A stretch of DNA of 64,000 nucleotides, from IMG/VR virus record IMGVR_UViG_3300035074_000077, positions 1 through 64,000 of that record. One strand, 5' to 3'. Shown in pieces: positions 1-64,000 of the stretch; position 1 is the first letter of the stretch; each line of letters starts with the position of its first letter. A program made the position numbers and the translations under genes. Source of the stretch: a virus. The notes beneath the pieces were generated by a model. That model was given only the letters and a program-made list of their open reading frames with translations, was not told where the DNA came from and did not search any database.

Positions 1-248
1 GCCGCGATCTCGCACCCCGCGATGATGGCGCCCCAGGGCGCCGGGATGACGAGCGCCGAGATCGTGGCTGCGGCAGCCGTCACCGCCAGGGCCTTGCGCT
101 CGAAATCGCCCAGGCGCGAGAAAACGAAGAGCGCGATAGCGCCGCGCAGCGTGCGGACGCCGGCCGAAATTTCGGGAACGAAGGGAAACAGCAACAGGAA
201 CGCGGCGACGCACGCCAGCGCGCCGACCGCGAGAGCGGAAGCGTTCAT
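1..248 (-). CDS. Small membrane protein, truncated by the left edge (possible holin-type)
   Basis: The minus-strand reading frame opens with ATG at 248 and stays open to base 1, so the C-terminus lies outside the window. The first 82 residues contain a hydrophobic N-terminal helix (about residues 5-25) and two further hydrophobic stretches, so this is a membrane protein. It follows the endolysin and spanin genes in the same direction, which makes a lysis-related or holin role possible but unproven. The translation leader (AAATAGGTG then CTCTATG) is nearly identical to that of the endolysin gene at 2566, supporting this start and late co-expression. Confidence 0.6.
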   Translation of the reverse strand, partial: MNASALAVGALACVAAFLLLFPFVPEISAGVRTLRGAIALFVFSRLGDFERKALAVTAAAATISALVIPAPWGAIIAGCEIA

Positions 249-550
249 AGAGCACCTATTTTTCGAGATTGCCGGCGACCGGCCGGCTCGGTTGACAGAA
301 TGTCTGGTTTTTCGGGAACGGTTGCGCTGGCCTGCGCGCAACCATTTCGTGTGCACGCGGCCGACTCTCTCGCCCCTATTGCTCACGTAGGCCAGCTACT
401 CGACACAGTAGCCGCCCAGCTCACCGCAGTGGCTCGCGGTCAAAGATCGGTGAAGAAAACAGGACAGCATTAACCGCATGATTGAATTGACATTCATGCG
501 AGCGCGCGCGCCATCGCGCCGCCGATTTTGAGATTCGATCAAGAAAAAAC
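249..550. other. Intergenic stretch with one stem-loop; no convincing gene
   Basis: No well-supported gene lies in these 302 bases. An 8-bp perfect stem (GGTTGCGC at 320-327 with GCGCAACC at 336-343) could be a transcript-processing or termination structure but lacks a T-run. A 27-codon minus-strand ORF (396-479) has no Shine-Dalgarno sequence and is not called. Confidence 0.4.
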
Positions 551-661
551 TCAACGCCTCGGCCGGCACAGCCTCTCCGCGAGCCCACCGATCGCTAGAG
601 CGATGATGATGAGCGCCACAACGACATAGGCGCCGGCGCGGCCGAGAAGGTCACGGACCAT
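551..661 (-). CDS. Single-span 36-residue membrane peptide
   Basis: ATG at 661 to TGA at 551. The peptide has a short polar N-terminus (MVRDLLGRAG), a strongly hydrophobic stretch at about residues 11-26 (YVVVALIIIALAIGG) and a basic C-terminus (ERLCRPRR), the pattern of a single-span inner-membrane peptide. It lies among the lysis genes on the same strand, so a role in lysis timing is possible. It is shorter than most gene-finder limits, and no family is recognised. Confidence 0.5.
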   Translation of the reverse strand: MVRDLLGRAGAYVVVALIIIALAIGGLAERLCRPRR

Positions 662-726
662 TTCGTGCGCCGCCCGGCGCTCCCGTGAACGCAGAAGCGT
701 TTCTCATTTCAGACCTTTCAGGGATT

Positions 727-797
727 GCCGGGAGGCCGCCCGGCGCGGAACTAAGTGTTTTTCGGGACGTGCGGCCCCGACGCGCGCGGCATATGAT
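727..797 (+). promoter_or_regulatory. Stem-loop and -10-like box upstream of the plus-strand gene at 828
   Basis: A 6-bp stem (GCCGGG 727-732 with CCCGGC 739-744) is followed by TATGAT at 792-797, one mismatch from the -10 consensus and 30 bases before the start codon at 828. No good -35 is visible. This is weak but consistent with independent transcription of the plus-strand gene. Confidence 0.3.
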
Positions 798-827
798 CGC
801 CAGTCGCAACATTTTTGCGAGGACGCC

Positions 828-1058
828 ATGAATACCGCAACAGATTTGGCACGCTCTGCCACAGAGATTTCAACGTTTTCTGCGACGTTTATGTCTATGA
901 TCTATATTTTGAGCCGTTTCGTGAAGTTCGATCCGAGCGACGAATACACAGCATCTCTTATCGCTAATGTCGCCGTCCCGATCGGACTCATGGGGTCGAT
1001 GTATGTCGCGATCGTCGTCTCGAATTTCTTTGCGAAAATTATCGACGATCAGGCGTGA
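828..1058 (+). CDS. Putative moron: 76-residue membrane-associated protein
   Basis: ATG at 828 is preceded by a Shine-Dalgarno GAGGA (GCGAGGACGCC-ATG). The protein has two moderately hydrophobic stretches (about residues 18-32 and 44-70, the second with VAVPIGLMGSMYVAIVV), so it may be membrane-associated. It is the only plus-strand gene in the lysis region and converges tail-to-tail with Rz1 with no spacer (TGA ends at 1058, Rz1 ends at 1059). Its codons are less GC-rich than its neighbours. Orientation, own ribosome site and composition suggest a moron expressed in the lysogen, for example in superinfection exclusion. Function is inferred only from context. Confidence 0.55.
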   Translation: MNTATDLARSATEISTFSATFMSMIYILSRFVKFDPSDEYTASLIANVAVPIGLMGSMYVAIVVSNFFAKIIDDQA

Positions 1059-1355
1059 TTACCGGCCGGCGAGGCCAGCGTCGCGGCGGAGCCGCCATCG
1101 GACGTTCGCAGCGTGGCGGTCGCCGCACGCCACCAGCGAGGCCCTGTCGCGCCCCCAGAGCCTTTCGACGGCCCCGGCGCCGAGCGCGCCAGAGAGGCGG
1201 ACAGGGCGCGCGCAAGGCGCGTCGAGATCGCCCGGCGCTGCCGACTGCGCCAGCTCGCGCACGGGCCGGGTCCGGCTGCTATTGGGCGAGCCGGTCGAGA
1301 CGCAGGCTTGCAGCGCCATCGAGACAAGGGCGGCGATCGGCAGCATGAGACGCAT
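1059..1355 (-). CDS. Rz1-like outer-membrane spanin lipoprotein
   Basis: The first 18 residues form a signal peptide ending in a lipobox (ALQAC, Cys 18), so the mature protein should be lipid-anchored in the outer membrane. It begins inside the 3' end of the Rz-like gene in another frame (overlap 1279-1355), the classical Rz/Rz1 nested layout. The C-terminal part (DRASLVACGDRHAANVRWR) resembles the region found in many annotated Rz1-type proteins of GC-rich phages. It should pair with the inner-membrane spanin across the periplasm and disrupt the outer membrane in the final lysis step. Confidence 0.7.
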   Translation of the reverse strand: MRLMLPIAALVSMALQACVSTGSPNSSRTRPVRELAQSAAPGDLDAPCARPVRLSGALGAGAVERLWGRDRASLVACGDRHAANVRWRLRRDAGLAGR

Positions 1356-1665
1356 CTTCGGATTCCTTCAGTCGGGTTTCGAGGTCGAGGCTCTTGCGGG
1401 CCAGCGCCTCCGATTCGGCGAGGCCGGCGGCGCGCGCCTCGGCAATGGCCGCCTCGCGCCGGACGTGCTCGGCGTCGGCGGCGCGCTGGAGCTCCAAGCG
1501 GAGCGCCGTGGCGCGCGCCTCGCACGCGGCGCGCTCGCGATGGCCGGCGACGAGCCATGCGATGACGGCGGCGAGCGCCGCCGCGCCGATCGGCGTTCGG
1601 ATGACGGCCGAGAGGAGGCCAAGCGCACCGCGCGCGGCCGGGAGGAGAATGGCGAGGAGCGGCAT
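1279..1665 (-). CDS. Rz-like inner-membrane spanin
   Basis: 128 residues. A hydrophobic segment at about residues 5-43 is followed by a long Ala/Glu/Arg-rich helix with heptad character (RATALRLELQRAADAEHVRR onward), the topology of an i-spanin: N-terminal membrane anchor plus periplasmic coiled coil. It starts five bases after the endolysin stop, and its 3' end overlaps Rz1. Together the two should form the periplasm-spanning complex. Assignment is by topology and gene arrangement, because spanins share little sequence. Confidence 0.7.
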   Translation of the reverse strand: MPLLAILLPAARGALGLLSAVIRTPIGAAALAAVIAWLVAGHRERAACEARATALRLELQRAADAEHVRREAAIAEARAAGLAESEALARKSLDLETRLKESEDASHAADRRPCLDGAASLRLDRLAQ

Positions 1666-1669
1666 TGCG

Positions 1670-2566
1670 TCACCGCCCGATATTGAGGCCGCTCACGGCG
1701 TCGTCGACGCGGGCGATCTTGACGAGGTGAGCGCCGCGCCACGCGCGCCAGACGAAGAAGGCGGCGGCGCAGGTGAGCGCGACGACGGCGAGCAGAGGCC
1801 AATAGGTGCGGAGCGTTTCGAGCGCGCCGACGCCGCTCTGGACCGCGACGACGGCCTCTTGCGCTTGGCTCGCCACGTCCTGCACCTGGGAGAGCGCGGC
1901 CGTCGCTCCGCCGATCGATGCCAGCGAGCCGGCGAGGCCCTGTTGCGCGAGATCGGCTCCCTTGACCGTGCGCGAGCCAGCGGCGCGGAGGTCGGATGCG
2001 GTGATCTGCATTTCCGGCTCGACGACTTGCTCGGCGCGCGGAGCCGCGAGCGCGCGCTTTGCGGCCTTCAGATAAGCCGCGCGCTGCGCAAGGCCGTTCC
2101 GGCCGCCGTTGATCTTCTTCGTCACATGAACGAGGTCGTCGGCGTCGGCGTCGGCGTTGAGTGCGCGCCTGCGCCAGTAATGCGCGGCGGTGAGAGCTGC
2201 CGCGGGGAACTTCGCGGCTTCCTCGGGAAAGTTCACGAGATCCTGACCGATCGCATCGCCGTAGGTGACATAGTTCGCGCGGCCGGTGACCTGGATCAGC
2301 CCTCGGCCTTTGAAGCGCACGCCATCGCCCGGGCGCGTGTTGCCGAGGTCTTTGCGCCCCTCATAGGCCGCGCCGCTCGCATACTCGACCGTGGTTCGAA
2401 AGCCGGCGCTCTCGTGCGCTAGTTGCGCGAGGAAGTGCGCGACGCGACGCGGGGTCGAAAGGTCCGCGACTTCGATCAATTCCGGCATGAGGCCGGCGAG
2501 CGCGGAAATGATCGACGCCTTTCCGGTCGGCGCGATCGTCTTCAAGACCTTTTTCCAATCGGTCAT
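1670..2566 (-). CDS. GH19 endolysin with C-terminal transmembrane helix
   Basis: 298 residues. Residues 40-165 match the glycoside hydrolase 19 endolysin family: HFLAQLAHESAGF contains the expected catalytic Glu (E52), a second acidic position lies at E61, and KGRGLIQVTGRANY (86-99) is a family hallmark. It should cleave the glycan strand of host peptidoglycan. Unusually, a helix with a hydrophobic core at about 255-273 (WPLLAVVALTCAAAFFVW) sits near the C-terminus, preceded by an Ala/Gln-rich linker, which would tether the enzyme to the inner membrane. No signal peptide is present. Spanin genes follow directly. The start is backed by AGGTGATCT just upstream. Confidence 0.88.
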   Translation of the reverse strand: MTDWKKVLKTIAPTGKASIISALAGLMPELIEVADLSTPRRVAHFLAQLAHESAGFRTTVEYASGAAYEGRKDLGNTRPGDGVRFKGRGLIQVTGRANYVTYGDAIGQDLVNFPEEAAKFPAAALTAAHYWRRRALNADADADDLVHVTKKINGGRNGLAQRAAYLKAAKRALAAPRAEQVVEPEMQITASDLRAAGSRTVKGADLAQQGLAGSLASIGGATAALSQVQDVASQAQEAVVAVQSGVGALETLRTYWPLLAVVALTCAAAFFVWRAWRGAHLVKIARVDDAVSGLNIGR

Positions 2567-2600
2567 AGATCACCTATTTTCGTGGGAGAGAAGCGCCAGA

Positions 2601-5600
2601 TCAGAGCAGATACGGCGCGGTGTCGCGGATGACCTCGAATATCTTTTGATGGCCGGTGAAATTGAAGTGCAGGCCATCGCCGTAGGCCGTGTTCATGGCG
2701 ACACCGTCGAGCGCGGCCGATGTCGCCATGGTGAGGTCGATGTAGGGATAGCGGCCGAAATATCCCGACATGATGTCCGACCTCATGCCGAGGATGCGCG
2801 TGCTGTTAGCGGTGTAAGCCGCGCTGCAAACCAGCACGGGGGTTGCGCCGCGCGCCAGCGCGCGCGTGATGAAGGTAGCCGTCGATGTTCGCCACGACGG
2901 GCTCGGCGTGACATTGCCGAGACCAGCGTCAGCATTGTCGGGATTGGTTCCCATGTTCCACACCGCGTAAGTCGGCGAGAAAGGATCGAGATCGAGATCG
3001 AGGCAGGGGATCACCTCGTCACCGCTCGCGCCGCCGCGCGACATTGACAGCGTGTCCCCCTTTCCGCGCAATGCCTCGAGGCGATTGACGTAGGCAAGGT
3101 CATAGGCGTCGCCCAACTCGAGGCCGCCCTCGCTGTTGCTGTCTCCGAACCACAGCCAATAAGGATTCTGGCGCACGTTCGTGTAGCGATAGAACTCTTT
3201 CACCAACACGTCGCCGGAGATATGGACGAGTCCAGCTTTTCCCCATTGCCGGCCAGTGTCGGAATAGCCGGTCACGATATCGACCGTGTTCTGCATTCGA
3301 GCATGCGCGAACTCGAATTTCGAGCCCGTCACGGTGTCGATGAGCGTGAGGACATTTTTCAAATTGATCTTGTCGATTTGCAAAATGTAGTCGCGGCCGG
3401 TGGCGATCGTGAACGGGATGACGCCGCTCGTCTGCGTCGCGGCGACGCTGGCTCCGCCATTCCATCCCGACAGTTTCAGGACGGCGGCGCTCGCTCCGGC
3501 CGAGGCGTCGAGCAACGCGACCGTGCCATGATTGAACTGCGAGGTGTCCTGCGGAACGAAGCAGATTCCGAATTTCGAGGTCGCGTCGTTGAGCGAAAAG
3601 CGCGCGATCGTCGTCTTGCGTTGCGCGTTCGAATATTTCCCGAATATCGCCGTCGTCGTGTAGCCGCCGGCTCCCGACGCGTGCAGGCCATTGTTCCACG
3701 TCCAGCCGCTCAGCGTCCAATTCGCGCCCGTCGATGTCCCCGAGAAAGGCTCATAGCCGAGCAGCGTTCGGCCGCGCATCTGATCGGCGATCACGTCACG
3801 CGTCGTCTTCTGGCGCCGGACGATCGGGCGCATCGCGGGGCATGACGTGGTGGTCGCGATCGTCGCGCCTTCGTAGGTATAATTCAGGTTGAAGTATTTT
3901 GAGAGCGGAAGGCTGCGCACGGACCCCGCGATGCGACCGCCAGCGGGACGGCGGAACAGGAGCCAGCCCGCCTCGACGCGGATCGGAGCTGGCGGGCTGT
4001 AGACGAGATTTGAGCCGACCACGAGCGTCGATCGCCAGGAGTCGATAAACGAACCGGCGCCAGTCCAAATTTCGAAATCCATGTCGCCGGCGACGACGGG
4101 GCTGCAAATGACGCCGGTCAGCCACCCGCTGAAGGGGAATTCCTCGCCGGGGCTCGAAACCAGCGTGTCTTGGCCCGCGCCAAGATCGCTGGCTCCTGCA
4201 TTGGCGACCAGACCGACTCCGTGTTCGATGACGCCATTGTCGGTCACCGCCAGCGCAGCGACCTCGGCATTGGATGACGCCGGCGCGAGATCGGTCGCAA
4301 CTTCGGATGTGTCGTCGATGACGACCTCGAAAACAGTCTTGTAGGTCGATGCGGTGACGACTGCGTTGACGCCTCCGGTGTTTTCCGAGACGTATGTCGA
4401 AGCCGCGACGACAGCGGCGAAACCGACGCCGCCCGACGCAGATCCGAGGCCGACCATCGCACCAGCCGGAATTATCATCCCTTCCGGGAAATGTGTCCCG
4501 GCTTCCAGCGTCAGAGCGCCAGTCGCAGCGATGCCGGTAAGCGCGATATTGTGGATGATGTCGTAGTTCCCGTTCGCGCGCGGGCGCGCCACCATCAGCC
4601 GGCCCGTGCCATTGCCGATGGAGATGGCCCAGGTCTTGACCTTCTTCAGCCTCGCGGTGCGAGGGGCTGCGGCAGTCTCGAATGTGACTTTCGCCACGGG
4701 CGTAGAGACGCCCGTATTCGAAGCCGCTGTGCCGTAGGTCGTCGGGGTGTCGACGTACGAGGCCAGAGCCTCTGTCGCCCCGCTGCCCGCCGTCGCGACG
4801 CTCTCGGCGACGCTCGCCTCGAGTTCCGTGAAGTTGGTCTCGACGGCCGAGACCCGCGCATCGAGCGCGTCATATCCGAGATCCTCGGCGAATGCCCAAG
4901 CGCCGGCGCCGTTGGAAATGAACACGCCATTCCGGTCCACCTGCCCGCCGGTGTCGGCAGTCGAGCCCTCATTGGAGCCTGTGCTCGCATAGACGATCGT
5001 CGAGCCCGTCGTGCCTGCGAGAGTCGTCACGCGGCCATTGTAGCCCGCCCCGCCGAGCCCGCGCACATTGACGACCGCGCCGACAGAGAGGCCGTGAGCC
5101 GCCGTCGTCCCGACGGTCGCGACATTGGACGCGCGCGAGCGCGTCGCCGTCGTCGCGACCACATCGGCGACGACCTCGGCCGAGACATTCGCGGCTGCCG
5201 TCGTGTTAGCCAGCATCGAGGCTTCGAGCGCATAGGTGAGCCGGCCTTGCGAGATCAGCACCCACGCCGAGCCGTTCCAGACCCGCGGCTGATGGTCGGA
5301 CTCGAAGACGAACATCATCTTCGCAGTCGGCGCCGTAAACACCCAAGCGCTGCTCTTATATTTCGCGTGATAGTTCACATAGGTCGCGAAGGCTCCCGTC
5401 GGGCTCGCTCCCACGATGTAGGAATCGCCATCCGCGGGGCTCGCCGGGGGCGTCGACGCGAGGCCCTTGACGCTTCCGACCTCGAGTGGGAACAGCGCGG
5501 AGAGCTGCGCCGCCGCGTTGGCGGCGGTGATGCGGAACGGCCCCTCGAGGCCGATTCCACGGTCCTTGTTGCCGAGAAATTCGTCGACAGTCGTAACCGA

Positions 5601-5633
5601 ATCGATAGTCGTGATCACCTGCCCGTCTGCCAT
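2601..5633 (-). CDS. Tail fibre/receptor-binding protein with DUF2793 and C-terminal SGNH hydrolase
   Basis: 1010 residues. The N-terminal region (about 55-130) matches DUF2793 (ASPADGDSYIVG, then RVWNGSAWV), common in alphaproteobacterial tail fibres. The middle is Ser/Thr/Ala-rich beta-structure. From residue 830 there is an SGNH/GDSL hydrolase: GDSNSEGG (nucleophile S832), a block II-like RGGASGDE, GTNPDN as block III, and DGLHFNFTGH (D986, H989) as block V. It should act outside the cell, binding the receptor and probably de-esterifying surface polysaccharide. It is the most downstream tail gene, next to tip protein J. The fibre role is inferred from position and domains. Confidence 0.8.
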   Translation of the reverse strand: MADGQVITTIDSVTTVDEFLGNKDRGIGLEGPFRITAANAAAQLSALFPLEVGSVKGLASTPPASPADGDSYIVGASPTGAFATYVNYHAKYKSSAWVFTAPTAKMMFVFESDHQPRVWNGSAWVLISQGRLTYALEASMLANTTAAANVSAEVVADVVATTATRSRASNVATVGTTAAHGLSVGAVVNVRGLGGAGYNGRVTTLAGTTGSTIVYASTGSNEGSTADTGGQVDRNGVFISNGAGAWAFAEDLGYDALDARVSAVETNFTELEASVAESVATAGSGATEALASYVDTPTTYGTAASNTGVSTPVAKVTFETAAAPRTARLKKVKTWAISIGNGTGRLMVARPRANGNYDIIHNIALTGIAATGALTLEAGTHFPEGMIIPAGAMVGLGSASGGVGFAAVVAASTYVSENTGGVNAVVTASTYKTVFEVVIDDTSEVATDLAPASSNAEVAALAVTDNGVIEHGVGLVANAGASDLGAGQDTLVSSPGEEFPFSGWLTGVICSPVVAGDMDFEIWTGAGSFIDSWRSTLVVGSNLVYSPPAPIRVEAGWLLFRRPAGGRIAGSVRSLPLSKYFNLNYTYEGATIATTTSCPAMRPIVRRQKTTRDVIADQMRGRTLLGYEPFSGTSTGANWTLSGWTWNNGLHASGAGGYTTTAIFGKYSNAQRKTTIARFSLNDATSKFGICFVPQDTSQFNHGTVALLDASAGASAAVLKLSGWNGGASVAATQTSGVIPFTIATGRDYILQIDKINLKNVLTLIDTVTGSKFEFAHARMQNTVDIVTGYSDTGRQWGKAGLVHISGDVLVKEFYRYTNVRQNPYWLWFGDSNSEGGLELGDAYDLAYVNRLEALRGKGDTLSMSRGGASGDEVIPCLDLDLDPFSPTYAVWNMGTNPDNADAGLGNVTPSPSWRTSTATFITRALARGATPVLVCSAAYTANSTRILGMRSDIMSGYFGRYPYIDLTMATSAALDGVAMNTAYGDGLHFNFTGHQKIFEVIRDTAPYLL

Positions 5634-5688
5634 GTCGCCCTCTCTGCTTTTGGATATGTCTTCGGCGCGCCGTCGCGCCCGTGTCGGA

Positions 5689-8670
5689 TCAGGCCGAAGT
5701 GACCTGGACGATGATCGGTGTCCCGCTCTCGACGCCAGAAGAGTCGACGAGACGGGCGCCGAATGAATATTCAGTCGCGGCTGTAATCGCTGGCGTCGTG
5801 CTGTCGTGAGGGCTCGATGATTGCGCGTCGAGCTGCGAGGTCAGATTGGCCCACGATGTCCAGTGGCCGACCCTGTATTTGATCAGCACATCACCGCCGG
5901 CCGGAGCCGTCGAGAATGTGAATCGCCATGTCGTCGCGTCGAGCTGCGCAGCTGAAAAGCTCGTCAGCCCACTCGGCCCCGGATCCGTCGCTCCGATAGT
6001 GTGCGTGACGATATCAGACCAAGCGGACTCTCCGCCCGGCCCGCCGGCCCCAGCGCGCATCTCGACGATGTCTCCGGCCGAATAGGTGGTGATGATCGTG
6101 GTTCCCGGATTCGCCCCGAACTCGATCTCGGTCCACACCGTATCGCCCTGTAGGCGATGCTGGAGACCGTAATAGGTCGTGGCTCCGCCACCGCCCGGCG
6201 ACAGCGGGACATAGAGCGTAGATGTCCCGCTCTGAGGATCGAGCGCGCTCGAGTAGATCGCGCCGAACTCGGGCACGCCCGGCGGAGCGTCGCTGCTGCC
6301 GATGTCTTCCCCGACGACAGGATTCCACGCCGGCGCCTCGACGGAATCGGTCAGCGTGAAGATCTGCGGCGCATAATCGACATAGGTCACATGGCGCTCG
6401 AGCCCGTCGCCGGGCTCGATCTCCTTCACGACGAGGTCGAGCATGGTCGCCGATGCGAGCCCGAAAAATGCGAAATCGCCTTCCTCTGGAAGGTCTCCGG
6501 AGCCAACGAGAGTGAGCCGGTTCGTCTCGCCGGCGACGGTCTCGACAACGCGCTCCAGACCGATGTCCGGCTCGCCATCGGCGCTCGGCGGGCGGCGGAA
6601 GATCACCGCGTAATCCTGTCCCGCCTCCATCTCGACGACCTCATCGAGGATGACGGACTGTCCGGCGACCAGGACGACACGCCCGGTCTTTTGCGCCTCG
6701 ACCAGCGTGTAATTCGTCAAGCGGACGCGATCGAATTTTTCGAACTCGATCGCTTCGTAGAGCATCGTGTTCGAATATTCCGCTGTCCGGAACTCCATCT
6801 CGTAATGTCGGCGGAGCAGCTCGCGGAAGATCACGGCGGGATGCGTGATCCCCGGTAGCGAGACCTCTTCGATGACGACGGGGTCCCCTTCGAATCCGGG
6901 GCGGATGACGAGGCGCTCCGCCTCTTCGAAGTTGTTGGTCTCGTCATTGAACTTCGCCCGCAGCGCATCGGGGCGGCGGACGAACTGGCGCCGAAAGGAA
7001 AAATCCGTCGAATTCCTGGGGCTGATGTAGGCTGAGACGACGGGCTTTATCCCATCCCAGGCGACGCTCCATTTTCCGGCGCGTTTGATCGGAACGGCGC
7101 GGCCCGCCGCTGCGATATCGGCGAGCACTTCGGAGCGTCGAGCCTCGAAATCGTGATAGCGATGATAGGCGAGCCCCAGCGGCTCGCAATGCTCGAACCA
7201 TTCCTGCAGGCGCGCCAAGTCGATCTTCGCATCAGCGGCGGGGCGCGCGTTAGCCGGGCCCTGCAGCGCATAGCGAAACGCCGACGCGCAGCTGTGGCAG
7301 GCGTCCTCGACCCATTCCTGCGTTCCTGGATCCCATTCGAGCGCGTAGCGCTGCCCGAGAAAATTGATCTCGTCGAGATTGCCGTTGAGTTGCTCCGTTG
7401 CCCGGATGTCGGCGGCGAAGAGCGCGACGTGCACCGGTGCGTTGTTCGGATATTCCGGCCGGTAGCTGCGGATCGCAGTCCAGAACGATGCGCTGACCAC
7501 CTTCCAGGGCTGCGATGTCTGGTCCCATCGGTCCCAGTCGTCAGAGTTGCGACGGAATCTGATCTCGTAGCGGCCCCGCGTTTCTGGATACCACTCCCAG
7601 CTGGCAACAAGCGGGCGCTGCTGCATTCCGGAGACTTCCCACTCGCCAAGGTCTGTCCAACTCTCCGATGATTCCAGCCGGGCCGAGACGCCGAAAACGA
7701 CGGTCCAAGGCCCCTGTTGCGTCGTGGTGGTCTGCCCGTTCTGCTGGTCGTAATAGGCGATGAGCCCGCCGCGAAAAGTGACCTCGACGGCGACGCTATC
7801 GATCATCGCCGCCGTCCAGCGGGAGTCGGCGCCGAAATTGTCGGCGTGCTCTCGCAGCAGCTCGACGGACGCCTCCTCCTCGAACACCTGGTAGGGATAG
7901 ATCGTCAGCGGGCCGTCAGTCGGCCACCCCTCCCGATATTCGTACGCCGCCTCCTTATAGCGATCGATCGGGGTATCCTTGATGCGGATATCCGAGATCA
8001 GGATCGGGCCATAGCCCGCCGTCAACGCGCCGAGCGAGTGCATGTCGCCGCCGACGACCTCGCGATGGGGAAGATTGATGTGCGACGGCGAGATGCGGTG
8101 ACGGCCGAATAGGCACGGCATTGCGCCGTCCGGATTGACCGGATTGCGCCATCCCGAGATCGCATAGGTAGGCGATTGCGCGGCGGCGCTGCTGGCGCGC
8201 TGCGGCCGTACCGGTACCAACGTATTGGCGAGAAAAGTCGCCGCAGTGACGAGGCCGAGCGTTGCAGCTCCGGTAGCGAAATTCAGCGCGGCGCCCGTGA
8301 GCCCGAGCCCGCCGGCGCCGAGGAGCGCCGGCCCGACATAGAACTGCCCGAGCGCCGTCGCCGCGATCGTCGCCGACAGAAGCAGGACGGAGCGCAGCCC
8401 ATTCGACCCGCCGGGAACTACGCGGATCACAGACACCGCGCCGGCATGGGGCCGATAATCGACCCAGCGCTCCAGATCGATGATCTCGCCATCGACAGTG
8501 ACGCGAATCGGCGAGCCATCGGAGAGCAGATGCGCCGGCACCATCTCGGCGACGATTTCCGCGACCGTGACGCCGGGCGAGAAGGTGCGCGTCTCCTTCC
8601 GCGAATAATCGATCCAAGGCAGCGCAATCGCGGTGAGCCCCGCTTCGGCGGGACGGACTAGCTCGTTCAT
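5689..8670 (-). CDS. Tail tip attachment protein J (TipJ family)
   Basis: 993 residues, in the size range of lambda gpJ-type host-specificity proteins. The N-terminus has a MoaD-like start, then a hydrophobic Gly/Ala-rich region (about 95-155) and the segment SPTYAISGWRNPVNPDGAMP typical of TipJ proteins (about 165-185). The C-terminal third contains fibronectin type III-like repeats (about 765-990). It forms the distal tip of the tail and contacts the host. Its start overlaps the NlpC/P60 stop by ATGA, the standard order NlpC/P60-J-fibre. Confidence 0.85.
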   Translation of the reverse strand: MNELVRPAEAGLTAIALPWIDYSRKETRTFSPGVTVAEIVAEMVPAHLLSDGSPIRVTVDGEIIDLERWVDYRPHAGAVSVIRVVPGGSNGLRSVLLLSATIAATALGQFYVGPALLGAGGLGLTGAALNFATGAATLGLVTAATFLANTLVPVRPQRASSAAAQSPTYAISGWRNPVNPDGAMPCLFGRHRISPSHINLPHREVVGGDMHSLGALTAGYGPILISDIRIKDTPIDRYKEAAYEYREGWPTDGPLTIYPYQVFEEEASVELLREHADNFGADSRWTAAMIDSVAVEVTFRGGLIAYYDQQNGQTTTTQQGPWTVVFGVSARLESSESWTDLGEWEVSGMQQRPLVASWEWYPETRGRYEIRFRRNSDDWDRWDQTSQPWKVVSASFWTAIRSYRPEYPNNAPVHVALFAADIRATEQLNGNLDEINFLGQRYALEWDPGTQEWVEDACHSCASAFRYALQGPANARPAADAKIDLARLQEWFEHCEPLGLAYHRYHDFEARRSEVLADIAAAGRAVPIKRAGKWSVAWDGIKPVVSAYISPRNSTDFSFRRQFVRRPDALRAKFNDETNNFEEAERLVIRPGFEGDPVVIEEVSLPGITHPAVIFRELLRRHYEMEFRTAEYSNTMLYEAIEFEKFDRVRLTNYTLVEAQKTGRVVLVAGQSVILDEVVEMEAGQDYAVIFRRPPSADGEPDIGLERVVETVAGETNRLTLVGSGDLPEEGDFAFFGLASATMLDLVVKEIEPGDGLERHVTYVDYAPQIFTLTDSVEAPAWNPVVGEDIGSSDAPPGVPEFGAIYSSALDPQSGTSTLYVPLSPGGGGATTYYGLQHRLQGDTVWTEIEFGANPGTTIITTYSAGDIVEMRAGAGGPGGESAWSDIVTHTIGATDPGPSGLTSFSAAQLDATTWRFTFSTAPAGGDVLIKYRVGHWTSWANLTSQLDAQSSSPHDSTTPAITAATEYSFGARLVDSSGVESGTPIIVQVTSA

Positions 8671-9092
8671 CGCGACGCCTCGACATGACGGGCAAAGGCG
8701 ACGATGCGTCGGCTCCAGATCCCGTCTCGATATCGGATCGTCCCGACTCCGCTCTTATGGTCGGCGTGGAGCATCCGCCCTCCTCCGATGACGATCGCGA
8801 CATGGCTCGCGTAATCGCCGATGCGGCAGAGCGCGATATCGAACTCACGCTCTGCGCCCATCAGCACAGGCTCCCATTCCGGGGACTGGCGCGCATCGGA
8901 GAGCAGCGCCGCGATATCGGCGCTCTCGCGCGTCGTCACATACGACTCGGTGTAGCTGGGCAGGTCGATTCCGAGTTGCTCGCGGAAGACGAGCCTGACG
9001 AGCCCGAAGCAGTCCACTCCGCTGCGATCGGCGCCGCGCGCGACGAACGGGATCCCGACATAGTCATTGCTCCAAGCCTCGAGCATCATCAT
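8667..9092 (-). CDS. NlpC/P60 family tail-tip peptidase
   Basis: 141 residues, a single NlpC/P60 cysteine peptidase domain. The catalytic Cys is C28 in SGVDCFGLVR, with His at H97 (YASHVAIVIGGG) and a second His at H109 (MLHAD). Such proteins sit at the tail tip (lambda gpK equivalent) and cut peptidoglycan peptides during DNA entry. It lies immediately upstream of tip protein J and overlaps it by four bases; it also overlaps the preceding gene. Confidence 0.88.
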   Translation of the reverse strand: MMMLEAWSNDYVGIPFVARGADRSGVDCFGLVRLVFREQLGIDLPSYTESYVTTRESADIAALLSDARQSPEWEPVLMGAEREFDIALCRIGDYASHVAIVIGGGRMLHADHKSGVGTIRYRDGIWSRRIVAFARHVEASR

Positions 9093-9592
9093 CGGAACAG
9101 CCCCGGAAAATTGAGCTTGCTCATCCGATGCGCCGGGAAAGGCTCGTCACGATCGGTCTCGGCGATTTCGAGCGTCAGCGTCCCCGCTCTCGACGTGACG
9201 GAGGCGACCTCCCATTCGCCGACGTCGATTTCGACGATCTCCGGCGCCGCGGCCCGCACGATCACCATGGAAATCGTCGCCGGCTCCGGCGCGATCGTTC
9301 GAACGGCGCGGGCGAGGCTCCCGTCGAGATCATTGATGACGAGCTCGCCGCGGGGCGAGATATCGGTCGACTCCGGCAGGCGTGATCCGCGAATGGCGTG
9401 GATGTATTCGAGATCGTCGACCTTCGTTCCGCGGACATAGGGATCCAGCGAGATCAGATCCTTGTTGTCCGTCGAGAGGCGCACCGGCGCTTCGAAGTCG
9501 GGATGCGTGATGGTCGCCAGCAGGACGCCGACGTCATCCTCTTCATTCGTGCCCTGCAAAAGGGCGCGCATGTTCATCGAGACGTAGCGCAT
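9089..9592 (-). CDS. DUF1833-like minor tail protein
   Basis: 167 residues, in the position of lambda gpL, just before the NlpC/P60 gene. The core (ATITHPDFEAPVRLSTDN and VIVRAAAPEIVEIDVGEWEV) resembles DUF1833 tail-tip proteins, which form part of the hub in other siphoviruses. Start chosen at ATG 9592; an internal Met two codons after MRYVS is an alternative. No catalytic motif is seen. Confidence 0.65.
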   Translation of the reverse strand: MRYVSMNMRALLQGTNEEDDVGVLLATITHPDFEAPVRLSTDNKDLISLDPYVRGTKVDDLEYIHAIRGSRLPESTDISPRGELVINDLDGSLARAVRTIAPEPATISMVIVRAAAPEIVEIDVGEWEVASVTSRAGTLTLEIAETDRDEPFPAHRMSKLNFPGLFR

Positions 9593-9602
9593 GCTTAGAG
9601 CC

Positions 9603-10028
9603 CTACATCGGCAGGATTTCGAGAGAGAGCGTCACTGCGTATTCGAGCCCGAACTGCGCGTGCGACGGCGGGTCGACGAATTGCACGAGCCATTTCGCGC
9701 TGATCCGGACGGGATTCCCGTCCGTGCCGAGGATGATGACGCCATTGCTGTCCGTGACCGGCGCACCGTCGCGGTCCTGATCCGGCATCAGGAATGGCTT
9801 CCGCCCTCTTCCGAGATCGACCTTCCAGAAATTCTTCAAGATCACGAGCCCGGTGAGATCGACGATGATCCGGCCTCTCACTGGCTCTGCAACGGCGGAT
9901 GTTCTCAAGAAAATCGCCGCGGGACCGAACTCGGGCGGCGCGCGTTCCCGGCCATCGCCGAACGAGCCGGAATAGTCGTCGCGCGTCATCGCCTGCGGGA
10001 GCGATGCGGGCCAAACAGGAACCGCCAT
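9603..10028 (-). CDS. Minor tail protein (hypothetical)
   Basis: 141 residues, beta-rich, beginning MAVPVWPASLPQ, a start found in a family of small tail proteins of GC-rich siphoviruses placed between tape measure and tip genes (lambda gpM-like position). No enzymatic motif is visible. Ten bases separate it from the next gene; the tip module follows in the same direction. Function is inferred from position. Confidence 0.6.
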   Translation of the reverse strand: MAVPVWPASLPQAMTRDDYSGSFGDGRERAPPEFGPAAIFLRTSAVAEPVRGRIIVDLTGLVILKNFWKVDLGRGRKPFLMPDQDRDGAPVTDSNGVIILGTDGNPVRISAKWLVQFVDPPSHAQFGLEYAVTLSLEILPM

Positions 10029-10034
10029 GGTGGA

Positions 10035-10784
10035 TTAGGCGCCGGGCTTTTTGAAGGGGAGGACGCCTTGGCCGCGGCGCGTGGCGACGCGGCGCTCGAT
10101 CGCCTCACGGCCGCCATTGGCGAGCCATTCGCGGCATGTCGTCGGATCGAAGAGGCGAGCGGCGCGCTTGCCGAGGCGGCCCTCGCGCATCGCGACGCCG
10201 CGCGCGACATGCGCCGAGACGAGCCGGCCCGAGACGAACTTGTCGAGCCCGCGCATCCCGCTCGCGCCCGGCACCCTGGCGAGGTCGACGACTTGTCCCG
10301 CGGTGAAGCCCTTGCCGATCGAGAACTCGCCCGAGGCGACGGCTTCCGCGATCATGGTGGGGAGCATTGCGTTGACCGCGGCGACGGCGGCCTCGCCGGC
10401 GATGCGCGCAATCTTCGCCTCATCGAACGCGGGCGCGCTCCGCCCCTGCCGCCACGCCATGAAGACGCGGATCAGCATCTCGCGAACGGCCGGCGCCAGT
10501 TCCGCATCCGAGCGCATCGCGATCAAGAGCGCCTGCGGCTCGTTGAGCCAGTATTCCTCGACTTCCGAAACGCGCCCCTTGCCGGATACGATTGGAGCCC
10601 CGCGGCGGGGCGTCAATCCATACCGCTGGAGTTCCGCGATATTCCGCTCGATCAGCTCGCGGATTTTGCGCGGACGCTCGAAGCCAAGCCGATCCGCGAT
10701 ATCGAGGTCACGGGCGCGGGGCTCGCCCTCCATCTCCATGATGGCGATATCCGCGATGAAGTTGGTCTGCTTTTTGTTTTCCAT
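10035..10784 (-). CDS. Antirepressor-type DNA-binding protein embedded in the tail module
   Basis: 249 residues. The first 130 residues are clearly related to the early protein at 52346-52897: both share a block of the form DRLGFERPRKIRELIERN, an acidic/aromatic stretch, and NEPQALLIAMRSDAEL...VREMLIRVFMAWR. This domain is common in phage regulators of the antirepressor/Rha type. The C-terminal half is Ala/Arg-rich. A regulatory gene between minor tail genes is unusual and suggests insertion. The exact family is not assigned; DNA binding is inferred. Confidence 0.6.
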   Translation of the reverse strand: MENKKQTNFIADIAIMEMEGEPRARDLDIADRLGFERPRKIRELIERNIAELQRYGLTPRRGAPIVSGKGRVSEVEEYWLNEPQALLIAMRSDAELAPAVREMLIRVFMAWRQGRSAPAFDEAKIARIAGEAAVAAVNAMLPTMIAEAVASGEFSIGKGFTAGQVVDLARVPGASGMRGLDKFVSGRLVSAHVARGVAMREGRLGKRAARLFDPTTCREWLANGGREAIERRVATRRGQGVLPFKKPGA

Positions 10785-11002
10785 TTTCAGCCTCCATCGG
10801 CGCCCGGCCGACCAAGCCCGGAACGCGCGGGTCCGCTTTTGCGGAACCGGGGCCGACGGAGCCCAGGAATCCGCGTCCTCCCCCTGGTCAGGGGAATTTC
10901 GAGATTTCAGTTTGAGGTCTGCGTATATTCACTGAGCGCGGGCCACTCGACGGGCGCGCCCTGCCCTCGGCAATATCCCCCGGTTCATGAGGGAGATTGC
11001 TG

Positions 11003-11425
11003 ATGAAACGGGTTGCTGCTCTTTTTGTGCCGCTGGCGCTGTCCGCGTGCGGCGGTCAACGGGTTGTCGTCAGCAAGTCGATTGAAGATGAGGTAAAGAT
11101 CGAAATCCTTCGCATGGCGAAAGACCCCGATTCGGTCGAGTTCGGAGGCCCCTTCGTCGCCGGCCATCGTCTGAATTTTACGGTGATCTGCGGCTATGTG
11201 AATTGGAAGAATGGCTTCGGCGGACGTGTCGGATGGACGTTGCTGGCTTTCATGGTCGGTCAGAACGGCGGCCAGCACACATTGCTGCCAGATCCCTTGA
11301 TTCATTGCGCGCTTGCGAACGCCACTCCGCCGCAGCCAAGTGTCTCCGCCGAATTGATGCGGAAGCATGGGATCGATGACCCGTTGGTTGTCCCCTCCGA
11401 CTACAATTTAAGAAAGCGCCAGTAG
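11003..11425 (+). CDS. Putative moron lipoprotein
   Basis: ATG at 11003 follows a Shine-Dalgarno (GAGGGAGATTGCTG-ATG); an upstream in-frame TTG is less likely. 140 residues with signal peptide and lipobox LSAC (Cys 16). The mature part contains KDPDSVEFGG and VICGYVNWKNGFGGRVGW, a pattern I recognise from small phage or host-surface lipoproteins with KDPDS and VCG.VN.KN blocks. It is encoded against the surrounding minus-strand late genes, with its own 5' region at 10785-11002, so it is probably expressed independently. A surface-modification or exclusion role is inferred. Confidence 0.65.
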   Translation: MKRVAALFVPLALSACGGQRVVVSKSIEDEVKIEILRMAKDPDSVEFGGPFVAGHRLNFTVICGYVNWKNGFGGRVGWTLLAFMVGQNGGQHTLLPDPLIHCALANATPPQPSVSAELMRKHGIDDPLVVPSDYNLRKRQ

Positions 11426-11431
11426 GCGCGG

Positions 11432-14400
11432 TCAGAATGGCCGCGCGCTACGCCGCATGCCGAAGCTGGCGCCGAGCTCGCGATCGAGTTCGCCATTCGC
11501 CACCATCTTTTTGACCGCGCGCTTCAACTGGATTTCCAGGCTGACACCGCCATCGCGGCGCCGGGTCTCGCGCACTTCGGCCTCGCCCTGTGCGCCGACG
11601 AGCGTCACCTGCGTCTGCGGCATCTGGCCCGATCCGCCGGCCGGCCGCTCGCCATAGCTCTGCGGCGCCTGCGGCGTCTGCGGTGGGCCGAGATCGCGCT
11701 CCCGGCCGATATCCCGGAGCGACGGGAGCGTCATAGCGCCGCCTGGCGTCATCACGCCGCCCTCGGCGAACGCGAACGGTGTCGCGCCGGCGAGCCGGAG
11801 CGCCCTCTCCTCCGGAGAGCCGGGCCCGGTCAGAACGGCGGGGATTCCGCGCCCGCCGGGAAGCTCGACATGCGCGCCGCCGGCGGGATCGAGCCGGACA
11901 TGAATCCCGGCCGGGTCGACCATCGGGATAAAGGCTTCCGGATGACGGCCTTCGCCGAAGAGAGCGATCTGCGGCGAGGTCGCGACTCCGCCGGTCGAAT
12001 TGCGATGCAATGGCAGCTCGCCCCCGCTCGTCATCACGCCGCCATCAGCGAAACTGAAGAGCGAGCCGATGCTCGAGAGCAGCCCACCGCCGCCTCCTGA
12101 ACTCGTGGCCATCGCCGCCGGCATGTCCGGGCCCATTCCGCCCTGCGCAACGGTCGGAAGACTGCCGCCCCCGAACAGCGAGGAAATCGCGCCGAGCAAC
12201 CCACCGCCGCCCGCGCCGGCGCTGTTTGGAGCGGCTCCAGGAACGCCCCCGGCGACACCGCCATTGACGTTGACGACGCCCGCATTGACGTCCATCTGCG
12301 CTGTCGTCCGGTCCTTGCCGAGCCCGAGGAGATCGCCGAGGAATCCTCCATTTGTCGAGCCCGTCTGCCCGAGCAAAGATTCGGTGAACCTGCTGGTCTG
12401 CGCATCGATCAGCCGGTCCATCGCGGACGACATCGACTGTTCGAGCGCGGCGCCGACATCCTGCCTATGCGCGATCGCTCTGATCCCGCCGCTGAGCGTG
12501 TCGTTGACCGTCCCCCGCGCGAGGTCCAAATTCTCCCGGAGCCTGCGCTGCTCTTCCTGCCGTTTCGTCAAAGCGGCGTAGGCCTGCGCGGTGTCGTGGA
12601 TCTTGCCGCGCAGCTCGTCGTACATCCTGGCGCCATCGGCTCCGAAGCGGTTCACGAGCTCCTGCTTGGTCGCGCCCTGCTGTTGCGCCTGCGTGAGCAG
12701 CTCGACCTCTTTCGTCATCTCCGCCGTCTTCTCGGCGGAGAGCCCGTAGACTCCGTTCTGAGCGTCGAGCAGAACGCGCTGGCGCTCGATCGATTGGTTC
12801 TCCTTCTGGAGCGCGTCCGTGAACGACGAGATGTATTCGCTCATCCGCAAATCGTTGACGCCGACACCAATATCTCTCGCCGATGTGGAGTCGATCACCG
12901 ATAGGCTGCCGCCGGGTCCACTGTAGCCATTGAGGAAGCGCGAGACGTAGGAGGCGCCCGTCGTTCCGAGGTTGTCATTCGCCGCGGCGCCCTGCGCCAG
13001 CGGGCGGCCGGTGAACCAGACGGACGCAGCGTCCGAGACGCTCCCGTAGCGCGCGACCGACGCGCCGAACTGCCGATCGAAGACCGCATCCTGCGCCGTA
13101 GGATCGGCAAGGAATTGCTGCGGCGTCAGCTCGCGCCCGAGCGCCGCCTGCGTCCACGTCGGGATATTGGCCCCCATGACTTGATAGCGTCCATAGCCGC
13201 GATCTCCGCTCGCTGTGCGCGGGCCGATCGCGGAATAATCGCCCGACCCACGACTCTCGATCGCCGCGATGGCGTCGCGCGCCCTCGAAAGATCGAGCCC
13301 GCCGGCGACGAATGCCGGGACGGGCGCCGCGCGCTCCGGAGAGATGCGCGCGATCACCGCCTCGAGGACCGACGCGAAGCGCGTCACGGCATTGCCGGCG
13401 CGATCGAACCCGAGCATGAGCGGCGTAAGCCGGACATCTTCGGCGCCTGGCACCAAACGCTGGCGCATTTCCCGCTCTTGGATATCGATCCGCCGCATCG
13501 CGCGCTCGAACGGCGTTTCGCCCTGCAGGACATACAGTTGGTCCCTGGCGCTCTTCGCGAACCGGGAAGCCTCCGCATTCGCCGAAGCGACGGCTTCGTT
13601 CAGCGCGTTCTGCGCGGCTGTCGCGGCGGCGAGCACGCTATGCGACCGCTCGATCTCGGCGAGGAACGCGCGCTGCGCCGTGACGGCGGCCATGAGCGAG
13701 AAGCTCTGCCGGCTCTGCGCATCGATCTCGCGCAGCCGGAGATCGGATTCCAGATTGATCCTATCGACGACGGAGACGCTCGCGAGCGCCATGGCGACAT
13801 TGAGCCGGGAGATTGCCTCCGTCACATCGTTTGCGCGATCCCCGAGCGCCGCGAGCCCGTCCTTGCTGTCGGTCAGCTTGCGAATGGCGTCCAGGGAGTC
13901 GCGCAGCCCGCGCAGCTGCGCCTCCTGCGGCATGGCCGAGTCGATCGCTGAAGTCGCGCTCTGCGAAAGGCGATCGAGCCGCTCCTGCTGGCGCAGCGCC
14001 TCGATGCGCCCGGCATCCTGCGGCGCGCTCTGTTCCCGCAGCCTGCCGTAGCGGATATCGAGCTCGGCCAAGCCGGCCTGCAGCGTCGAGAGTCCGCGCA
14101 GCTGCGCCCGGTCATGAGCCTCGCGCGCCATGTCGTCGAGACGGCGGGCGGATTCGGCGAGCGCCGCATTGCGGGCGCCTTCCGCGGCGATCGCCGCCAG
14201 CGTCTCGTCATGGGTCTGCCGAAGCGTCGCAACGCGCGCCTGCTCCGTCGCGATGCTCGCTCGCTGTTCGAACGAATAGGCGCCGATTGAGCGCACGGCG
14301 AGTTCGCTGTCCTGCCGCATCCTCTCCGCCGGCGTCTGGAAATTGGCGAGCGCCGTGGAGATCTGCGCGACGGCAGTCTTCGCGGCGGCCGCTCGCTCCC

Positions 14401-16315
14401 CGAGCGCGGCGAGACCATCCGCGGTCTCGGTCAGCGGCTTCAGAACCGCGAGCTGGCGCTCTGTCATCCGGCGCTGGACATCGTCCGGGGAAAGCTGATC
14501 GATGAGCGGGCCGGCGAGTTCCGAGCGGCGATTGAGGTCGATCCGATCGCGCTCCCGCTGTGCCGGCGTGATCTCCTGTGAGAGGCCGATCCGGCGCTCA
14601 TAATCGGACAGCGAGCCCGCGCCCGGCGCCTGGAGAGCGGCCTGCGCCTGGCGCGGCAACTCGACAGTGCGGAACGTCGGAAGCAAAGCATCGAGCCCGG
14701 CGCCGAGGCCATCGAGCGCCTTGCCCGGAAGCGACGTGAAAGCCTCCCATCCGCGCGCGAGAAGCCCGGTCGAATCCTTTGCCTTTCGGACCTCTTCGTC
14801 GAAGAGGCGCGTCTTCATCGCTGCGGCTTCCGAAAATCGCCCCATTTGCTCCAGCGCGGTCACCGTCTCCTTCGTCGCCAGCGACACCGGGCCGAATCGG
14901 CGCTCGAATGCGCCGAGCCCCTGGTCCCCTACGATCTTCACGATTTCCGCATAGGCGTCGGAAAGCTCGAGCCCGAACGCATGGGAAAAGCGCGGCGCGT
15001 CGCTGAGAAGCGTCGGGATATTCTCGACTCCGATTCCGGCCTGGGCGATTTGTGCCGCGCCGGAGACGGCCTGTCCGCGCGACATCGAGCCGGAGCGCGC
15101 CGTCGCATCGGCGATCGCGGAAAGCTGTCCAGCCGACGCGCCAGCGGCGCGGCCGACGCCATTGAGCGCGCGCTCCAGCTCGGCCTGCTGATCGCGGAAT
15201 CGCATCACGGCGACGCCTGCAGTCCCGACGACGGCGGCGAGAATGGTGAGGGGATGCGTCGCGACGCGCAGCGCGGTCGAGCCGACCTCGGCGATAGCCG
15301 CCTTGGCGCCGACGCTCGACGATGCGAGAGCGTCATAGATCTGCCCGGCCTGAGATGTCGCGATCTGAGGGAGCGACGCTCCCATGAACCCCATGGTCAG
15401 CACGTCCTGTAGCTGCCTCGACAGGTTCGTCCATTCGTGGCGCGCGAGCCCGACGGATTTCGCGTTGTCGTTCACGCCTTTCGTCACGCGCTCCAGCGGA
15501 TCGGCTGTCGTGACGCGGGCGCCGACGATCTGCGTCACCGCGTCCTCTGTTGCGGATGTGGTCGCGCCAGCCGCCCCCGCCGCAACGGAGAAGCGCCCCA
15601 TCGCGTCGCGCTGGCGCTCGACGCTGCGCGTCACGTCATCGATCGCAGCGGCTTCGGCCGCCGCCTGCCGGGTCACAAGCGCGGCCGCGGCGTCGAATGT
15701 CCCCGTCGCCGCCATGATATCGTTCCCGGCCATCTCATAACCGGCGCCGACCGCCATCGCCGCAGATTCCGCGCGCCCGGCCGCAGCGGAGAGCCGATCG
15801 AACGCGACGGTCGCCGCGCCGGCCCGCGCCGTCGCCAGAGAGACGCCTGCCGCGGCGTCGCCGAGCGCGCCAGATGAAGCGGCCGCGACGGGGTGGGTCA
15901 TGACGGCGCTATCCGCGGCTCGCACGGCAGCGGCGTCACGGCCGACGCCGGCCCCGGCGCCGACATGCCTGTCCAGCCGCATCAGCGCGTCGGTCGCGGC
16001 GGCTGCGGAATCCTCCACTTCCGTCGCCATCTTGTCCGCGGCGCTCCCGGCAGCAACAGCGCCGAGCGCGGCGTCCTTCCCGACTTTCGCGAAGGCGCCG
16101 CTCATCTTCGCGGCGTTGTCCTCGAGCTTCTTCGCCGCCGCGTCGACTCCGCCGCCGATGGTCTTGAACGCGCCCGTCGTTCCGAGCGCCATGCGAGTCG
16201 CCTGATCTTCGAACTTGCGCGCGCTCGCCGCGAGCTTGTCGAGGGTGAGCGCGCCCTTCTCGGCCTGAGAGGAATCGATGGCGAGGCCGAGCGTCGCGAC
16301 ATCAGGCGTTGTCAC
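11432..16315 (-). CDS. Tape measure protein with embedded lytic transglycosylase-like domain
   Basis: 1627 residues, the largest gene. The sequence is Ala-rich and mostly helical, with a hydrophobic patch at about 345-370, as in tape measure proteins whose length sets tail length. At about 1015-1110 there is an SLT-like region (IAAIESRGSGDYSAIG, GYGRYQVMG, then TAQDAVFDRQF) resembling peptidoglycan lytic transglycosylases carried by some tape measures. The C-terminus is Gly-rich and ends in a conserved tail segment. It starts inside the end of the chaperone GT frame, the usual G/T-H order. Confidence 0.9.
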   Translation of the reverse strand: MTTPDVATLGLAIDSSQAEKGALTLDKLAASARKFEDQATRMALGTTGAFKTIGGGVDAAAKKLEDNAAKMSGAFAKVGKDAALGAVAAGSAADKMATEVEDSAAAATDALMRLDRHVGAGAGVGRDAAAVRAADSAVMTHPVAAASSGALGDAAAGVSLATARAGAATVAFDRLSAAAGRAESAAMAVGAGYEMAGNDIMAATGTFDAAAALVTRQAAAEAAAIDDVTRSVERQRDAMGRFSVAAGAAGATTSATEDAVTQIVGARVTTADPLERVTKGVNDNAKSVGLARHEWTNLSRQLQDVLTMGFMGASLPQIATSQAGQIYDALASSSVGAKAAIAEVGSTALRVATHPLTILAAVVGTAGVAVMRFRDQQAELERALNGVGRAAGASAGQLSAIADATARSGSMSRGQAVSGAAQIAQAGIGVENIPTLLSDAPRFSHAFGLELSDAYAEIVKIVGDQGLGAFERRFGPVSLATKETVTALEQMGRFSEAAAMKTRLFDEEVRKAKDSTGLLARGWEAFTSLPGKALDGLGAGLDALLPTFRTVELPRQAQAALQAPGAGSLSDYERRIGLSQEITPAQRERDRIDLNRRSELAGPLIDQLSPDDVQRRMTERQLAVLKPLTETADGLAALGERAAAAKTAVAQISTALANFQTPAERMRQDSELAVRSIGAYSFEQRASIATEQARVATLRQTHDETLAAIAAEGARNAALAESARRLDDMAREAHDRAQLRGLSTLQAGLAELDIRYGRLREQSAPQDAGRIEALRQQERLDRLSQSATSAIDSAMPQEAQLRGLRDSLDAIRKLTDSKDGLAALGDRANDVTEAISRLNVAMALASVSVVDRINLESDLRLREIDAQSRQSFSLMAAVTAQRAFLAEIERSHSVLAAATAAQNALNEAVASANAEASRFAKSARDQLYVLQGETPFERAMRRIDIQEREMRQRLVPGAEDVRLTPLMLGFDRAGNAVTRFASVLEAVIARISPERAAPVPAFVAGGLDLSRARDAIAAIESRGSGDYSAIGPRTASGDRGYGRYQVMGANIPTWTQAALGRELTPQQFLADPTAQDAVFDRQFGASVARYGSVSDAASVWFTGRPLAQGAAANDNLGTTGASYVSRFLNGYSGPGGSLSVIDSTSARDIGVGVNDLRMSEYISSFTDALQKENQSIERQRVLLDAQNGVYGLSAEKTAEMTKEVELLTQAQQQGATKQELVNRFGADGARMYDELRGKIHDTAQAYAALTKRQEEQRRLRENLDLARGTVNDTLSGGIRAIAHRQDVGAALEQSMSSAMDRLIDAQTSRFTESLLGQTGSTNGGFLGDLLGLGKDRTTAQMDVNAGVVNVNGGVAGGVPGAAPNSAGAGGGGLLGAISSLFGGGSLPTVAQGGMGPDMPAAMATSSGGGGGLLSSIGSLFSFADGGVMTSGGELPLHRNSTGGVATSPQIALFGEGRHPEAFIPMVDPAGIHVRLDPAGGAHVELPGGRGIPAVLTGPGSPEERALRLAGATPFAFAEGGVMTPGGAMTLPSLRDIGRERDLGPPQTPQAPQSYGERPAGGSGQMPQTQVTLVGAQGEAEVRETRRRDGGVSLEIQLKRAVKKMVANGELDRELGASFGMRRSARPF

Positions 16316-17194
16316 TGGCCCCTCCTTTCTTCCGCTTCACCGTCACAACCTTCGTCATGCGGTGCAACCCGTCCTTGATCTCGCGCTGCTTCTCGGCAAG
16401 GCTCGCCGCTTCCGCCGATTGCTTGGCGAGATAGAGATCGTCGAGCTCTTCGATCAGCTCGATTTCCCACGGCGCCAGCCGGCGCCGCGACATGCGCAGG
16501 AACGCATCGATATCCGGCCATTCGACGGGAGACGGCCCGGACATCCCCGGCGCCTTACGACGCCTCAGACGAGCCCAGATATCCCAGACATGCCGAAGCG
16601 CGTCGGGGAACAGCGGCGTCGCGAGCTCCGCCTCGAGTTCGGCGACGACATCCTGCCGGTTCTTTCGATGGGCGCGGGCGAGGCGCGATTCCAATCGGTC
16701 GCGCCGCGTCCTGCCCTCATCGAGATAGTCGAGATAGAAGGTGCGCTCGGCGTAGCCGATCAGGCGTCGGCCGAGCGCGTCGTAAAAGCCTGATCGTCGC
16801 TCAGGAATTCGAGCGCCTGGACCAGGAGAGCGCCCTTCTTCGGATCGGAGAGGAGCTTGCGCGCGTTCTCCGGCGAGAACGGATAGACCGCGCCGCCGAA
16901 TTTGAACTCGCTCCACCCGAGGAGGCGATCGACGACGAAGGCGATGTTGCGGTCGCGCACTGCGGCGACGGACTCTTCCGGGGCGGTCCATTTCTTGCCG
17001 TTGACGCGGGCCTGCTCCTGCTCGTGCTCGCGATGTAGCCGTTCGCGAGACATGCGGTTGCGCTGCTCGATCGTCTTCTCGTGGCCGGGCCCGGCGAACG
17101 TCCATGTCCAGTCCGACGGCTTGCCCTTGATGACGACCGTCATCGTCGCCTCGTCGGAATAGTCCAGGTCGGAGAGGTCGAATTCCTTGCTCAT
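16302..17194 (-). CDS. Tail assembly chaperone GT fusion (programmed -1 frameshift product)
   Basis: The frame overlapping the end of gene G remains open after its TGA and continues to 16302, inside the tape measure start. The downstream part includes FPDALRHVWDIWARLRR and LAPWEIELIEELDDLYLAK, the WEIE..EELDD.YL pattern typical of T-type extensions. No good independent start exists for this part, so expression by a -1 ribosomal shift from G (as in lambda gpG-GT) is the simplest reading. The fusion would help load tail tube subunits onto the tape measure. The shift itself is inferred. Confidence 0.6.
16760..17194 (-). CDS. Tail assembly chaperone G
   Basis: 144 residues, located between the tail tube gene and the tape measure as expected for the G chaperone. 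It begins MSKEFDLSDLDYSDEATMTV and contains GWSEFKFGGAVYPFSPENARK, resembling tail chaperones of the lambda-like or phage-tail-assembly-chaperone families. It ends at TGA 16760, 24 nt beyond the proposed slippery site at 16781-16790. G acts with GT during tail assembly and is absent from the virion. Confidence 0.72.
   Translation of the reverse strand: MSKEFDLSDLDYSDEATMTVVIKGKPSDWTWTFAGPGHEKTIEQRNRMSRERLHREHEQEQARVNGKKWTAPEESVAAVRDRNIAFVVDRLLGWSEFKFGGAVYPFSPENARKLLSDPKKGALLVQALEFLSDDQAFTTRSADA
16781..16790 (-). other. Candidate -1 frameshift site (minus strand GGCTTTTACG)
   Basis: Read on the minus strand, frame G is CAG GCT TTT ACG, and the -1 frame is GGC TTT TAC. The Phe codon can re-pair perfectly after slipping one base on the four T residues; the preceding Ala codon pairs less well. 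The site lies just before the G stop, where the -1 frame gives FYDALGRRL and runs on into the T-like region. It is not the canonical GGGAAAG of lambda, and the shift could occur elsewhere in the overlap. Confidence 0.4.
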
Positions 17195-17207
17195 AATTCT
17201 TCCCCGA

Positions 17208-17708
17208 TCAGGCGCCGACGGTGTCGACGGAATAGACGCCGGTGTTGATGCCGATGTTGAAGTTTCGACGCGTGACGTTCGACCCGTTGCCGAGGTTAGC
17301 CTGACGCGTCATGACCATTCCGGCGTAATAGTCGACCGACTCCGTGTAGCTGTCGCCGCGCGCGTCGTCATAGATGACCTTGAAATAGTAGTCGTAATCG
17401 GTCTTCTCGGCGTCGATCAGCGCATTCTGGCCGTCGTCGAGCGGGTCGCGTCCGACGACGACATTCTGGGTGCCGCCGTTGCGCGGCCCCTTGATCTTGC
17501 GGACCCGGCGGTTCTTGAGCGCCGTGAAGGTGATCTCGTCCGACGAGTCGCCGATCGTGCCGAGGTCTTCGACCTCCTCGACCTCCGTCCAGCCCGTGAC
17601 CGCTTCGAAATGCGCGATTGCCGCCGCCTCGCTCATCGCATTGATCGCGTCGACATCGGCCTGTGGACCGATAAAAAACCGCGCGCCCGCGGTGGTTTCT
17701 ACTGCCAT
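17208..17708 (-). CDS. Major tail tube protein
   Basis: 166 residues from ATG 17708 (MAVETTAGARFFIGP), preceded by a strong AAAGGGG Shine-Dalgarno seven bases upstream. It sits between the tail terminator and the G chaperone, the place of the tail tube protein. Length and beta-rich sequence with FTALKNRRVRKIKG and GDSYTESVDYYAGMV fit the tail tube family. The frame is open upstream to GTG 17816, adding 36 residues with a DSAGVPLLDSNG-type repeat; this longer form remains possible. Confidence 0.78.
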   Translation of the reverse strand: MAVETTAGARFFIGPQADVDAINAMSEAAAIAHFEAVTGWTEVEEVEDLGTIGDSSDEITFTALKNRRVRKIKGPRNGGTQNVVVGRDPLDDGQNALIDAEKTDYDYYFKVIYDDARGDSYTESVDYYAGMVMTRQANLGNGSNVTRRNFNIGINTGVYSVDTVGA

Positions 17709-17841
17709 TTTACGTCCCCTTTCCAGGTTGAGATAGAGTATCTGCACCCCGTTGCTGTCGAGCAGCGGCACGCCGGCGCTGTCCAGGACCGGCGCGATAT
17801 ATCGTGTGATCGCCACTGCTATTGCCTCGCGGCCGAAGAAA

Positions 17842-18267
17842 TCATGCCGTGAACGCGCGCCAAAGAATGGTTACTGGAGTCCGCGTCCATTTTTCTTCGG
17901 AGATAGACGCGCCGACGCTCGGCCTGCCGTCGATCTTCAGCGTGAAGCTCCCATCGCCCGGCCGCAGCGGCGTTCCCCTCTTGAAGTGCGCCGCTATGGC
18001 GGCCCCGATCTGCGCCGGCTTGATCGCGCCGGAACCCCGCGGCGTCACGACAGCGACCTGAAAGATCCCGCGCATCAGCGTCGAGGCGCGGTTCCCGATA
18101 AAGGGCGAGATGTTCCGGTTCGGGAGATAATCGACCGCGAGCCATGTCCCCGCCGGCGGGTCGAACGGCACATCGGGCCAAGCGATCGGCAGCGGCGGCG
18201 CGAAGGTCATGTCTTCCAAATGCTTGAAAAGCAACACAGGGATGGCGACTTCCGGCGCCTCGCTCAT
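17842..18267 (-). CDS. Tail terminator/completion protein (DUF4128-like)
   Basis: 141 residues. Motifs such as PIAWPDVPFDPPAGTWL, YLPNR and GIFQVAVVTPRG, and the end THFKRGTPL-like (AAHFKRGTPL), match the DUF4128 group of tail terminator proteins that cap the tail tube and join it to the head. The gene lies directly upstream of the tail tube gene, as expected. Confidence 0.75.
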   Translation of the reverse strand: MSEAPEVAIPVLLFKHLEDMTFAPPLPIAWPDVPFDPPAGTWLAVDYLPNRNISPFIGNRASTLMRGIFQVAVVTPRGSGAIKPAQIGAAIAAHFKRGTPLRPGDGSFTLKIDGRPSVGASISEEKWTRTPVTILWRAFTA

Positions 18268-18281
18268 CGTGCTACGCTCCC

Positions 18282-18506
18282 ATGATGCGCGATGACGACG
18301 CCCCGCCCCTGATGACCGACGCAGAGATCCATGCTCTGTTCAAACGGTTCATCGAGACGACGGGAGACCGTCACGCCGAGACTGAACTCGGCGAGAAGAC
18401 GTTGCGCTCCGTCGAGCGGTTCGTCGTTTGCTGTATGCTGATGATGTTCAAAGAGGTCGATCGCGCTAACGCGAGTTCGAACGAACAGCCGCCTTCGCGC
18501 GACTGA
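18282..18506 (+). CDS. Small acidic plus-strand protein (uncertain)
   Basis: 74 residues, charged and helical with a Cys/Met-rich patch (RFVVCCMLMMFKEVDR). It is divergent from the tail terminator gene with only 14 bases between, and its 3' end overlaps the HNH gene on the other strand by 41 bases. No clear Shine-Dalgarno sequence is seen. Amino-acid composition looks like real coding, but the context makes it uncertain. It may belong to the cargo carried with the HNH cassette. Confidence 0.35.
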   Translation: MMRDDDAPPLMTDAEIHALFKRFIETTGDRHAETELGEKTLRSVERFVVCCMLMMFKEVDRANASSNEQPPSRD

Positions 18507-19401
18507 CCGCTTCGGCGGCCGCCAAGTACTCTTCCAACTCAGGCCTTCCGCATCTCTTCACACCGTAGCGCCGGTGGAACTGGGTATGGCACGTCTTGCA
18601 AAGCGTTATCCCGTTCGACACCGACCACCTGAGTTCCTTGTTCGCGCAATGTGGCTCTACATGATGCGCGTTGAGGTTCCCGCCGCTGTCGTCGCCGCAC
18701 TTTTGGCACGTGAAACCATCGCGCTCATATACGGCCATTCGCCAAGCCGACTGTTTGAACGCATCTCGGCGGGCTTCTCGTTCCGCATCTGATATGTCTT
18801 CGCGCCAGTTCGGGTTGCTGTCACCACTGTATGGGCGAACCTCGCTCAGAGGCTTCATTTTCACCATATTGCTTTTCAGAATGCGCTCAATAACAGCCCG
18901 CGACACAGAGAACTTATCCGCGACAGAATCGACGCTTCCGCCGTCGGCACGATATGCGGACACGACCTTACGTTCGTTCAGAACTATACGATTCTTGGCC
19001 CGCGCTCCGCGCTTCGTCTCATTGTGATGGCGGATTCTAATCCCGCCTTCTCTCAACCGGCGCAAAACTGTCGAACATTCAACGCCGAGGTCGCTGCCGA
19101 TATCTGTCGCGTTCATCCGGCAAATTTCATAAAGCCACGCGGCCCTAACAAGATTGAATGGCGCTCTCGCCGACCGAACAACCCGCCCCTTCCTGCCGTC
19201 TCTCCTGGGTATGCCGAGTTTCTTTATGATTTGGTTGAGGGTCTCGACACAACACCCGATCTCGGCGGCAATATCTCCCACCGGACGCGCCTTTACCGAA
19301 TATTGGAGATCGAGCCATTCACGGTCTACGGCGTATGGCCGCCCTTGTGTGCGCCCACGGTTGCCTACTGTGTCCTGCTGCAATAGATTCGCATCAGCCA
19401 T
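18466..19401 (-). CDS. HNH homing endonuclease with helix-turn-helix repeats
   Basis: 311 residues. The N-terminal two thirds carries three segments resembling short resolvase-type helix-turn-helix units (around GDIAAEIGCCVETLNQIIKKL, NATDIGSDLGVECSTVLRRL and SVDSVADKFSVSRAVIERIL). An NUMOD/HNH-like part follows with NPNWREDIS, CQKCGDDSGGNLNAHHVEPH and TLCKTCHTQFHRRYG, giving two CxxC pairs and the HH/H residues of the HNH fold. It is free-standing between tail terminator and gp10-like genes, so it should be a mobile homing gene rather than a packaging HNH. Confidence 0.88.
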   Translation of the reverse strand: MADANLLQQDTVGNRGRTQGRPYAVDREWLDLQYSVKARPVGDIAAEIGCCVETLNQIIKKLGIPRRDGRKGRVVRSARAPFNLVRAAWLYEICRMNATDIGSDLGVECSTVLRRLREGGIRIRHHNETKRGARAKNRIVLNERKVVSAYRADGGSVDSVADKFSVSRAVIERILKSNMVKMKPLSEVRPYSGDSNPNWREDISDAEREARRDAFKQSAWRMAVYERDGFTCQKCGDDSGGNLNAHHVEPHCANKELRWSVSNGITLCKTCHTQFHRRYGVKRCGRPELEEYLAAAEAVSRAKAAVRSNSR

Positions 19402-19402
19402 A

Positions 19403-19421
19403 TCGAACCTCTGCCGTTCGA
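19403..19421 (-). promoter_or_regulatory. Stem-loop over the ribosome-binding site of the HNH gene
   Basis: On the minus strand TCGAAC and GTTCGA form a perfect 6-bp stem around the loop GGCAGAG, ending two bases before the ATG. The Shine-Dalgarno GAGG (19408-19411) lies at the loop/stem boundary. Folding could restrict ribosome access, as known for some phage homing endonuclease genes. This is an inference from sequence only. Confidence 0.45.
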
Positions 19422-19428
19422 GTGGTTA

Positions 19429-19462
19429 GGGCGGCACAGGTGTTACCAGCACCGTGTCGCCC
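19429..19462 (-). terminator. Strong hairpin between the gp10-like gene and the HNH gene
   Basis: Arms 19429-19442 and 19450-19462 pair over about 13 bp with one bulge and one mismatch, directly after the gp10-like stop (TAG at 19465-19467). In the minus direction no T-run follows; in the plus direction CTATTTTA follows. It may act as an attenuator that insulates the HNH gene. Confidence 0.4.
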
Positions 19463-19464
19463 GG

Positions 19465-19890
19465 CTATTTTACCGCATTTTTCGCTTCGCGCACTGATTC
19501 AGAAACGATTTCTCCCCAATTCTGCGCGGCGAGTCTAACCATAGCGCGGGGTGCCATCTTCTCCGTTCCGAACTCGACGAAGATCGAGTAACTGGCGGAA
19601 AACGACATCCAAATTGTTGCGCTGAGAGGAGCCCCCGCAATCACGAGATTGATAGGCCCCGCATCGACTGCATATGTCTTTCCTGCCGCTCCTCTCGACT
19701 CCGGCATGATTGCCGAGGCACCAGACAACGAAGCTGTCCACGAATGAACGAGATATCCGGTGTCGATCGGGGTTCGCGACATGACCTCTTCGTTGAGCTT
19801 CTGTGCTGAAAGGCGAAAGACGGCCTCGATCCGTTCCTTCGTCGCGCGGACCCACGCGTCAACTTCTGCGGAGAATGTCTTCTGCGCCAT
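19465..19890 (-). CDS. HK97 gp10-like head-tail joining protein
   Basis: 141 residues. SRTPIDTGYLVHSWTASL matches the [ST]PVDTGxL region of HK97-gp10-like neck proteins, and YSIFVEFGTEKMAPRAMVR matches their conserved VEFGT...P..M segment. These proteins form part of the head-tail connector. It lies between head genes and the tail terminator as in HK97-like phages. Confidence 0.82.
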   Translation of the reverse strand: MAQKTFSAEVDAWVRATKERIEAVFRLSAQKLNEEVMSRTPIDTGYLVHSWTASLSGASAIMPESRGAAGKTYAVDAGPINLVIAGAPLSATIWMSFSASYSIFVEFGTEKMAPRAMVRLAAQNWGEIVSESVREAKNAVK

Positions 19891-20065
19891 TCAGCCGCGC
19901 CTCCTCCGCCGCGTCGGCCTCCTTTTCCGCGATGACGCGCTTCGCCATCGCGACATGCTCTTCGGCCCCGTCGATCCTGCCGACGGCGAGTTCCATTTCG
20001 CGCAGAAAATCGCGCCATTCTTGAATCGGCGCGAAATAGCCCGGCGGATCGATAAACGCCATCAT
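19859..20065 (-). CDS. Hypothetical 68-residue acidic protein
   Basis: Reads MMAFIDPPGYFAPIQEWRDF, followed by a charged helical region. It overlaps the start of the gp10-like gene by 32 bases and the stop of the morphogenesis gene by four, so it is translationally coupled to both. A second Met (20062) is an alternative start. A connector or assembly role is possible from position only. Confidence 0.6.
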   Translation of the reverse strand: MMAFIDPPGYFAPIQEWRDFLREMELAVGRIDGAEEHVAMAKRVIAEKEADAAEEARLNGAEDILRRS

Positions 20066-21762
20066 CGCAAGACCCTCTCGGCCTCCACCGCGATACTAGA
20101 TAGGAACGAGCGGGCGACAGGGGAGGGCTTTCTGGCGTCTGCCAGCTCGTATTTATACGCAGACAGCACGCCAAGATTATGAAGAACGAGGCTCATTGCA
20201 TGCGAATGCGAGGCGGCAAGCTCGTCTATCAATTTGTTCCGAACAGCCGGATCGTCGCGGAGTTCGCTAAGCTTCGCCTTCATCCGATCTATGACGAAGC
20301 TGCTGGCGGCCTTGATCTTACGCTGAGCCACCCGATCGGTCAATTTACGCGCCGCCTCGGCATAGTACGATGATCCGTCGTGACCATGCGCCCAAAGTCC
20401 TTTCAAACCTGGGAGCGACACGAGCATGAAGATGTCCTGGTCCGAAAAGGAGGTCGACCCCGGATGATTATGGTGGACCATGATCTCCCGAGACGGATCG
20501 CGTAGCGCCGCCCCCGTCTCGGCAGAGATTCCGACCTTCGATCGCTCTCCAGAATTGTCTTCCAAGACGGCGCCCGTCGACAGATCGAATGCTCGCAAGA
20601 ACTCCCTGCCTTCGCGCCGCCCGTTCTCCAAGACGAACGATTTCGCCGCTGCGTCGAGGGAGGGAATGTCGACCTTTGGCTTTTCCGGCGGACGGGGCGG
20701 CGGGGCCGGCGACGGCGGCGGCGAGACTGGCCCGGCGCTCGAGATGAGCTTGCGAACGTAGTTGATCTTCACCTCTTCACGACAGCGGCACTGCACCTCG
20801 TCGTAAGGCGCGTGCATCTGCGGGGCCATGCCGGCAGGCACCGCATAGGCCTGCCGCCATGGCACGCCCTTGCGGTTCAGGCGCTCGACATCGCGGTGAT
20901 TGTGACGGACCCGCTCATCACCGGCGGAGTGCGGGATCTTCAGGAGGTCTTGCTCCTGCACCTGCCCCTTGTCGATCGCCTGCTCGTAGGCTTCGATCTT
21001 TGCCGCGCCGAGCGCGCGGATCGTCTCCGTCCGCGAGATCGTGTCGGCGCGATATTTCAGCGAGCGCGATCGATACGCCGCGACCATCTTCGCGCGGGTC
21101 TCGGCCGGGATCGGCTTCCCGTCCCTGATCGCGCGCAGGACGGCGGCATCAAATCGCTTGTCCCTGAGCCCGCGGCCGAGCGCGTTGCGCAGATCGGCGG
21201 GATCGGTCGAGACGAGTTCGGCGGCATAGCGCCTCTGCCATTGCTCCTGAGTCGAGGTCAACCCGATGACGCCGCCGGCGCGCTTCTTCGTCCGCGGGTC
21301 GATGCGCCCGACAAGATCCAGCGCGGTGTCGCGCGGGTTGCGCCCGGCCTCTAAGCCGGCGCGCATGTGCTCGCGGATCATATTCCGCTGATCGTCGACG
21401 ATCTCCGTCACCAGCGTCGAGGATTTGTCACGCGCCCATGCCTCGGCGCGCGGAGATCGGATGTCGAACAAAATCCTGATCAGCGCGCCATCGGAGCCAC
21501 GCGCCGCTGGGATCGTGTCTGCAACCGCCGACCCGCCGGCGCCATAGGCCGCGACGATCTCATTGCGGAGAGGCGCGAAGTCGTTCGGATCGAGTCCAAC
21601 GGCGCGCAGCGCTCCCTCGATATCGCCGACGCGCAGCCTGTCTTCGAGCTGCTTGATCGACACCTTGTCGGCTATGCGCTGAATCGCGGCGAGGAACGCA
21701 TCGCGGATGCGCGGCTCGAATTGGTCGAGCAGAGCGTCGATGGGGTCGCGATTTGACGGCAT
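20062..21762 (-). CDS. Phage head morphogenesis protein (Mu gpF/SPP1 gp7-like) with C-terminal JAMM-like domain
   Basis: 566 residues. The N-terminal half has the Mu-F family pattern, ending with RVRHNHRDVERLNRKGVPW...MHAPYDEVQCRCREE (about 275-330), typical of minor head proteins. A Pro-rich linker (VSPPPSPAPPPRPPEKP) follows, then a second domain containing VHHNHPGSTSFSDQDI (H-N-H near residues 428-430 with Ser and Asp downstream). This resembles the HxH...S..D metal site of JAB/MPN (JAMM) peptidases, here with six rather than seven residues before Ser. Whether it is catalytic is unknown. Confidence 0.78.
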   Translation of the reverse strand: MPSNRDPIDALLDQFEPRIRDAFLAAIQRIADKVSIKQLEDRLRVGDIEGALRAVGLDPNDFAPLRNEIVAAYGAGGSAVADTIPAARGSDGALIRILFDIRSPRAEAWARDKSSTLVTEIVDDQRNMIREHMRAGLEAGRNPRDTALDLVGRIDPRTKKRAGGVIGLTSTQEQWQRRYAAELVSTDPADLRNALGRGLRDKRFDAAVLRAIRDGKPIPAETRAKMVAAYRSRSLKYRADTISRTETIRALGAAKIEAYEQAIDKGQVQEQDLLKIPHSAGDERVRHNHRDVERLNRKGVPWRQAYAVPAGMAPQMHAPYDEVQCRCREEVKINYVRKLISSAGPVSPPPSPAPPPRPPEKPKVDIPSLDAAAKSFVLENGRREGREFLRAFDLSTGAVLEDNSGERSKVGISAETGAALRDPSREIMVHHNHPGSTSFSDQDIFMLVSLPGLKGLWAHGHDGSSYYAEAARKLTDRVAQRKIKAASSFVIDRMKAKLSELRDDPAVRNKLIDELAASHSHAMSLVLHNLGVLSAYKYELADARKPSPVARSFLSSIAVEAERVLR

Positions 21763-21998
21763 CAGGCCGCAGCGGTCTCGTCAACGAGGATTTTGACGAT
21801 ACCGCGAAGCATCTCGATCTTGAACTCGTCCCCTTCGACGAGCACATGACCCGCTGCATCGACCGCAAGGACACGTACGACGCCCGCCTCTTCATCCGCG
21901 CAGACGACATTCTTCAAGAGCGAGCCGTCCAGATAGACGCGCGCATTTATGAGACCCGGACGATAGTCCGGGTCGTTCGGATCGGCTGAAACGCGCAT
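21762..21998 (-). CDS. Hypothetical 78-residue head-module protein
   Basis: Start at ATG 21998 (MRVSADPNDPDYRPGLINAR); upstream sequence in this frame is Arg-rich shadow. The protein is beta-rich (ARVYLDGSLLKNVVCADEEA). Its stop overlaps the start of the morphogenesis gene. Many head modules have a small protein of this kind between decoration and morphogenesis genes, but I do not recognise a named family. Confidence 0.6.
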   Translation of the reverse strand: MRVSADPNDPDYRPGLINARVYLDGSLLKNVVCADEEAGVVRVLAVDAAGHVLVEGDEFKIEMLRGIVKILVDETAAA

Positions 21999-22009
21999 CG
22001 TCTCGCCTA

Positions 22010-22528
22010 TCAAGCCGAGCGCGCGAGAATCGCCAGCAAATATTTCGCCGTCGCGCCCGCCGAATTTGCGACGCGGATGATGTCGCCGGTGCCGGCCGTC
22101 ACGGTCGCGAGGCCCGACGCGGTGCGATTGATTTCGACGCAGAAATCTCCGGGGCCGATCGGACACCGCGCATTGGCATAGCCGGGCACGGTGTTCGTTC
22201 CGCCGCCGGGCGTCAGACTCGTGGTGTTCGCCGCCGCAGCGGGGTCGAGCGGCTTGTTGATGATGGCGAGGGCGATCAGCTTCGCGGCGGTGAAGGCGGC
22301 GCCGAGCGCATCGGTCAGAACGCCGGCGAGGTCGATGTCATCGTTCGCGCCGCTCGCGACCGTGCGCTCGGTGACATGGAGCTTGTCGAACTGGTTCGCG
22401 CCGGTGCCGTTCGCGAGCAGCAGCGATTGCGCGATGTCCATCCGGATGTAGGGCCCGCCGAAGGCGTTGGCTCCGGACTGCGACGTGGTGAGGGAGAAGT
22501 CGATCTTCGCGGAAACGCCCATCTTCAT
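22010..22528 (-). CDS. Putative head decoration or head-fibre protein
   Basis: 172 residues from ATG 22528, directly after AGGAGAAC; the longer start at 22549 lacks such a site. Sequence is Ala/Gly/Thr-rich and beta-like (GVSAKIDFSLTTSQSGANAF, INRTASGLATVTAGTGDIIRVAN), similar in style to virion surface proteins. It lies in the head module and overlaps the HExxH gene by four bases. The structural role is inferred from context. Confidence 0.55.
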   Translation of the reverse strand: MKMGVSAKIDFSLTTSQSGANAFGGPYIRMDIAQSLLLANGTGANQFDKLHVTERTVASGANDDIDLAGVLTDALGAAFTAAKLIALAIINKPLDPAAAANTTSLTPGGGTNTVPGYANARCPIGPGDFCVEINRTASGLATVTAGTGDIIRVANSAGATAKYLLAILARSA

Positions 22529-22944
22529 GTTCTCCTGTTTCGCGCCCATTTCGGGCGGCGGGATTGCTCATAGGCGGCTCCGAGCCGCAGAACGATGTCT
22601 TGTATCGCGTAGGCTTCGAATTCGATGGAGGGCTCGCGCTCGCCCATTTCCTTGCGGATCGTCTGCCAGACGTGAACGGCTTCGTGCGCGAGCATCGCCA
22701 TCACAGCGACGGCGGACTTCGCGTCGTGGCGCTCATGCAGGCAGACGATGGCCGTGACATCTCCGGTCGTCTTGTTCGCGAAGGTGGTCGCGCTCGCATC
22801 CGTCTCCGGGAACTGCTCGCCTGGGCAGCCGAGCCGCTTCATCTCGCGGTTCCACGCCGCCTCGGATGGACAGAACCCATAATGGACGGGAAAGAAACCG
22901 GGGTCGCACCATATGATGCGGTCTGCTTCCTCGCGCTTCTTCAT
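22525..22944 (-). CDS. HExxH zinc-metallopeptidase-like protein in the head module
   Basis: 139 residues. LAHEAVHVWQ gives H87-E88-x-x-H91, followed by IEFEAYAIQ with a Glu near residue 110, matching a gluzincin-like HExxH plus Glu arrangement. An N-terminal Cys/Trp-rich part (IIWCDPGFFPVHYGFCP) precedes it. No separate prohead protease is recognised in this head module, so a processing role is conceivable, but small HExxH proteins in phage head modules are mostly uncharacterised. It overlaps both neighbours by four bases. Confidence 0.6.
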   Translation of the reverse strand: MKKREEADRIIWCDPGFFPVHYGFCPSEAAWNREMKRLGCPGEQFPETDASATTFANKTTGDVTAIVCLHERHDAKSAVAVMAMLAHEAVHVWQTIRKEMGEREPSIEFEAYAIQDIVLRLGAAYEQSRRPKWARNRRT

Positions 22945-23297
22945 ATGCGGGCCTGGATCTCCCAGAACACGACCGTTCCGGCGGGAGAGAGCGGCGCGAC
23001 GCGAACGATCTCATGCGCGACGCCGCCGATAACGAGCGCATCGGATTCTGTCGGCGTGATCGAGAGGCCTGCGGTCGAGACGAACAGCCGTTTGTCGCCG
23101 GCCATGATGCGCGTCCCGTCGATCTGCTGAATCGTGTAGCCGACCTCGACGACGAGGCAGTCATGATCGGTCGTCGTGATGATCGGATCATAAGCCGTGC
23201 CAGAGCGCGATGACCTGCGGATCTGTGCCGTCTGTCCGGCTTCCGCGATGGCGATTTCGGCCTCGGCCCTGATCTCTGCGTAGTCGATGGCGCTCAT
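22941..23297 (-). CDS. Hypothetical head-tail connector region protein
   Basis: 118 residues from ATG 23297 (MSAIDYAEIRAEAEIAIAEA). A helical N-terminus is followed by a beta-rich part (DCLVVEVGYTIQQIDGTRIM, then FVSTAGLSITPTESDALVI), the composition of stopper/closure proteins of the HK97 gp7 type. It is coupled by overlap to its neighbours in the connector cluster. Function is inferred from position and composition. Confidence 0.6.
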   Translation of the reverse strand: MSAIDYAEIRAEAEIAIAEAGQTAQIRRSSRSGTAYDPIITTTDHDCLVVEVGYTIQQIDGTRIMAGDKRLFVSTAGLSITPTESDALVIGGVAHEIVRVAPLSPAGTVVFWEIQARI

Positions 23298-23818
23298 GCC
23301 CGATACAATCGCCCCGCGACCGACGACTGCCCGCCGCTGCATGTGAAGGGTCGGATAAGCGCCATGACCGCCGCCGACTCCGGCCGGCTTTCGTTCACAC
23401 CCGCGAGAGGATTCGCATATTCGGTCTCGATCGGGCCGATGACGCGGCGCTTGACGGCCTTGCTCGGCGTCACGACCGGCGACAGCGCGCCGGGCGTCGC
23501 CAACTCGATCAGCGCGAGCTCGCAGCACGCATCCTTGATCTCGCCCGGTATTTCGTCGGACGCGATTCCCCACCCCTCGCCATCGACGACGCCGGCACGT
23601 GGCCAAGCGAGCGCCTGATCGCGGCCATGGGTGCGGACGCCCGTCCATGTGATGGAGCGCGAGAGATGGGCCGTGGCGCGCCTGATCGCCGACTCCTTGT
23701 CTGCGTCGTCGCCGGTCCACGCCGCAGCGCCGCGCGCCGCATGATAGGCGTCGCACTCGGCGAGGGAGACGAGGGCGTCCGCGTCGGCAAGCCCGGCCCC
23801 GGTTTCGACGGTCAGCAT
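23294..23818 (-). CDS. Head-tail adaptor (DnaT-like/gp6-like phage protein)
   Basis: 174 residues. The start TVETGAGLADADALVSLAECDAYHAARG and the pattern AIRRATAHLSRSITWTGVR, RDQALAWPRAGV, IPGEIKDACCELALIEL match the phage family often annotated as DnaT-like ssDNA-binding protein, which corresponds to a helical head-tail connector adaptor. The gene lies in the connector cluster, which favours the structural role over a replication role. Confidence 0.75.
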   Translation of the reverse strand: MLTVETGAGLADADALVSLAECDAYHAARGAAAWTGDDADKESAIRRATAHLSRSITWTGVRTHGRDQALAWPRAGVVDGEGWGIASDEIPGEIKDACCELALIELATPGALSPVVTPSKAVKRRVIGPIETEYANPLAGVNESRPESAAVMALIRPFTCSGGQSSVAGRLYRA

Positions 23819-24109
23819 TCAGTTCGCCCAATCGCTCGAGATGACGCCGCAGCGCCGGCATTGCGCGCCCTTCGGCGTCAGCCAAAACAAGAATTCGCCG
23901 CACTTGCAGCGCCAATGCACGTCCGGCTCGACGACGTTCTTGGGGGCTCCCCACATGCGCCCGCACTTCGGGCAATCGACATGCAACGAGCCGACCGGAG
24001 CTACGCCGGTCCACTCATGATGGCAGGCGCCGCAAATGAAGGTCCCGGCCAGATGCGGGACCTCGACTTACTCGCACTTCCCCGGCCGGAGATCGACGAC
24101 GTTGCTCAC
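23819..24109 (-). pseudogene. Zinc-ribbon protein gene interrupted by an in-frame TAA
   Basis: From GTG 24109 (preceded by GAGGGAGACGC and overlapping the upstream stop) the frame reads MSNVVDLRPGKCE, then TAA at 24068-24070, then continues in the same frame for 82 residues to TGA at 23819. The downstream part is plainly coding: TFICGACHHEWTG, VDCPKCGRMWG, WRCKCGEFLFW and AQCRRCG give four CxxC or CxC zinc-ribbon knuckles. No good restart lies just after the TAA. It may be a nonsense mutation, a sequencing error or a readthrough site. Confidence 0.6.
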
Positions 24110-24294
24110 TCGCGTCTCCCTCGCCCCAATTTCAGATTTTCAGAGGTCGCGTCGATATAGGCCCGCACGATGGTCATCACTTCGGCGCAAGTCAGAGGCG
24201 CGCTCGTATGCGCGAGCTGCCAGACGATCATGCGGGGATGGTCGTCAGCCCGCCACTGGGCGATGATCCACTCGCCGACCTCGCGCGGGGTCAT
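24106..24294 (-). CDS. Hypothetical 62-residue protein
   Basis: Begins MTPREVGEWIIAQWRADDHP and continues with a short helical domain ending in a basic tail. Its stop overlaps the GTG of the zinc-ribbon gene. No family is recognised. Position between scaffold-related and connector genes suggests co-expression with head genes. Confidence 0.55.
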   Translation of the reverse strand: MTPREVGEWIIAQWRADDHPRMIVWQLAHTSAPLTCAEVMTIVRAYIDATSENLKLGRGRRE

Positions 24295-24312
24295 GATCGC
24301 GCCAGAGGCTCG

Positions 24313-24921
24313 CTATTTCTGACCGCCGGCGGCGATCTCGGCCAGCGCGGCATTGGCCGCTTCCTCGGTCGGGAAGCCGGGAGAGACGATCACTCCCCCG
24401 GACTTCACGAACCAGAGGCCCTTGGGGCCCTTGCTGACGGTCGGGGGAGGCGGCTCCGAGCCCGATGCGCCGTTGCTGCCATCCGCGCTCACGGGCGCGC
24501 CAGCGGCGCTCTCTGCCGGTCCAGTGCCCTGCCCCGCGGCCGCGGCGTCGGGCGGTGTCTCCTGCTTGCCGGAGCCGGCCCGCTCCGGCGCCGCGATATC
24601 TTCGCTCTCTGCCCGCTCGGGCGCCGCGCCGCCCTGCCCTTCCTGCGCAGCCGGCGCGCCGTCTGCCTGCGCCTGTCGCGCGGCCGCAGCGGCGTCCTCT
24701 TCCGCCTTGCGCATGGCGTCCTCTTCCGCCACCTTGCGCTCGGCCTCGGCGCGGGCCTTCTCCTCGGCTTCGCGCTTGAGGCGCGCCGCCTCTTCCGCCT
24801 GCGCCTGAACGCGAGCCTCATCGATTTCCCATCCGTGCGGCCGCCAATTCTCGACCTCGTCGGGATGGACATCCGCCGTCTTGCCGTCGTCGGCGCGGAT
24901 CATGGGGACGGTTCGGATCAT
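24313..24921 (-). CDS. Ala/Glu-rich coiled-coil protein of the head module
   Basis: 202 residues from ATG 24921, preceded by AGGAGGCGAGAAT. The first 35 residues resemble small Mu/HK97-type head proteins (MIRADDGKTADVHPDEVENW). Residues 38-95 form a long charged coiled coil, followed by a disordered Ala/Pro/Gly-rich stretch and a C-terminal segment GLWFVKSGGVIVSPGFPTEEAANAAL resembling a small sporulation/SPOR-like fold. It lies just downstream of the coat gene. Function unknown. Confidence 0.6.
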   Translation of the reverse strand: MIRTVPMIRADDGKTADVHPDEVENWRPHGWEIDEARVQAQAEEAARLKREAEEKARAEAERKVAEEDAMRKAEEDAAAAARQAQADGAPAAQEGQGGAAPERAESEDIAAPERAGSGKQETPPDAAAAGQGTGPAESAAGAPVSADGSNGASGSEPPPPTVSKGPKGLWFVKSGGVIVSPGFPTEEAANAALAEIAAGGQK

Positions 24922-24942
24922 ATTCTCGCCTCCTGGATAGCC

Positions 24943-24965
24943 GCCGGCGGCGCAAGGCCGCCGGC
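24943..24965 (-). terminator. GC-rich stem-loop after the coat gene
   Basis: A perfect 9-bp stem (GCCGGCGGC at 24943-24951 with GCCGCCGGC at 24957-24965) and a 5-base loop lie directly downstream of the coat protein stop. There is no T-run, so it may be a partial terminator or an RNA-stability hairpin that protects the abundant coat mRNA. Confidence 0.45.
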
Positions 24966-24979
24966 CACGCAAACGTCGC

Positions 24980-26134
24980 TCAGCCAAGCAGCACGGCGAT
25001 ATGCTCGGACTTGACGCCCGCCGTGCCCCAGGCGAGGCCGACCTCGATTTTGATCCGGCGATACTGCCGATACAGCGCAACCTGAAAAGTGAGCCCCGAA
25101 AGCGGATCGGTAACCGCCATCACGTCGTCGGCAGCATCTCCCCCCTCGGGCATGGCCGGCTGGCGCGCCGCGAGCACCAGCGCATTCGGGGAGAAGCCGA
25201 AATTGGGCGTGAAGCTGTTGCCGACGGTGATCGCATTGCCATCGGCGACGGCGACCCGGAGACCGGGGTTGCCGATCTTCAGATTGCCTCCAGACAGCGC
25301 CGTCTTCACCATGTATTTGTTCGCGGCATCGGCCGCGAAGGTGACGACGTCGCCGGCAAGGATCGTCCCGGCTCCGGTATCGGCCGGGATCGTCACGTCG
25401 CCGATGGCGTTCGTGGTGCCCGAGTTGGTGAAGTAGCCGGCGCCCGTGCCCTTCGTGTGAAGGGAAATGCCGCCGGAGTAGCCCATCACAAAGCCCTGGA
25501 GCATTCGCATCTGGCGCTGTCGCAGCATCGCGCCGGCGTCGCCGGCTTCGTTCACCTTGAACAGCACGGGCTGCTTGCCTTCGAGCTTCGCTTTCGCGGC
25601 CGAATTCAGAACCATGACGCGGCCCGTCTTCGGCGCGCCGTTGTCATCGAGAATTCGGTTGGTCTCGGACAGGTCCGTGAGATCATCGGCCGTCGCAAAC
25701 GGAGTGGTGCCGGCCGTTCCATATGCCCGCGATGCATTCGCGAGAGCGGTCACAGCGAGGTCCGCCTCCACCGCATTCGAGAGCATGCGGAAGGCTTGCT
25801 CGAACTGATTGGCCAGGATCACGTTGTACTGGCCGAACTGGGAAACCGACTTTTGCTCCTCGCCGGTCCAACGGATCGGATAGGCTTTCGACTTGGTGAT
25901 CACGACATCGGCGTAATCGAGCACATGATCGCCGCTGTCGCCCGGATTGACGCCGGGCGTGATGTCCTCGAGCGATCCGGGCGGGACGATCGGGGAGCGG
26001 ACGGTCTGGCCGACCGCCCCGGATTCCGCCGTGGCGTCGCGGCTGACGTTCGGGATGAAGCCGATCTGCTCGCGAGAGACGACATCGAGCGCGGTATAGA
26101 TGGTCGGGACGAGACCCGTGAGGGTATTCGCCAT
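24980..26134 (-). CDS. Major capsid protein, P22-coat-like
   Basis: 384 residues. The start MANTLTGLVPTIYTALDVVSREQIGFIP and VGQTVRSPIVPPGS, YPIRWTGEEQKSV, FRMLSNAVEADLA match the P22 coat protein (gp5) family seen in many temperate phages. It forms the icosahedral shell on the scaffold encoded just upstream (26222-27019). AAAGGA precedes the start. The order portal-scaffold-coat agrees. Confidence 0.88.
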   Translation of the reverse strand: MANTLTGLVPTIYTALDVVSREQIGFIPNVSRDATAESGAVGQTVRSPIVPPGSLEDITPGVNPGDSGDHVLDYADVVITKSKAYPIRWTGEEQKSVSQFGQYNVILANQFEQAFRMLSNAVEADLAVTALANASRAYGTAGTTPFATADDLTDLSETNRILDDNGAPKTGRVMVLNSAAKAKLEGKQPVLFKVNEAGDAGAMLRQRQMRMLQGFVMGYSGGISLHTKGTGAGYFTNSGTTNAIGDVTIPADTGAGTILAGDVVTFAADAANKYMVKTALSGGNLKIGNPGLRVAVADGNAITVGNSFTPNFGFSPNALVLAARQPAMPEGGDAADDVMAVTDPLSGLTFQVALYRQYRRIKIEVGLAWGTAGVKSEHIAVLLG

Positions 26135-26221
26135 CGGATGGTCCTTTCAATGCTGAGGGTGCGTGATTGGGCCATCCGGCCCGCAACGCCGCTCCTCATC
26201 CGAGGCGCGGCTGGTATTCGG

Positions 26222-27019
26222 TCAGTCGACCAGAGAGACCTTGTCGACCGTCATCGCCTTCATCTGCGCCGCGGCGTCGAGGCGACCGAACTCGGCGCGC
26301 GTCATGGTTTTCGCGCTGCCGGCGCTGCCGGCGCTCGGGCGCGCCCCGGTGCCGCTGGCGCCGGTGCCCTTGAGGATGTGATCCTTCTGCGGATAGGCGG
26401 CGACGAGCGAGGCCATCGCTTCGTCGAAATCGGCGATCTCGCCGGGGCGCGCAGACGAATAGATCACGTTGCCGGCCTGATCGTAGGCAACGACTCGGCC
26501 GTCCTCGAGCTTGAAGTTCTGCTCGAAACGGGCCTGGACGAGATCGACGGGGATGGACAGCTTGTCCTTGATGAACTGCGACCGTGCGAAAGCGCCGCCG
26601 ATCTTCTCGGAATGGAGCGCGTCCTCGAGCTTCGCGACCTTCGCGCGCTCGGCGGAGAGCTGCGCCTCGAACGCCTTCTGCGCTTCCGCCGCCTTGCTCT
26701 CGAGCGCGCGCGAAATGCCTTCCTTGACCTTCTCGACCTCGCCGGCGTCGATCAGCTTCTTCGCGTCGATATTGGCGATCTTGTCGAGCGCGTCGCGCGC
26801 GGCGGCGGGATCGATTCCCTCGAACGCCTTCAGCTTTTCGAGCGCTGCCTCTTTCGCTTCTCGATGGGTCTTCGCCTCGCCATTGAGCCGCGAGATCGTC
26901 GCGGCCGTGCCGGGGAGATCGATAGCGGCCTCGACGCCATCGTCATTCACATAGACCGGGCGGCCGTCCTTCACCTCGGCATAGGTGGCCCCGTCCTTCT
27001 CGATCGTCTTCAGTTTCAT
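26222..27019 (-). CDS. Scaffolding protein (DUF6651-like)
   Basis: 265 residues. The N-terminus (KDGRPVYVNDDGVEAAIDL) is followed by a long charged coiled coil (about 45-140) and an acidic/Gly C-terminus (GTGASGTGARPSAGSAGSAK), the usual layout of phage scaffold proteins. Positioned between portal and coat genes. It should guide coat assembly and leave the prohead. Confidence 0.8.
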   Translation of the reverse strand: MKLKTIEKDGATYAEVKDGRPVYVNDDGVEAAIDLPGTAATISRLNGEAKTHREAKEAALEKLKAFEGIDPAAARDALDKIANIDAKKLIDAGEVEKVKEGISRALESKAAEAQKAFEAQLSAERAKVAKLEDALHSEKIGGAFARSQFIKDKLSIPVDLVQARFEQNFKLEDGRVVAYDQAGNVIYSSARPGEIADFDEAMASLVAAYPQKDHILKGTGASGTGARPSAGSAGSAKTMTRAEFGRLDAAAQMKAMTVDKVSLVD

Positions 27020-27048
27020 TTGCTGTCCTCTGGCTCATCCGAGCCCTG

Positions 27049-28602
27049 CTATGGTGCATCCGCACCGGGCGCCGGCGGCGCGACGCCGCCGGCCTGGGTT
27101 GCCGCGCCGGGGACAATCCCCGCCGCCGCGTCTGCTTCCGCAGCGGTCGGGTCGCCGGGCGCTTCGTCGAGAAGGCGCTGGCGCTCCTGTTCCGCATCGA
27201 AATTCGATGAGAGCTTCCCGCGCCTCTTCAGCTCCGACCACAGCGTCTCTTGCGAGAGATCACCGTTCTCGCGGGCCTTGATGAGGTCGCCGCTCCCGTC
27301 GTCGTCGCGAAGATCGAGCGAGTCGTCGGACGCCATCTCGACCTCTATCGAGTCCGCTTCGCCGAGCCACATCGCAGTCAGGGCGAGCGCGTTTTCGAGC
27401 GTATCCTTGAAGTTCAGCTTCAGCGCTTCGATGACGCTGATCGCTTTGTCGCCGGCAAATGCTGCCGTGACCGTCGTGATGTTGCCGCTCTGCGCCGTCA
27501 GCGGTTGCCGGCCCAACTCGCGGAGCGCTTCCTCCGTCGCCTTCACCTGATCGGCGAGGAATCGCAGCGACTCGGCGCTCGGCTCGATGAACTGCCATTC
27601 GCCGTGATTCCCATCGGAATCCATCGGCGCATAGAGGACCGTCTTCGGCCCGACGGGAACCGCTATCGGCTTCCCGTCTTCATCCTTGGGCGGCGTGACT
27701 CCATTGCCGGCGAGCATCGGGAACGCGGTCAGCTCGCGCGCATATTTCAGCGCGCTCTCCTGCTGGAAGTGCTCGACCTGCAGTTCCGCAGCGTCCCGCA
27801 GGACCGGCTTGATGCGCCACGACGCGCCATAACGGCGCCCGGCGACGAAGGGGACGATCGGAATGACGCCGATGCTGATCGGCCCGCCGTCGCGACGCAG
27901 CCACTCATCCGCGCCGCCGGCGCTCGCCTTCTCGACACGCTCCCAAAGCTCCCATGTCGCCGGCCCGGCGGAGAGCGCGTTGCCGAGCTCGTCGCGCTCG
28001 ACCTCGCGGTCGAGGACGCGGACGAACTGGCGCTTCTTTTCTCCCCATCCGTCGCGCTCGACAGAGCATTCGGCGATGCGGGCATGAACGAAGGTCTCGA
28101 CTCCGCCGATCATCTCCGAATAGACGGCGAGCATCTGTTGTGCGGGGACATGAACCCAATAGGGGCGCGCGCCGATTTCGGCCTCTTGCGCGACCGTCGC
28201 GCCCTCAGGGACGCCCTTGGTGTAGTCGACAAAGATCCAGTCCAGCGCATAAGCGACGCCGGCATAGAACGACTGCGCCGCGAATTGATGGAGGTGCGAG
28301 CCGTGCCCGTCGATGCTTTCGATGAACGACCCGACCCGCGAGCTGGCGCCCGTGACCGCGATCTCGCCCCCGAACGGCTTCGACGCCAGCGTCTCGACGA
28401 TATCGCCGAAGATGTTCGTGAACTTCGCGTTGGCGAGGCGGAACTTATAATCCGCGTCGGTCTCGTTCGGGAACTTCGGCAGATAGGCCGCTCCGGCCTT
28501 TCGCATCGTCTCAGCGCCGCCGAGGAGCGCGTCGACCAAGCGCCAATAGCGCCCCATGACATCGAAGTCAGAGGAGCGCTGGTCCGGTGTCTTGTTCGTC
28601 AT
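27049..28602 (-). CDS. Portal protein (DUF4055 family)
   Basis: 517 residues. Sequence such as YLPKFPNETDADYKFRLANAKF near residues 40-62 and GIAYALDWIF-like (VAYALDWIFVDYTKG), followed by the AAELQVEHFQQESALKYA and QSGNITTVTAAFAGDKAIS regions, matches DUF4055 portal proteins. It forms the dodecameric DNA channel at the capsid vertex. It lies between large terminase and scaffold genes; the acidic/Ala-rich C-terminus is typical. Confidence 0.85.
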   Translation of the reverse strand: MTNKTPDQRSSDFDVMGRYWRLVDALLGGAETMRKAGAAYLPKFPNETDADYKFRLANAKFTNIFGDIVETLASKPFGGEIAVTGASSRVGSFIESIDGHGSHLHQFAAQSFYAGVAYALDWIFVDYTKGVPEGATVAQEAEIGARPYWVHVPAQQMLAVYSEMIGGVETFVHARIAECSVERDGWGEKKRQFVRVLDREVERDELGNALSAGPATWELWERVEKASAGGADEWLRRDGGPISIGVIPIVPFVAGRRYGASWRIKPVLRDAAELQVEHFQQESALKYARELTAFPMLAGNGVTPPKDEDGKPIAVPVGPKTVLYAPMDSDGNHGEWQFIEPSAESLRFLADQVKATEEALRELGRQPLTAQSGNITTVTAAFAGDKAISVIEALKLNFKDTLENALALTAMWLGEADSIEVEMASDDSLDLRDDDGSGDLIKARENGDLSQETLWSELKRRGKLSSNFDAEQERQRLLDEAPGDPTAAEADAAAGIVPGAATQAGGVAPPAPGADAP

Positions 28603-28605
28603 AGG

Positions 28606-29922
28606 TCAGCGAGAGCCCGCGTAGGTTCCGAAGATCGGGGAAGGCGCGACGTTCCCGAGCATCAATTCCGATATCGCCCACACCAGCGCGTCGGCGCGGT
28701 CCGGCGAGCCGTCCCCCGCATATCCATCCCCCGTCATCATGCAGAGTTGATCCTCGAGCGCCGGGAACGTCCCGACATGAGAGACGCGATTTTGCTCATA
28801 GAGCGCTGCGACAGGCTCCGCCCGAGCGACCTTGCTCCGGCTCGCCGTCACTTCCTTGTAGGGGATGCTCCGATCGACAGCGCGAATGACATTCTCCACC
28901 ATCGCGCCGCCGAAGTTCCGCTCCGCAATGATGCGGTCGGACTTGAACTCGCGATAGGCGGTCACGGCGCGCCGCCCCCAGCCATCCGGGGAGAGCTTGC
29001 AGGATCGATCGGCGAGCACATAGGCCCTGCCATCGACTCCCTTCCCGGCGACCACGATTCCCACTTCGTCGCCATCGTCGCCAGCGCCGCGCGTCCCGCT
29101 CGGGTCGATCGCGACGACGACACGCTGCATCTCCGGAGCCGACTGCGTCCTCGCGCCATCGATCGCGTCGCGCGCCCAAAGCGCGCCGGGAACGTCATCG
29201 AGAAGCTCGGCGTTCAGCTCCTGTCGGCCGAGGCGCGTTCCCTCGTAACGGCTGATGATCTGCTTGAAGAATCCTTCCGCAAGATTGGCGCGGTTGTCGT
29301 ACGTCGAGCCCCGCGTGACGACGGCGGCGGGGTTCGCCAGCAGCGCCTTCAAGACCTGCAGCGGCTTCGGCGTCGTGGTGATGACGCATTGCGGGTTCTG
29401 CCCGAGGCGCAATCCGAACTGCAGCATGTCCCAGGTCTCCTGCGCATATTGCCAGGCGCACAGCTCGTCTGCCCATGCCGCCCCGAATTGCGGGCCGCGG
29501 AGCGCCTCGGGGTCCTCCCCAGAATAGAGCGTGGCGATGGCTCCATTCCGCCAAGTCAGGCGGCGCTTCGACGGCTCATAGGTCGGTCGATCCCAGGGCG
29601 GGGAGCAAGCGAGGATCCCCGAAACGCCCTCGACCATCACGTCTCGGCCATCGGCCGCGGTCGGCGCGACGAGCGCGATGCGCCCGCAGGACTCTTTCAG
29701 CTCGCGCACCCACTCGGCGCCCGTCCGGCTCTTGCCGAACCCGCGACCCGCGAGAACGAGCCAAAACGCCCAATCCCCTGGCGGAGCGAGTTGCTCCGGG
29801 CGTGCCCAAAAGCGCCAATCGAATTCGAGCGCAGCAAGCTCATCGTCGGTTAAGTCAGCCAGTATCGCCTTCCGCTCCGCCTCGGGGAGCGAGGCAAGCG
29901 AGGCGGCGAGCGATTCTGTCAC
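28606..29922 (-). CDS. terL: Terminase large subunit
   Basis: 438 residues. Walker A LAGRGFGKSRTG (about 57-68), a Walker B-like FGAAWADEL (about 141-149) and coupling motif VITTTPKP (about 173-180) form the packaging ATPase. The nuclease domain shows VVAIDPSGT (Asp near 243) and SPDRADALVWA near the C-terminus. It powers DNA packaging into proheads at the portal. Its start overlaps the small subunit gene by 68 bases. Confidence 0.92.
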   Translation of the reverse strand: MTESLAASLASLPEAERKAILADLTDDELAALEFDWRFWARPEQLAPPGDWAFWLVLAGRGFGKSRTGAEWVRELKESCGRIALVAPTAADGRDVMVEGVSGILACSPPWDRPTYEPSKRRLTWRNGAIATLYSGEDPEALRGPQFGAAWADELCAWQYAQETWDMLQFGLRLGQNPQCVITTTPKPLQVLKALLANPAAVVTRGSTYDNRANLAEGFFKQIISRYEGTRLGRQELNAELLDDVPGALWARDAIDGARTQSAPEMQRVVVAIDPSGTRGAGDDGDEVGIVVAGKGVDGRAYVLADRSCKLSPDGWGRRAVTAYREFKSDRIIAERNFGGAMVENVIRAVDRSIPYKEVTASRSKVARAEPVAALYEQNRVSHVGTFPALEDQLCMMTGDGYAGDGSPDRADALVWAISELMLGNVAPSPIFGTYAGSR

Positions 29923-30205
29923 GCGGGCTCACCTGGGCGGTTTCGATCGGGCCGCCGTTCGGCCCGGAATGCTCGACCGATGCGAGCCTGGGGTGCATGT
30001 AAGGGGCCGCCGCTTTGGCGGCGTCCAGCGCCATGGCGTCGTCTTTCTTCCGCTCTGCCCGACGCATGATGGTGATCATCACCTCGAGGGGCGTCTTCCC
30101 TCTCGCGGCGATCTTCTCGGCGACCTCGCGGGTTCGCCCGGTCAATCCGCCTTTCTTGCGTCCGGCGCCGGGGCGGGCGCCGCCATGGCCGCCAGTTCTC
30201 GCCAT
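29855..30205 (-). CDS. Terminase small-subunit-type DNA-binding protein
   Basis: 116 residues. The N-terminus HGGARPGAGRKKGGLTGRT is the basic tail found in many proteins directly upstream of terL; a helical region (KTPLEVMITIMRRAERKKDD) follows, then YMHPRLASVEH. It is expected to recognise the packaging site and recruit the large subunit. Assignment is by position and partial similarity. The 3' end overlaps terL. Confidence 0.65.
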   Translation of the reverse strand: MARTGGHGGARPGAGRKKGGLTGRTREVAEKIAARGKTPLEVMITIMRRAERKKDDAMALDAAKAAAPYMHPRLASVEHSGPNGGPIETAQVSPRDRIARRLACLAPRGGAEGDTG

Positions 30206-30291
30206 TCTTGAATACCTTGATTTTTGACGGCCGATTTTGATTTAGCGGTGTGGCGGTCGTCTCATAGTCCCCAGAGCCGCCCCGGCGACAA

Positions 30292-30328
30292 TCTGTTAGA
30301 CTTATGCGTCGGGTCTGTTAGACTTATG
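30292..30328. repeat. Two 15-bp direct repeats TCTGTTAGACTTATG spaced 22 bp
   Basis: Exact copies at 30292-30306 and 30314-30328, start-to-start 22 bp, i.e. two helical turns. They lie just upstream of the terminase small-subunit gene and abut the start of the plus-strand gene at 30331. This suits a protein-binding site, either a promoter operator or a packaging (pac/cos) recognition element. Confidence 0.6.
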
Positions 30329-30330
30329 GG

Positions 30331-30516
30331 ATGGCCATTCGGTTTGTCCCTTGCACCCCGCCGCGTATCGCAGACGCAGAGCCTGCGACGCCTCCCGAGC
30401 CAGAGAAGCCGAAGAGGAAGCGTGCCCCGAAGGGGAGCTTCGATCGCAACGCGTATCAGCGAGAACTGATGCGGAAGAGGCGCGCGGCGGAGAAAGCCGC
30501 GAAGGGCGCGCCATAG
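30331..30516 (+). CDS. Small basic protein (61 residues)
   Basis: Reads MAIRFVPCTPPRIADAEPA, then a Pro/Glu segment and a strongly basic C-terminus (KRKRAPKGSFDRNAYQREL and MRKRRAAEKAAKGAP). The pattern resembles small phage proteins with a DRNAYMRELMRKRR end. It is plus-strand, divergent from the terminase operon. No Shine-Dalgarno sequence is seen; the ATG lies two bases after the direct repeat. Nucleic-acid binding is plausible from charge only. Confidence 0.5.
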   Translation: MAIRFVPCTPPRIADAEPATPPEPEKPKRKRAPKGSFDRNAYQRELMRKRRAAEKAAKGAP

Positions 30517-30630
30517 GCGCTCCCGCTCTCTTGGCGGTGTGAGAAAGGGACCGGACGGCGCGATAGCCCCGGATCGCTCGCGGGGCCGCGCTGTCCTTGA
30601 ACAGGCGCTCCACCCAGCGCCGGCCGATAT

Positions 30631-30705
30631 TGGAGCCCTAGGCAGGATTTGAACCTGCGACCCGCCCCTTACGAAGGGGCCGCTCTACCACTGAGCTACA
30701 CGGGC
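30631..30705 (-). tRNA. tRNA-Thr (anticodon CGT)
   Basis: A 75-base cloverleaf including an encoded CCA. The D-arm (GCTC/GAGC), 5-bp anticodon stem GCCCC/GGGGC with loop TTCGTAA, and T-arm GCAGG-TTCAAAT-CCTGC are intact; the anticodon CGT reads ACG. The acceptor stem has two adjacent mismatches (pairs 5-68 and 6-67, G.A and T.T), so it may be degraded, a phage-adapted tRNA or an attachment-site relic. It lies between the head operon and the early operon. Confidence 0.85.
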
Positions 30706-30718
30706 AGAATTGAAGACC

Positions 30719-30762
30719 GCCCCGCGCGTTTCCCGGCCTAGGAAACTGAGAGCGCGCGGGGC
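30719..30762. terminator. Large compound hairpin downstream of the early minus operon
   Basis: Ten-bp arms GCCCCGCGCG (30719-30728) and CGCGCGGGGC (30753-30762) are perfect inverted repeats; inside them TTTCC and GGAAA can form a second stem. The structure lies between the early leftward operon and the tRNA. There is no clear T-run, so it may be a terminator or an RNA processing site. Confidence 0.5.
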
Positions 30763-30765
30763 AGG

Positions 30766-31077
30766 TCAACCCACCATTCCTGGCAGGGAATGCTTTCGAG
30801 ACGCCGGGGCCATAATTGCAGCTATACGCCCCAGGAGACGCAGCGGCATGCTGCCAGCCATCTGCTTGCCGGCGTCGCCGCCGACTGCCGTCTCGAAACC
30901 TTCCTGCCTGCGTCGCGGCTCGGAGAGTATGGGGGCTCTCCGATCGCCAAAGCCATGGTGCGTTAATTCGCCGGCTCTCGCCGTGGCCGCAGGCACTATA
31001 TGAATTCTCGCGCTTTCAGCCTCCTGTGGGAGCGCCTCGCGCGTCGGTTCTTGGGTTCTAGGCAGCTCGTTGAACAC
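30766..31077 (-). CDS. Hypothetical 103-residue protein (uncertain)
   Basis: GTG start at 31077 (FNELPRTQEPTREALPQEAE). It is the last ORF of the leftward operon before the hairpin. Composition is plausible, with a GDRRAPILSEPRRRQEGFE segment, but no Shine-Dalgarno sequence is close and no family is recognised. Confidence 0.38.
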   Translation of the reverse strand: MFNELPRTQEPTREALPQEAESARIHIVPAATARAGELTHHGFGDRRAPILSEPRRRQEGFETAVGGDAGKQMAGSMPLRLLGRIAAIMAPASRKHSLPGMVG

Positions 31078-31107
31078 CGAAAAACAACGAGGTCCTAGGG
31101 GGCGGCT

Positions 31108-31422
31108 TTACGCCCCTTGCAAAGCGTGCGCGCTGCGCGCGCCGGCGGCGATCGGAGCGCCTGGGTTGTTCCGGCAGAAGCTGCGATGTCGCGCCTCGGC
31201 TGCATCTTTCGGCGCTGCAGCGTCGAAGTCCGCCAAGATCGCGGAGCGGTCGAAGCTCGCCTTGTTCCCGTCGGCAAGCAATTCCTCGAGGAGGTCCTTG
31301 AGGAGCGGATAGTTCCCAGAGCAGCCGAGGGTTCCGCAGAGCTCCCGGGCAACCGCGCCGGGGCTGCGCCCGGGCGTCGATTCCAGTTCGATCAGTTCTT
31401 CGATCTGCGGCCGCTTGTCCAT
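31108..31422 (-). CDS. Hypothetical 104-residue protein
   Basis: ATG 31422 preceded by AGGAGCACC. The sequence begins MDKRPQIEELIELESTPGRS and is helical, with two Cys (ARELCGTLGCSGNYPLL). It sits near the distal end of the leftward operon. No family recognised; helix content and length are compatible with a small regulatory or host-interaction protein. Confidence 0.6.
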   Translation of the reverse strand: MDKRPQIEELIELESTPGRSPGAVARELCGTLGCSGNYPLLKDLLEELLADGNKASFDRSAILADFDAAAPKDAAEARHRSFCRNNPGAPIAAGARSAHALQGA

Positions 31423-31479
31423 GTGGGGGTGCTCCTGCTGTGTCGGGCGCGCTGCGCGCGCCGCCCACCCGGCCCTACA

Positions 31480-31626
31480 TCAGAGCTCCGCGAGGGTCGC
31501 GAGGTTTCGGGCCGGGCAGGCGAAGGGAACGAGCGGTTCAGCTTCCTGTCCGGGGTCGACGACCGTCCAGGTGCCATGGCTTTGTGACGTTGCCCGGAAG
31601 ACGCAGAGCGTCCGGGGCGTAGCCAT
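31480..31626 (-). CDS. Hypothetical 48-residue protein
   Basis: ATG 31626 to TGA 31480; reads MATPRTLCVFRATSQSHGTW and ends PARNLATLAEL. The composition (few Arg, balanced hydrophobics) contrasts with shadow frames and supports coding. The Shine-Dalgarno GGAG lies unusually close to the ATG. It fills the 320-base gap between its neighbours. Confidence 0.45.
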   Translation of the reverse strand: MATPRTLCVFRATSQSHGTWTVVDPGQEAEPLVPFACPARNLATLAEL

Positions 31627-31742
31627 CTCCGATCAAGCTCTCGCGCGAGGGGCGCATTCTTTGAGGCTTCGCTGGCACCCTCAATCGCTGAACCGCTCGA
31701 AACTGATGGGGCGCTCCGCGCCCGCGGGGTTCTGGCCGCCTC

Positions 31743-32114
31743 TCAGTGCCTCAGGCACAGCGGTGACCTTATCTCGGGCGCGAGAATTGCCGTTTTTGTC
31801 TCGCTCCGGCAACGAGTTTTTCCCGCGATATCTTCGGCGCGGCCGCGCTGCAGGGGCCGAACGACCTCGGATTTCGGGGATATTGCGGGCCGTTCGATAT
31901 CTTCGCGGAATCTGAGTTCAAGTCGCTGTTTTTCCCGCGGCGCCCAACGCGCTTCGAATCCGCCGGCGTCGGGAGGGAGCGCCCCGCGCTTCCGCAGGAT
32001 GGCGGCGGCATAGAGGCAGGCATGCAGCGCCATGAGATCGCCGGCGGCGACGCGCGGGTCTCCCACCATGCGCTCGTCGAGGCGGTGTTCGCGGATGATG
32101 GCGGCGCGCGTCAT
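31743..32114 (-). CDS. Hypothetical 123-residue protein
   Basis: Start ATG 32114 (MTRAAIIREHRLDERMVGDP), with GGCAGGAA just upstream and a four-base overlap with the preceding gene. The first 60 residues form helices including a Cys-containing segment (HACLYAAAILRKRG); the C-terminus is polar. No family is recognised. It is part of the coupled chain 31743-33099. Confidence 0.6.
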   Translation of the reverse strand: MTRAAIIREHRLDERMVGDPRVAAGDLMALHACLYAAAILRKRGALPPDAGGFEARWAPREKQRLELRFREDIERPAISPKSEVVRPLQRGRAEDIAGKTRCRSETKTAILAPEIRSPLCLRH

Positions 32115-32455
32115 TTCCTGCCGCCCCTCTCGCGCCCATAGGCCGCGCGGACGCGCCGATTGATCTCGACGAGCAGCATGGCGTCTTTGAGCGCTCCCGT
32201 GAACCCTCGATGCTCCATCGCGTCGAGAGCGACCTTCAGCCATCCGCGGACAAAGATGTCGCTCTCCTTTTCGAGAGCAGCCGAGATGATGCGCCTCGCC
32301 TTGGCGTAGCCGGCGCCCTCGCGGCCGAAGCAGAACCCTTCCTTCGCGCATTCCCCGGCGTCTGAGCACGCCGGCGGATAGCCATGGCAGAGCGCCATCG
32401 CCGCGCCGTAGGCTTCTGGCTCCGCATCGTGCGAGATATCGGGGCCGGCGCTCAC
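32111..32455 (-). CDS. Hypothetical Cys-containing protein (114 residues)
   Basis: Contains ALCHGYPPACSDAGECAKEGFCFG, with four Cys spaced as a possible metal site, then a helical C-terminus (DAMEHRGFTGALKDAML). It overlaps both neighbours by four bases, indicating translational coupling. No named family; zinc binding is inferred from Cys only. Confidence 0.65.
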   Translation of the reverse strand: MSAGPDISHDAEPEAYGAAMALCHGYPPACSDAGECAKEGFCFGREGAGYAKARRIISAALEKESDIFVRGWLKVALDAMEHRGFTGALKDAMLLVEINRRVRAAYGRERGGRK

Positions 32456-33099
32456 GGGCGCACCCCGTCTCTAATCACGCCCTCGAGGATGACGCGCATC
32501 GCCGCGTCGACACGGCGGTTCGCCGCCGCGCGCGAGCAATTCAGCGTCAAGCATTCTCGGCTGAAGGCCCAATTTCTGGCCTCGCACTCGATCCATAGGC
32601 GGAGCGCTGTTCGCGCGTTGTCATGTTCTGGTGCGCCGAGATAGCGCATCGGCCAATAGATCGCCTCTTCGATGCGGGAGATTTCTCGATCGCCGCCGAC
32701 CCCCATGTGCGCCAGCGGCGCGCCGCCGGCGCGCGCCTGCTTTGCGCCGGCCTGCAACGCCGTCACCTGGTCCGAAAACTCGACCTCCGTCGCGTAGAGC
32801 GCGGGGTCGGGCCAGAAGCTGCGCATTGCGCCAGGCCCGACACGGCGGACCAATCGCTCGCACCCGCGCGCGGCCTCACGCAGCCGGACCCGGACATGCT
32901 CGACCGTCCATTGGAGCTCCGCAGTCCTGATCACAGACGACGCCAGCAGCCGCGCCGCCCGTTCCGGGCTGAAGCGGCCGTCAGCGTCTTCCGAAAAGTC
33001 TGACATCGCGGCCATGTCAGATGACATTTCTGACAGGACGCCATCATCACGCTTGGCGCGCTCAAATCCGCGCATTGTGGATTTCGCTTTTCCTGCCAT
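32452..33099 (-). CDS. DUF6362-like helix-turn-helix protein
   Basis: 215 residues. The region WTVEHVRVRLREAARGCERL, FWPDP, then ISRIEEAIYWPMRYLGAPEH and TALRLWIECEARNWAFSREC resembles DUF6362 proteins of alphaproteobacterial phages, which carry a sigma-like helix-turn-helix and are often found in replication or early operons. DNA binding is therefore likely. Its stop overlaps the next start by four bases. The exact role, such as transcription control, is not known. Confidence 0.6.
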   Translation of the reverse strand: MAGKAKSTMRGFERAKRDDGVLSEMSSDMAAMSDFSEDADGRFSPERAARLLASSVIRTAELQWTVEHVRVRLREAARGCERLVRRVGPGAMRSFWPDPALYATEVEFSDQVTALQAGAKQARAGGAPLAHMGVGGDREISRIEEAIYWPMRYLGAPEHDNARTALRLWIECEARNWAFSRECLTLNCSRAAANRRVDAAMRVILEGVIRDGVRP

Positions 33100-33165
33100 C
33101 GCTTATCTCGTAATTCCCTGGAGCGGATCAAAACTCGAAAACTGACATCAGCGCTTTGCCGGCTG

Positions 33166-34491
33166 TCAGAACAGCGGCTCGTCCATCCGGATCGGCGGCG
33201 GCGGTTCCTCCCGCTGTTCGCCGCGCGCGTTCCCGGCGCTGTCCGGCCGGCGCGCGAATCCGCGCACCTTTTTCCCGGTCAGCCATACGAACGGATTTTG
33301 CCGCATGATGATGTTGAGCTGCATCAGCCGCTCCCCGTGTCGCTTCATCGCCTGCGACAGCTTGTCCTGCCGCTTCTTCGGATCTGCCTCATCGGCGCCG
33401 TCAAACGCCATGCCGGCGAAGACCTCGCCGAGCCGCTTCCACTTCACGACGCGCGTTCCCGCCGGCAGGCCGAGCGCTGGCGGCGCGTCCTCGCCGTGGT
33501 CGCTGAGCGCGCGATAGATCGCGCGCAAGAAAACCTCGCATTGCGGAGTCAGTCGCGTCCCGGCATCCGTCGCCTTCGCGGTCTCTCCCGGCTCGCCATC
33601 CGTGTTCGGCTCCCGGACGACGCAGCTCGTCACCGCCTCGCCGTCGGAGTCCTTTCCGATCTCGACGGCGGGCAGAACGAAGCGCCATTTCCGGCCGCTC
33701 TCGCCGTCCTTCTGCTTCGCCAGCTCGATCTCTCGAATAGCGCGCCGGTCAACGTCCATTTCATCGAGCTTCTCGACCTTCAGGACCGAGTCCAGATTGG
33801 CGAGGATCGAGGTGTGGCCGCGCGGCTTCTGCCCGCCCGAGTTCATATGGTGGACCAGCATCACAGCGCAGGCGCATTCCTGCGCGATGCGCTCGCAGCG
33901 CGCCAAGACGGGCCCGACGTCTTTCGAGGAGTTCTCATCAGCCCCTGGCGTCGCCGTCGAAAGCGTGTCGATGACGACGAGCTCCAAAGGGCTGTCGAAG
34001 GTCGAAGCCCAATGCTTCGCCTCTGCGATCAGCGCCGTCGTCGCGTCATCGCCGGCATAGAGATCGACCGGCGCCGGGAGGAGCACGAAGGGCAGCTCGA
34101 CCTGCGACTCGAGCCCATGCTCGATGCGATATGCCCTGAGACGTTTCTTGATCCCGCGGCCGCCCTCTCCGGCCTGATAGACGACGCCGCCGCGCCGAAC
34201 CTTTGCGCCGAACCATGGCACGCCTCGGACGATCGCCATCGCGAGGTCGATCGCGAGAAAGCTCTTCCCGGATTGTGAGGCGCCGACCATCATCGTGCGC
34301 TCGCCTCGCGTGATGACACCCTTTACGAGCCATTCATGCTCCGGGCCCGGCATGTCCAGCTCCGTCCAGCGGACGGCACGGAACTTCGACTGATACGGCG
34401 GCGGACGCAGGTAGGGCTCGCTTGTCAGAATAAACTCTTCAAGCGTCTGGGGCTGCGGGAGCGGGTCTAGGACGGTAGGCGCTGCGCTCAT
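33166..34491 (-). CDS. RepA-like AAA ATPase/helicase (AAA_25)
   Basis: 441 residues from ATG 34491; sequence upstream in the frame is shadow of the HNH gene. Walker A VGASQSGKSFLA (70-80) and Walker B LELVVIDTLSTATPG (about 157-171), followed by MLVHHMNSGGQKPRGHTSILANLDSV, match RepA/KaiC-like hexameric ATPases of phages and plasmids. It should unwind or load at a replication fork with the primase-type protein encoded upstream at 39023-40225. Start overlaps the HNH stop (ATGA). Confidence 0.85.
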   Translation of the reverse strand: MSAAPTVLDPLPQPQTLEEFILTSEPYLRPPPYQSKFRAVRWTELDMPGPEHEWLVKGVITRGERTMMVGASQSGKSFLAIDLAMAIVRGVPWFGAKVRRGGVVYQAGEGGRGIKKRLRAYRIEHGLESQVELPFVLLPAPVDLYAGDDATTALIAEAKHWASTFDSPLELVVIDTLSTATPGADENSSKDVGPVLARCERIAQECACAVMLVHHMNSGGQKPRGHTSILANLDSVLKVEKLDEMDVDRRAIREIELAKQKDGESGRKWRFVLPAVEIGKDSDGEAVTSCVVREPNTDGEPGETAKATDAGTRLTPQCEVFLRAIYRALSDHGEDAPPALGLPAGTRVVKWKRLGEVFAGMAFDGADEADPKKRQDKLSQAMKRHGERLMQLNIIMRQNPFVWLTGKKVRGFARRPDSAGNARGEQREEPPPPIRMDEPLF

Positions 34492-34886
34492 TCTGCCGCC
34501 CTCCCGCGCGCAACCTCGCGCGCCACCGCCGCGCGCGTCTCCTTGCGCAGCGCCGCCAGCGCATCGGCATGCGCCCGCAGCGTCGCCTCCACGGCTGAGA
34601 TATTGCCGAATGCGGCGACAAGCTCGGCGTCGCCGAGATCGGCGAGCATCAGCGCCGCCTGCACGATCATCTCGCGCGAGGCGACCGAATGGCCGCGCAC
34701 ATTGTTGCAGGCCGCATGAGCCGGAAACACCAGCCCGAGCGCGGTCGCGCGCGGCAGGGCCCGCGAGAACGTTTGCGGCGTGAAATGATCGGCGGTATGC
34801 GCCTCGACGATCGCGCCGCCGCAGATCACGCAGCGATCGGGGAAGCGCGCGGAGATGCGCCGCGCTGCGCGTCCTTTCGCGCTCAT
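34488..34886 (-). CDS. HNH endonuclease-like protein
   Basis: 132 residues from ATG 34886. RCVICGGAIVEAHTADHFTPQTF and GLVFPAHAACNNVRGHS give a CxxC pair, His-Asp-His and the Asn/His C-terminal HNH elements. It is embedded in a coupled replication operon, so it may process DNA during replication or act as a homing remnant. Overlaps the RepA-like gene by four bases. Confidence 0.7.
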   Translation of the reverse strand: MSAKGRAARRISARFPDRCVICGGAIVEAHTADHFTPQTFSRALPRATALGLVFPAHAACNNVRGHSVASREMIVQAALMLADLGDAELVAAFGNISAVEATLRAHADALAALRKETRAAVAREVARGRAAE

Positions 34887-34978
34887 TCGGCCGGGCCCCT
34901 CCGTAGCGCCGCATCGAGCCGCGCGCCGCGGCAAATCGACAGGAACCGGATGGGCTCTATGTCATGGGCTCCCGCCAT
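34883..34978 (-). CDS. 31-residue peptide coupled to both neighbours
   Basis: ATG 34978 overlaps the stop of the upstream gene, and its TGA (34883-34885) overlaps the ATG of the HNH gene. The peptide starts MAGAHDIEPIRFLSICRGAR and is basic. ATGA overlap on both sides argues for real translation, at least as a coupling relay. Function unknown. Confidence 0.5.
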   Translation of the reverse strand: MAGAHDIEPIRFLSICRGARLDAALRRGPAE

Positions 34979-35739
34979 CAGAGCAGCGCCCCTGTCGTCG
35001 CGGGCGCCCACTTTTCTTTATCGGCGAGGATCTGCTCCCACGCCGTCGGATGCTGCGCCTTGAAGTCCGGTATGCGAGGCCCTGCGACATAGCCGCCCTC
35101 CCCCTTCACCAGCCATCCGGTGTAGGGATCGGTCCAGCGCGTCGGGGAGAGCCGGAGCGCCTTGAAGTCGTTCCGCGTCACCGGGCGCTCGGAGAGCAAG
35201 ATCGCGAGCTTGATCGCTTGGATCTTCCAATGCGTCAGAGCGACCGGAGCGGACGCGCCGGCGACCACATCCGGGACATATTCGGGGAGAGCGAGGCGCT
35301 TCGCCGGGCACCAGTCGTGCCAGTGCTTATCCGTCCATTCCCTCGCACCATCCGGAAGGTCCGGCAACATGGCCGGACCTTGAACCGAATATCGTCTTTC
35401 CTCGCGCGGGCGCGGCGGTCGGCACGAGATCACCGTGACGCCGAGCGCGGCGCAGATCGGCGCCAGCCCTTTGGTCGCATCCGCCGGCACCAGCACAGCG
35501 CGATAATCAGGACCATCGACGCACCAATGGTCCGATGCGCCATGCAGCGCCTGGCAGAGCACGGTCGGGTTCAGAGCGAGCTTTGCCTCGATCCCGATCT
35601 GAGCGCCGTCCGAAGAGCGAACTAGAACGATATCGAAGCCGCAGGTCTCGGCATAGGCGACCCACCCATTCTCGCGCCGCGCGACTTCCTCGAGGAACGC
35701 GGCGCATAGATCGGTTTCTTTGGCGAAGAGCTTGCTCAT
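34978..35739 (-). CDS. PD-(D/E)XK nuclease-like protein
   Basis: 253 residues. The N-terminal domain shows AETCGFDIVLVRSSDGAQIG followed by IEAKLALN, i.e. Asp and, after a short turn, E-x-K, the core of PD-(D/E)XK (VRR-NUC-like) nucleases. The C-terminal part (THWKIQAIKLAILLSERPVT and DFKALRL) looks like a winged helix. It probably cuts or repairs DNA. Starts coupled to its neighbours. Confidence 0.6.
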   Translation of the reverse strand: MSKLFAKETDLCAAFLEEVARRENGWVAYAETCGFDIVLVRSSDGAQIGIEAKLALNPTVLCQALHGASDHWCVDGPDYRAVLVPADATKGLAPICAALGVTVISCRPPRPREERRYSVQGPAMLPDLPDGAREWTDKHWHDWCPAKRLALPEYVPDVVAGASAPVALTHWKIQAIKLAILLSERPVTRNDFKALRLSPTRWTDPYTGWLVKGEGGYVAGPRIPDFKAQHPTAWEQILADKEKWAPATTGALL

Positions 35740-35939
35740 GCGCTCTCCTTTGCCTTCGCGCGGCGCCGCTCATTCCGCAGCGCGTGAAGGACTCGCGCGA
35801 CTTGGCGCTCGTACATGCCCAGCGCGTAAGCGATCTCGCAGGAATCAAGGCCGAGTTCGAAAAAGCTCGTCTCGATCGCGGCGACACTCGCGCTGCGCCG
35901 GTCATCAGGCATGAGCAGATAGGAATCGTCGAGCGCCAT
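35736..35939 (-). CDS. Small helix-turn-helix-like protein (67 residues)
   Basis: The segment SFFELGLDSCEIAYALGMYE with RQVARVLHALRNERRR reads like a compact helix-turn-helix followed by a basic tail. Start ATG 35939 overlaps the stop of the preceding gene. DNA binding is inferred. Confidence 0.55.
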   Translation of the reverse strand: MALDDSYLLMPDDRRSASVAAIETSFFELGLDSCEIAYALGMYERQVARVLHALRNERRRAKAKESA

Positions 35940-36265
35940 TATGCAGTCTCCCTCTCCCGCTTCCTTCGCTTCAACCTCGACCCGGCCCGCATCACCGTGA
36001 CGAGCGCGTGGTCTCTGAACGCGTATTTCACGCCGCCGCTCACCAGACTCCTGGCGCCAGCATTCGCCGCATCGGCGCAGTCCCGCATCAGCGTCTCTTT
36101 GACTCGCTCGATGAGCGCAGGCTCTTCCTGCTCGAGCAAAACGACCAGCGCGGAATCGCTGAACACGCGCACGGTCGCCGGCCGCAGCCGCTGGCGAGCG
36201 GCCTCGATATCGAAGCCCTCGACGCGTTCCAGGTAACGGAGGATGGCGTGTGGCGCGATCATCAT
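35939..36265 (-). CDS. Hypothetical 108-residue protein
   Basis: Begins MMIAPHAILRYLERVEGFDI, then ARQRLRPATVRVFSDSALVV and a C-terminal GVKYAFRDHALVTVMRAG strand pair and basic end. The HAILRYLERVEG start resembles a family of small phage proteins with an RNase-toxin-like fold, but I cannot assign it. Overlaps both neighbours. Confidence 0.58.
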   Translation of the reverse strand: MMIAPHAILRYLERVEGFDIEAARQRLRPATVRVFSDSALVVLLEQEEPALIERVKETLMRDCADAANAGARSLVSGGVKYAFRDHALVTVMRAGSRLKRRKRERETA

Positions 36266-36411
36266 GGCGCGACTGCCCTCCCCTGCCGGCGTGCCGCCTT
36301 GGCGCGCGCTCTGGCGCGCCGAAGCATTTTCGATGGTGTCCGCACGATGATGACCTCCCGAGTGAATGACCGCCCGTCACGCCGGAACTGAAACCTCACG
36401 CGGCTGATCAT
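36262..36411 (-). CDS. Highly basic 49-residue protein
   Basis: Starts MISRVRFQFRRDGRSFTREV and ends in an Arg/Ala-rich helix (RRARARAKAARRQGRAVAP). Coupled to both neighbours by four-base or one-base overlap. Nucleic-acid binding is suggested by charge alone. Confidence 0.5.
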   Translation of the reverse strand: MISRVRFQFRRDGRSFTREVIIVRTPSKMLRRARARAKAARRQGRAVAP

Positions 36412-37169
36412 CAGAATTTTCGCTCGCGCTCCATGCGCCGCAGGCATTCCTCCGGCGTCTCGTTCGGAAGAAGGTCGTAGCCGCAACCGACGCAGCCACC
36501 CTTCCACGATCCCGAGCGTTCGCCGACCTCGCCGTTGAACGTCACGTCGATGCTGCGCCTGATCCTGCGCGGGAACGAGAGCCACATGAACCAGCGCCAC
36601 CGGCACTCGTATTCGTCGACCACCACCGTCGCGATGCGCTCCTGGATCTCGCCCGAATGCAGGACGTAGCGATAGGGGAGCTCGACGCGCCAGCGCGGCA
36701 ATTCGCTGATGAAGAACCATCTGTCCTGATCGCTCGCAGGGAGTCCGATCGGCGGTTCGCCGTGCTTCGCCCGAAGGCTCGCGAGTTCGCTGATCCACGA
36801 TCGCCCATCCGCAGCGAGGATCGAATGACGATAGAACTCCCATGCCCACGGGAAGTGAACGATCTTCGTCCTCGCGCCCCAATGCAGGTGAACGCAGGAC
36901 AGGTTGTCCTTGTCTAGCGAGAAGCCCCACGAGTCGGACATATCGTCGACGGGCTTGCGAGGGGCGATCGGCAGGCGAATGAAAAAGTTCGGCCAGCCGA
37001 TATGGACATGCAGGCTCCAATGGCCGTCATCGTATTCCCAATTGATGAGATCGAGCGCGATTCCGAATCCGCCGGTGATCTCGACGTTGCGCGACTTCAG
37101 CCGCCACGCGCGCCCTCTGTCGACAAGGCGGAATCCGGAAGCCTTCAAGAGCGTGTCGACGAATGCCAT
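36411..37169 (-). CDS. Hypothetical 252-residue protein with a C-terminal CxxC
   Basis: Rich in Trp and aromatics (WEYDDGHWSLHVHIGWPNFF, CRWRWFMWLSFPRR) in a beta-type pattern, with GGCVGCGYDLLPNETPEECL near the end, a possible metal knuckle. It is present as a single large gene among small ones in the leftward operon. No family is recognised. Confidence 0.6.
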   Translation of the reverse strand: MAFVDTLLKASGFRLVDRGRAWRLKSRNVEITGGFGIALDLINWEYDDGHWSLHVHIGWPNFFIRLPIAPRKPVDDMSDSWGFSLDKDNLSCVHLHWGARTKIVHFPWAWEFYRHSILAADGRSWISELASLRAKHGEPPIGLPASDQDRWFFISELPRWRVELPYRYVLHSGEIQERIATVVVDEYECRWRWFMWLSFPRRIRRSIDVTFNGEVGERSGSWKGGCVGCGYDLLPNETPEECLRRMERERKF

Positions 37170-37191
37170 TTCACCTTCTCCTATGTGAAAA

Positions 37192-37467
37192 CTATCGCCG
37201 CCGTGACGACGAATAATCGCGCGGCTGATCGCCCAGATCCTCCAGCGTCGCGCGCATCGCCGCCACGATCTGCGGCTTCCGCGTTTCGAACAGCACGAGC
37301 AACCTCACGATCACATCGAGCCGCACCTCTCGATGCGAGCCCCATGGCGCGCGATGCTCCGTTGTGTCTTTGTGCATATTCTGCAACTCGTCGAGGATCT
37401 GGTCGTAGCTGTAGCGCCTCGGCGAGGTCGCGACTTCGTGCGCTCGTTCGGCGGGTGTGCTGCTCAT
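37192..37467 (-). CDS. Hypothetical 91-residue protein
   Basis: Start ATG 37467 (MSSTPAERAHEVATSPRRYS). Helical, with VRLDVIVRLLVLFETRKPQI in the middle and a Ser/Arg-rich end. Overlaps the methyltransferase stop by four bases. No family recognised. Confidence 0.6.
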   Translation of the reverse strand: MSSTPAERAHEVATSPRRYSYDQILDELQNMHKDTTEHRAPWGSHREVRLDVIVRLLVLFETRKPQIVAAMRATLEDLGDQPRDYSSSRRR

Positions 37468-39026
37468 CGCGCCGCCCTCTTCATCGTCACGATGCATGTA
37501 TTGACGTTCGTCCCGCTCTCTCGAAACGAGCCTGCCGGCAAATCTCGGAATGAGCCGCAATACCGCTCGACGAGCGCGCGAAACGCGATAGCCTTGCGCG
37601 TCTCGCGGAACTCGGTTCCGGCGCTCATGATCGCGAAGAGGGAGCCGCCGGGCTTCAGAAATTCGAACGCGTGCGTCACATGGTCGATATCGCGCTCTCG
37701 GTCGAATGGCGGATTCATGACGACGAGGTCGTAGGGCTCGAACGCGCTCGGCCGCAGCGAGAGGAAATCGGCGCAGATGACGCGGTTGTAGATTCCTTTC
37801 GCCTCGAGACCGGCGGCAAGCTCGGGCTGGATTTCGACGCAATCGACGAGGTTGTCGAAGCGATACTCATTGGCGTAGCGCTCGCGCGTATATTCGTTCC
37901 AGCCGTTCATTTCGGCCGCCGAGTGGACGCAGCGCCGCGCGAGGTTCCCGGTCCCCGCCGATGGCTCTAGGATGCGCAGACGCGGCTCGTCCCTGCGTCG
38001 CAGGATCGGAATGCCTGAGACGCACCCGCGCCCGTTGAAAAGCTCCTCGACGGCCTCCGGCGGCGTCGGGAAGAATCCGAAGCGCCGGGACGGCGTGAGC
38101 TTGCGGTCCTGCAGCGGGTCCGCTTCCTGTGTCGCGCCGTCCGCAATGACCTCACCGTAATATTCGGCGAGCAGCTTGTTCACCTTCTCGACGAGGTCGT
38201 CGCGCGAAAACCAGAGGTGCGCATTGCCGTTCTTGTATGCGCGGATGCGGAAGTACGGCGTTTCGTGCTCGCTTTGCGCTCCGCCGAGCTTTGTCTTGCG
38301 TCGCGACAATTGATCGATGGCGGATTGAAACGAACCCTCGGGATGACCGTCCAGCACGGAAAAGACGCGCTCCACATCGATCAGCTTGTCCCGGATCCAG
38401 CCGCTATTGAGATAGCCGTAGCTGTCGAAAACATAGGTCAGAATGATGCGCGACCCGATCTTGAAGCCGTCGTGCGACTTGAAGCGACGATCGAGTTTCG
38501 AGAAGACGTTGGCGATCCCTCGGCAGAATATCATTCCAGCATCGCCGAAGAATTTTTCCAGCGTCGCATAGACGTTCTCGACCGTGATCGGAGGAAGCCC
38601 CTTCTCCATTTCCTTTTGATTGATAATCTGCCCGTACCCGTTGACCTTGTCCGGGACGTAGGCCATTTGGGCGCGAAGCTGCTCCTTCGCCTCATTGTCC
38701 ATGAGCCGCTCGAGTTCCGACATCTTGACGATGTTCGCCCAGGCGCCGTTCCCTAGCAGCTTGCGCGCGGTCCGCATGTAGCGGTCGCGCGGCGGGAGAT
38801 TGAGCGCGTTGCGGAACTGCGCGATCTCTTCCGCCCCAGCGCCGCCGAATGTGCGTAGCTGGCCCCTGTCCGCGTCGTGCGCGCGCTCGTGCGCGGCGCG
38901 CAACGCCTCTTGCGCGATCTCCAGCGCATCGAAGGCGCGCTCATAGAGCACAAGCGCTTCGTCGTGCGCGCGCACGATATCCTCGACCGTCTGGCGAGGG
39001 ATCGGGAGGGCCGGCCCTGCGCTCAT
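37464..39026 (-). CDS. DUF4942 / N6-adenine methyltransferase fusion
   Basis: 520 residues from ATG 39026. Residues about 60-300 match DUF4942 (VYATLEKFFGDAGMIFCRGI, FKIGSRIILTYVFD), and the C-terminal part is a class I methyltransferase with RILEPSAGTGNLARR (SAM site) and DLVVMNPPFDRERD (NPPF motif of amino-methyltransferases). It likely methylates adenine in phage DNA, protecting against restriction or marking replicated DNA. Coupled to the primase gene upstream. Confidence 0.85.
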   Translation of the reverse strand: MSAGPALPIPRQTVEDIVRAHDEALVLYERAFDALEIAQEALRAAHERAHDADRGQLRTFGGAGAEEIAQFRNALNLPPRDRYMRTARKLLGNGAWANIVKMSELERLMDNEAKEQLRAQMAYVPDKVNGYGQIINQKEMEKGLPPITVENVYATLEKFFGDAGMIFCRGIANVFSKLDRRFKSHDGFKIGSRIILTYVFDSYGYLNSGWIRDKLIDVERVFSVLDGHPEGSFQSAIDQLSRRKTKLGGAQSEHETPYFRIRAYKNGNAHLWFSRDDLVEKVNKLLAEYYGEVIADGATQEADPLQDRKLTPSRRFGFFPTPPEAVEELFNGRGCVSGIPILRRRDEPRLRILEPSAGTGNLARRCVHSAAEMNGWNEYTRERYANEYRFDNLVDCVEIQPELAAGLEAKGIYNRVICADFLSLRPSAFEPYDLVVMNPPFDRERDIDHVTHAFEFLKPGGSLFAIMSAGTEFRETRKAIAFRALVERYCGSFRDLPAGSFRESGTNVNTCIVTMKRAAR

Positions 39027-40225
39027 GCCGCCGCCCTCTGCCGGCGCGACAGCAAGACGTCGTTCCAATCGGACCCGTCCGGAGCTAAATGAACGAGCAC
39101 CTCGAGCCCGAGGCGCCGGAACCGCTCGGCTCCCGTCGCCAGCATCGCGCGTGTCATCGCAGGGTCGCTGTCTCCGTCACCGATCAGGATGAGGCGGCGG
39201 ACGCCGGCCGGAACCCACATCGCTCCGCTCGACATGTCCGGGTCGCCGTTGGGAATCGTCGCGTTGGCGTGTCCCCTCGGCGGCCGAGGATGCGGCTTCG
39301 TCCCGGTCGCGCTCCCACACATGTTCCCAAGGCTATAGGCCGCCGCGATCGCCGCGCCGGCGGCAGCCTCCCCAAACTCGCCATCGCGCGCCATCGCGCG
39401 CCAGCTGCACGCCGTCTCGATCCCCTCGGCGACGGCGAGCGTCTCGGCCGGCTCGCTCAACAGGATGAGCCCGCCGCCCATCCTGAACGCGCCCTTCTTC
39501 GCCTTGTTGCGCTTCCTGTCGCCGGGCGGGCGCAGCTTCATCGGTCCCGCCGGGTCGAGATAGGTCCGATGGACGCCCTGCAATGATCCGTCCGGTGCGC
39601 GCATCGCCGCGAGCATGCAGTCGAAGACGCCGAGCTCCACCTCCTCTTGGGAGTCGGAATCGACGAACCCGCGATAGGAGAGATTGTGGACGAACCGCAG
39701 ATCCGCAGTCGAAAACGTGTGAAGAAAGATCCCGCGCCTTTCCAAATAATCGTCCGCGGCCGTGAGTTCGATCGGGCGCCCCTGAGAGAACAGCCTCTCG
39801 GCGCGCTCTGCCCCGGCCCGCTTCTCTGCCGCCTCTTGCTCGCGGCGCGCGATCTCTTCGTCCCGGCGCTCTTCTTTGCGCTCCTTATCGATCGCCGGGT
39901 CACGCTGGCGCGCGCTCTCCTTCGGATCGCGATCGGGCGCCGACTCGTCGAGGATCGCTTCGCAGATGCGGATGAAGTCTCTCTTCGGATCGAGCCCTTG
40001 TATGTGCGCCGCCATGTCGATGACGCCGCCGCCGCCGAAGCCACGGCAATTGAAAACGCGCTCGCGTGTGTTCACGCTGAAGCGATCGGAACCGCCACAG
40101 ACCGGGCACGGGCCCGCCAGTTCCGCGGCGCCCGCCTTCTTCAGCTTCGCGCCCATCGCTTCCGCAACGGCGCGGATATCGGCGCTCTTCGCGCGCTCGA
40201 CGAATGAGTCCCGGTCTTCGCTCAT
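39023..40225 (-). CDS. CHC2-zinc-finger/Toprim primase-type protein
   Basis: 400 residues from ATG 40225. The N-terminal zinc finger reads CPVCGGSDRFSVNTRERVFNC and is followed by RGFGGGGVIDMAAHI, as in DnaG-like and phage P4/T7-like primases. The C-terminal Toprim region shows LAVAEGIETACSW (acidic) and RRLILIGDGDSDPAM (DxD). It should make primers for phage replication with the RepA-like ATPase in the same operon. No separate helicase domain is visible in this gene. Confidence 0.85.
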   Translation of the reverse strand: MSEDRDSFVERAKSADIRAVAEAMGAKLKKAGAAELAGPCPVCGGSDRFSVNTRERVFNCRGFGGGGVIDMAAHIQGLDPKRDFIRICEAILDESAPDRDPKESARQRDPAIDKERKEERRDEEIARREQEAAEKRAGAERAERLFSQGRPIELTAADDYLERRGIFLHTFSTADLRFVHNLSYRGFVDSDSQEEVELGVFDCMLAAMRAPDGSLQGVHRTYLDPAGPMKLRPPGDRKRNKAKKGAFRMGGGLILLSEPAETLAVAEGIETACSWRAMARDGEFGEAAAGAAIAAAYSLGNMCGSATGTKPHPRPPRGHANATIPNGDPDMSSGAMWVPAGVRRLILIGDGDSDPAMTRAMLATGAERFRRLGLEVLVHLAPDGSDWNDVLLSRRQRAAA

Positions 40226-41151
40226 CGGCGCGGCTCCGGGAATTCTCTGACGAGAAGATCGTCCGGTAGCGGCCTCTTGCCGACGTTCTGTTTGCCAAAG
40301 AATGGAACGCCGGCCGCGCGACATTGGGAAAGCAAGGCGCGTGCGTTCAGTTCGAAGTCATTGTCGCGCGCGCCTGGGCCGCTCTCGCCGCCGGTGATGA
40401 CCCAGTCGAGGCCTTCGCACGGAGCGCCAGTCAGGTCGCACCGCTCGAAGCTCTCGCCGAGAGCGACATGCGTGCTCCCGCATATCGCCTCGCCCATCCA
40501 CATTCTGAGATCGATTGGCCCGAGCAACGGCTCGCAGCTCACGCCGCGAACGGCGGCCGGCGTCGCGAGAAGATCGGGAATGCGCTCGTCGGCGCGGGGC
40601 TGATCCTCCGCCGTCACGCCGAGCCATACGTTGGGGAGCGGCCACTTCTCGATCGATAGGCACGGCGACTCGCGGGGCGCGAACGTCAAGCCGAGATGCT
40701 CAAGCGGCTGGTTGACCTGAGCCATGTCATACACTTGCTGCGCGACACGCGCGTTCGCCGCCTCGAAGTATTCCCGCATCCGCTTCGGCCGCTTTGTCAG
40801 CACCTGGAATGTATGCTGCGGCGACAGCGCCATCACCGCGAAGACGCGGTCGATCCATTCGTCCGGCACGCTCTCGTGAAATAGATCGCTCATCGAGTTC
40901 ACGAAGATGCGGCGGGGCTTTTTCCAGTGCAGCGGCTTCAGCAGCACGCTCTCGGGCGCCTGCTTCAGAACGCCGGTCCACACCGCCTTGCCGTTAAGGA
41001 CCTGCGTCGTGCCGGCATAATGCGACGCAGACGTCATGCGTTCGATCCGCGCGGCCATCACCATCGCGTAGCAGTTCGTGCAGGCCGGGGACACGAGGCT
41101 GCAGCCGACGATCGGGTCCCATGTCTCATCACACCACTCGATCTTTGACAT
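40222..41151 (-). CDS. Gp37/Gp68 family protein (DUF5131)
   Basis: 309 residues. The start SKIEWCDETWDPIVGCSLVS followed by PACTNCYAM gives the C-x6-C-x2-C trio of this family, and WTGVLKQAPE, PRRIFVNSMSDLFHE and TFQVLTKRPKRM are family-typical. The family has a radical-SAM-like cysteine layout; its reaction in phages is not established. It often travels with phage methyltransferase and HNH genes, as here. Confidence 0.85.
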   Translation of the reverse strand: MSKIEWCDETWDPIVGCSLVSPACTNCYAMVMAARIERMTSASHYAGTTQVLNGKAVWTGVLKQAPESVLLKPLHWKKPRRIFVNSMSDLFHESVPDEWIDRVFAVMALSPQHTFQVLTKRPKRMREYFEAANARVAQQVYDMAQVNQPLEHLGLTFAPRESPCLSIEKWPLPNVWLGVTAEDQPRADERIPDLLATPAAVRGVSCEPLLGPIDLRMWMGEAICGSTHVALGESFERCDLTGAPCEGLDWVITGGESGPGARDNDFELNARALLSQCRAAGVPFFGKQNVGKRPLPDDLLVREFPEPRR

Positions 41152-41714
41152 TAGAGCGTCCCCATCGCTGCGAGATATTCGATCATGAGCACTTTTGGCT
41201 CCGGCGCATGGTTATCGATCCAATCATCAAGATCACGATTGCGCTTGCGGCTATTGCAGCTAGAGCAGGCTGGAACCATGTTCCCGGCTCGGCTTGACCC
41301 ACCATGCGTTACGGCGATGGCGTGATCCCATGTCGTCGCTGGCGCGGGGCAATAAGCGCATTCGCCGTCGAACATTTCTAGAAGCATTTCCGCCGATGAT
41401 GGCGCGATACGATCTACGGCCCGACGGCGAAAGTCGCGCTGGTTCTTCCGATATTCTCGAAAGCCTTCATCAGCGGCATATCTGGCCCGCTCCTCAGCGG
41501 CGAGGCAATCGCGGCAGGCGCCTTGACGGACCGAGTCTGCCACTAGCCATTCACGGCAGCCGCGGCACCATTTAAGACCTTCTGCCGCCTTGCGCCGTCG
41601 CTCCTGTTGTCCGGGCCTGCTCGGCTCGGCGCGGCAATAGAAGCGCGTTCTCCGACCGCCTCTGTCGACCATCGCCGTCGCATCCGTCCATTCGATTCCC
41701 GTGGCGTCAGACAT
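41151..41714 (-). CDS. HNH endonuclease with a Gp37/Gp68-like N-terminal leader
   Basis: 187 residues. A Cys-rich middle region (CRGCREWLVADSVRQGACRD) precedes an HNH domain: CAYCPAPATTWDHAIAVTHG and NMVPACSSCNSRKRNRD. The first residues, MSDATGIEWTDATAM, look like the beginning of a Gp37/Gp68 protein (EWTDATW) before diverging, suggesting the nuclease was spliced behind a duplicated leader. It is adjacent to the Gp37/Gp68 gene. Confidence 0.8.
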   Translation of the reverse strand: MSDATGIEWTDATAMVDRGGRRTRFYCRAEPSRPGQQERRRKAAEGLKWCRGCREWLVADSVRQGACRDCLAAEERARYAADEGFREYRKNQRDFRRRAVDRIAPSSAEMLLEMFDGECAYCPAPATTWDHAIAVTHGGSSRAGNMVPACSSCNSRKRNRDLDDWIDNHAPEPKVLMIEYLAAMGTL

Positions 41715-41937
41715 TGGCCGCCTCCCACCCGTTCCAGGAGCGCCGAGTCAGCGGAACGATCGCGAGCCGCTCCTCATGCCGGACAGACTGCCATCGCCAC
41801 AGCAGTCGCTCCGCAGCGCGCCAACAATCGCGCTCCGACTTCTCGTTCCGCCCATCGAAAGCGACGGTCGAAAGCAGCGCCTCTCCGCCCGTGACGATGC
41901 CCAGATGCGTGACGCCTTCCATGCTCGTGCTCATCAT
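41707..41937 (-). CDS. Hypothetical 76-residue protein
   Basis: Two Met codons begin the frame (41937/41934). The protein reads STSMEGVTHLGIVTGGEALL and ends ERLAIVPLTRRSWNGWEAAN. It overlaps the upstream stop and the HNH start. No family is recognised. Confidence 0.55.
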   Translation of the reverse strand: MMSTSMEGVTHLGIVTGGEALLSTVAFDGRNEKSERDCWRAAERLLWRWQSVRHEERLAIVPLTRRSWNGWEAANV

Positions 41938-42239
41938 TTCTTGAATCCCAATGCGAGAAGCGAATGCTCCGGGACATCGTGCCCGGCGCCGACGCGATAG
42001 ACCGGCTCGCCTGTGCTGCGGACGTAGGCCACCGGCCACGGGCCTTTCCATCGGACCGGTCCTCCTTCGTCATCGAACGCGATGCGCGACTTCACCAAGT
42101 CGATAGTGGCCCGGACGTAAGATGCGTCAGCCTTGCTTCGGACCTTTAGAAGCTCGATCGCGATCGCCTCGCCCGTCATGCCTTCCCGCAGCATCCGATA
42201 GGCGATCTCGCGCATCGTGGAATTGGTGGGATCAGCCAT
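41934..42239 (-). CDS. Hypothetical 101-residue protein with HTH-like N-terminus
   Basis: The N-terminal part (MREIAYRMLREGMTGEAIAI) has a helix-turn-helix character; the C-terminus contains GPWPVAYVRSTGEPVYRVG. Overlaps neighbours by four and eight bases. Regulatory function is possible but unproven. Confidence 0.55.
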   Translation of the reverse strand: MADPTNSTMREIAYRMLREGMTGEAIAIELLKVRSKADASYVRATIDLVKSRIAFDDEGGPVRWKGPWPVAYVRSTGEPVYRVGAGHDVPEHSLLALGFKK

Positions 42240-42582
42240 GCTCGACGACTCCTCTCACGATCTCGCGGAGCCGCGCGCTGTCCTTCGCGACATACTCGAC
42301 GACGCGCGCCGCGATCATCTGCGGATCCACCCCATGCGGATCACAGACGCGCTCGATCTCGCTCATCGCCTCACGGGAGACGACGACCACGAATGCGGTT
42401 TGAGCATGCGTCTTCGGCACCAGCCGTATTCCGTGCAGGCGCAGGATTCTGAAAATTCGGCTCGTGTTCATTCCGCGCCCGAGCGCGTCCGCGATCTCCG
42501 CCGCAGACGATCCGGTGACCGCGAGACACGATGCGCGCAGGACCTCGCTGAACGGGTAGCGATGGCGGCGAGGATGTTTCAA
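42232..42582 (-). CDS. Helix-turn-helix protein, TTG start
   Basis: 116 residues. The frame lacks an ATG/GTG near the upstream stop; TTG 42582 overlaps the TGA of the Dam-type gene (TTGA), giving MKHPRRHRYPFSEVLRASCL. VTGSSAAEIADALGRGMNTS and RIFRILRLHG read as a helix-turn-helix. Probably a DNA-binding regulator. Confidence 0.6.
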   Translation of the reverse strand: MKHPRRHRYPFSEVLRASCLAVTGSSAAEIADALGRGMNTSRIFRILRLHGIRLVPKTHAQTAFVVVVSREAMSEIERVCDPHGVDPQMIAARVVEYVAKDSARLREIVRGVVEHG

Positions 42583-43094
42583 TTCGTCTGCCCTCCAACG
42601 ATACGCGGCGCCGCGAGGACTCCGAGCCCGGCAGATTGCGCCCGCGCCAGCGCGGCGCATGCCCTGTCTCCGGCTGCGAACAGGCACGTCCCTTGCGCTG
42701 GCGATTTGCCGGGACGGCCATCCCGCCCGATGAATTTGAGCTTCGGCGCCACGAACAGAATCGCGTCCGCTCGCCGCGCCGCGCGCTGCCACCACGGCGC
42801 CGAGGTTCGATCCGGCGCGAGTGCGATTCCGTTGGCATGAGCGAAGAAGCGATCGAGCCATGGCTCTATGCCGTTGCGACCGCCAAATGGCGGATTGAGC
42901 CAAACGAATCCGAACCATTCAGTAGTCAGCCCATCAGCGTTGACGCAATGCACGTTCTTGACCGGGATCCACGGCAGCTCTCGGTCGATCGGATATGCGG
43001 GGTCGAGATCGAACGTCTCGCCGAGCGCGACGAACACATGCGGCGGAGTGTACCACTCGCTAGTCGCGCCGACGGATTGCTCGTGAAGCGCCAT
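42579..43094 (-). CDS. Phage N6-adenine methyltransferase (Dam-type, DNA_N_6 family)
   Basis: 171 residues. TSEWYTPPHVFVALGETFDL at the start and FGFVWLNPPFGGRNGIEPWL (NPPF motif) are diagnostic for phage N-6-adenine methyltransferases. APWWQRAARRADAILFVAPK and FAAGDRAC follow as usual. It methylates adenine in DNA, probably for restriction avoidance. Neighbouring genes encode two further methyltransferases. Confidence 0.88.
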   Translation of the reverse strand: MALHEQSVGATSEWYTPPHVFVALGETFDLDPAYPIDRELPWIPVKNVHCVNADGLTTEWFGFVWLNPPFGGRNGIEPWLDRFFAHANGIALAPDRTSAPWWQRAARRADAILFVAPKLKFIGRDGRPGKSPAQGTCLFAAGDRACAALARAQSAGLGVLAAPRIVGGQTN

Positions 43095-43705
43095 TATGCT
43101 GCGCTCCCCACGTCGAATTTCCCGGCCTGGTCGCCGAAGCAATCCCACCCCGGACGCGACTCGCGTGAGAACACCTCGGCGTAAGGCCCGGCGCTGTACT
43201 GCTCGATGCGCAGATAAGATTCGCTCGGCTTTCTCGAATGCTCGCGGCGCGGCGCGATTATGATTTCGCGGACATCGCGCCGGAGACGCTTCGGAGCGCC
43301 GGACTTGAAGAGGAGGCAGTCCTCGCCGTTCTTGCGGGTCGTGTATCCATGGCCGACGAAGAAGGAGTCGCGATGGACGAACATCGCCTCGCCGCCATTC
43401 GCGCCGACCTGATGCGTCTTGATCCACAGGAAGGCGCGCCCCGAATAGCGGACCCCCTGCTTCCGCCATGCCGGCGCGATGACGCGCCAGAACCGCTCGG
43501 CGATCGGCGAGGTAATCCAGACGAAGAAATGACAGCCGTCCGGGCTCGCCAACTGGCCGATCGGAAGCGCCGCGATCTCGTCGTCCGACATGCGCTGGTA
43601 ATGCTGCGGGCGCCCTTTCGTGCCGCCGGAAAAGCGCCACGGCGGATCGAGCACAACGGCTCCATAATGACGGCGGCGGAGATTGCCGAAGGGCCACGCG
43701 GTCAT
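43094..43705 (-). CDS. MT-A70 family adenine methyltransferase
   Basis: 203 residues. The catalytic motif VVLDPPWRFSGG (DPPW, residues 20-23) and the region HFFVWITSPIAERFW match MT-A70 enzymes; HSRKPSESYLRIEQYS and ESRPGWDCFGDQAGKF complete the family signature (KP..Y and R.GWD.WG). It methylates adenine in DNA or RNA. ATGA overlaps on both sides. Confidence 0.88.
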   Translation of the reverse strand: MTAWPFGNLRRRHYGAVVLDPPWRFSGGTKGRPQHYQRMSDDEIAALPIGQLASPDGCHFFVWITSPIAERFWRVIAPAWRKQGVRYSGRAFLWIKTHQVGANGGEAMFVHRDSFFVGHGYTTRKNGEDCLLFKSGAPKRLRRDVREIIIAPRREHSRKPSESYLRIEQYSAGPYAEVFSRESRPGWDCFGDQAGKFDVGSAA

Positions 43706-44070
43706 TGCGCCCCTCCCGCATCCCGCACGAAATATCCACCGTTCGCGCGCTCGAGCTTCGCGCCGACCATCGCGCAAACGAACAAGACCGCGATCCGGTT
43801 CTGCGCCTGAGATTGCGTCGCCAGTTCCGGCCCGCCGTCCTCATCGTCGCCGTAGCAAAGCTCGATCATCTCGGCGTTCTGGACGACCCGGCCGGGCTCC
43901 GCGAAGAGCGCCACGATCATTCTTCGCTCCGCCGATCGCACCCGGCAGACATGCCCCCGGAACCCGACCCAGAGCATCCGCGTCGAGATCACCAGCGCGT
44001 CTTTGCGATCCTCGGAGAGACTCCGCACGCGGCTCTCCACAAAGTCCCCGATGACGAGCGACGGCAGCAT
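43702..44070 (-). CDS. Hypothetical 122-residue protein with winged-helix-like C-terminus
   Basis: Start ATG 44070 (MLPSLVIGDFVESRVRSLSE). The C-terminal half reads ERRMIVALFAEPGRVVQNAE and QNRIAVLFVCAMVGAKLERA, similar to an OmpR-type winged helix of response regulators, without a receiver domain. It could be a DNA-binding regulator. Coupled to the resolvase gene. Confidence 0.55.
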   Translation of the reverse strand: MLPSLVIGDFVESRVRSLSEDRKDALVISTRMLWVGFRGHVCRVRSAERRMIVALFAEPGRVVQNAEMIELCYGDDEDGGPELATQSQAQNRIAVLFVCAMVGAKLERANGGYFVRDAGGAQ

Positions 44071-44624
44071 CAGCGCGGCTCCTGGAACATCACGAGCTCG
44101 CGTGGCTGCACGCGCGCATGTGTCGCGCAGGCCCAATCCCAAAGCGCAATTGCGTCCGCTGCATCGGTGTCGCAGAAATCGCGATCGACATAGCCGAGCA
44201 GACGGCAGCGATCGAGAACGAGCTGTTTCGGGTTCTCCGGCCGCGCCCGCCCGAGGAAGTGCTTGCGCACCGTCTGGACGTTCCCATCGACGCATGTCAC
44301 GCCGTACGGACCGCAGATCGTCTCGACTCCGCCGACAAGGCGGTGGAGCAGCGAGATCGTCTCGGGCGTCGAGCGGAAGGACGGCTTCTCGCCATCCTTC
44401 TTCCAGTCGATCATGGCGCCGATGTTCACCGGCGCTTCGATGACAACGAGATCGGGGCGCTCGAACGCGAATTGATCCCGCAGCCATATTCCGAGCTTCC
44501 GGCAGGCGCGAGAGGAAGGATCGTGCGGGCTCTTCAGCCGCTTGCTTCCGACGCGCGGCTTTTCCCCGGCGCGGCCGATGCAAAATCCCATTTTCGTCGC
44601 GAGATCGAGCGCCATGATCAGCAT
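44070..44624 (-). CDS. RuvC-like Holliday-junction resolvase
   Basis: 184 residues with the RNase-H-like RuvC fold: MALDLATKMGFCIG (D7), LVVIEAPVNIGAM (E63) and CDTDAADAIALWDW (D154, D157) supply the acidic cluster. Such phage resolvases cut branched DNA before packaging or in recombination. It is located after the helix and methyltransferase genes in the leftward operon. Confidence 0.8.
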   Translation of the reverse strand: MLIMALDLATKMGFCIGRAGEKPRVGSKRLKSPHDPSSRACRKLGIWLRDQFAFERPDLVVIEAPVNIGAMIDWKKDGEKPSFRSTPETISLLHRLVGGVETICGPYGVTCVDGNVQTVRKHFLGRARPENPKQLVLDRCRLLGYVDRDFCDTDAADAIALWDWACATHARVQPRELVMFQEPR

Positions 44625-44629
44625 CGGCC

Positions 44630-44851
44630 TCAGGCCCCCGCCGCCTTGTTCACGATGACGAGCTGCGCCGGATGGAAGAACGCGGCTTGAAGCGTGTCGG
44701 AATCATCGAACCAGACGCACTCGATCGCGCCGGACTCGTTCTCAGGATCGATCTTGTCGACCGTCATGCGGACGGTCGCGCAATTCAGCCTCACGACATC
44801 GCCGACGGTGAAATCTTCGATCTTCGGATTGAGGTAGTTTTTCGTCGCCAT
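44630..44851 (-). CDS. YodC-type DUF2158 protein
   Basis: 73 residues. FTVGDVVRLNCATVRMTVDK followed by IECVWFDDSDTLQAAFFHPA matches the DUF2158 (YodC) family: a small beta-barrel protein with a KSGGP..V-like region. Its function is unknown in phages. It lies between ThyX and the resolvase gene. Confidence 0.8.
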   Translation of the reverse strand: MATKNYLNPKIEDFTVGDVVRLNCATVRMTVDKIDPENESGAIECVWFDDSDTLQAAFFHPAQLVIVNKAAGA

Positions 44852-44879
44852 GCTCAGCGCTCCACGGTGATTTGCGTTC

Positions 44880-45596
44880 TCAGACTCGACCGGCGGAGCG
44901 CCCTGCCTCCCACGCGCTCACGGCGACAGGCGCGATCGGCCTCACCAATTCGAGCATCGCCTCGGCATAGACGCGGATCTCGTATTGCGCGTGCGCATCG
45001 GCGCGGAGATCGAAGAACCCGAACAGGTTCTTGAGATCGACCTTCGCGAACATGTGCGAATAGGTGGCGACGGGAAGGACGGAGCGCGCTAGCTCACGCG
45101 GCCAACCCGCGTCCAGCAACTCGCGATAGGTTTCGAACGCTCTCTCCATTGCGACGCGGGCCTGCCCACACTCGATCTTCCGCACGCGGCAGGCTTCGTC
45201 GTCCCATTGTTCGATGAGGCGGCCTTGCTTGTTGTTCGGAGATTGCGCGCCGATCTGCGAAGGGTCCGGAACATAGAATTCTTCCGGCAGCTCGCGATAG
45301 CGCGCGCTCAACTCATTGAACGACCATACCCTATGCCGCATCCACTGCCGGAATACGAAGATCGGCGCCTTGACCTCGAATTGCAGCTCGACCGCCTCGA
45401 AAGGCGTCGTGTGCTTATGCTTCCACAAATAGCGGATCAGCCGCGCGTCAGAGCCTTCGTCTTCCCCGGCGCGCCAAGCCGCATCGAAACTAACCCTCGC
45501 CGCGCGCACGATCGAGAGGTCAGAGCCCATCGAATCGACCAAGCGCACGAATCCATGGTCGAGAACGCAGATCTTTCGATCACCATTCGGCTGCAC
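44880..45596 (-). CDS. thyX: FAD-dependent thymidylate synthase ThyX
   Basis: 238 residues. The hallmark RHRX7S is present: RHRVWSFNELS (R87-H88-R89, S97), with FRQWMRHR before it and SARYRELPEEFY after it. It converts dUMP to dTMP with FAD and methylene-tetrahydrofolate, supplying dTTP for phage replication. LVDLKNLFGFFDLR-like (KVDLKNLFGFFDLR) and HAQYEIR near the C-terminus fit the family. Confidence 0.95.
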   Translation of the reverse strand: MQPNGDRKICVLDHGFVRLVDSMGSDLSIVRAARVSFDAAWRAGEDEGSDARLIRYLWKHKHTTPFEAVELQFEVKAPIFVFRQWMRHRVWSFNELSARYRELPEEFYVPDPSQIGAQSPNNKQGRLIEQWDDEACRVRKIECGQARVAMERAFETYRELLDAGWPRELARSVLPVATYSHMFAKVDLKNLFGFFDLRADAHAQYEIRVYAEAMLELVRPIAPVAVSAWEAGRSAGRV

Positions 45597-45789
45597 TGTC
45601 GATCTCCATAATCGCGCGCTTCAGATAGTTGGCTGCGTCCAGATGCTCTTCGTAGGCGTGCTGCAGCCAGTCCCGCAGTGACAGGTCCGTGCGCGCGAGC
45701 GTCACGCCATATTTCTGGACTCCGACCTGAGAGCGCTGAAGGAGATCGGCTCGCACTGCCTCGACGACGGGATCAATCTTCCCAGACAT
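45580..45789 (-). CDS. Conserved small phage protein next to ThyX
   Basis: 69 residues. RSQVGVQKYGVTLARTDLSL and DWLQHAYEEHLDAANYLKRA form a helical segment seen in a widespread family of small phage proteins with the pattern KYG.TL.R.DL....WLQHA.EE.LD. These are often near nucleotide-metabolism genes and resemble part of dATP/dGTP diphosphohydrolase-type or MazG-like helices. It overlaps ThyX by 17 bases. Confidence 0.6.
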   Translation of the reverse strand: MSGKIDPVVEAVRADLLQRSQVGVQKYGVTLARTDLSLRDWLQHAYEEHLDAANYLKRAIMEIDSAAEW

Positions 45790-46319
45790 CACGCCTCCAC
45801 AGCATCTGCGCCAGGCAAGCCCACAACCTTGAGCGGCTTGATCCCCTTCTCGATCTTCTCTGCGTTCTCGCGCGCTATCCGATCGGCCTCCATTTCGCGA
45901 AGATGGCGGGGCCGGACATCGGATTCGTCGTCTGCCGGCGCGCCATCCGCCGGCGCCGCCGCGCCGACCGCCGCCTGCCCGAGCGGAAGATCCTTGAAAT
46001 CGCCGAGCGCCTCGCAGAGCTGCTGAAATTTCGCGCGGTCGTCGATATCGTCCGGCACAACAGCTTCGCGGCGCGCCTTCGCTTCGGCGATGCGCTTGTC
46101 CTCGATCCATTGCGCGATGCGCGCCTTGAGAATTTTCGTCGGAATCCCGGAAGACTCAGCCCTCTCATAGACGCCTTTTCGGCGCTGCTTGATCGCGGCA
46201 CTTTTCCCGCGCCACGACGCGCGCTCGGTATCCTCGTCTTCATAGGTCCGGCGGACCTCGGCGAAGAACCGCGTCGCGGTTTGCTCATCGATGAACTCGT
46301 TCTTGCCCGCGGTCGCCAT
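45789..46319 (-). CDS. GapR-like (DUF2312-type) DNA-binding protein
   Basis: 176 residues from ATG 46319. The core SAAIKQRRKGVYERAESSGI with PTKILKARIAQWIEDKRIAE resembles the GapR/DUF2312 coiled-coil domain (ikEvy.eAK..G...K.l), and the end FQQLCEALGDFKDLPLGQAA matches a phage version of the family with a LGDFADTPLG-like end. GapR binds AT-rich over-twisted DNA at replication forks. A replication or transcription role is inferred. Confidence 0.65.
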   Translation of the reverse strand: MATAGKNEFIDEQTATRFFAEVRRTYEDEDTERASWRGKSAAIKQRRKGVYERAESSGIPTKILKARIAQWIEDKRIAEAKARREAVVPDDIDDRAKFQQLCEALGDFKDLPLGQAAVGAAAPADGAPADDESDVRPRHLREMEADRIARENAEKIEKGIKPLKVVGLPGADAVEA

Positions 46320-46334
46320 GAACTGCCCTTCCTG

Positions 46335-46365
46335 AAAAGCCCCCGGCGCCTGCACGCGCCGGGGG
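46335..46365 (-). terminator. Rho-independent-type terminator after the gene at 46395
   Basis: Perfect 10-bp stem CCCCCGGCGC (46340-46349) with GCGCCGGGGG (46356-46365) and loop of six; on the minus strand the stem is followed by CTTTTC. It separates the GapR-like gene from the gene upstream. Confidence 0.65.
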
Positions 46366-46394
46366 AGTCACCCACACTTCGGAGAGAGCCGCCC

Positions 46395-46676
46395 TCAGCC
46401 CGGCGGCACAGGCATTCCTCTCTCGCTCTTCAAGCGCCGCACGAGCGCCGCAGCGTCCTGTTCGCAGGTCCGCGCCGCCTTCTCGCGGTAGATGTGCGTG
46501 AGGTCTTCGGGCACCCACGACGGAACGCGGACATCGAGCATGCGCTCCCTCACCATTGCGTCGGAATGCTCGCGGGAGCGCTCGCTGGCGCGGTCTCTCT
46601 CGCGCTGGTTCGCGTAGCGGCGCTCCGCCGCTTCCTTCATCCGGCGGCGCGTGTCTTCGCTGAGCTTCCTCGCCAT
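46395..46676 (-). CDS. Hypothetical basic protein (93 residues)
   Basis: The N-terminus is a charged helix (MARKLSEDTRRRMKEAAERR), and the C-terminal half (VPSWVPEDLTHIYREKAART) looks like a compact helical domain. It is flanked by a terminator hairpin on each side. Possibly a regulator with its own transcript; no family recognised. Confidence 0.55.
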   Translation of the reverse strand: MARKLSEDTRRRMKEAAERRYANQRERDRASERSREHSDAMVRERMLDVRVPSWVPEDLTHIYREKAARTCEQDAAALVRRLKSERGMPVPPG

Positions 46677-46686
46677 GGTGATCCCC

Positions 46687-46728
46687 GAAAGAAAAGAAGG
46701 CGCCGGCACGCGAAACCTGAGACCGGCG
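46687..46728 (-). terminator. Terminator-like hairpin with T-rich tail
   Basis: Stem CGCCGG (46701-46706) with CCGGCG (46723-46728), 16-base loop, followed on the minus strand by CCTTCTTTTCTTTC. It lies between the genes ending at 46758 and starting at 46676. Confidence 0.5.
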
Positions 46729-46757
46729 GGGCGATGCACGCCCAATTCAGTTGCGGC

Positions 46758-47012
46758 CTATGCAGATCCAGCCGGTCCCTCAATCTTCAACCCGGTAGCG
46801 AGAACGCTATCTCGAGCATCGCTCAATATCTTCGCCGTTGGCACGGAGCCGACTGTCGTCGCGAGCACTCCGGCCGATACTTCGATGAACCAGAGCGCTA
46901 TCCCGACCGCGAGCGCGCGGTCCATGATGTCGTCGCTGCAGGCGAGGCTCATGAGTGCGCTCGCCGCGATCTCGCGTCCCTGCGGCGCCCCGTCCTTGAT
47001 TTTGTCGCTCAT
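46758..47012 (-). CDS. Hypothetical 84-residue protein with hydrophobic segment
   Basis: Start ATG 47012 (MSDKIKDGAPQGREIAASAL). Residues 33-55 (ALAVGIALWFIEVSAGVLAT) are hydrophobic, compatible with a membrane or amphipathic helix. It overlaps the zinc-ribbon gene by four bases. No family recognised. Confidence 0.55.
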   Translation of the reverse strand: MSDKIKDGAPQGREIAASALMSLACSDDIMDRALAVGIALWFIEVSAGVLATTVGSVPTAKILSDARDSVLATGLKIEGPAGSA

Positions 47013-47365
47013 GAGCACCCCGTTGTGGCTCCGCACGTCTCGCATTTGAGACACGTCCCGTTGCGCACCATCGTCATCGCGCCGCAGTCCGGGCACGGGT
47101 CGCCTTCGTATCCTTTGAGCCGCGCTTCCTCGGCCGCAGCGAGCCCCGCAGGCGCGCTGATCGCGCCAACCGCCACAGGGACCGCTCCGCCAGCAGCAGC
47201 GCGCGCCAGATCGGCCCGCAGCTCATCTGCCAGCGCGTCGAGAGCGCCGACCACGGCCTGATGCTTCGTTGTCGGCGGGAGCGCCTTGACGCGCTCCAGC
47301 GCCTTGTCCGCGACGCTCGCCGCCCATGCGACGCCTTGCGCAAATCCCGCGTCGAATCCACTCAT
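47009..47365 (-). CDS. Zinc-ribbon protein (118 residues)
   Basis: The C-terminus reads CPDCGAMTMVRNGTCLKCET with CGATTGCS, a double CxxC zinc ribbon of the type seen at the end of B12-dependent ribonucleotide reductases. The N-terminal part is helical and Ala-rich. No enzyme domain is present, so it may be a captured zinc-ribbon tail used for DNA or protein binding. Confidence 0.65.
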   Translation of the reverse strand: MSGFDAGFAQGVAWAASVADKALERVKALPPTTKHQAVVGALDALADELRADLARAAAGGAVPVAVGAISAPAGLAAAEEARLKGYEGDPCPDCGAMTMVRNGTCLKCETCGATTGCS

Positions 47366-47372
47366 CGTCGAT

Positions 47373-47726
47373 TCACCGTTTCTCGATAAGCGCGTGCAGC
47401 GCCGCCAATTCAGTCTCAGCCGCGCATACTTCGCTCTCACGAGCATCCAGGCCGCATTGGCGGGCCATTTCCAGTTCATGCCGCAGCCTCATCATCTCGG
47501 CTTCGAGCTCGCGCATAAAGGCTGCACGGATGCGCTCGAATACCCCCGCGCGAACGCCTTTCGTCCGCCGGTTGCGAATATTTTCTAACGTCCCCGGCGC
47601 AACGCTCATTCTCCGAGCGACGATCTTGCGCGCGTCACGGATCGAAACGCCGCTGCGCTTCGACTCGCGGGACTCCAATTCTGCGGCCCAATTACGGGCC
47701 GTCTCCTCGATCGCAATCACTGACAT
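47373..47726 (-). CDS. Phage HTH DNA-binding protein
   Basis: 117 residues. SIRDARKIVARRMSVAPGTL with ENIRNRRTKGVRAGVFERIR reads as a helix-turn-helix, followed by a coiled-coil (LEAEMMRLRHELEMARQCG). This layout is familiar from a family of small regulators in alphaproteobacterial phages. It may control the leftward operon. Confidence 0.65.
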   Translation of the reverse strand: MSVIAIEETARNWAAELESRESKRSGVSIRDARKIVARRMSVAPGTLENIRNRRTKGVRAGVFERIRAAFMRELEAEMMRLRHELEMARQCGLDARESEVCAAETELAALHALIEKR

Positions 47727-47780
47727 TTGATCACCCGATGAATGATGCACTTGCATGCCTCCCCATGATCCATTGAGGTC

Positions 47781-48278
47781 ATGGTTAACGACGGCAAGAG
47801 CACTGACTTGAACAAAGCGCCTTTCGACGGAAACTGGCTCTCGTTGGGGAACGTGGCGGCCGGCGTCGTCGAAAAGCTGAAATACGAAATGCAAAATCCG
47901 GAACGCGCGCCAACGCGCGCCGGCCGCCCTGCCGAGCCATGTAACCGCGTCGATGGCAGGGCGGCCAAGCTCATTGCAGAGCGCCGACAGAGTGATAGGC
48001 GATCGCCATTCTCGCGACAGCGGCGATCACGGCGAGAGCGACGAAGAGGACGGCTCCATTCATGTTTTCACCCTCCGATGGTCTTGATGGCCGTGATGTC
48101 TTCCGCGCGTCTGGTGAGCCCGTGCGAGACGGTCGGAAGCGCGTCGATCAGAAACAACGCTTGCTCCCGCGTCAGCACGAGAGCGTCCGCGCCGCAGACG
48201 ACGCGGCCATCGAAGCGCACGAACTCGAGCCGGACATCGCCACTGGTCAGGGCAACGACGGAGAGGTTGCGGACCTGA
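47781..48278 (+). CDS. Plus-strand ORF, probably coding only in its 5' part
   Basis: GAGG lies five bases before the ATG 47781. The first ~50 residues (NKAPFDGNWLSLGNVAAGVV, EKLKYEMQNPERAP) look like real protein; after residue ~60 the frame becomes Arg/Ser-rich and is antisense to three small minus-strand genes, so the true end may be earlier or a frameshift may have occurred. A 12-bp inverted repeat (47922-47966) falls inside it. Confidence 0.4.
   Translation: MVNDGKSTDLNKAPFDGNWLSLGNVAAGVVEKLKYEMQNPERAPTRAGRPAEPCNRVDGRAAKLIAERRQSDRRSPFSRQRRSRRERRRGRLHSCFHPPMVLMAVMSSARLVSPCETVGSASIRNNACSRVSTRASAPQTTRPSKRTNSSRTSPLVRATTERLRT
47922..47966. repeat. Perfect 12-bp inverted repeat (GGCCGCCCTGCC / GGCAGGGCGGCC)
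   Basis: Arms 47922-47933 and 47955-47966 with a 21-base loop lie five bases past the end of the small membrane gene at 47971-48063. Likely a transcription terminator or RNA stability structure for the leftward transcript from the control region. Confidence 0.5.
47971..48063 (-). CDS. 30-residue single-span membrane peptide
   Basis: ATG 48063 to TGA 47971, reading MNGAVLFVALAVIAAVARMA and a short polar end. One hydrophobic segment (about 3-22) predicts an inner-membrane peptide. It is the last gene of the leftward chain from the control region, just before the inverted repeat. Function unknown. Confidence 0.45.
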   Translation of the reverse strand: MNGAVLFVALAVIAAVARMAIAYHSVGALQ

Positions 48279-48295
48279 TGCGCCGGGCCGCTCAT
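48068..48295 (-). CDS. Hypothetical 75-residue protein
   Basis: Reads MSGPAHQVRNLSVVALTSGD, then VRLEFVRFDGRVVCGADALV and a helical end. Start overlaps the upstream stop (ATGA). Good coding character with balanced residues. No family recognised. Confidence 0.6.
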   Translation of the reverse strand: MSGPAHQVRNLSVVALTSGDVRLEFVRFDGRVVCGADALVLTREQALFLIDALPTVSHGLTRRAEDITAIKTIGG

Positions 48296-48414
48296 TGATG
48301 CGCTCCGATCACGACGGCGAAAGCCAGCAGCGCGAGAATTGCGAGATGCGCGAGAACGATCACGCTCCGCGGCGACCGGACGCCATTGCGAAAACACCCG
48401 GTCGCCGCCACCAT
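48292..48414 (-). CDS. 40-residue membrane peptide
   Basis: ATG 48414; MVAATGCFRNGVRSPRSVIV followed by LAHLAILALLAFAVVIGAHQ, a single C-terminal membrane span. The same frame is open up to an ATG at 48897, which gives a longer ORF discussed separately. Coupled to the next gene by ATGA overlap. Confidence 0.4.
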   Translation of the reverse strand: MVAATGCFRNGVRSPRSVIVLAHLAILALLAFAVVIGAHQ

Positions 48415-48447
48415 CGCGGTTGCCACACCCACGAGGGAGTTCAGGGA

Positions 48448-48726
48448 ATGTCGAAGCTCACGAAAAACACGACGCGCCGCCTCGATCCGATCGCCGTGGA
48501 GCTCGCCGGCACGCGGCTCTTGCTGCGCGCGCTCATCGCCTATCTGCTCGTCGACGACCCCGACGAGGCTGACCATGCGGTCGCTGCCTTGGTCGCCAAG
48601 GTCGACAGAATGTCCGCGTCGTCCGTCATCATCGGCGACCCCAGCGGGGAGGCCAGAAAGGCCATCCGCGATAGCGCCGTGGTGCTGATCGCCGATTTGG
48701 GGCAGGCCAGAGGCCCGGTCCAATGA
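48448..48726 (+). CDS. Hypothetical 92-residue helical protein
   Basis: ATG 48448 preceded by GAGGGAGTTCAGGGA. Reads MSKLTKNTTRRLDPIAVELA, then GTRLLLRALIAYLLVDDPDE and a helical end (AVVLIADLGQARGPVQ). Strong coding character, on the opposite strand to the surrounding small genes and divergent from 48414. May be lysogenic or early. No family recognised. Confidence 0.6.
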   Translation: MSKLTKNTTRRLDPIAVELAGTRLLLRALIAYLLVDDPDEADHAVAALVAKVDRMSASSVIIGDPSGEARKAIRDSAVVLIADLGQARGPVQ

Positions 48727-48893
48727 GGTGAGGGGGACGTCCGTCAAAAAAAGCTGAAACGGCTTCTCCAATGCGACCGGCGCCCACCGCAGGCGACCGA
48801 GCAAGTACCGGGCGCTTGGGCGCTGTTTCGGCGCGGCGCTCGCTGCGGCGATCGCCACAGGCGCGACAAGGATCGAGCGGCGGGAGAGGTCGG

Positions 48894-49427
48894 TCATTGC
48901 GCAAGCGCTCCCTCATTGGCGGCGATCGGCGCCGTCGGAGCGTCCACGGCGAGCAGGAAATCGTTCGGCGTGACGGCGCCGTCGGTCACAACCGCTATCC
49001 TCGCCATAATGGCGGGCTGCGGCAGGCGCGTCCCGCCGATGTAGCGGGTCACAGACACCTCGGAGACGCCGATCGCCTTCGCGAAATCGGCGCGGGACAT
49101 GTCTTTCTCGGCAAGGAACTGATCGAGTTTCAACCCGTTACTTGCGCGATTGGCGCAGATCGCGATCTTCTCTGGACGATAGGCTGGCAAATGCTCGAGA
49201 AACAGCGACACCACGCGGCCCTTCGCGAACCACTCGCCGCGAATGCGCTCGCTTGCGCAGAGCCTATGGATTTGCCGTTCGTGGTCTTTGCCGCCGCGCG
49301 CAAAGCCGATGAGGCGATGGGTTCCGGGCGAGCCAACATTCAACTCCGCGAGGCGCCGGAGTGGGTCTTTTGCCCACCCGATTTTCACGGAGTCTCCGCT
49401 CTCGATCGCATAGACGTAGCCGGTCAT
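48894..49427 (-). CDS. T5orf172 (GIY-YIG) nuclease domain fused to an Xre-type helix-turn-helix
   Basis: 177 residues. Residues 1-70 match T5orf172: GYVYAIESGDSVKIGWAKDP and HERQIHRLCASERIRGEWF, i.e. a GIY-YIG-type domain. The C-terminal half reads EKDMSRADFAKAIGVSEVSV and TRYIGGTRLPQPAIMARIAV, a Cro/CI-like helix-turn-helix. It is the second gene of the leftward transcript after the Cro-like gene, so the HTH may bind phage operators. Nuclease activity is not proven. Confidence 0.82.
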   Translation of the reverse strand: MTGYVYAIESGDSVKIGWAKDPLRRLAELNVGSPGTHRLIGFARGGKDHERQIHRLCASERIRGEWFAKGRVVSLFLEHLPAYRPEKIAICANRASNGLKLDQFLAEKDMSRADFAKAIGVSEVSVTRYIGGTRLPQPAIMARIAVVTDGAVTPNDFLLAVDAPTAPIAANEGALAQ

Positions 49428-49672
49428 TGGGCGGCCTCGCTCTGGACGACGGGGCGCGCGACGCCAGCGGGCCATTCGGCGCCATCCGGCCAGTTCGCCG
49501 AGAACCAGCGGAGCGCGTCGTTGAAACGACGGAGCGTGATCCCTTTCCCGGATCGGATCGCCGCGAGGCGTTTCGAGTCGGCGAAGACGCGGGAGCTGAC
49601 GGTCGTCTCCGTCAGCTCTTTGGCGGATGCGTAGATGTCGGCGAGCCGCACGAGGTCGTGTTCGGTGTGCAT
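49424..49672 (-). CDS. Cro-like DNA-binding regulator
   Basis: 82 residues. MHTEHDLVRLADIYASAKEL, TETTVSSRVFADSKRLAAIR with FNDALRWFSANWPDGAEWPA is a compact HTH protein I recognise as a common small phage regulator near the immunity repressor. It is the first gene of the leftward transcript, divergent from the S24 repressor across the operator region. Its likely job is the lytic switch. Confidence 0.75.
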   Translation of the reverse strand: MHTEHDLVRLADIYASAKELTETTVSSRVFADSKRLAAIRSGKGITLRRFNDALRWFSANWPDGAEWPAGVARPVVQSEAAQ

Positions 49673-49677
49673 ACCGC

Positions 49678-49706
49678 AATAATGGGTATAGCTACCGGCG
49701 TGTCAA
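49678..49706 (-). promoter_or_regulatory. Leftward early promoter
   Basis: Read on the minus strand: TTGACA (49706-49701), 17-base spacer, ATTATT (49683-49678). The start codon of the Cro-like gene follows at 49672, so the mRNA leader is short or absent. The spacer contains a 12-bp operator. Confidence 0.65.
49685..49696. promoter_or_regulatory. Operator GGTATAGCTACC in the leftward promoter
   Basis: GGTA/TACC inverted half-sites around four bases, lying exactly between the -35 and -10 of the leftward promoter. It matches operators at 52243 and 52287. A degenerate copy, GGTTAAAATACC, is at 49741-49752 near the repressor start. Repressor binding is inferred. Confidence 0.65.
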
Positions 49707-49732
49707 GGTATTTTTAGAAGGGGCGCGCGCCA

Positions 49733-50500
49733 ATGCCGCCGGTTAAAATACCATTCATGTGGTCAGCCAAGGACTTACTCGCGAGGATCGAAGCCCGAAC
49801 GAAGTCGCTCGGGCTATCGGACGCGGACGTCGGCCGGATCGCCGAAAAGCCTGACCTCATGAAAAACATCCGCACTGCGGCGCGGCAGAACAGGACCTAT
49901 GAGCCTCGGGCTGGCACAATGAAGGCTCTGGCACGGGCGTTGAGGGTCCAAGAGAGTTGGCTGACCGCAATCGACGACGAGGCGCGACAACCTCCAGACG
50001 AGGTTGCTATTTCGTCTGTCGACGATGAGATCGGCCGCTCGGCTTCCGCGAACATTCTCGAGATCGATGTGCGAGCCGGCGCCGGTGGCGGCGGAATCCG
50101 AATTGACGACGTGGTCGTCTATGATGACGCCGGCAACTCCTATGCGGCGGAGAACGTCGCGGGGGAATGGACTCTCCCGGCCGCAGTGCTGTCCGGGGTC
50201 CTGAAATCCACGCCCAAGCACATCAAGGTCTTCGAGATCATGGGCGACTCGATGGAACCACGGCTTTTCGAAGGGGACCGTGTGTTCGTCGACACCCGCT
50301 ACACTGCCCCGCATCCTGAAGGGATTTTCGTCCTTTGGGATGGCTATTCGATCGTGGTCAAGGGGCTGCAAATAGTTCGGGGAACCGATCCGCTTCGGGT
50401 GACGATCATTTCTGAGAACCGGCGCTATCCGCCTTACGAGACGACGATCGACGAGATCAAGATCATCGGCCGATACGCCGGCCGATTCACGACGAGATGA
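49733..50500 (+). CDS. S24/LexA-type phage repressor
   Basis: 255 residues. N-terminal helix-turn-helix-like region (KDLLARIEARTKSLGLSDAD, about 13-80) and a C-terminal S24 peptidase domain with EIMGDSMEPRLFEGDRVFVD (Ser 173) and SIVVKGLQI (Lys 210), the catalytic dyad for RecA-stimulated self-cleavage. It maintains lysogeny by binding operators. The start at 49733 has AGAAGGGG; a second Met (49757, MWSAKDLL) is typical of relatives and would put a degenerate operator in the leader. Confidence 0.92.
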   Translation: MPPVKIPFMWSAKDLLARIEARTKSLGLSDADVGRIAEKPDLMKNIRTAARQNRTYEPRAGTMKALARALRVQESWLTAIDDEARQPPDEVAISSVDDEIGRSASANILEIDVRAGAGGGGIRIDDVVVYDDAGNSYAAENVAGEWTLPAAVLSGVLKSTPKHIKVFEIMGDSMEPRLFEGDRVFVDTRYTAPHPEGIFVLWDGYSIVVKGLQIVRGTDPLRVTIISENRRYPPYETTIDEIKIIGRYAGRFTTR

Positions 50501-50607
50501 TTGCATTTGAAATCCTACGGGTTCGCCCGCAGGTGCGGCGGCCCGCCGCCCCGATATGATCGGCCGGATTAACCGTTCGTTCATATTTCGAGGACACGGG
50601 GGCTCCG

Positions 50608-51111
50608 GTGAGATTTCTGCTCGTTCTTCCCGCCATTTCGGCGCTCGCCGGCTGCGGCACAATCACGCGCGGCACGACGGAACAGGTTCAGATCCTGTCC
50701 AATCCGCCGGACGCAGTGGCGACGACCTCCCTCGGCCATTCCTGCAGGACGCCCTGCACGCTCACGGTGGGCCGCAAGGACGAGTTCGTCGTCTCTGTCC
50801 GCAAGGACGGGTTCGAGCCCGCCCAAGTCCCGGTGACGACAGCGCTCGCCGGCACAGGCGGGGCCGCCTTCGCCGGCAACATCCTGCTCGGCGGCGTCGT
50901 CGGCATGGGAACCGATGTCGTGACCGGCGCCGCGCTGGACCATGCGCCAAACCCGGTCTCCGTCGCGCTGGCTCCGGAATCCCCGCCGCCGCCGGCGCCA
51001 GCGCGCCTCTCTGCGGCTGAGCCCCCGCGCCGCCGGAATGTCTCGGTCGTCGCGAGGACCGCGCCGGGCGCCGCCGCGCCCCGGCAGGCCGAGCAAGCCA
51101 GGCGCGACTGA
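50608..51111 (+). CDS. PEGA-like lipoprotein next to the repressor
   Basis: GTG 50608 starts a signal peptide with lipobox ALAGC (Cys 16). The next part (VQILSNPPDAVATTSLGHSC and RKDEFVVSVRKDGFEP) resembles PEGA-type repeats in envelope proteins, followed by a Gly-rich hydrophobic segment (GNILLGGVVGMGTDVVTGAA) and a Pro/Ala-rich C-terminus. It is co-directional with the repressor, 107 bases downstream, and could be expressed in the lysogen, altering the surface. Confidence 0.7.
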   Translation: MRFLLVLPAISALAGCGTITRGTTEQVQILSNPPDAVATTSLGHSCRTPCTLTVGRKDEFVVSVRKDGFEPAQVPVTTALAGTGGAAFAGNILLGGVVGMGTDVVTGAALDHAPNPVSVALAPESPPPPAPARLSAAEPPRRRNVSVVARTAPGAAAPRQAEQARRD

Positions 51112-51192
51112 CGCGCCACTCGTCAGATACCCCGGCAGATCGCCAGAGAACGCCGCTGGCGCGTTTTCATGGGGCACGCGCATGAATACGCA

Positions 51193-52077
51193 TCAGCGCC
51201 GCGGCCGCTCGCCGGCGCCGACGCTCGCCGCTTCGCCTGGCTGGCGCATCTTCCCGAGCTGCGCTGTTTCTGGCTCTCCGATTTCCGGGATGCCCCCCTC
51301 GTACGCCGGTCCAGGGTCCAGCGATTCGTATCTGGCCGCTTCCGAGCCATGGGAGGTTCCCTCTTCCGCCGGCGAGCGAGCCGGAAGGCGAGAGAGCGAG
51401 CCGGCGGATGAAGGGCGGGAATCTGCCCGAGGGGGCGATTCTTGCACCTCGCTTGCCACCCCGAGTCTCTCAACAACAACGCCCTGCGACGGAGGGGCGG
51501 GCGCGCAAGCGCCCGCCTCGACGGCGCTGAGTTCAATCGCTGAGTTAGATCTCTGAGTTCCTTCCTTATATGCGAGCGACAATTTTGTCGCAAACCCGCG
51601 ACAATTTTGTCGCTCCTCAGCGACATTTTTGTCGCTGTCAGATTTTTGTCCGGCCTCTGTCAGATGCGACAATTTTGTCGCAACCGGCTGTGGATTATCG
51701 ACAATTTTGTCGCTGTCGTCGGAGCCTTGTCGCGACATTTTTGTCGCTGCCTCCGCCTCCGTGAGCAGCACAAGCACGAGACTGTCGCCTTCGCGGCGGA
51801 CATGCCCGGCCGCGATCAGAGCCCCGATTTTTCTCTCGACAGTTCTGGTCGCCGCGCGGATTTCCGCCGCTAGCCTGGCCTTCCCAGGAAAAGCGCCACC
51901 GGTTTGGCTGTTCACGAAGGACTGAAGCGCGATCGCCAGATCGCAGCAGTCCGTTCCGATCGTCTGATCGCACTGGACCTGCCGGAGCCACTGCAGCCGC
52001 TCAACCGGCGTAACTGCCGTTCGAGAGCCCACCCTCTTGCTCGCCGGCGCACTCCGGCTATCCTTATCACCAACCAT
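51193..52077 (-). CDS. Replication-initiator-like protein with origin iterons inside its gene
   Basis: 294 residues. Residues 25-105 form a winged-helix domain (CDLAIALQSFVNSQTGGAFP, GKARLAAEIRAATRTVERKI). The rest is polar and low-complexity. Between 51576 and 51747 the coding DNA contains six 16-bp dyads, as in lambda O where the origin lies inside the initiator gene. No helicase loader gene follows. The gene is alone on the minus strand between plus-strand genes. Initiator function is inferred. Confidence 0.6.
   Translation of the reverse strand: MVGDKDSRSAPASKRVGSRTAVTPVERLQWLRQVQCDQTIGTDCCDLAIALQSFVNSQTGGAFPGKARLAAEIRAATRTVERKIGALIAAGHVRREGDSLVLVLLTEAEAATKMSRQGSDDSDKIVDNPQPVATKLSHLTEAGQKSDSDKNVAEERQNCRGFATKLSLAYKEGTQRSNSAIELSAVEAGACAPAPPSQGVVVERLGVASEVQESPPRADSRPSSAGSLSRLPARSPAEEGTSHGSEAARYESLDPGPAYEGGIPEIGEPETAQLGKMRQPGEAASVGAGERPRR
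51576..51747. repeat. Candidate replication origin: six iterons GCGACAWTTTTGTCGC
   Basis: Copies start at 51576, 51598, 51620, 51666, 51698 (first base T) and 51732. Each has near-perfect 6-7 bp arms (GCGACA.../...TGTCGC). The first three are spaced exactly 22 bp (two helical turns); others 46, 32 and 34 bp. A degenerate copy lies near 51637, and a TTGTCGC half-site abuts the last copy. AT-richer DNA (CTTCCTTATATG) lies just beside the first iteron. Confidence 0.75.
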
Positions 52078-52106
52078 TCGCCCAAACCCTCTTTGGTCGA
52101 TCGGTA

Positions 52107-52141
52107 GAGCCCCGCTGCGGTCGCAACCCGCGCCGGGGCTC
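52107..52141. terminator. Hairpin GAGCCCCG/CGGGGCTC in the control region
   Basis: Perfect 8-bp stem (52107-52114 with 52134-52141), followed in the plus direction by GTTCGTTTCTATA. It lies upstream of the initiator-like gene. It may stop rightward read-through or shape the leader RNA of the minus-strand gene. Confidence 0.4.
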
Positions 52142-52242
52142 GTTCGTTTCTATACCCTGCCACCAAAGCCACGCCATTACGGGCAGGCCCGAATCGCTCT
52201 GCCGCCGCGATCGAGCGGCCGCCAGTACGTAGGCATCTCGGC

Positions 52243-52298
52243 GGTATACCTACCACGTTTTCGTCTTGACGCTGGTTTTTTTACCCGGTATTGCTACC
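52243..52298. promoter_or_regulatory. Two operators of the rightward early promoter
   Basis: GGTATACCTACC at 52243-52254 and GGTATTGCTACC at 52287-52298, start-to-start 44 bp (four helical turns), flanking the -35. They match the operator at 49685. The second covers the -10 element, so a bound repressor should block transcription. Confidence 0.68.
52266..52294 (+). promoter_or_regulatory. Rightward early promoter
   Basis: TTGACG (52266-52271), 17-base spacer with a T-run, and TATTGC (52289-52294) as a modest -10; the first gene starts at 52346 after GGAGGGG. Overlaps the operator at 52287. Confidence 0.55.
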
Positions 52299-52345
52299 TC
52301 CATCAGCCGAACGCGAGTCACTCGCCGGCCGGCACGGAGGGGACG

Positions 52346-52897
52346 ATGAACGAAGCCGCGAACACAGAGGGCGTGATCTCCCCGAACGCTTTGCAGATCC
52401 ATGACGGGGAGCCTCGCGTCGCCGATGTCACGCTCGCCGTCGCGCTCGGGTTCAAGAGGCCGCGGGCAATTCGCGATCTGATTACCCGCAACAACGCGGA
52501 ACTCGAAGCTTACGGGTCTATCGCCGTGCTGCGCGGCGCTTACCGCAACCACGCGACGAAGACGCATCTTCTGAACGAGCACCAGGCGATCCTGATCGCC
52601 ATCCTCTCGCAGGCGCCGAAAGCCTCAGATGTCCGTCGCGCGCTGATCGAGGTTTTTGTCGCATATCGCCGCAGTCAGGTGCCCCGGGACGACGCGCATG
52701 AAGCGCCGCGCCGTGCGGCGGATCCGAGCCCGGAGAAGAACCACGGGCGCATCCGCTTTTGGAAATTCCGCTTCGCCGAGGCCGCTGCGGAACTCGACGT
52801 GCTCGGCGTCGATGTCGAGGCGATCGATCTCAAGGTCGTGACCGCGTTCGGCCGCGTCATCGTCGGCGACGGACGGATGATCGCGAAGAGAAATTGA
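52346..52897 (+). CDS. Antirepressor-type DNA-binding protein, first gene of the rightward operon
   Basis: 183 residues, ATG 52346 after GGAGGGG. The N-terminal domain (DVTLAVALGFKRPRAIRDLI, ... NEHQAILIAILSQAPKASDV, RRALIEVFVAYRR) is shared with the protein at 10035-10784 and is common in phage antirepressor-like regulators. It is the first gene after the repressor-controlled promoter. A switch function is inferred. Confidence 0.65.
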   Translation: MNEAANTEGVISPNALQIHDGEPRVADVTLAVALGFKRPRAIRDLITRNNAELEAYGSIAVLRGAYRNHATKTHLLNEHQAILIAILSQAPKASDVRRALIEVFVAYRRSQVPRDDAHEAPRRAADPSPEKNHGRIRFWKFRFAEAAAELDVLGVDVEAIDLKVVTAFGRVIVGDGRMIAKRN

Positions 52898-52929
52898 ACA
52901 CCAAGCCAATCGCAAATCGGAGAACCATC

Positions 52930-53109
52930 ATGAGCGAGATTATTGCCCTTATCGGAAATCGCAGCCTTCGCGAGCTGAAGTTCGAACTTCACGCCGCCTA
53001 TCTCGCCAGCGCCCGCAAGGCGCGGCTCCGCGGCGACCACGCCAACGCCGCCACCTATCTCGGCTTCGCCGCGTCGGCGCGCCGGATGATCGCCGCCGGA
53101 GCGCGGTGA
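52930..53109 (+). CDS. Hypothetical 59-residue helical protein
   Basis: Reads MSEIIALIGNRSLRELKFEL and ends NAATYLGFAASARRMIAAGA. Predicted to be all-helical and basic. Early rightward operon. No family recognised. Confidence 0.6.
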   Translation: MSEIIALIGNRSLRELKFELHAAYLASARKARLRGDHANAATYLGFAASARRMIAAGAR

Positions 53110-53166
53110 GCTACTGGGGCGCGCGTGACGCGCCCTCCCCCCCCTCTCGTTTCCAGAGCCCCCGCC

Positions 53167-53373
53167 ATGCCGCAATTCGAAGTCCGCGCTCCCTTCGCCG
53201 GATATCTCCGAGTGAAGGTCGAAGCCGAGAGCGAAGAGCAAGCAATCGAGAAGGCGCTCTCCGCCGAAATCGATCTCGCCGAATCCGTCGAAGCGTTTCG
53301 CGTCGTTCCCGAACTCGGCCGCGCTCGCGCGACCGTGACGCCGATCGATGAATCCGCCGAACAGGAGCGCTGA
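53167..53373 (+). CDS. Hypothetical 68-residue protein
   Basis: ATG 53167; MPQFEVRAPFAGYLRVKVEA with SEEQAIEKALSAEIDL, a beta-alpha pattern like small phage proteins of the DUF-type with a FxVxAxs.EeAi..A fold. No specific function assigned. Confidence 0.6.
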   Translation: MPQFEVRAPFAGYLRVKVEAESEEQAIEKALSAEIDLAESVEAFRVVPELGRARATVTPIDESAEQER

Positions 53374-53376
53374 ACC

Positions 53377-53580
53377 ATGGCCCGCTGCCTCCCCATCGCG
53401 CCGCCGCGCAATTTCGATCCGATCATCATCGTCTTCGGCGCCCGCGTCGAAGCGGCGCTCGCCAGACAGGCGCGAGAGAGAGCGCGCAGAGCCGCGAAGC
53501 TCGACGCCTTCCTCGGCGCCGGCAATTCCCCCTTCCTCGACGCCCGTCGCGATGAGCGCGGCGTCTATGTTGTCAGGTGA
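53377..53580 (+). CDS. Hypothetical 67-residue basic protein
   Basis: MARCLPIAPPRNFDPIIIVF, then an Ala/Arg-rich helix (ALARQARERARRAAKLDAFL). Three bases after the previous stop. Basic charge suggests DNA/RNA binding; unproven. Confidence 0.55.
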   Translation: MARCLPIAPPRNFDPIIIVFGARVEAALARQARERARRAAKLDAFLGAGNSPFLDARRDERGVYVVR

Positions 53581-53583
53581 GCG

Positions 53584-53799
53584 ATGGGCACGCTGCTGCA
53601 GGACGACACCACGATTTCCGCCATGGCGCGCGAGCTGCGCGGGCTCCACTGCTTCGATGTCCGCGGCATCGCGAAGCTCGCCGCGATCCGGGCAGGATTC
53701 TCGCCTTCCGACATCACCCGCTTCCTGGACCGCGCGATCGATTACGAGCGGGCGCGCCGGAAATGCTTTCCCACCTCCACCACGACCACCCATAGCTGA
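53584..53799 (+). CDS. Hypothetical 71-residue protein
   Basis: Reads MGTLLQDDTTISAMARELRG, LHCFDVRGIAKLAAIRAGFS. Helical middle resembling a small HTH-like unit. Coupled in the early operon. No family assigned. Confidence 0.55.
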   Translation: MGTLLQDDTTISAMARELRGLHCFDVRGIAKLAAIRAGFSPSDITRFLDRAIDYERARRKCFPTSTTTTHS

Positions 53800-53814
53800 G
53801 AAGGAAATTTCGAG

Positions 53815-54051
53815 ATGATGACGCTCTTCAAGAACCTCCGCCGCGTCGCCGAGCTCGCCGAGTTGGACAAGACGATCTCCGATCTCCGGGAGACGATCTC
53901 CGGCTATCAGACGGCCTATCGCGATGTTGTCGCGAAGAACGCGACTCTGAACCGGCGCAATGCCGAACTCATCGCGCGCAACGTCATCCTGACCCGCGAG
54001 CTCGCCGCCGCGCGCGACGCGCTCCTCCCCAACGCGAAGAAATGCGCCTGA
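53815..54051 (+). CDS. Coiled-coil protein (78 residues)
   Basis: Heptad-rich sequence from residue 10 to 68 (ELDKTISDLRETISGYQTAY, NRRNAELIARNVILTRELAA), a clear coiled coil, with Cys near the C-terminus. May act as an adaptor. Early rightward operon. Confidence 0.6.
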   Translation: MMTLFKNLRRVAELAELDKTISDLRETISGYQTAYRDVVAKNATLNRRNAELIARNVILTRELAAARDALLPNAKKCA

Positions 54052-54085
54052 CCAGCGCACGCGCAACACGAACGAGGATGCAGCG

Positions 54086-54502
54086 ATGCAGGGCGAGGTC
54101 ACATTCCGGATGAGCGAAGAGTTCCGGCCCTATCGCTCGGTCTCGGGCTCGACGCTTTCGATCTACGTCATGGGGCGCGCGACCATCAGCTATGACGACT
54201 CCGGCTCCTGGGCCGTCGAGACGATCGCGATCTCGACGGATACCGGCGGGCTTTCAGCGGTCGATAGATCGGATCCTCTGTTCCTCTCGATCGCGTCGGC
54301 TCTCCGTCAGCATTACTCGGCGGAGATCGAGGCGCTGATCTCTGACGACATCCGGGACCGCGGCGACTGGCGCGATCCCAATGACGAGCATCGTCTCGGA
54401 GCGCGGGAACTCGGGCTCGCCGCGATGGGAGCGCTTCTCGCTCTGTTGCTGCCCTGCATCGGCGCGCTGCTGGCGCAGGCTTTCATCGGAGGATCGATAT
54501 GA
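54086..54502 (+). CDS. Membrane-anchored protein of unknown function (138 residues)
   Basis: A soluble N-terminal domain (residues 1-110, MSEEFRPYRSVSGSTLSIYV) is followed by a C-terminal membrane span (LGLAAMGALLALLLPCIGAL). Such tail-anchored early proteins are candidates for host takeover or exclusion. The next ATG overlaps the stop. Confidence 0.6.
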   Translation: MQGEVTFRMSEEFRPYRSVSGSTLSIYVMGRATISYDDSGSWAVETIAISTDTGGLSAVDRSDPLFLSIASALRQHYSAEIEALISDDIRDRGDWRDPNDEHRLGARELGLAAMGALLALLLPCIGALLAQAFIGGSI

Positions 54503-54840
54503 CCCGTTCCGCACAACACCAGTCCGACCGCGAGTTTTTCGAGAACCTGATCCCCGGCTTCAACGGCACGGTCGACGGATATGCGACCAAGCTCGAGGAG
54601 GTCGCGAGAAATCTGCTCTCGGACGCCGCCTTGTTCCGCCGGCGCATCGCGGTATCGCCGTATGAGCGCCTGATGCTCGCCGGCCGTCTCGTCTCGTTGT
54701 GCGAGGACGAAGCCGACGAAATGCTGCGGCTGACGATCGGCGAGCTCGACTTCGACGACGTGCTCGCTTCGATCGACGGGCTCGCGGCGAAGGTGCGCGG
54801 TCTCAAGTCGCGGGCGATCGTCCCGAAGGCGGCAGAATGA
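54499..54840 (+). CDS. Hypothetical 113-residue helical protein
   Basis: All-helical acidic/basic sequence (FFENLIPGFNGTVDGYATKL, DDVLASIDGLAAKVRGLKSR). Overlaps the previous gene by four bases. No family recognised. Confidence 0.6.
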   Translation: MTRSAQHQSDREFFENLIPGFNGTVDGYATKLEEVARNLLSDAALFRRRIAVSPYERLMLAGRLVSLCEDEADEMLRLTIGELDFDDVLASIDGLAAKVRGLKSRAIVPKAAE

Positions 54841-54843
54841 GCC

Positions 54844-55033
54844 ATGGCGACCGTCGTCAAATTCCAGCCGCGCAATGCCGCCGCGTTCTGTGGCGAGGCA
54901 GAAGCGCGCGCAGATCCTTCTTCAGTCGATCTGGGACACGTTCGGTTATCCGGGGCGTGAAGACTTTGTGAGCGAGGCCCGTAGGCAGGCTGAAAACCTG
55001 GCGAAGGCGCTCGCGAAGGCCAGAGGAGAATGA
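54844..55033 (+). pseudogene. Small gene split by a frameshift
   Basis: From ATG 54844 the frame reads MATVVKFQPRNAAAFCGEAE and stops at 54960. The +1 frame, open from at least GTG 54890 to TGA 55031-55033, is strongly coding (QKRAQILLQSIWDTFGYPGR, EDFVSEARRQAENLAKALAK). Joining them needs one base skipped near 54885-54895. Could be an assembly error, a mutation or programmed +1 shifting. If not, GTG 54890 starts a separate 47-residue gene. Confidence 0.55.
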
Positions 55034-55359
55034 CGATGGGAGAGCCGAAATTCACGAAGGGGGCGCTGCGCGTCGTCGACCAGGGCGATGGCAGGTTCCC
55101 GCTCGTCTGCGGCGAAGGCGGAATCATCGACTGGGTTGCGGTTGTGAATGGCGGCCCCGAGGCGATGGCAAACGCGCAGGTCTTCGCCAGCGCACCCGAT
55201 CTGTATGCGGCGCTCCACCGCTGCCGCGAGATACTGAGCGACCTTGCCAGACCGCCGGACAATTATGCCAGCGTCAGCACCGCGATGGTATGGGCGCACT
55301 GCGTCGCGGCCGAGAAACTGGCTCGCGCTGCGCTCGCCAAAGCCCGCGGGGAGTCGTGA
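55030..55359 (+). CDS. Conserved phage protein, APDLYAAL type
   Basis: 109 residues; ATG 55030 overlaps the previous stop. Contains AMANAQVFASAPDLYAALHR, the NA..i..APDLl.AL pattern of a very common family of small phage proteins, and helical flanks. Function unknown. Confidence 0.65.
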   Translation: MTMGEPKFTKGALRVVDQGDGRFPLVCGEGGIIDWVAVVNGGPEAMANAQVFASAPDLYAALHRCREILSDLARPPDNYASVSTAMVWAHCVAAEKLARAALAKARGES

Positions 55360-55361
55360 CG

Positions 55362-55721
55362 ATGGCTGACGTTACAGGGCCGATCAGCACACTACCCGGC
55401 TCCGGGCACGACGTTCCCGACGGCACGATGTGTGACGAGCATCCCGACAGAAAAGCAACGCATCGCGTCCAGGGAGAAACCGACTCCTTCGGCTCCGAAA
55501 TGCACGACATGTGCGACGAGTGTTTCGCGGCCTACAAGGCGGAGATTGCAAGCGAGGATACGAGTGGCGTTTGCGAGTGGTGCGGCAAGCACGCGCCGAG
55601 TCTGCGTCATCGCCGCGACTACGAAGAAGGCATGAGCGGGCGCGTCTATCTTGTTTGCGATGAATGCGTGAAGCGCCAAATCGCGCAACTTGAAGAGGAC
55701 GCCGATGATTGTTGGGATTAG
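55362..55721 (+). CDS. Cys-rich zinc-binding protein (119 residues)
   Basis: ATG 55362. CDEHPDRKATHRVQGETDSF with MHDMCDECFAAYK and GVCEWCGKHAPSLRHRRDYE, VYLVCDECVKRQ supply at least three CxxC pairs, so a zinc-ribbon pair is likely. Its acidic end (EDADDCWD) overlaps the next gene. Confidence 0.6.
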   Translation: MADVTGPISTLPGSGHDVPDGTMCDEHPDRKATHRVQGETDSFGSEMHDMCDECFAAYKAEIASEDTSGVCEWCGKHAPSLRHRRDYEEGMSGRVYLVCDECVKRQIAQLEEDADDCWD

Positions 55722-56022
55722 CTTCATGGGCTTCGATTTCATCGCGGATGTCGACTACCGCGTCACCAGCTACGGCTCGCCCGCGCACATGGGCTCGCTA
55801 TCGTATCCCGGCGATCCTGGCGACCCGCCGGAATGGGAGATCGAGCGCATCACCCTACAGCGCGATGTTACTGGCCCATTCTGTCCTGAATTCGTCGCGA
55901 CCGGCGCATTGTTCGACTGCCTCGCGGAACTCGACGCGGTGAAGGACGCGATCATGCAGGATATCGCCGAATACGACGGCCCCGACGAGCGCGACGACGA
56001 TTATGGAGATTGCGACAGATGA
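55705..56022 (+). CDS. Hypothetical 105-residue acidic protein
   Basis: ATG 55705 chosen over upstream TTG. Beta-type pattern (FDFIADVDYRVTSYGSPAHM) and acidic C-terminus (DGPDERDDDYGD). Overlaps the previous gene by 17 bases. No family recognised. Confidence 0.6.
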   Translation: MIVGISFMGFDFIADVDYRVTSYGSPAHMGSLSYPGDPGDPPEWEIERITLQRDVTGPFCPEFVATGALFDCLAELDAVKDAIMQDIAEYDGPDERDDDYGDCDR

Positions 56023-56072
56023 CCTTCTAAGAAGCGTCCGACACCTGCCATGTTAGGTCCGCCATTTTCCGC

Positions 56073-56213
56073 ATGAGCGATCCGAGTGTCCGCTATTGGA
56101 AAAACCATTCCGTCCAGCTCAGAGAGCGAGTTCCGCCGGCCGATCAGCTCGCGCATGACTGGCTTGAATACGACCCGCGAGAGGGCGTGCTGATGCCATA
56201 CGTGAAACAGTGA
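56073..56213 (+). CDS. Hypothetical 46-residue protein
   Basis: ATG 56073; reads MSDPSVRYWKNHSVQLRERV and HDWLEYDPREGVLMPYVKQ. Good coding character. Eight bases before the next gene start. Function unknown. Confidence 0.55.
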   Translation: MSDPSVRYWKNHSVQLRERVPPADQLAHDWLEYDPREGVLMPYVKQ

Positions 56214-56220
56214 GGCCAAG

Positions 56221-56715
56221 ATGACCATCAAACTCGAAGACATCCGCATCGGCGACAAGGTGACGCTGCACGCGAAGATTGTCGAAGATGGCTGGGCGAA
56301 TGGATCATTCGTCGCAAACGTCGGCGGGGCGCGTGTCGGTATCGCTGGGGCAGATATCGCCACTCATACGCCGGCGCCTCGCGAGTTCAAGCCGGGCGAG
56401 ATAGTGAGGATAGGGGCTGGCGTGACGCATTATCGGTTCATCGCCGAAGATGATGGCTATGCTTTTGTTGCGCTAATCGGCGATGAACCAACGCGACGGA
56501 TTTTGCCTGTTTGCGATCTTCGTCACGCCGACGCCCCCGTGCCACCCCCGCAAGAGCCGGTGAAGGAGCGGAAGAAGATCGAGGCGTGGGTGAACGTGTA
56601 TCAAGGCGACGATTTCGGGAAGGGCCATAAGAGTCGACTAGAGGCTGACGACGCGGCGACTACGAGGCGCATCGCCTGCCTGCATGTCGAAGGCTACGAG
56701 GGAGATGGGCTGTGA
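56221..56715 (+). CDS. Hypothetical 164-residue protein
   Basis: An N-terminal small beta domain (EDIRIGDKVTLHAKIVEDGW), a second beta unit (KPGEIVRIGAGVTHYRFIAE) and a linker (PVPPPQEPVKERKK) before WVNVYQGDDFGKGHKSRLEA. The first part resembles DUF2158/OB-like domains (VGDKV.L). Preceded by GAGGCCAAG. Confidence 0.6.
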   Translation: MTIKLEDIRIGDKVTLHAKIVEDGWANGSFVANVGGARVGIAGADIATHTPAPREFKPGEIVRIGAGVTHYRFIAEDDGYAFVALIGDEPTRRILPVCDLRHADAPVPPPQEPVKERKKIEAWVNVYQGDDFGKGHKSRLEADDAATTRRIACLHVEGYEGDGL

Positions 56716-57101
56716 AAATCAAATACGAAGCGGACGACGGCAGGCTGTTCGACAGCGCTGAAGCGGCGAAGGCGCATGAGGAAGCGATCGTGTTCAAGCC
56801 GCTTCTCGGCCTGGACGAAGCGCGGCTCATGCTGGCGTTGCAGCGGCATCCTGACGCGCTGGACATCGCCGAGGCGCTGGAAAAGGCGGGAACGCGTATC
56901 GCGGCTCTGCGGCGCGCTTCCGGCGAGCTGAAGCGCCGTGGCAAGAGCGAGCCGGAGCCGGCGGGAGGGGAGACGCCGCAGGTTGGCGAAGACGAGACAG
57001 CCGCTAGCGAGCCGTTGCTCGGCAACAGCCTGCTCGAAACCGCCGACCGAGAGGAAGCCGCTCGCGCCGCTGCCGAGCGCGTGGAGGGCCTGCCGATATG
57101 A
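56712..57101 (+). CDS. Hypothetical 129-residue protein
   Basis: GTG 56712 overlaps the previous stop (GTGA). MKIKYEADDGRLFDSAEAAK, then a helical region and an acidic tail. The N-terminus resembles phage proteins with Y...DG..F.s...A..YE.... Coupled to the RecE-like gene by ATGA. Confidence 0.6.
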   Translation: MKIKYEADDGRLFDSAEAAKAHEEAIVFKPLLGLDEARLMLALQRHPDALDIAEALEKAGTRIAALRRASGELKRRGKSEPEPAGGETPQVGEDETAASEPLLGNSLLETADREEAARAAAERVEGLPI

Positions 57102-58096
57102 GCGTCGAGACATTTCCCATGACCACGCTCGGGGCTGCGGCTGCGGCCGTCGTCGAGCGGTTGCGGCCGAAGCGGGACTTCGTGGCGAAGCCGATCGCTC
57201 ATGGCGAGATCATCACAGAGCCCGGCGTCTACGACATGCCGATCGAACATTATCACGGCAACTGTTGTGCAGGTCCGTCGATTTCGTCGAGCGGCCTGCG
57301 GACAATCGACGCGAAGTCGCCGGCGCACTATTGGGATGAGAGCTATCTCAACCCGGAATATGACCCGGCAGAAGACGCTGCGCATTATGTGCTCGGCCGA
57401 GCCGCGCATACGCTGCTGCTTGGCGAAGAAGGGTTCCGCGAGAAGTTCGTTGTCCGTCCTGACGAGTTCGACTCGTGGCGGACTAAGGCATCGAAGGCGT
57501 GGCGGCGCGAGCAGCTCGACTCCGGCAAGTCTGTTCTGGAACCGAAGGACATCGCCACCATCAAGGCAATCGCTGGCGCGCTCGGGCGCGACCCGCTCGT
57601 CTCGCAAGGGCTCCTCAACGGCGAGATCGAGCGGTCGATAATTTGGCGAGACAGTGAAACCGGGGTGTGGCTGAAAAGCCGGCCTGACGCGCTTCCGGTC
57701 AATGCCGATCTTGTCGCGGACCTGAAGACATGCACATCGGCGGCGCCGCGCGACGTGCGCAATTCGATTGCTGAATACGGCTACCATATGCAGCTCGCGC
57801 TCGTCGGCATGGGGATGAAAGAGGTTCTTGGCCGCGAGATCAGCGACGAAGATTTCGTTCTTGTCTTCGTCGAGACGAAGCGGCCGTATTGCGTCAACGT
57901 GAAGCCTGTTTCTCCAGATGCGATCTTCGCCGGCCGGGCGCAGCTTCGTCGCGCTATCCGCAAGTTCGCGGAATGCCTCGAAAAGAATGAGTGGCCCGGA
58001 TACGAGGACAACGGCATCACCGCGTCTCTGCCGAAATACGTTCAAGACCGTCTCGATAGCGAGCGGAAGATGGGTCTCTTGCCGGATGTCGCATGA
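57098..58096 (+). CDS. RecE-like exonuclease (PD-(D/E)XK, DUF3799-like)
   Basis: 332 residues. The central domain has HYVLGRAAHTLLLGEEGF, and WLKSRPDALPVNADLVADLK with Lys-Thr next, giving RPD...D-x-K nuclease residues (about 205-225), then YHMQLALVGMGMKEVLG. RecE/VIII-like enzymes chew the 5' strand to leave a 3' tail for RecT, which is encoded two genes downstream. Used in recombination-dependent replication. Confidence 0.82.
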   Translation: MSVETFPMTTLGAAAAAVVERLRPKRDFVAKPIAHGEIITEPGVYDMPIEHYHGNCCAGPSISSSGLRTIDAKSPAHYWDESYLNPEYDPAEDAAHYVLGRAAHTLLLGEEGFREKFVVRPDEFDSWRTKASKAWRREQLDSGKSVLEPKDIATIKAIAGALGRDPLVSQGLLNGEIERSIIWRDSETGVWLKSRPDALPVNADLVADLKTCTSAAPRDVRNSIAEYGYHMQLALVGMGMKEVLGREISDEDFVLVFVETKRPYCVNVKPVSPDAIFAGRAQLRRAIRKFAECLEKNEWPGYEDNGITASLPKYVQDRLDSERKMGLLPDVA

Positions 58097-58362
58097 TGTT
58101 GGGAAAAGCAAAGGGAGATCGGTTCCATGGAACCGATGACGACTTCGCCGAGGTTGAGCCGATGGTTGTCCTGCGGATGAGCAAGGCAGACGCCGAGCGC
58201 GTTCAGCATGGCATGGCAGACATTCTTTGCTGGGTTCGCGGTTTCGTCGCCGCGTGTCCTGAAGATCCAGAGCGGCACCCGATGGGCGTCCATGAGGTGA
58301 GAGACATGCGCGACGCTATTCGTCGGGCGATAGACACTAGCGACGAAGGGAACACGCAATGA
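58093..58362 (+). CDS. Hypothetical 89-residue protein between recE- and recT-like genes
   Basis: ATG 58093 overlaps the exonuclease stop (ATGA). VVLRMSKADAERVQHGMADI and CWVRGFVAACPED look helical. Possibly an accessory factor of the recombination pair; no family recognised. Confidence 0.6.
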   Translation: MMLGKAKGDRFHGTDDDFAEVEPMVVLRMSKADAERVQHGMADILCWVRGFVAACPEDPERHPMGVHEVRDMRDAIRRAIDTSDEGNTQ

Positions 58363-59363
58363 GCAATCAAGTCGCCGTCGCGCAGCCGAACGCTACGGTC
58401 GTTCAAGAGCCGAAAAAAAGCTCCTACAGGGATATCCAGATCGCCGAGACGAACAGCGGCGGCGGGGGCCTTCTCTTGCCTCGAGATTTTGGCGAGGTCG
58501 TTGCTTTCGCGGAACTCATGTCGAAAGCCGACATTGCCGTGCGCAAGCACTTCCGCGGCAACGCCGGCGCCTGCATGGCGGTGACTCTTCAAGCGATGCG
58601 CTGGGGCATGGATCCTTTTGCCGTCGCGAACAAGACCTATTTCGTCAACGATCAGCTCGCCTATGAAGCGCAGCTCGTCGCGGCCGTCGTCATCACGACG
58701 GCGCCGATCGCGCGCCGGCCCGACTACGAGTTCATCGGGGAAGGCGCTGGCTTGAAGTGCATCGTCACCGTCGAGATGCTGGACGGATCGACGAAGAAAT
58801 ATGAATCCCCCCTGCTGGGGGCCATCAAGACGAAGAACTCTCCACTATGGGTCGCCGACCCGCAACAGCAGCTCGGATATTTTTCGATCCGCTCCTGGGC
58901 GCGCCGGCACACGCCGGACGTGATCATGGGCGTCTACACGCCGGATGAATTGGAAAGCTCGCCGCGGCTCGTCTCTGAGGCGCCCGCACGCTCTCGACTG
59001 GCGGAGAAGCTGTCCGGCGCGCCGAAGGGGCAGAACGGTTTTTCGGAAGGGTTCGTGGCGCGGGAGATCGACGGCGGGGAGGTCATCACGAATGAGCCTG
59101 CGCCAGACGCCGGCGGAGAGCCTGTGAGCGCTAAACCGACGCCGACTGGCGGAGATGGTGCGGGGACTGCGGAAGCGAGCCATACAGCCTCCGCTGCCGA
59201 TCCTGAGCCCGTGAGCGAATGGTTCGCGAAGGGCGCTGAAGCCGCGCGCGCCGGCATGAGCCGTAAGGCGCTGCCGCCGGAACTGCGTTCGCCAGATCGC
59301 GCCGACGACGCGGCGGAGTGGTTCTCTGGCTACGATTCCGTGAAGCATGGGGGCGCCGCATGA
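58359..59363 (+). CDS. recT: RecT-family single-strand annealing protein
   Basis: 334 residues. Residues 35-210 match RecT: FRGNAGACMAVTLQAMRWGM, DPFAVANKTYFVNDQLAYEA, SPLWVADPQQQLGYFSIRSW, and ARRHTPDVIMGVYTPDELE. The C-terminal third is polar. It anneals complementary strands with the RecE-like nuclease in phage recombination. Overlaps upstream gene (ATGA). Confidence 0.9.
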   Translation: MSNQVAVAQPNATVVQEPKKSSYRDIQIAETNSGGGGLLLPRDFGEVVAFAELMSKADIAVRKHFRGNAGACMAVTLQAMRWGMDPFAVANKTYFVNDQLAYEAQLVAAVVITTAPIARRPDYEFIGEGAGLKCIVTVEMLDGSTKKYESPLLGAIKTKNSPLWVADPQQQLGYFSIRSWARRHTPDVIMGVYTPDELESSPRLVSEAPARSRLAEKLSGAPKGQNGFSEGFVAREIDGGEVITNEPAPDAGGEPVSAKPTPTGGDGAGTAEASHTASAADPEPVSEWFAKGAEAARAGMSRKALPPELRSPDRADDAAEWFSGYDSVKHGGAA

Positions 59364-59614
59364 GCGCCAATCTGAAGCCCCTCGCTGCGGCGCTGGCGAG
59401 CCGGGAGCGCGCGGAGATCGCCGGCTTGCTCGAGCGCGGATACCTCTACGTCGACACGATCTCCGGCGGCACCGCCGACACCCGTCGCGCTTCGGCGGAG
59501 GGGCTGAGGCAATATCTCGAATCCGTCGAGAAGCGCCAGACGACGGTCCTCGTCAGCCCGCTCGGATATACGCGCGTCTATGCCAAGCGCCCGACGCGGA
59601 AGGAGCCGGCGTGA
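59360..59614 (+). CDS. Hypothetical 84-residue protein
   Basis: ATG 59360; MSANLKPLAAALASRERAEI, then LLERGYLYVDTISGGTADTR and a basic end. Overlap of four bases with RecT. No family recognised. Confidence 0.6.
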   Translation: MSANLKPLAAALASRERAEIAGLLERGYLYVDTISGGTADTRRASAEGLRQYLESVEKRQTTVLVSPLGYTRVYAKRPTRKEPA

Positions 59615-59961
59615 ACGCGCGGCGCTTCGCCAATCGCGACAGCAAACCGAAGGCGAAGCGCGTTCCAGCGCTGAGAGGGTTCAAGGGGCTTTCGAAGGAG
59701 AAGGACAAATGGCCGGACCAAGCGCCGACGCTGTCGTCTCTCAAACCTGGAGACCTCGCATATTTCATGCGCTCCGGTCTCCAATCCGGGATGCTGACTG
59801 AGTTCGAGCGTGGAATCGCGCAAGCGGTCCTCGATCGATTGAAGTCAGGGCGATGCCCGAGCGAGTGGCACAAGATGATGCTGGACGAGCGCGGCGTGCT
59901 GGCGCGCTGTTGGGATAGTGATCTCGAATTGTGGAATGAAAAGGAACAGTCACCATGCTGA
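59611..59961 (+). CDS. Hypothetical 116-residue protein
   Basis: GTG 59611 overlaps the previous stop. Basic N-terminus (MNARRFANRDSKPKAKRVPA) and LAYFMRSGLQSGMLTEFERG. Possibly DNA associated. Overlaps the exonuclease gene by seven bases. Confidence 0.58.
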   Translation: MNARRFANRDSKPKAKRVPALRGFKGLSKEKDKWPDQAPTLSSLKPGDLAYFMRSGLQSGMLTEFERGIAQAVLDRLKSGRCPSEWHKMMLDERGVLARCWDSDLELWNEKEQSPC

Positions 59962-60677
59962 TACGAGTCCTCGATTTGGAGACTACCGGACTCACCGCGC
60001 CAGACGCCGCCCCATGCGAAATCGGGTGGCAGGATATCGTAGGCCCCGATGGCGGAGATTGGGCTCTCGACAAGCTCGGCGCCGGAGAAATGCTCTGCAA
60101 CCCGTCGCGACCGATCCCGCCGGAGATCAGTGCGATTCACCACATCGTCGATGAGGATGTGGTGGATGCGGTGTTCTGGCCCGCCGCGCTCGCGAAGGTC
60201 GCGTGCCGTGACAGCAAGCTCTTCTCGCCGACGATCTTCGCCGCCCACAACGCGAAGATGGAGCGCCAATGGCTGACCGACGAAGTGACCGGCGGGAAGC
60301 CGTGGATCTGCTCCTATAAATGCGCGCTGCGGCTCTGGCCCGATGCGCCGTCGCACAGCAACCAGGCGCTCCGCTACTGGCTGAAGCCGGCCGGGCTCGA
60401 TCGCGCTCGCGCGGCGCTCTCCCATCGCGCGTTTCCAGACGCCTATGTGACCGCCTTTATTCTGCTCGAGCAGCTGAAGCTGGCGACGCTGGCGCAGCTT
60501 CTCGAATGGTCGAGCAAGCCGGCGCTCCTCACCAAGATCAGGTTCGGCAAGCACGCCGGCAAGAAATGGAGCGAGGTTCCGAGCGATTACCTGGACTGGT
60601 GCCTACGCCAGGACATGGACGAAGATGTCCTATTCACCGCGCGGCATGAACTGGAACAGCGTCGGGTGCGCGGATGA
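59955..60677 (+). CDS. DnaQ-like DEDDh exonuclease (exonuclease X type)
   Basis: 240 residues. IRVLDLETTGLTAPD (D7, E9), an HNAKMERQWL block (Exo II) and HRAFPDAYVTAFIL (H..D, Exo III) form a DEDDh 3'-5' exonuclease. The C-terminal region (IRFGKHAGKKWSEVPSDYLD, WCLRQDMDED) is the DUF3820-like extension seen in exodeoxyribonuclease X. Likely proofreading or recombination processing. Confidence 0.85.
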   Translation: MLIRVLDLETTGLTAPDAAPCEIGWQDIVGPDGGDWALDKLGAGEMLCNPSRPIPPEISAIHHIVDEDVVDAVFWPAALAKVACRDSKLFSPTIFAAHNAKMERQWLTDEVTGGKPWICSYKCALRLWPDAPSHSNQALRYWLKPAGLDRARAALSHRAFPDAYVTAFILLEQLKLATLAQLLEWSSKPALLTKIRFGKHAGKKWSEVPSDYLDWCLRQDMDEDVLFTARHELEQRRVRG

Positions 60678-61072
60678 CTCGCCGCCGCCGAGAGTTCCCG
60701 ACGAAGGTCCGCGTCGCCGTCATCAAGAGGGCGATGCGCGGGAACGTCGTCTATTGCGAACTCTGCGGCGGCGTGGCGAAGCGGTTCCAAATCGACCACG
60801 TCATTGCCGACGCGCACGGCGGCGAGCCTGTGATCGAGAATGCGCAGCTTCTTTGCGAGGAATGCTTCGGGGAGAAGAACCCGAAAGACACGAAGATCGC
60901 GGCGAAGCTGAAACGCATCGAGGCCCGGCACGTCGGCGCGGATGTCCCGAAGCAACGACTGAAATCGCGCGGCTTCCCGAAGCGCCAGAGAGAGCCGGCA
61001 ATCGACAAGGGCGCTCTGCCGCCGCTGCCCAGGCGGGTCTGCGGGCAATTGGTTGAAGGTGGAGAACGATGA
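60674..61072 (+). CDS. HNH endonuclease-like protein
   Basis: 132 residues. VYCELCGGVAKRFQIDHVIA followed by NAQLLCEECFGEKN gives the HNH core (CxxC, DH, ..N.. CxxC). Positioned among recombination genes and coupled by ATGA to both neighbours. Might be a DNA-processing partner. Confidence 0.78.
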   Translation: MTRRRREFPTKVRVAVIKRAMRGNVVYCELCGGVAKRFQIDHVIADAHGGEPVIENAQLLCEECFGEKNPKDTKIAAKLKRIEARHVGADVPKQRLKSRGFPKRQREPAIDKGALPPLPRRVCGQLVEGGER

Positions 61073-61692
61073 CGATCGCGCCTTATCCTCTTCAGTGGCC
61101 TGCATCTCGGCCTCGCACGCGCGCTATCGACCGCAAGTCTGGACGGTTCAGCCGGAAGGAATATGTCGGCACGAACACGTGGCAGACGACGAAAGAAATG
61201 ACGGTCTCTGAGGCCATTAAGCGCCTGCAATCCGAACTCGATCGGATCGGCGCGACATACGCGGTCGTCAGCAGCAATCTCGAAATCCGCCTCGATGGTC
61301 TCCCGCGATCAGGCCAGCGTCAACCAGATGACCCCGGCGTAGCGGTCTATTTCCAGCTTCGCGGGAAGTCGCATTGTCTGCCCTGCGACACCTATCGCGA
61401 GGTCCATTCGAACATCGCGGCGGTCGCGGCGCATATTGCAGCGACGCGGGCGATCGAGCGCCACGGCGTTGCATCGGTCGCTGAGATGTTCAGCGGGTTT
61501 GCGGCGCTGACGCCGCCCGGCGCGAAATCATGGTGGGACATCCTGCAGGTTAGACCGGACGCGTCGCGCGAGGCGATCGAGGCGTCCTATCGCCGCCTCG
61601 CGCGCGAGCGCCATCCCGATGCCGGCGGCTCTCACGCAATGATGGCGGAATTGAACGCAGCGCGCGACGCCGCGCTGAGGGAGAGATCATGA
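61069..61692 (+). CDS. J-domain (DnaJ-like) protein
   Basis: 207 residues. The C-terminal 50 residues contain SWWDILQVRPDASREAIEAS and RRLARERHPDAGGS, a J-domain with HPD. Residues 1-150 are unrelated, with a Cys pair (HCLPCDT). J-domains stimulate DnaK-type chaperones; here it may recruit host DnaK to phage replication, as with lambda P/DnaJ. The HPD indicates functional interaction. Confidence 0.85.
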   Translation: MTIAPYPLQWPASRPRTRAIDRKSGRFSRKEYVGTNTWQTTKEMTVSEAIKRLQSELDRIGATYAVVSSNLEIRLDGLPRSGQRQPDDPGVAVYFQLRGKSHCLPCDTYREVHSNIAAVAAHIAATRAIERHGVASVAEMFSGFAALTPPGAKSWWDILQVRPDASREAIEASYRRLARERHPDAGGSHAMMAELNAARDAALRERS

Positions 61693-62672
61693 AGACCGAC
61701 AGCGAACGTGAGGGCGGCGTGATGGCTGAGAACGTGACGCGAGAAGATATCGCTGAGATGATCGAGTTCGTGCGGGGCGAGTTGAGCAACCGCGAGTTTG
61801 GCGGGCACGAAAGCGAGTATGTCGCATCGGCGCGCCGATCCCTCGCCATCGCCGAGAAGCTGCCGGCGCTGGTGGCGGAGCGTGACGCGCTGAAGGAAGA
61901 GCGGGACGATGCGAGACGACTCGCGACGAACGCGCTCTCACAAGCGCAGGACTGGCGGCACAGCGCAGAGACCGCCCGCGAGACGATCGCGAACCTGCTG
62001 GAGGCGCTGGCGAATATCTCGTGCGGATGCGGCACAACATGCATGCTCATGATGCCTAAGGAAGCATGCGCCCACCACGCCGCGACGAAAGCCCTCGCGC
62101 ATCTCGACGCGCTGCCGTCCCCCACCCGCCGCGCCGCAGCCGTTTCCCGCGCACTGTTCCGGGATGCGGAAGCGGGCGCGTGCGGGGAGAAGGTCGAGAA
62201 TGCCACCGGCCATACCGATCTCATGATCTCTCCTGAGGCGATCGACGAAGCGCTGGCCGCGAACCCGCTGCCGGATGAATTGGCGAACATCGCCCCGCCA
62301 CTCACGATCGATTACACGAACTGGCGCGGCGAGCGGCGCGTCCGCGACATCCTCCCGCTCCGTATCTTCTTCGGTTCGAACGAGTGGCACAAAGAGCCGC
62401 AGTGGTTGCTCGAGGCGGTCGATCCGGAAGACGGAAAGACGAAGACGTTTGCGTTCGCCGGCATTCATGGCTTCGGTGAGGACAGCCGCCTCGCGCAGGC
62501 CGAGCGCGCGGTTGCCGAGGCGGTGGAGATCATGCGTCCGGTCTCGGAAGTGGAGATTTGGCGCGACATATACCCAGACGGGCCGGACATCATGAATGGG
62601 GAGTTCCACGCCGATCCTGAGTTTGTTCGCGCGGCCCGCTTGTTCGTCGAGAAGCATGGAGGCGCGAAGTGA
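61689..62672 (+). CDS. Hypothetical 327-residue protein
   Basis: Start at 61689 (a Met at 61722 is an alternative). Coiled-coil N-terminus (RREDIAEMIEFVRGE-like, REDIAEMIEFVRGELSNREF) followed by a Cys-rich patch (NISCGCGTTCMLMMPKEACA) and a C-terminal domain with WRGERRVRDILPLRIFFGSN, resembling DUF551 or WYL-like core. Function unknown. Coupled to dnaN. Confidence 0.6.
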   Translation: MKTDSEREGGVMAENVTREDIAEMIEFVRGELSNREFGGHESEYVASARRSLAIAEKLPALVAERDALKEERDDARRLATNALSQAQDWRHSAETARETIANLLEALANISCGCGTTCMLMMPKEACAHHAATKALAHLDALPSPTRRAAAVSRALFRDAEAGACGEKVENATGHTDLMISPEAIDEALAANPLPDELANIAPPLTIDYTNWRGERRVRDILPLRIFFGSNEWHKEPQWLLEAVDPEDGKTKTFAFAGIHGFGEDSRLAQAERAVAEAVEIMRPVSEVEIWRDIYPDGPDIMNGEFHADPEFVRAARLFVEKHGGAK

Positions 62673-63781
62673 AGCTCACCGTCAACCGATCCGCGCTGCT
62701 GAAGGCGCTTGAGCCGGCGCGCCGCGTCTCGGAAGCGCGAAGCACGATTCCGATTCTCCTGAACGTCCTGCTGGCCGTCGAGAACGGAAAGCTCCGCATC
62801 GAGGCGTCAGACCTCGACATGGTGCTGAGCGTCGCCGTGGAGGCCCAGGTCGAGAGGGCCGGCTCTCTCACCGCTCCCGTGAGGACACTTTACGACCTGG
62901 TGCGAAAGCTCCCCGATGGCGCCTCGATCGCGCTCGAGGCGAGCGACGGGATGCTCCAGGTCCGCAGCGGGAGGACGCGGGCAAAGATCGCGACTCTGCC
63001 GGCGGGAGACTGGCCGGAAGTCATCAAGGATGACAACTGGCTGGCCCGCTTCAGCATGTCGCCGGACGTGTTCTCCGGTATGCTGGCGCGGACTGAGTTC
63101 GCGATCTCGTCAGAAGAGACACGCTACTATCTCAACGGCGCGTTTCTGCACTGCGTCGAGCTCGAGGGTCGGCGCGTGCTGCGCATGGTGACGACGGATG
63201 GTCACAGGCTCGCCAGGATCGAGACCGCAGCGCCAGAAGGGATCGCGGAAATGCCGGCCGTTATCGTCCCGCGGAAGGCCGGAGCGGAGATCGAGAAGCT
63301 CTGCAAGGGCGCGAGCGAGATCACGATCGCGCTGTCCTCGAACAAGATGCGCGTCGACATCGGCGATGTGCGGCTCTCGTCGAAGCTGATCGACGGCACC
63401 TATCCCGACTATTCGCGCGTCATCCCGGAGAACGGCACGAAGATCGCGGTGGTCAACCGCGCTGCCTTCGCGGCAGCCGCCGATCGTGTCTCGGTCGTTT
63501 CGACTGAGCGCGGCCGCGCCGTGAAGCTCGCATTCGATCCGGGCCGGCTGGTTCTTTCCGTGACCGCATCGGACCAGAACTCGGCGGTCGAAGAGATCGA
63601 GGCCAATTACGACGGCCCGCCGATCGAGATCGGCTTCAACTCGCGATATCTCGCCGACATTTTGCAGACGATCGAGGGCGGAGAGGTCCGCGTGTCAATG
63701 TCGGATGCGGGATCGCCGGCGCTGTTGCAATCCACTGCGTCGAACGATCTTCTGATCGTGCTCATGCCGATGCGGATCTAA
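62669..63781 (+). CDS. dnaN: DNA polymerase III beta subunit (sliding clamp)
   Basis: 370 residues, the size of bacterial DnaN. MKLTVNRSALLKALEPARRV, TIPILLNVLLAVENGKLRIE and the end NDLLIVLMPMRI (the clamp C-terminal MP(M/I)R.) are canonical. It forms the ring that tethers a DNA polymerase. No DNA polymerase gene is in the window, so the host polymerase or a gene beyond the right edge must use it. Coupled to its neighbour by ATGA. Confidence 0.95.
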   Translation: MKLTVNRSALLKALEPARRVSEARSTIPILLNVLLAVENGKLRIEASDLDMVLSVAVEAQVERAGSLTAPVRTLYDLVRKLPDGASIALEASDGMLQVRSGRTRAKIATLPAGDWPEVIKDDNWLARFSMSPDVFSGMLARTEFAISSEETRYYLNGAFLHCVELEGRRVLRMVTTDGHRLARIETAAPEGIAEMPAVIVPRKAGAEIEKLCKGASEITIALSSNKMRVDIGDVRLSSKLIDGTYPDYSRVIPENGTKIAVVNRAAFAAAADRVSVVSTERGRAVKLAFDPGRLVLSVTASDQNSAVEEIEANYDGPPIEIGFNSRYLADILQTIEGGEVRVSMSDAGSPALLQSTASNDLLIVLMPMRI

Positions 63782-63791
63782 GGAGGCAGCA

Positions 63792-64000
63792 ATGGCGAGC
63801 GGAACTGATGAGCACGTCCATTCAGCGCGTAACTGGACGCACTATGCCGGGGAGAGCTGCGGGAACGCGCTCGGCAACATCCTCGAAGCGCAGCGCCGAG
63901 CGGACGCCAGCGGCTCTTCGCCCGATAGCCTGAAGCAGGCGCTCAAAGACCTGGACGATGCCAGGGCGCACCTGATGCGCGCGTTGGTCCACTACGAGAT
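63792..64000 (+). CDS. Gene truncated by the right edge (conserved hypothetical)
   Basis: ATG 63792 preceded by AGGAGGCAGCA; the frame stays open to 64000 (MASGTDEHVHSARNWTHYAG and NALGNILEAQRRAD). Short helical protein likely; 69 codons visible. Same operon as dnaN. Confidence 0.6.
   Translation, partial: MASGTDEHVHSARNWTHYAGESCGNALGNILEAQRRADASGSSPDSLKQALKDLDDARAHLMRALVHYE

Follow-up and report, generated by a model that had tools for sequence, protein, structure and literature searches.

A recombination operon of a temperate phage encoding a full-length sliding clamp and a J-domain protein that probably borrows host DnaK

The window analyzed in the present study is a stretch of 64,000 nucleotides (positions 1 to 64,000) of the virus record IMGVR_UViG_3300035074_000077, which comprises 70,801 bases. 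The record belongs to a temperate phage; a CI-like S24 repressor and an integrase are signs of this lifestyle. A rightward chain of overlapping genes occupies 56712-63781 on the + strand. The genes of the chain and two distant genes of the same record are as follows.

56712..57101, + strand: unnamed ORF opening the chain, 129 aa; 4-base overlap with the RecE-type gene; no Pfam match
57098..58096, + strand: RecE-type PD-(D/E)XK exonuclease (DUF3799, exonuclease VIII type); PF12684 6.3e-19, phrog_412 5e-80
58093..58362, + strand: small gene (ORF), 89 aa; 4-base overlap with each neighbor
58359..59363, + strand: RecT-family single-strand annealing protein; PF03837 1.6e-19 (70.7 bits), phrog_561 9e-68
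59360..59614, + strand: small gene, 84 aa, from direct reading of the sequence; ATGA overlap with recT
59611..59961, + strand: small gene, 116 aa, GTG start, from direct reading of the sequence
59955..60677, + strand: DEDD 3'-5' exonuclease, ExoX/DnaQ type; PF00929 7e-9 (36.9 bits), phrog_192 1.1e-41
60674..61072, + strand: HNH endonuclease; PF01844 1.1e-8 (35.6 bits), phrog_333 1.1e-10
61069..61692, + strand: J-domain protein, 207 aa; phrog_9210 4e-57 over residues 5-205
61069..61512, + strand: N-terminal domain of the J protein, residues 1-148, alpha/beta fold; outside the Pfam DnaJ match and itself without a Pfam match
61510..61689, + strand: C-terminal J-domain of the J protein; PF00226 1.5e-7, 31.9 bits (cut-off 27.8)
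61689..62672, + strand: 327-codon gene separating the J gene from dnaN; phrog_3715 at the C-terminal part, 1.5e-16
62669..63781, + strand: dnaN, full-length DNA polymerase III beta sliding clamp; three Pfam clamp domains, TIGR00663 275 bits
33166..34914, - strand: phage helicase/primase-type ATPase (AAA_25), distant from the operon; PF13481 1.7e-42, phrog_906 4.7e-43
39023..40324, - strand: phage DNA primase (Toprim), distant from the operon; PF13362 4.7e-8, phrog_510 9.2e-58

Nine of the ten junctions from the ORF at 56712 through dnaN are 4-base overlaps, and the remaining one is a 7-base overlap. Therefore, the genes of 56712-63781 likely form a single translationally coupled unit, and the recombination genes would be co-transcribed through dnaN. 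The first-pass annotation had placed RecE-like, RecT, DnaQ-like, HNH, J-domain, and sliding clamp genes in one rightward operon at 57098-63781. Pfam, PHROG, and NCBIfam matches located all six in this range and on this strand, and the overlapping chain agrees with an operon. However, that description was incomplete because the 327-codon gene and the small genes at 58093-58362, 59360-59614, and 59611-59961 had been left out. The J gene is also not situated just before dnaN, as had been stated, because the 327-codon gene lies between them. This gene showed a WYL match of 17.4 bits, below the Pfam cut-off of 21.8, and its relatives (25 loci) resemble it mostly in the C-terminal part. No family match in Pfam or PHROG was obtained for the 59611-59961 gene, with a slightly longer frame as the query. 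Beyond dnaN, where inspection had been recommended, ten ORFs were tested, and Pfam named only a small HTH protein, a tyrosine integrase, and a T5orf172-type protein. At the DNA level, nine records of the phage collection were related to the operon, each with coverage of 2% or less.

As in a RecE/RecT system, a RecE-type nuclease and a RecT-family annealer occur together in the chain; one 89-aa gene lies between them. The RecE-type protein scored 69.1 bits against PF12684 (cut-off 26), and its match to the NCBIfam exodeoxyribonuclease VIII model (1e-31) was below the model cut-off; the protein has 332 aa and covers positions 597-864 of the 877 positions of this model. The designation "DnaQ-like" for the exonuclease was upheld in part. 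The best PHROG family, phrog_192, is named DNA polymerase exonuclease subunit, which counts against a non-DnaQ reading. However, the protein reached only 21.2 bits against the dnaQ model TIGR00573 (cut-off 71.5) and is thus not assigned to DnaQ (Pol III epsilon), and its best NCBIfam model was exodeoxyribonuclease X at 96.2 bits, below the cut-off of 202. Three of the best 80 of 558 dnaN relatives (L228, L240, and L242) have the same order of RecE, RecT, ExoX, and dnaN, with the end of RecE approximately 2.2 kb ahead of dnaN. In six annotated phage dnaN regions, profiles grown from the genes of the window detected neither RecT nor RecE nor the exonuclease; one of these regions carries annotated Sak4- and Cas4-type genes. 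The profiles missed other recombinase types, and RecE-RecT-ExoX is thus just one of several gene arrangements beside dnaN.

The clamp was correctly described as full-length. All three Pfam clamp domains were above the cut-off, and the TIGR00663 score was twice the cut-off of 137.65, which identifies a beta clamp. It retains 94 of the 117 columns that are invariant across 10 chromosomal alphaproteobacterial clamps, and the TDGHRL and MPMR motifs, which we assign to the protein-binding cleft, are intact. Its identity was 50-52% to five chromosomal Hyphomicrobiales clamps and 43% to the clamp of Hyphomicrobium, another member of this order. A search with the single dnaN protein confirmed zero relatives, and a search with the dnaN alignment gave 558; among the best 80, the nearest was the IMG/VR locus L208 at 55% identity. 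In the clamp tree, the window clamp was placed in an open fork, and only identities were used for its origin; the inputs of the tree included a 64-residue piece (phage_G015b) and one G017 gene entered twice under two names. A loose scan of the operon proteins for clamp-binding motifs gave one match, in RecT, which was taken to be part of the folded core and not counted.

Profiles for DNA polymerase families C (PF07733), A (PF00476), and B (PF00136) and for Hsp70 (PF00012) found no match in the 70.8-kb record, which may be incomplete, and matched in control genomes. An own polymerase of these families and an own Hsp70 were thus rejected. Since neither was found, the clamp should serve the host polymerase, presumably Pol III, and any activity of the J protein should use host DnaK. 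The part of the first-pass annotation that invoked host polymerase and DnaK agrees with these results.

The J-domain is genuine, as judged from both the sequence match and the predicted fold. The AlphaFold model of the protein had a mean pLDDT of 93.9. The HPD motif (residues 182-184, 61612-61620) sits between the predicted helices 167-181 and 189-206, and the J-domain fold matched 2guz_A with Z 8.8 and rmsd 2.3 over 60 aligned residues. By this motif, the protein is a J-domain (DnaJ/Hsp40) co-chaperone of the class C type, with putative stimulation of the Hsp70 ATPase. Class A DnaJ consists of an N-terminal J-domain, a G/F region, a zinc finger, and C-terminal domains. A full-length DnaJ was ruled out because the J-domain is C-terminal in the window protein, which scored 21.8 bits against the DnaJ_bact model (cut-off 377.2). 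In a structure search with the entire protein, J-domains filled the results. When modeled alone (pLDDT 92.6), the N-terminal domain gave HPF/RaiA/protein Y chains as its 13 best rows (Z 5.8-4.7, rmsd 3.3-4.8, identity 6-12%), and Foldseek returned no match at E 0.001 or better. With Z under 6, the likeness to HPF/RaiA is a hint from the model.

One IMG/VR pattern search gave 305 relatives of the J protein, and the family ranges from alphaproteobacterial phages to haloviruses. It has a well-conserved N-terminal domain and a J-domain in which HPD is mostly kept and missing from scattered members (11 of 108 representatives). The family tree included 108 of the 109 representatives (L152 was incomplete and dropped), and gain and loss were indistinguishable from it; the structure alignments had 98 rows (A4) and 75 rows (A7). 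The J profile recognized 151 loci and missed three of the 49 genome loci (L153-L155, short matches). A reading of the whole family is that these are co-chaperones of phages and archaeal viruses whose HPF/RaiA- or dsRBD-like N-terminal domain directs host DnaK, during take-over, to ribosomes or a nucleic-acid complex; lineages without HPD would have kept only the binding part. We regard this as very improbable.

The first-pass annotation proposed that the J protein recruits host DnaK to assemble or remodel a phage replisome composed of the phage clamp and host polymerase. In favor of this model, the J gene and dnaN belong to a common chain of overlapping genes, and neither a polymerase nor an Hsp70 was found in the record. 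Moreover, a part of chaperones in phage replication has a precedent in lambda, in which DnaK/DnaJ/GrpE free DnaB from lambda P (available text of PMC3640518), and the authors of the Halorubrum virus BJ1 genome annotated the related ORF5 with "role in DNA replication?", the question mark being theirs (available text of PMC2194725). However, the neighborhood does not bear out such a replisome. The distance between dnaN and the J gene was 1 kb or less in two of 109 non-redundant J loci, the window included (0.71 by chance, p 0.156), and a J gene was located within 1 kb of dnaN in none of 65 non-redundant viral-contig dnaN loci, drawn from the best 80 of 558 relatives, namely, those most like dnaN of the window. 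Among 50 J-bearing records, picked mostly on length from 104 J-bearing virus or phage loci, four had dnaN; the window and L100, both with dnaN, were not among the 50. The J profile had no match in the six annotated phage dnaN regions. In phage Sansa, both genes are present approximately 20 kb apart, and the helicase- and primase-type genes of the present record are sited on the opposite strand at 33-40 kb. A conserved J-dnaN unit was rejected on these counts, and we consider the replisome model very unlikely. In L228 and L240, the J gene is located 7.7-8.3 kb further along the same strand past RecE-RecT-ExoX-dnaN, and so its place varies. Since the J gene is in the coupled chain of dnaN here and dnaN is 0.5 kb from the J gene in L100, a link is possible in some phages. 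As a separate observation, some of the 143 phage records appear to carry host DNA, e.g., Salmonella records of >500 kb.

The J protein may instead recruit DnaK to load, unload, or refold complexes of RecT, RecE, and HNH. HNH genes were within 1 kb of seven of 109 J genes (1.77 by chance; none of 2000 placements reached this number), and RecT genes were within 2 kb of ten (5.09 by chance, p 0.016); RecT was on the strand of the J gene in 19 of 19 cases. Among the 109 loci, the excess of RecT within 1 kb (5 vs 2.75, p 0.13) was not significant, and RecE and the exonuclease showed no significant excess at either distance, 1 or 2 kb. These counts include the window, and without it become six for HNH, nine for RecT, and one for dnaN; the p values are from 15 gene-distance tests and uncorrected, and the profiles, grown from the window's own genes, missed other recombinase types. 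Compact chains of RecE, RecT, J, and HNH occur in L021 and L098, the J gene of Synechococcus phage Ssp-JY39 adjoins HNH and is near Bet, and that of Microbacterium phage Hyperion is near recombinase, HNH, and RuvC-like genes. However, RecT or RecE was near the J gene in only 24 of 109 loci, and so a recombination setting is common, but not universal. In the genome stretches displayed for Erythrobacter phages R6L and ZS04, BJ1, Bakery, and HCTV-2, many genes are unnamed, and RecT does not figure among the annotated ones. Furthermore, co-location in early operons could account for the excess. A service to recombination is, in our view, unlikely.

Another explanation places the J protein in host physiology: as an early take-over factor, it would compete with DnaJ for DnaK, alter the heat-shock response, or blind a chaperone-dependent defense sensor. 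The family occurs in phages of unrelated hosts with varied neighbor genes. Rki of phage RB43, a phage J protein, binds DnaK, stabilizes sigma32, and aids growth in a J-domain-dependent manner (available text of PMC3486835); the defense protein bNACHT25 requires DnaJ to sense phage (available text of PMC12169576); and counter-defense was proposed for phage chaperones by the authors of a moraphage study (available text of PMC12619734). In contrast, the J-domain of Rki is N-terminal, unlike that of the window protein. HPD is also missing from 11 of 108 representatives; some phages thus seem able to do without DnaK stimulation, which counts against this explanation. PADLOC models, a library that covers defense rather than counter-defense, gave no match to the J protein. 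We put this explanation forward tentatively and consider it somewhat less than evenly probable. In the literature searched, Rki was the one worked example of a phage J protein; several of the searches were poor in matches, and we do not claim that the family is absent from print.

We consider it probable that the locus is a recombination module in which the J protein travels as a passenger, a co-chaperone relying on the DnaK of the host. The chain would be the early rightward operon of the temperate phage for recombination and replication. The RecE-type nuclease would resect ends, RecT would anneal or invade, and the ExoX-type exonuclease and HNH enzyme may trim or cut intermediates. The clamp, put on DNA by the host clamp loader, would then confer processivity on host Pol III on recombination-primed DNA. 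The J protein may be a separate mobile early gene inserted into the chain; its J-domain would recruit host DnaK, and the conserved N-terminal domain would pick the client, which is probably not the clamp. All of these biochemical activities are predictions.

The operon itself is a further instance of an already known type. The phage J-protein family is widespread and little described, and the N-terminal domain of the window protein lacks a Pfam model match. If the family steers host DnaK, the question arises why these phages call on Hsp70.

As in E. coli RecE/RecT, a RecE-type nuclease neighbors a RecT-type annealer; the window differs in the 89-aa gene that separates the pair and in its RecE-type protein of 332 aa, which corresponds to part of the exodeoxyribonuclease VIII model. 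Phage clamps such as those of Rhizobium phage 16-3 (p081), RHph_TM3_3_14B, and Aurantimonas phage AmM-1 are similarly full-length and encoded in rightward early operons, but are 38-45% identical to the window clamp. The unnamed family phrog_9210 includes DnaJ-like proteins of Caulobacter phage Sansa, Gordonia phage Bakery, and BJ1 (ORF5), which match the window J protein over the whole length with the same N-terminal domain and a C-terminal J-domain-like part; however, identities are 25-64%, and several, including those of Sansa and BJ1, lack HPD. Rki differs in its N-terminal J-domain and in that RB43 is T4-related, whereas the phage in the present study is temperate; the two J proteins are alike in being phage-encoded and in their presumed use of host DnaK (available text of PMC3486835).

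Every gene listed in the first-pass annotation (RecE-like, RecT, DnaQ-like, HNH, J-domain, and dnaN) was present in one gene chain, in which neighboring genes overlapped by 4 bases at 9 of the 10 junctions and by 7 bases at the other. The J gene had also been placed directly before dnaN; however, this was incorrect because a 327-codon gene intervenes. The operon is real but ordinary, of known kinds. By NCBIfam scores, both below the cut-off, its exonuclease was closer to exodeoxyribonuclease X (ExoX) than to the epsilon subunit, and its best phage protein family (PHROG) is named DNA polymerase exonuclease subunit. The features of the virus record (70,801 bases) are as follows; L002 positions are given with their approximate place in the record.

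56712-63781, + strand: operon, in the order 129-aa ORF, RecE-type nuclease, 89-aa ORF, RecT, 84-aa ORF, 116-aa ORF, ExoX/DnaQ-type exonuclease, HNH, J protein (61069-61692), 327-codon gene, and dnaN (62669-63781)
49733-50500: CI-like S24 repressor
L002:13986-15131 (record about 68986-70131): integrase
L002:15141-15620 (record about 70141-70620): the integrase is followed immediately by a T5orf172/MUG113-type protein, with which the record closes
33166-34914 and 39023-40324, - strand: helicase- and primase-type genes
On the - strand: terminase and tape measure genes
37464-39068, - strand: 534-aa protein, the C-terminal part of which matches phage DNA methyltransferase families
40225-41151, - strand: DUF5131 (Gp37/Gp68) gene
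30631-30705, - strand: tRNA-Thr (CGT) gene

To judge by its repressor and integrase, this is a temperate phage. The helicase- and primase-type genes are roughly 16-30 kb away from the operon genes. Neither a DNA polymerase of family C, A, or B nor an Hsp70 was found in the record, while the controls were detected. Ten ORFs beyond dnaN were tested against Pfam, and three received a name: the integrase, an HTH protein, and the T5orf172-type protein.

The window clamp has all three clamp domains and scored above the TIGR00663 cut-off. It retains 94 of the 117 columns invariant across 10 chromosomal alphaproteobacterial clamps as well as intact TDGHRL and MPMR motifs, and, therefore, should be functional. 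Clamps are not rare in phage collections: matches were obtained in 143 phage records, some apparently containing host DNA, and in at least 558 IMG/VR stretches. Six chromosomal clamps from Hyphomicrobiales were compared with the window clamp: five shared 50-52% identity with it, and the Hyphomicrobium one 43%. Identity was 38-45% for the clamps of phages 16-3, TM3_3_14B, AmM-1, RR1-A, and Mae-JY28, 32% for that of Pthi1, and 55% for L208, the closest IMG/VR clamp among the matches listed. A clamp tree did not resolve the position of the window clamp.

The J protein matched phrog_9210 (function unknown) across nearly its full length. One IMG/VR search returned 305 relatives, the best 80 of which were kept; bacterial genomes added 49 loci, and 29 phage records matched, including haloviruses BJ1 and HCTV-2. 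The AlphaFold model was confident (mean pLDDT 93.9), and its C-terminal 60 residues are a J-domain (Z 8.8, rmsd 2.3, 60 aligned vs 2guz_A). The N-terminal domain had no match in Pfam; modelled alone (pLDDT 92.6), its nearest solved folds were HPF/RaiA/protein Y (Z <= 5.8), a likeness that may merely reflect a common arrangement.

Of the 151 family members, 135 carry the HPD motif within their final 70 residues; the 16 without it include L060 and L064, which run off their contigs, and the truncated L152. It was missing in 11 of 108 non-redundant representatives, a distribution that takes no fewer than 10 changes to explain on a rapidly built N-domain tree. Repeated loss is the simplest reading of these sequences, on a tree that cannot separate gain from loss. 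The whole loop seems to be lost in 9/151 members (L011, L013, L019, L042, L103, L105, L106, L146, and L149), which keep the last ELNxARD-like helix.

A J-clamp partnership was unsupported by relatives. We compared 109 representatives, including the window, with 2000 random placements (15 tests, raw p values). dnaN was within 1 kb of J in two (window and L100; 0.71 expected, p 0.156). Conversely, among the best 80 of 558 dnaN loci (65 non-redundant at 85%), three had a J gene in the fetched flank and none within 1 kb (0/65). The clamp or replisome is an improbable client, although it may be one in this phage. The order RecE, RecT, ExoX, then dnaN recurred in L228, L240, and L242 of these loci; in L228 and L240, a J gene followed about 8 kb downstream on the same strand. 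Of 50 J-bearing records, four had a clamp match, three above the cut-off. Two records of 101 and 113 kb (G015 and G042) each carry two clamp genes, which could reflect two prophages or host sequence within one record. In six annotated phage dnaN regions, J, RecT, RecE, and exonuclease had no profile match and HNH matched in two; other-type recombination, SSB, or integrase neighbors were annotated in four (16-3, TM3_3_14B, RR1-A, and Pthi1), and the AmM-1 and Mae-JY28 regions held mostly unnamed genes.

HNH was within 1 kb of J in 7/109 (1.77 expected), a count reached in 0/2000 placements. RecT was within 2 kb in 10/109 (5.09 expected, p 0.016) and within 1 kb in 5/109 (2.75 expected, p 0.13); RecE and exonuclease showed no excess at either distance. 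Recombination proteins are a rather unlikely client. Immediate neighbors were mixed (DUF5131, YqaJ, NinB, RecT, HNH, methylases, and integrases), the top PHROG/Pfam family reaching at most 6/100 upstream and 8/97 downstream proteins; DUF5131 accounted for six and three, respectively. Small winged-helix/HTH genes lie directly or closely upstream of J in phages Sansa (L011:6482-7008), BJ1 (L016:6769-6984), and Bakery (L017:1836-2078); in the latter two, many nearby genes run in the opposite direction.

The operon probably serves recombination-coupled phage replication: RecE/RecT would generate DNA ends and anneal them, processing would fall to the exonuclease and HNH, and the phage clamp would allow host Pol III to extend the processed ends. 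Most likely, the J protein brings host DnaK to a client that its N-domain recognizes. Host take-over or counter-defense is the leading candidate role for this client, at less than even odds. Rki of RB43, as described in PMC3486835, is a phage J protein that binds DnaK, stabilizes sigma32, and aids growth in a J-domain-dependent manner. Host Hsp70 recruitment was predicted by the authors for jumbo-phage DnaJ-domain proteins in PMC7824862, and the entry for the BJ1 relative in the BJ1 genome paper reads 'role in DNA replication?' (PMC2194725).
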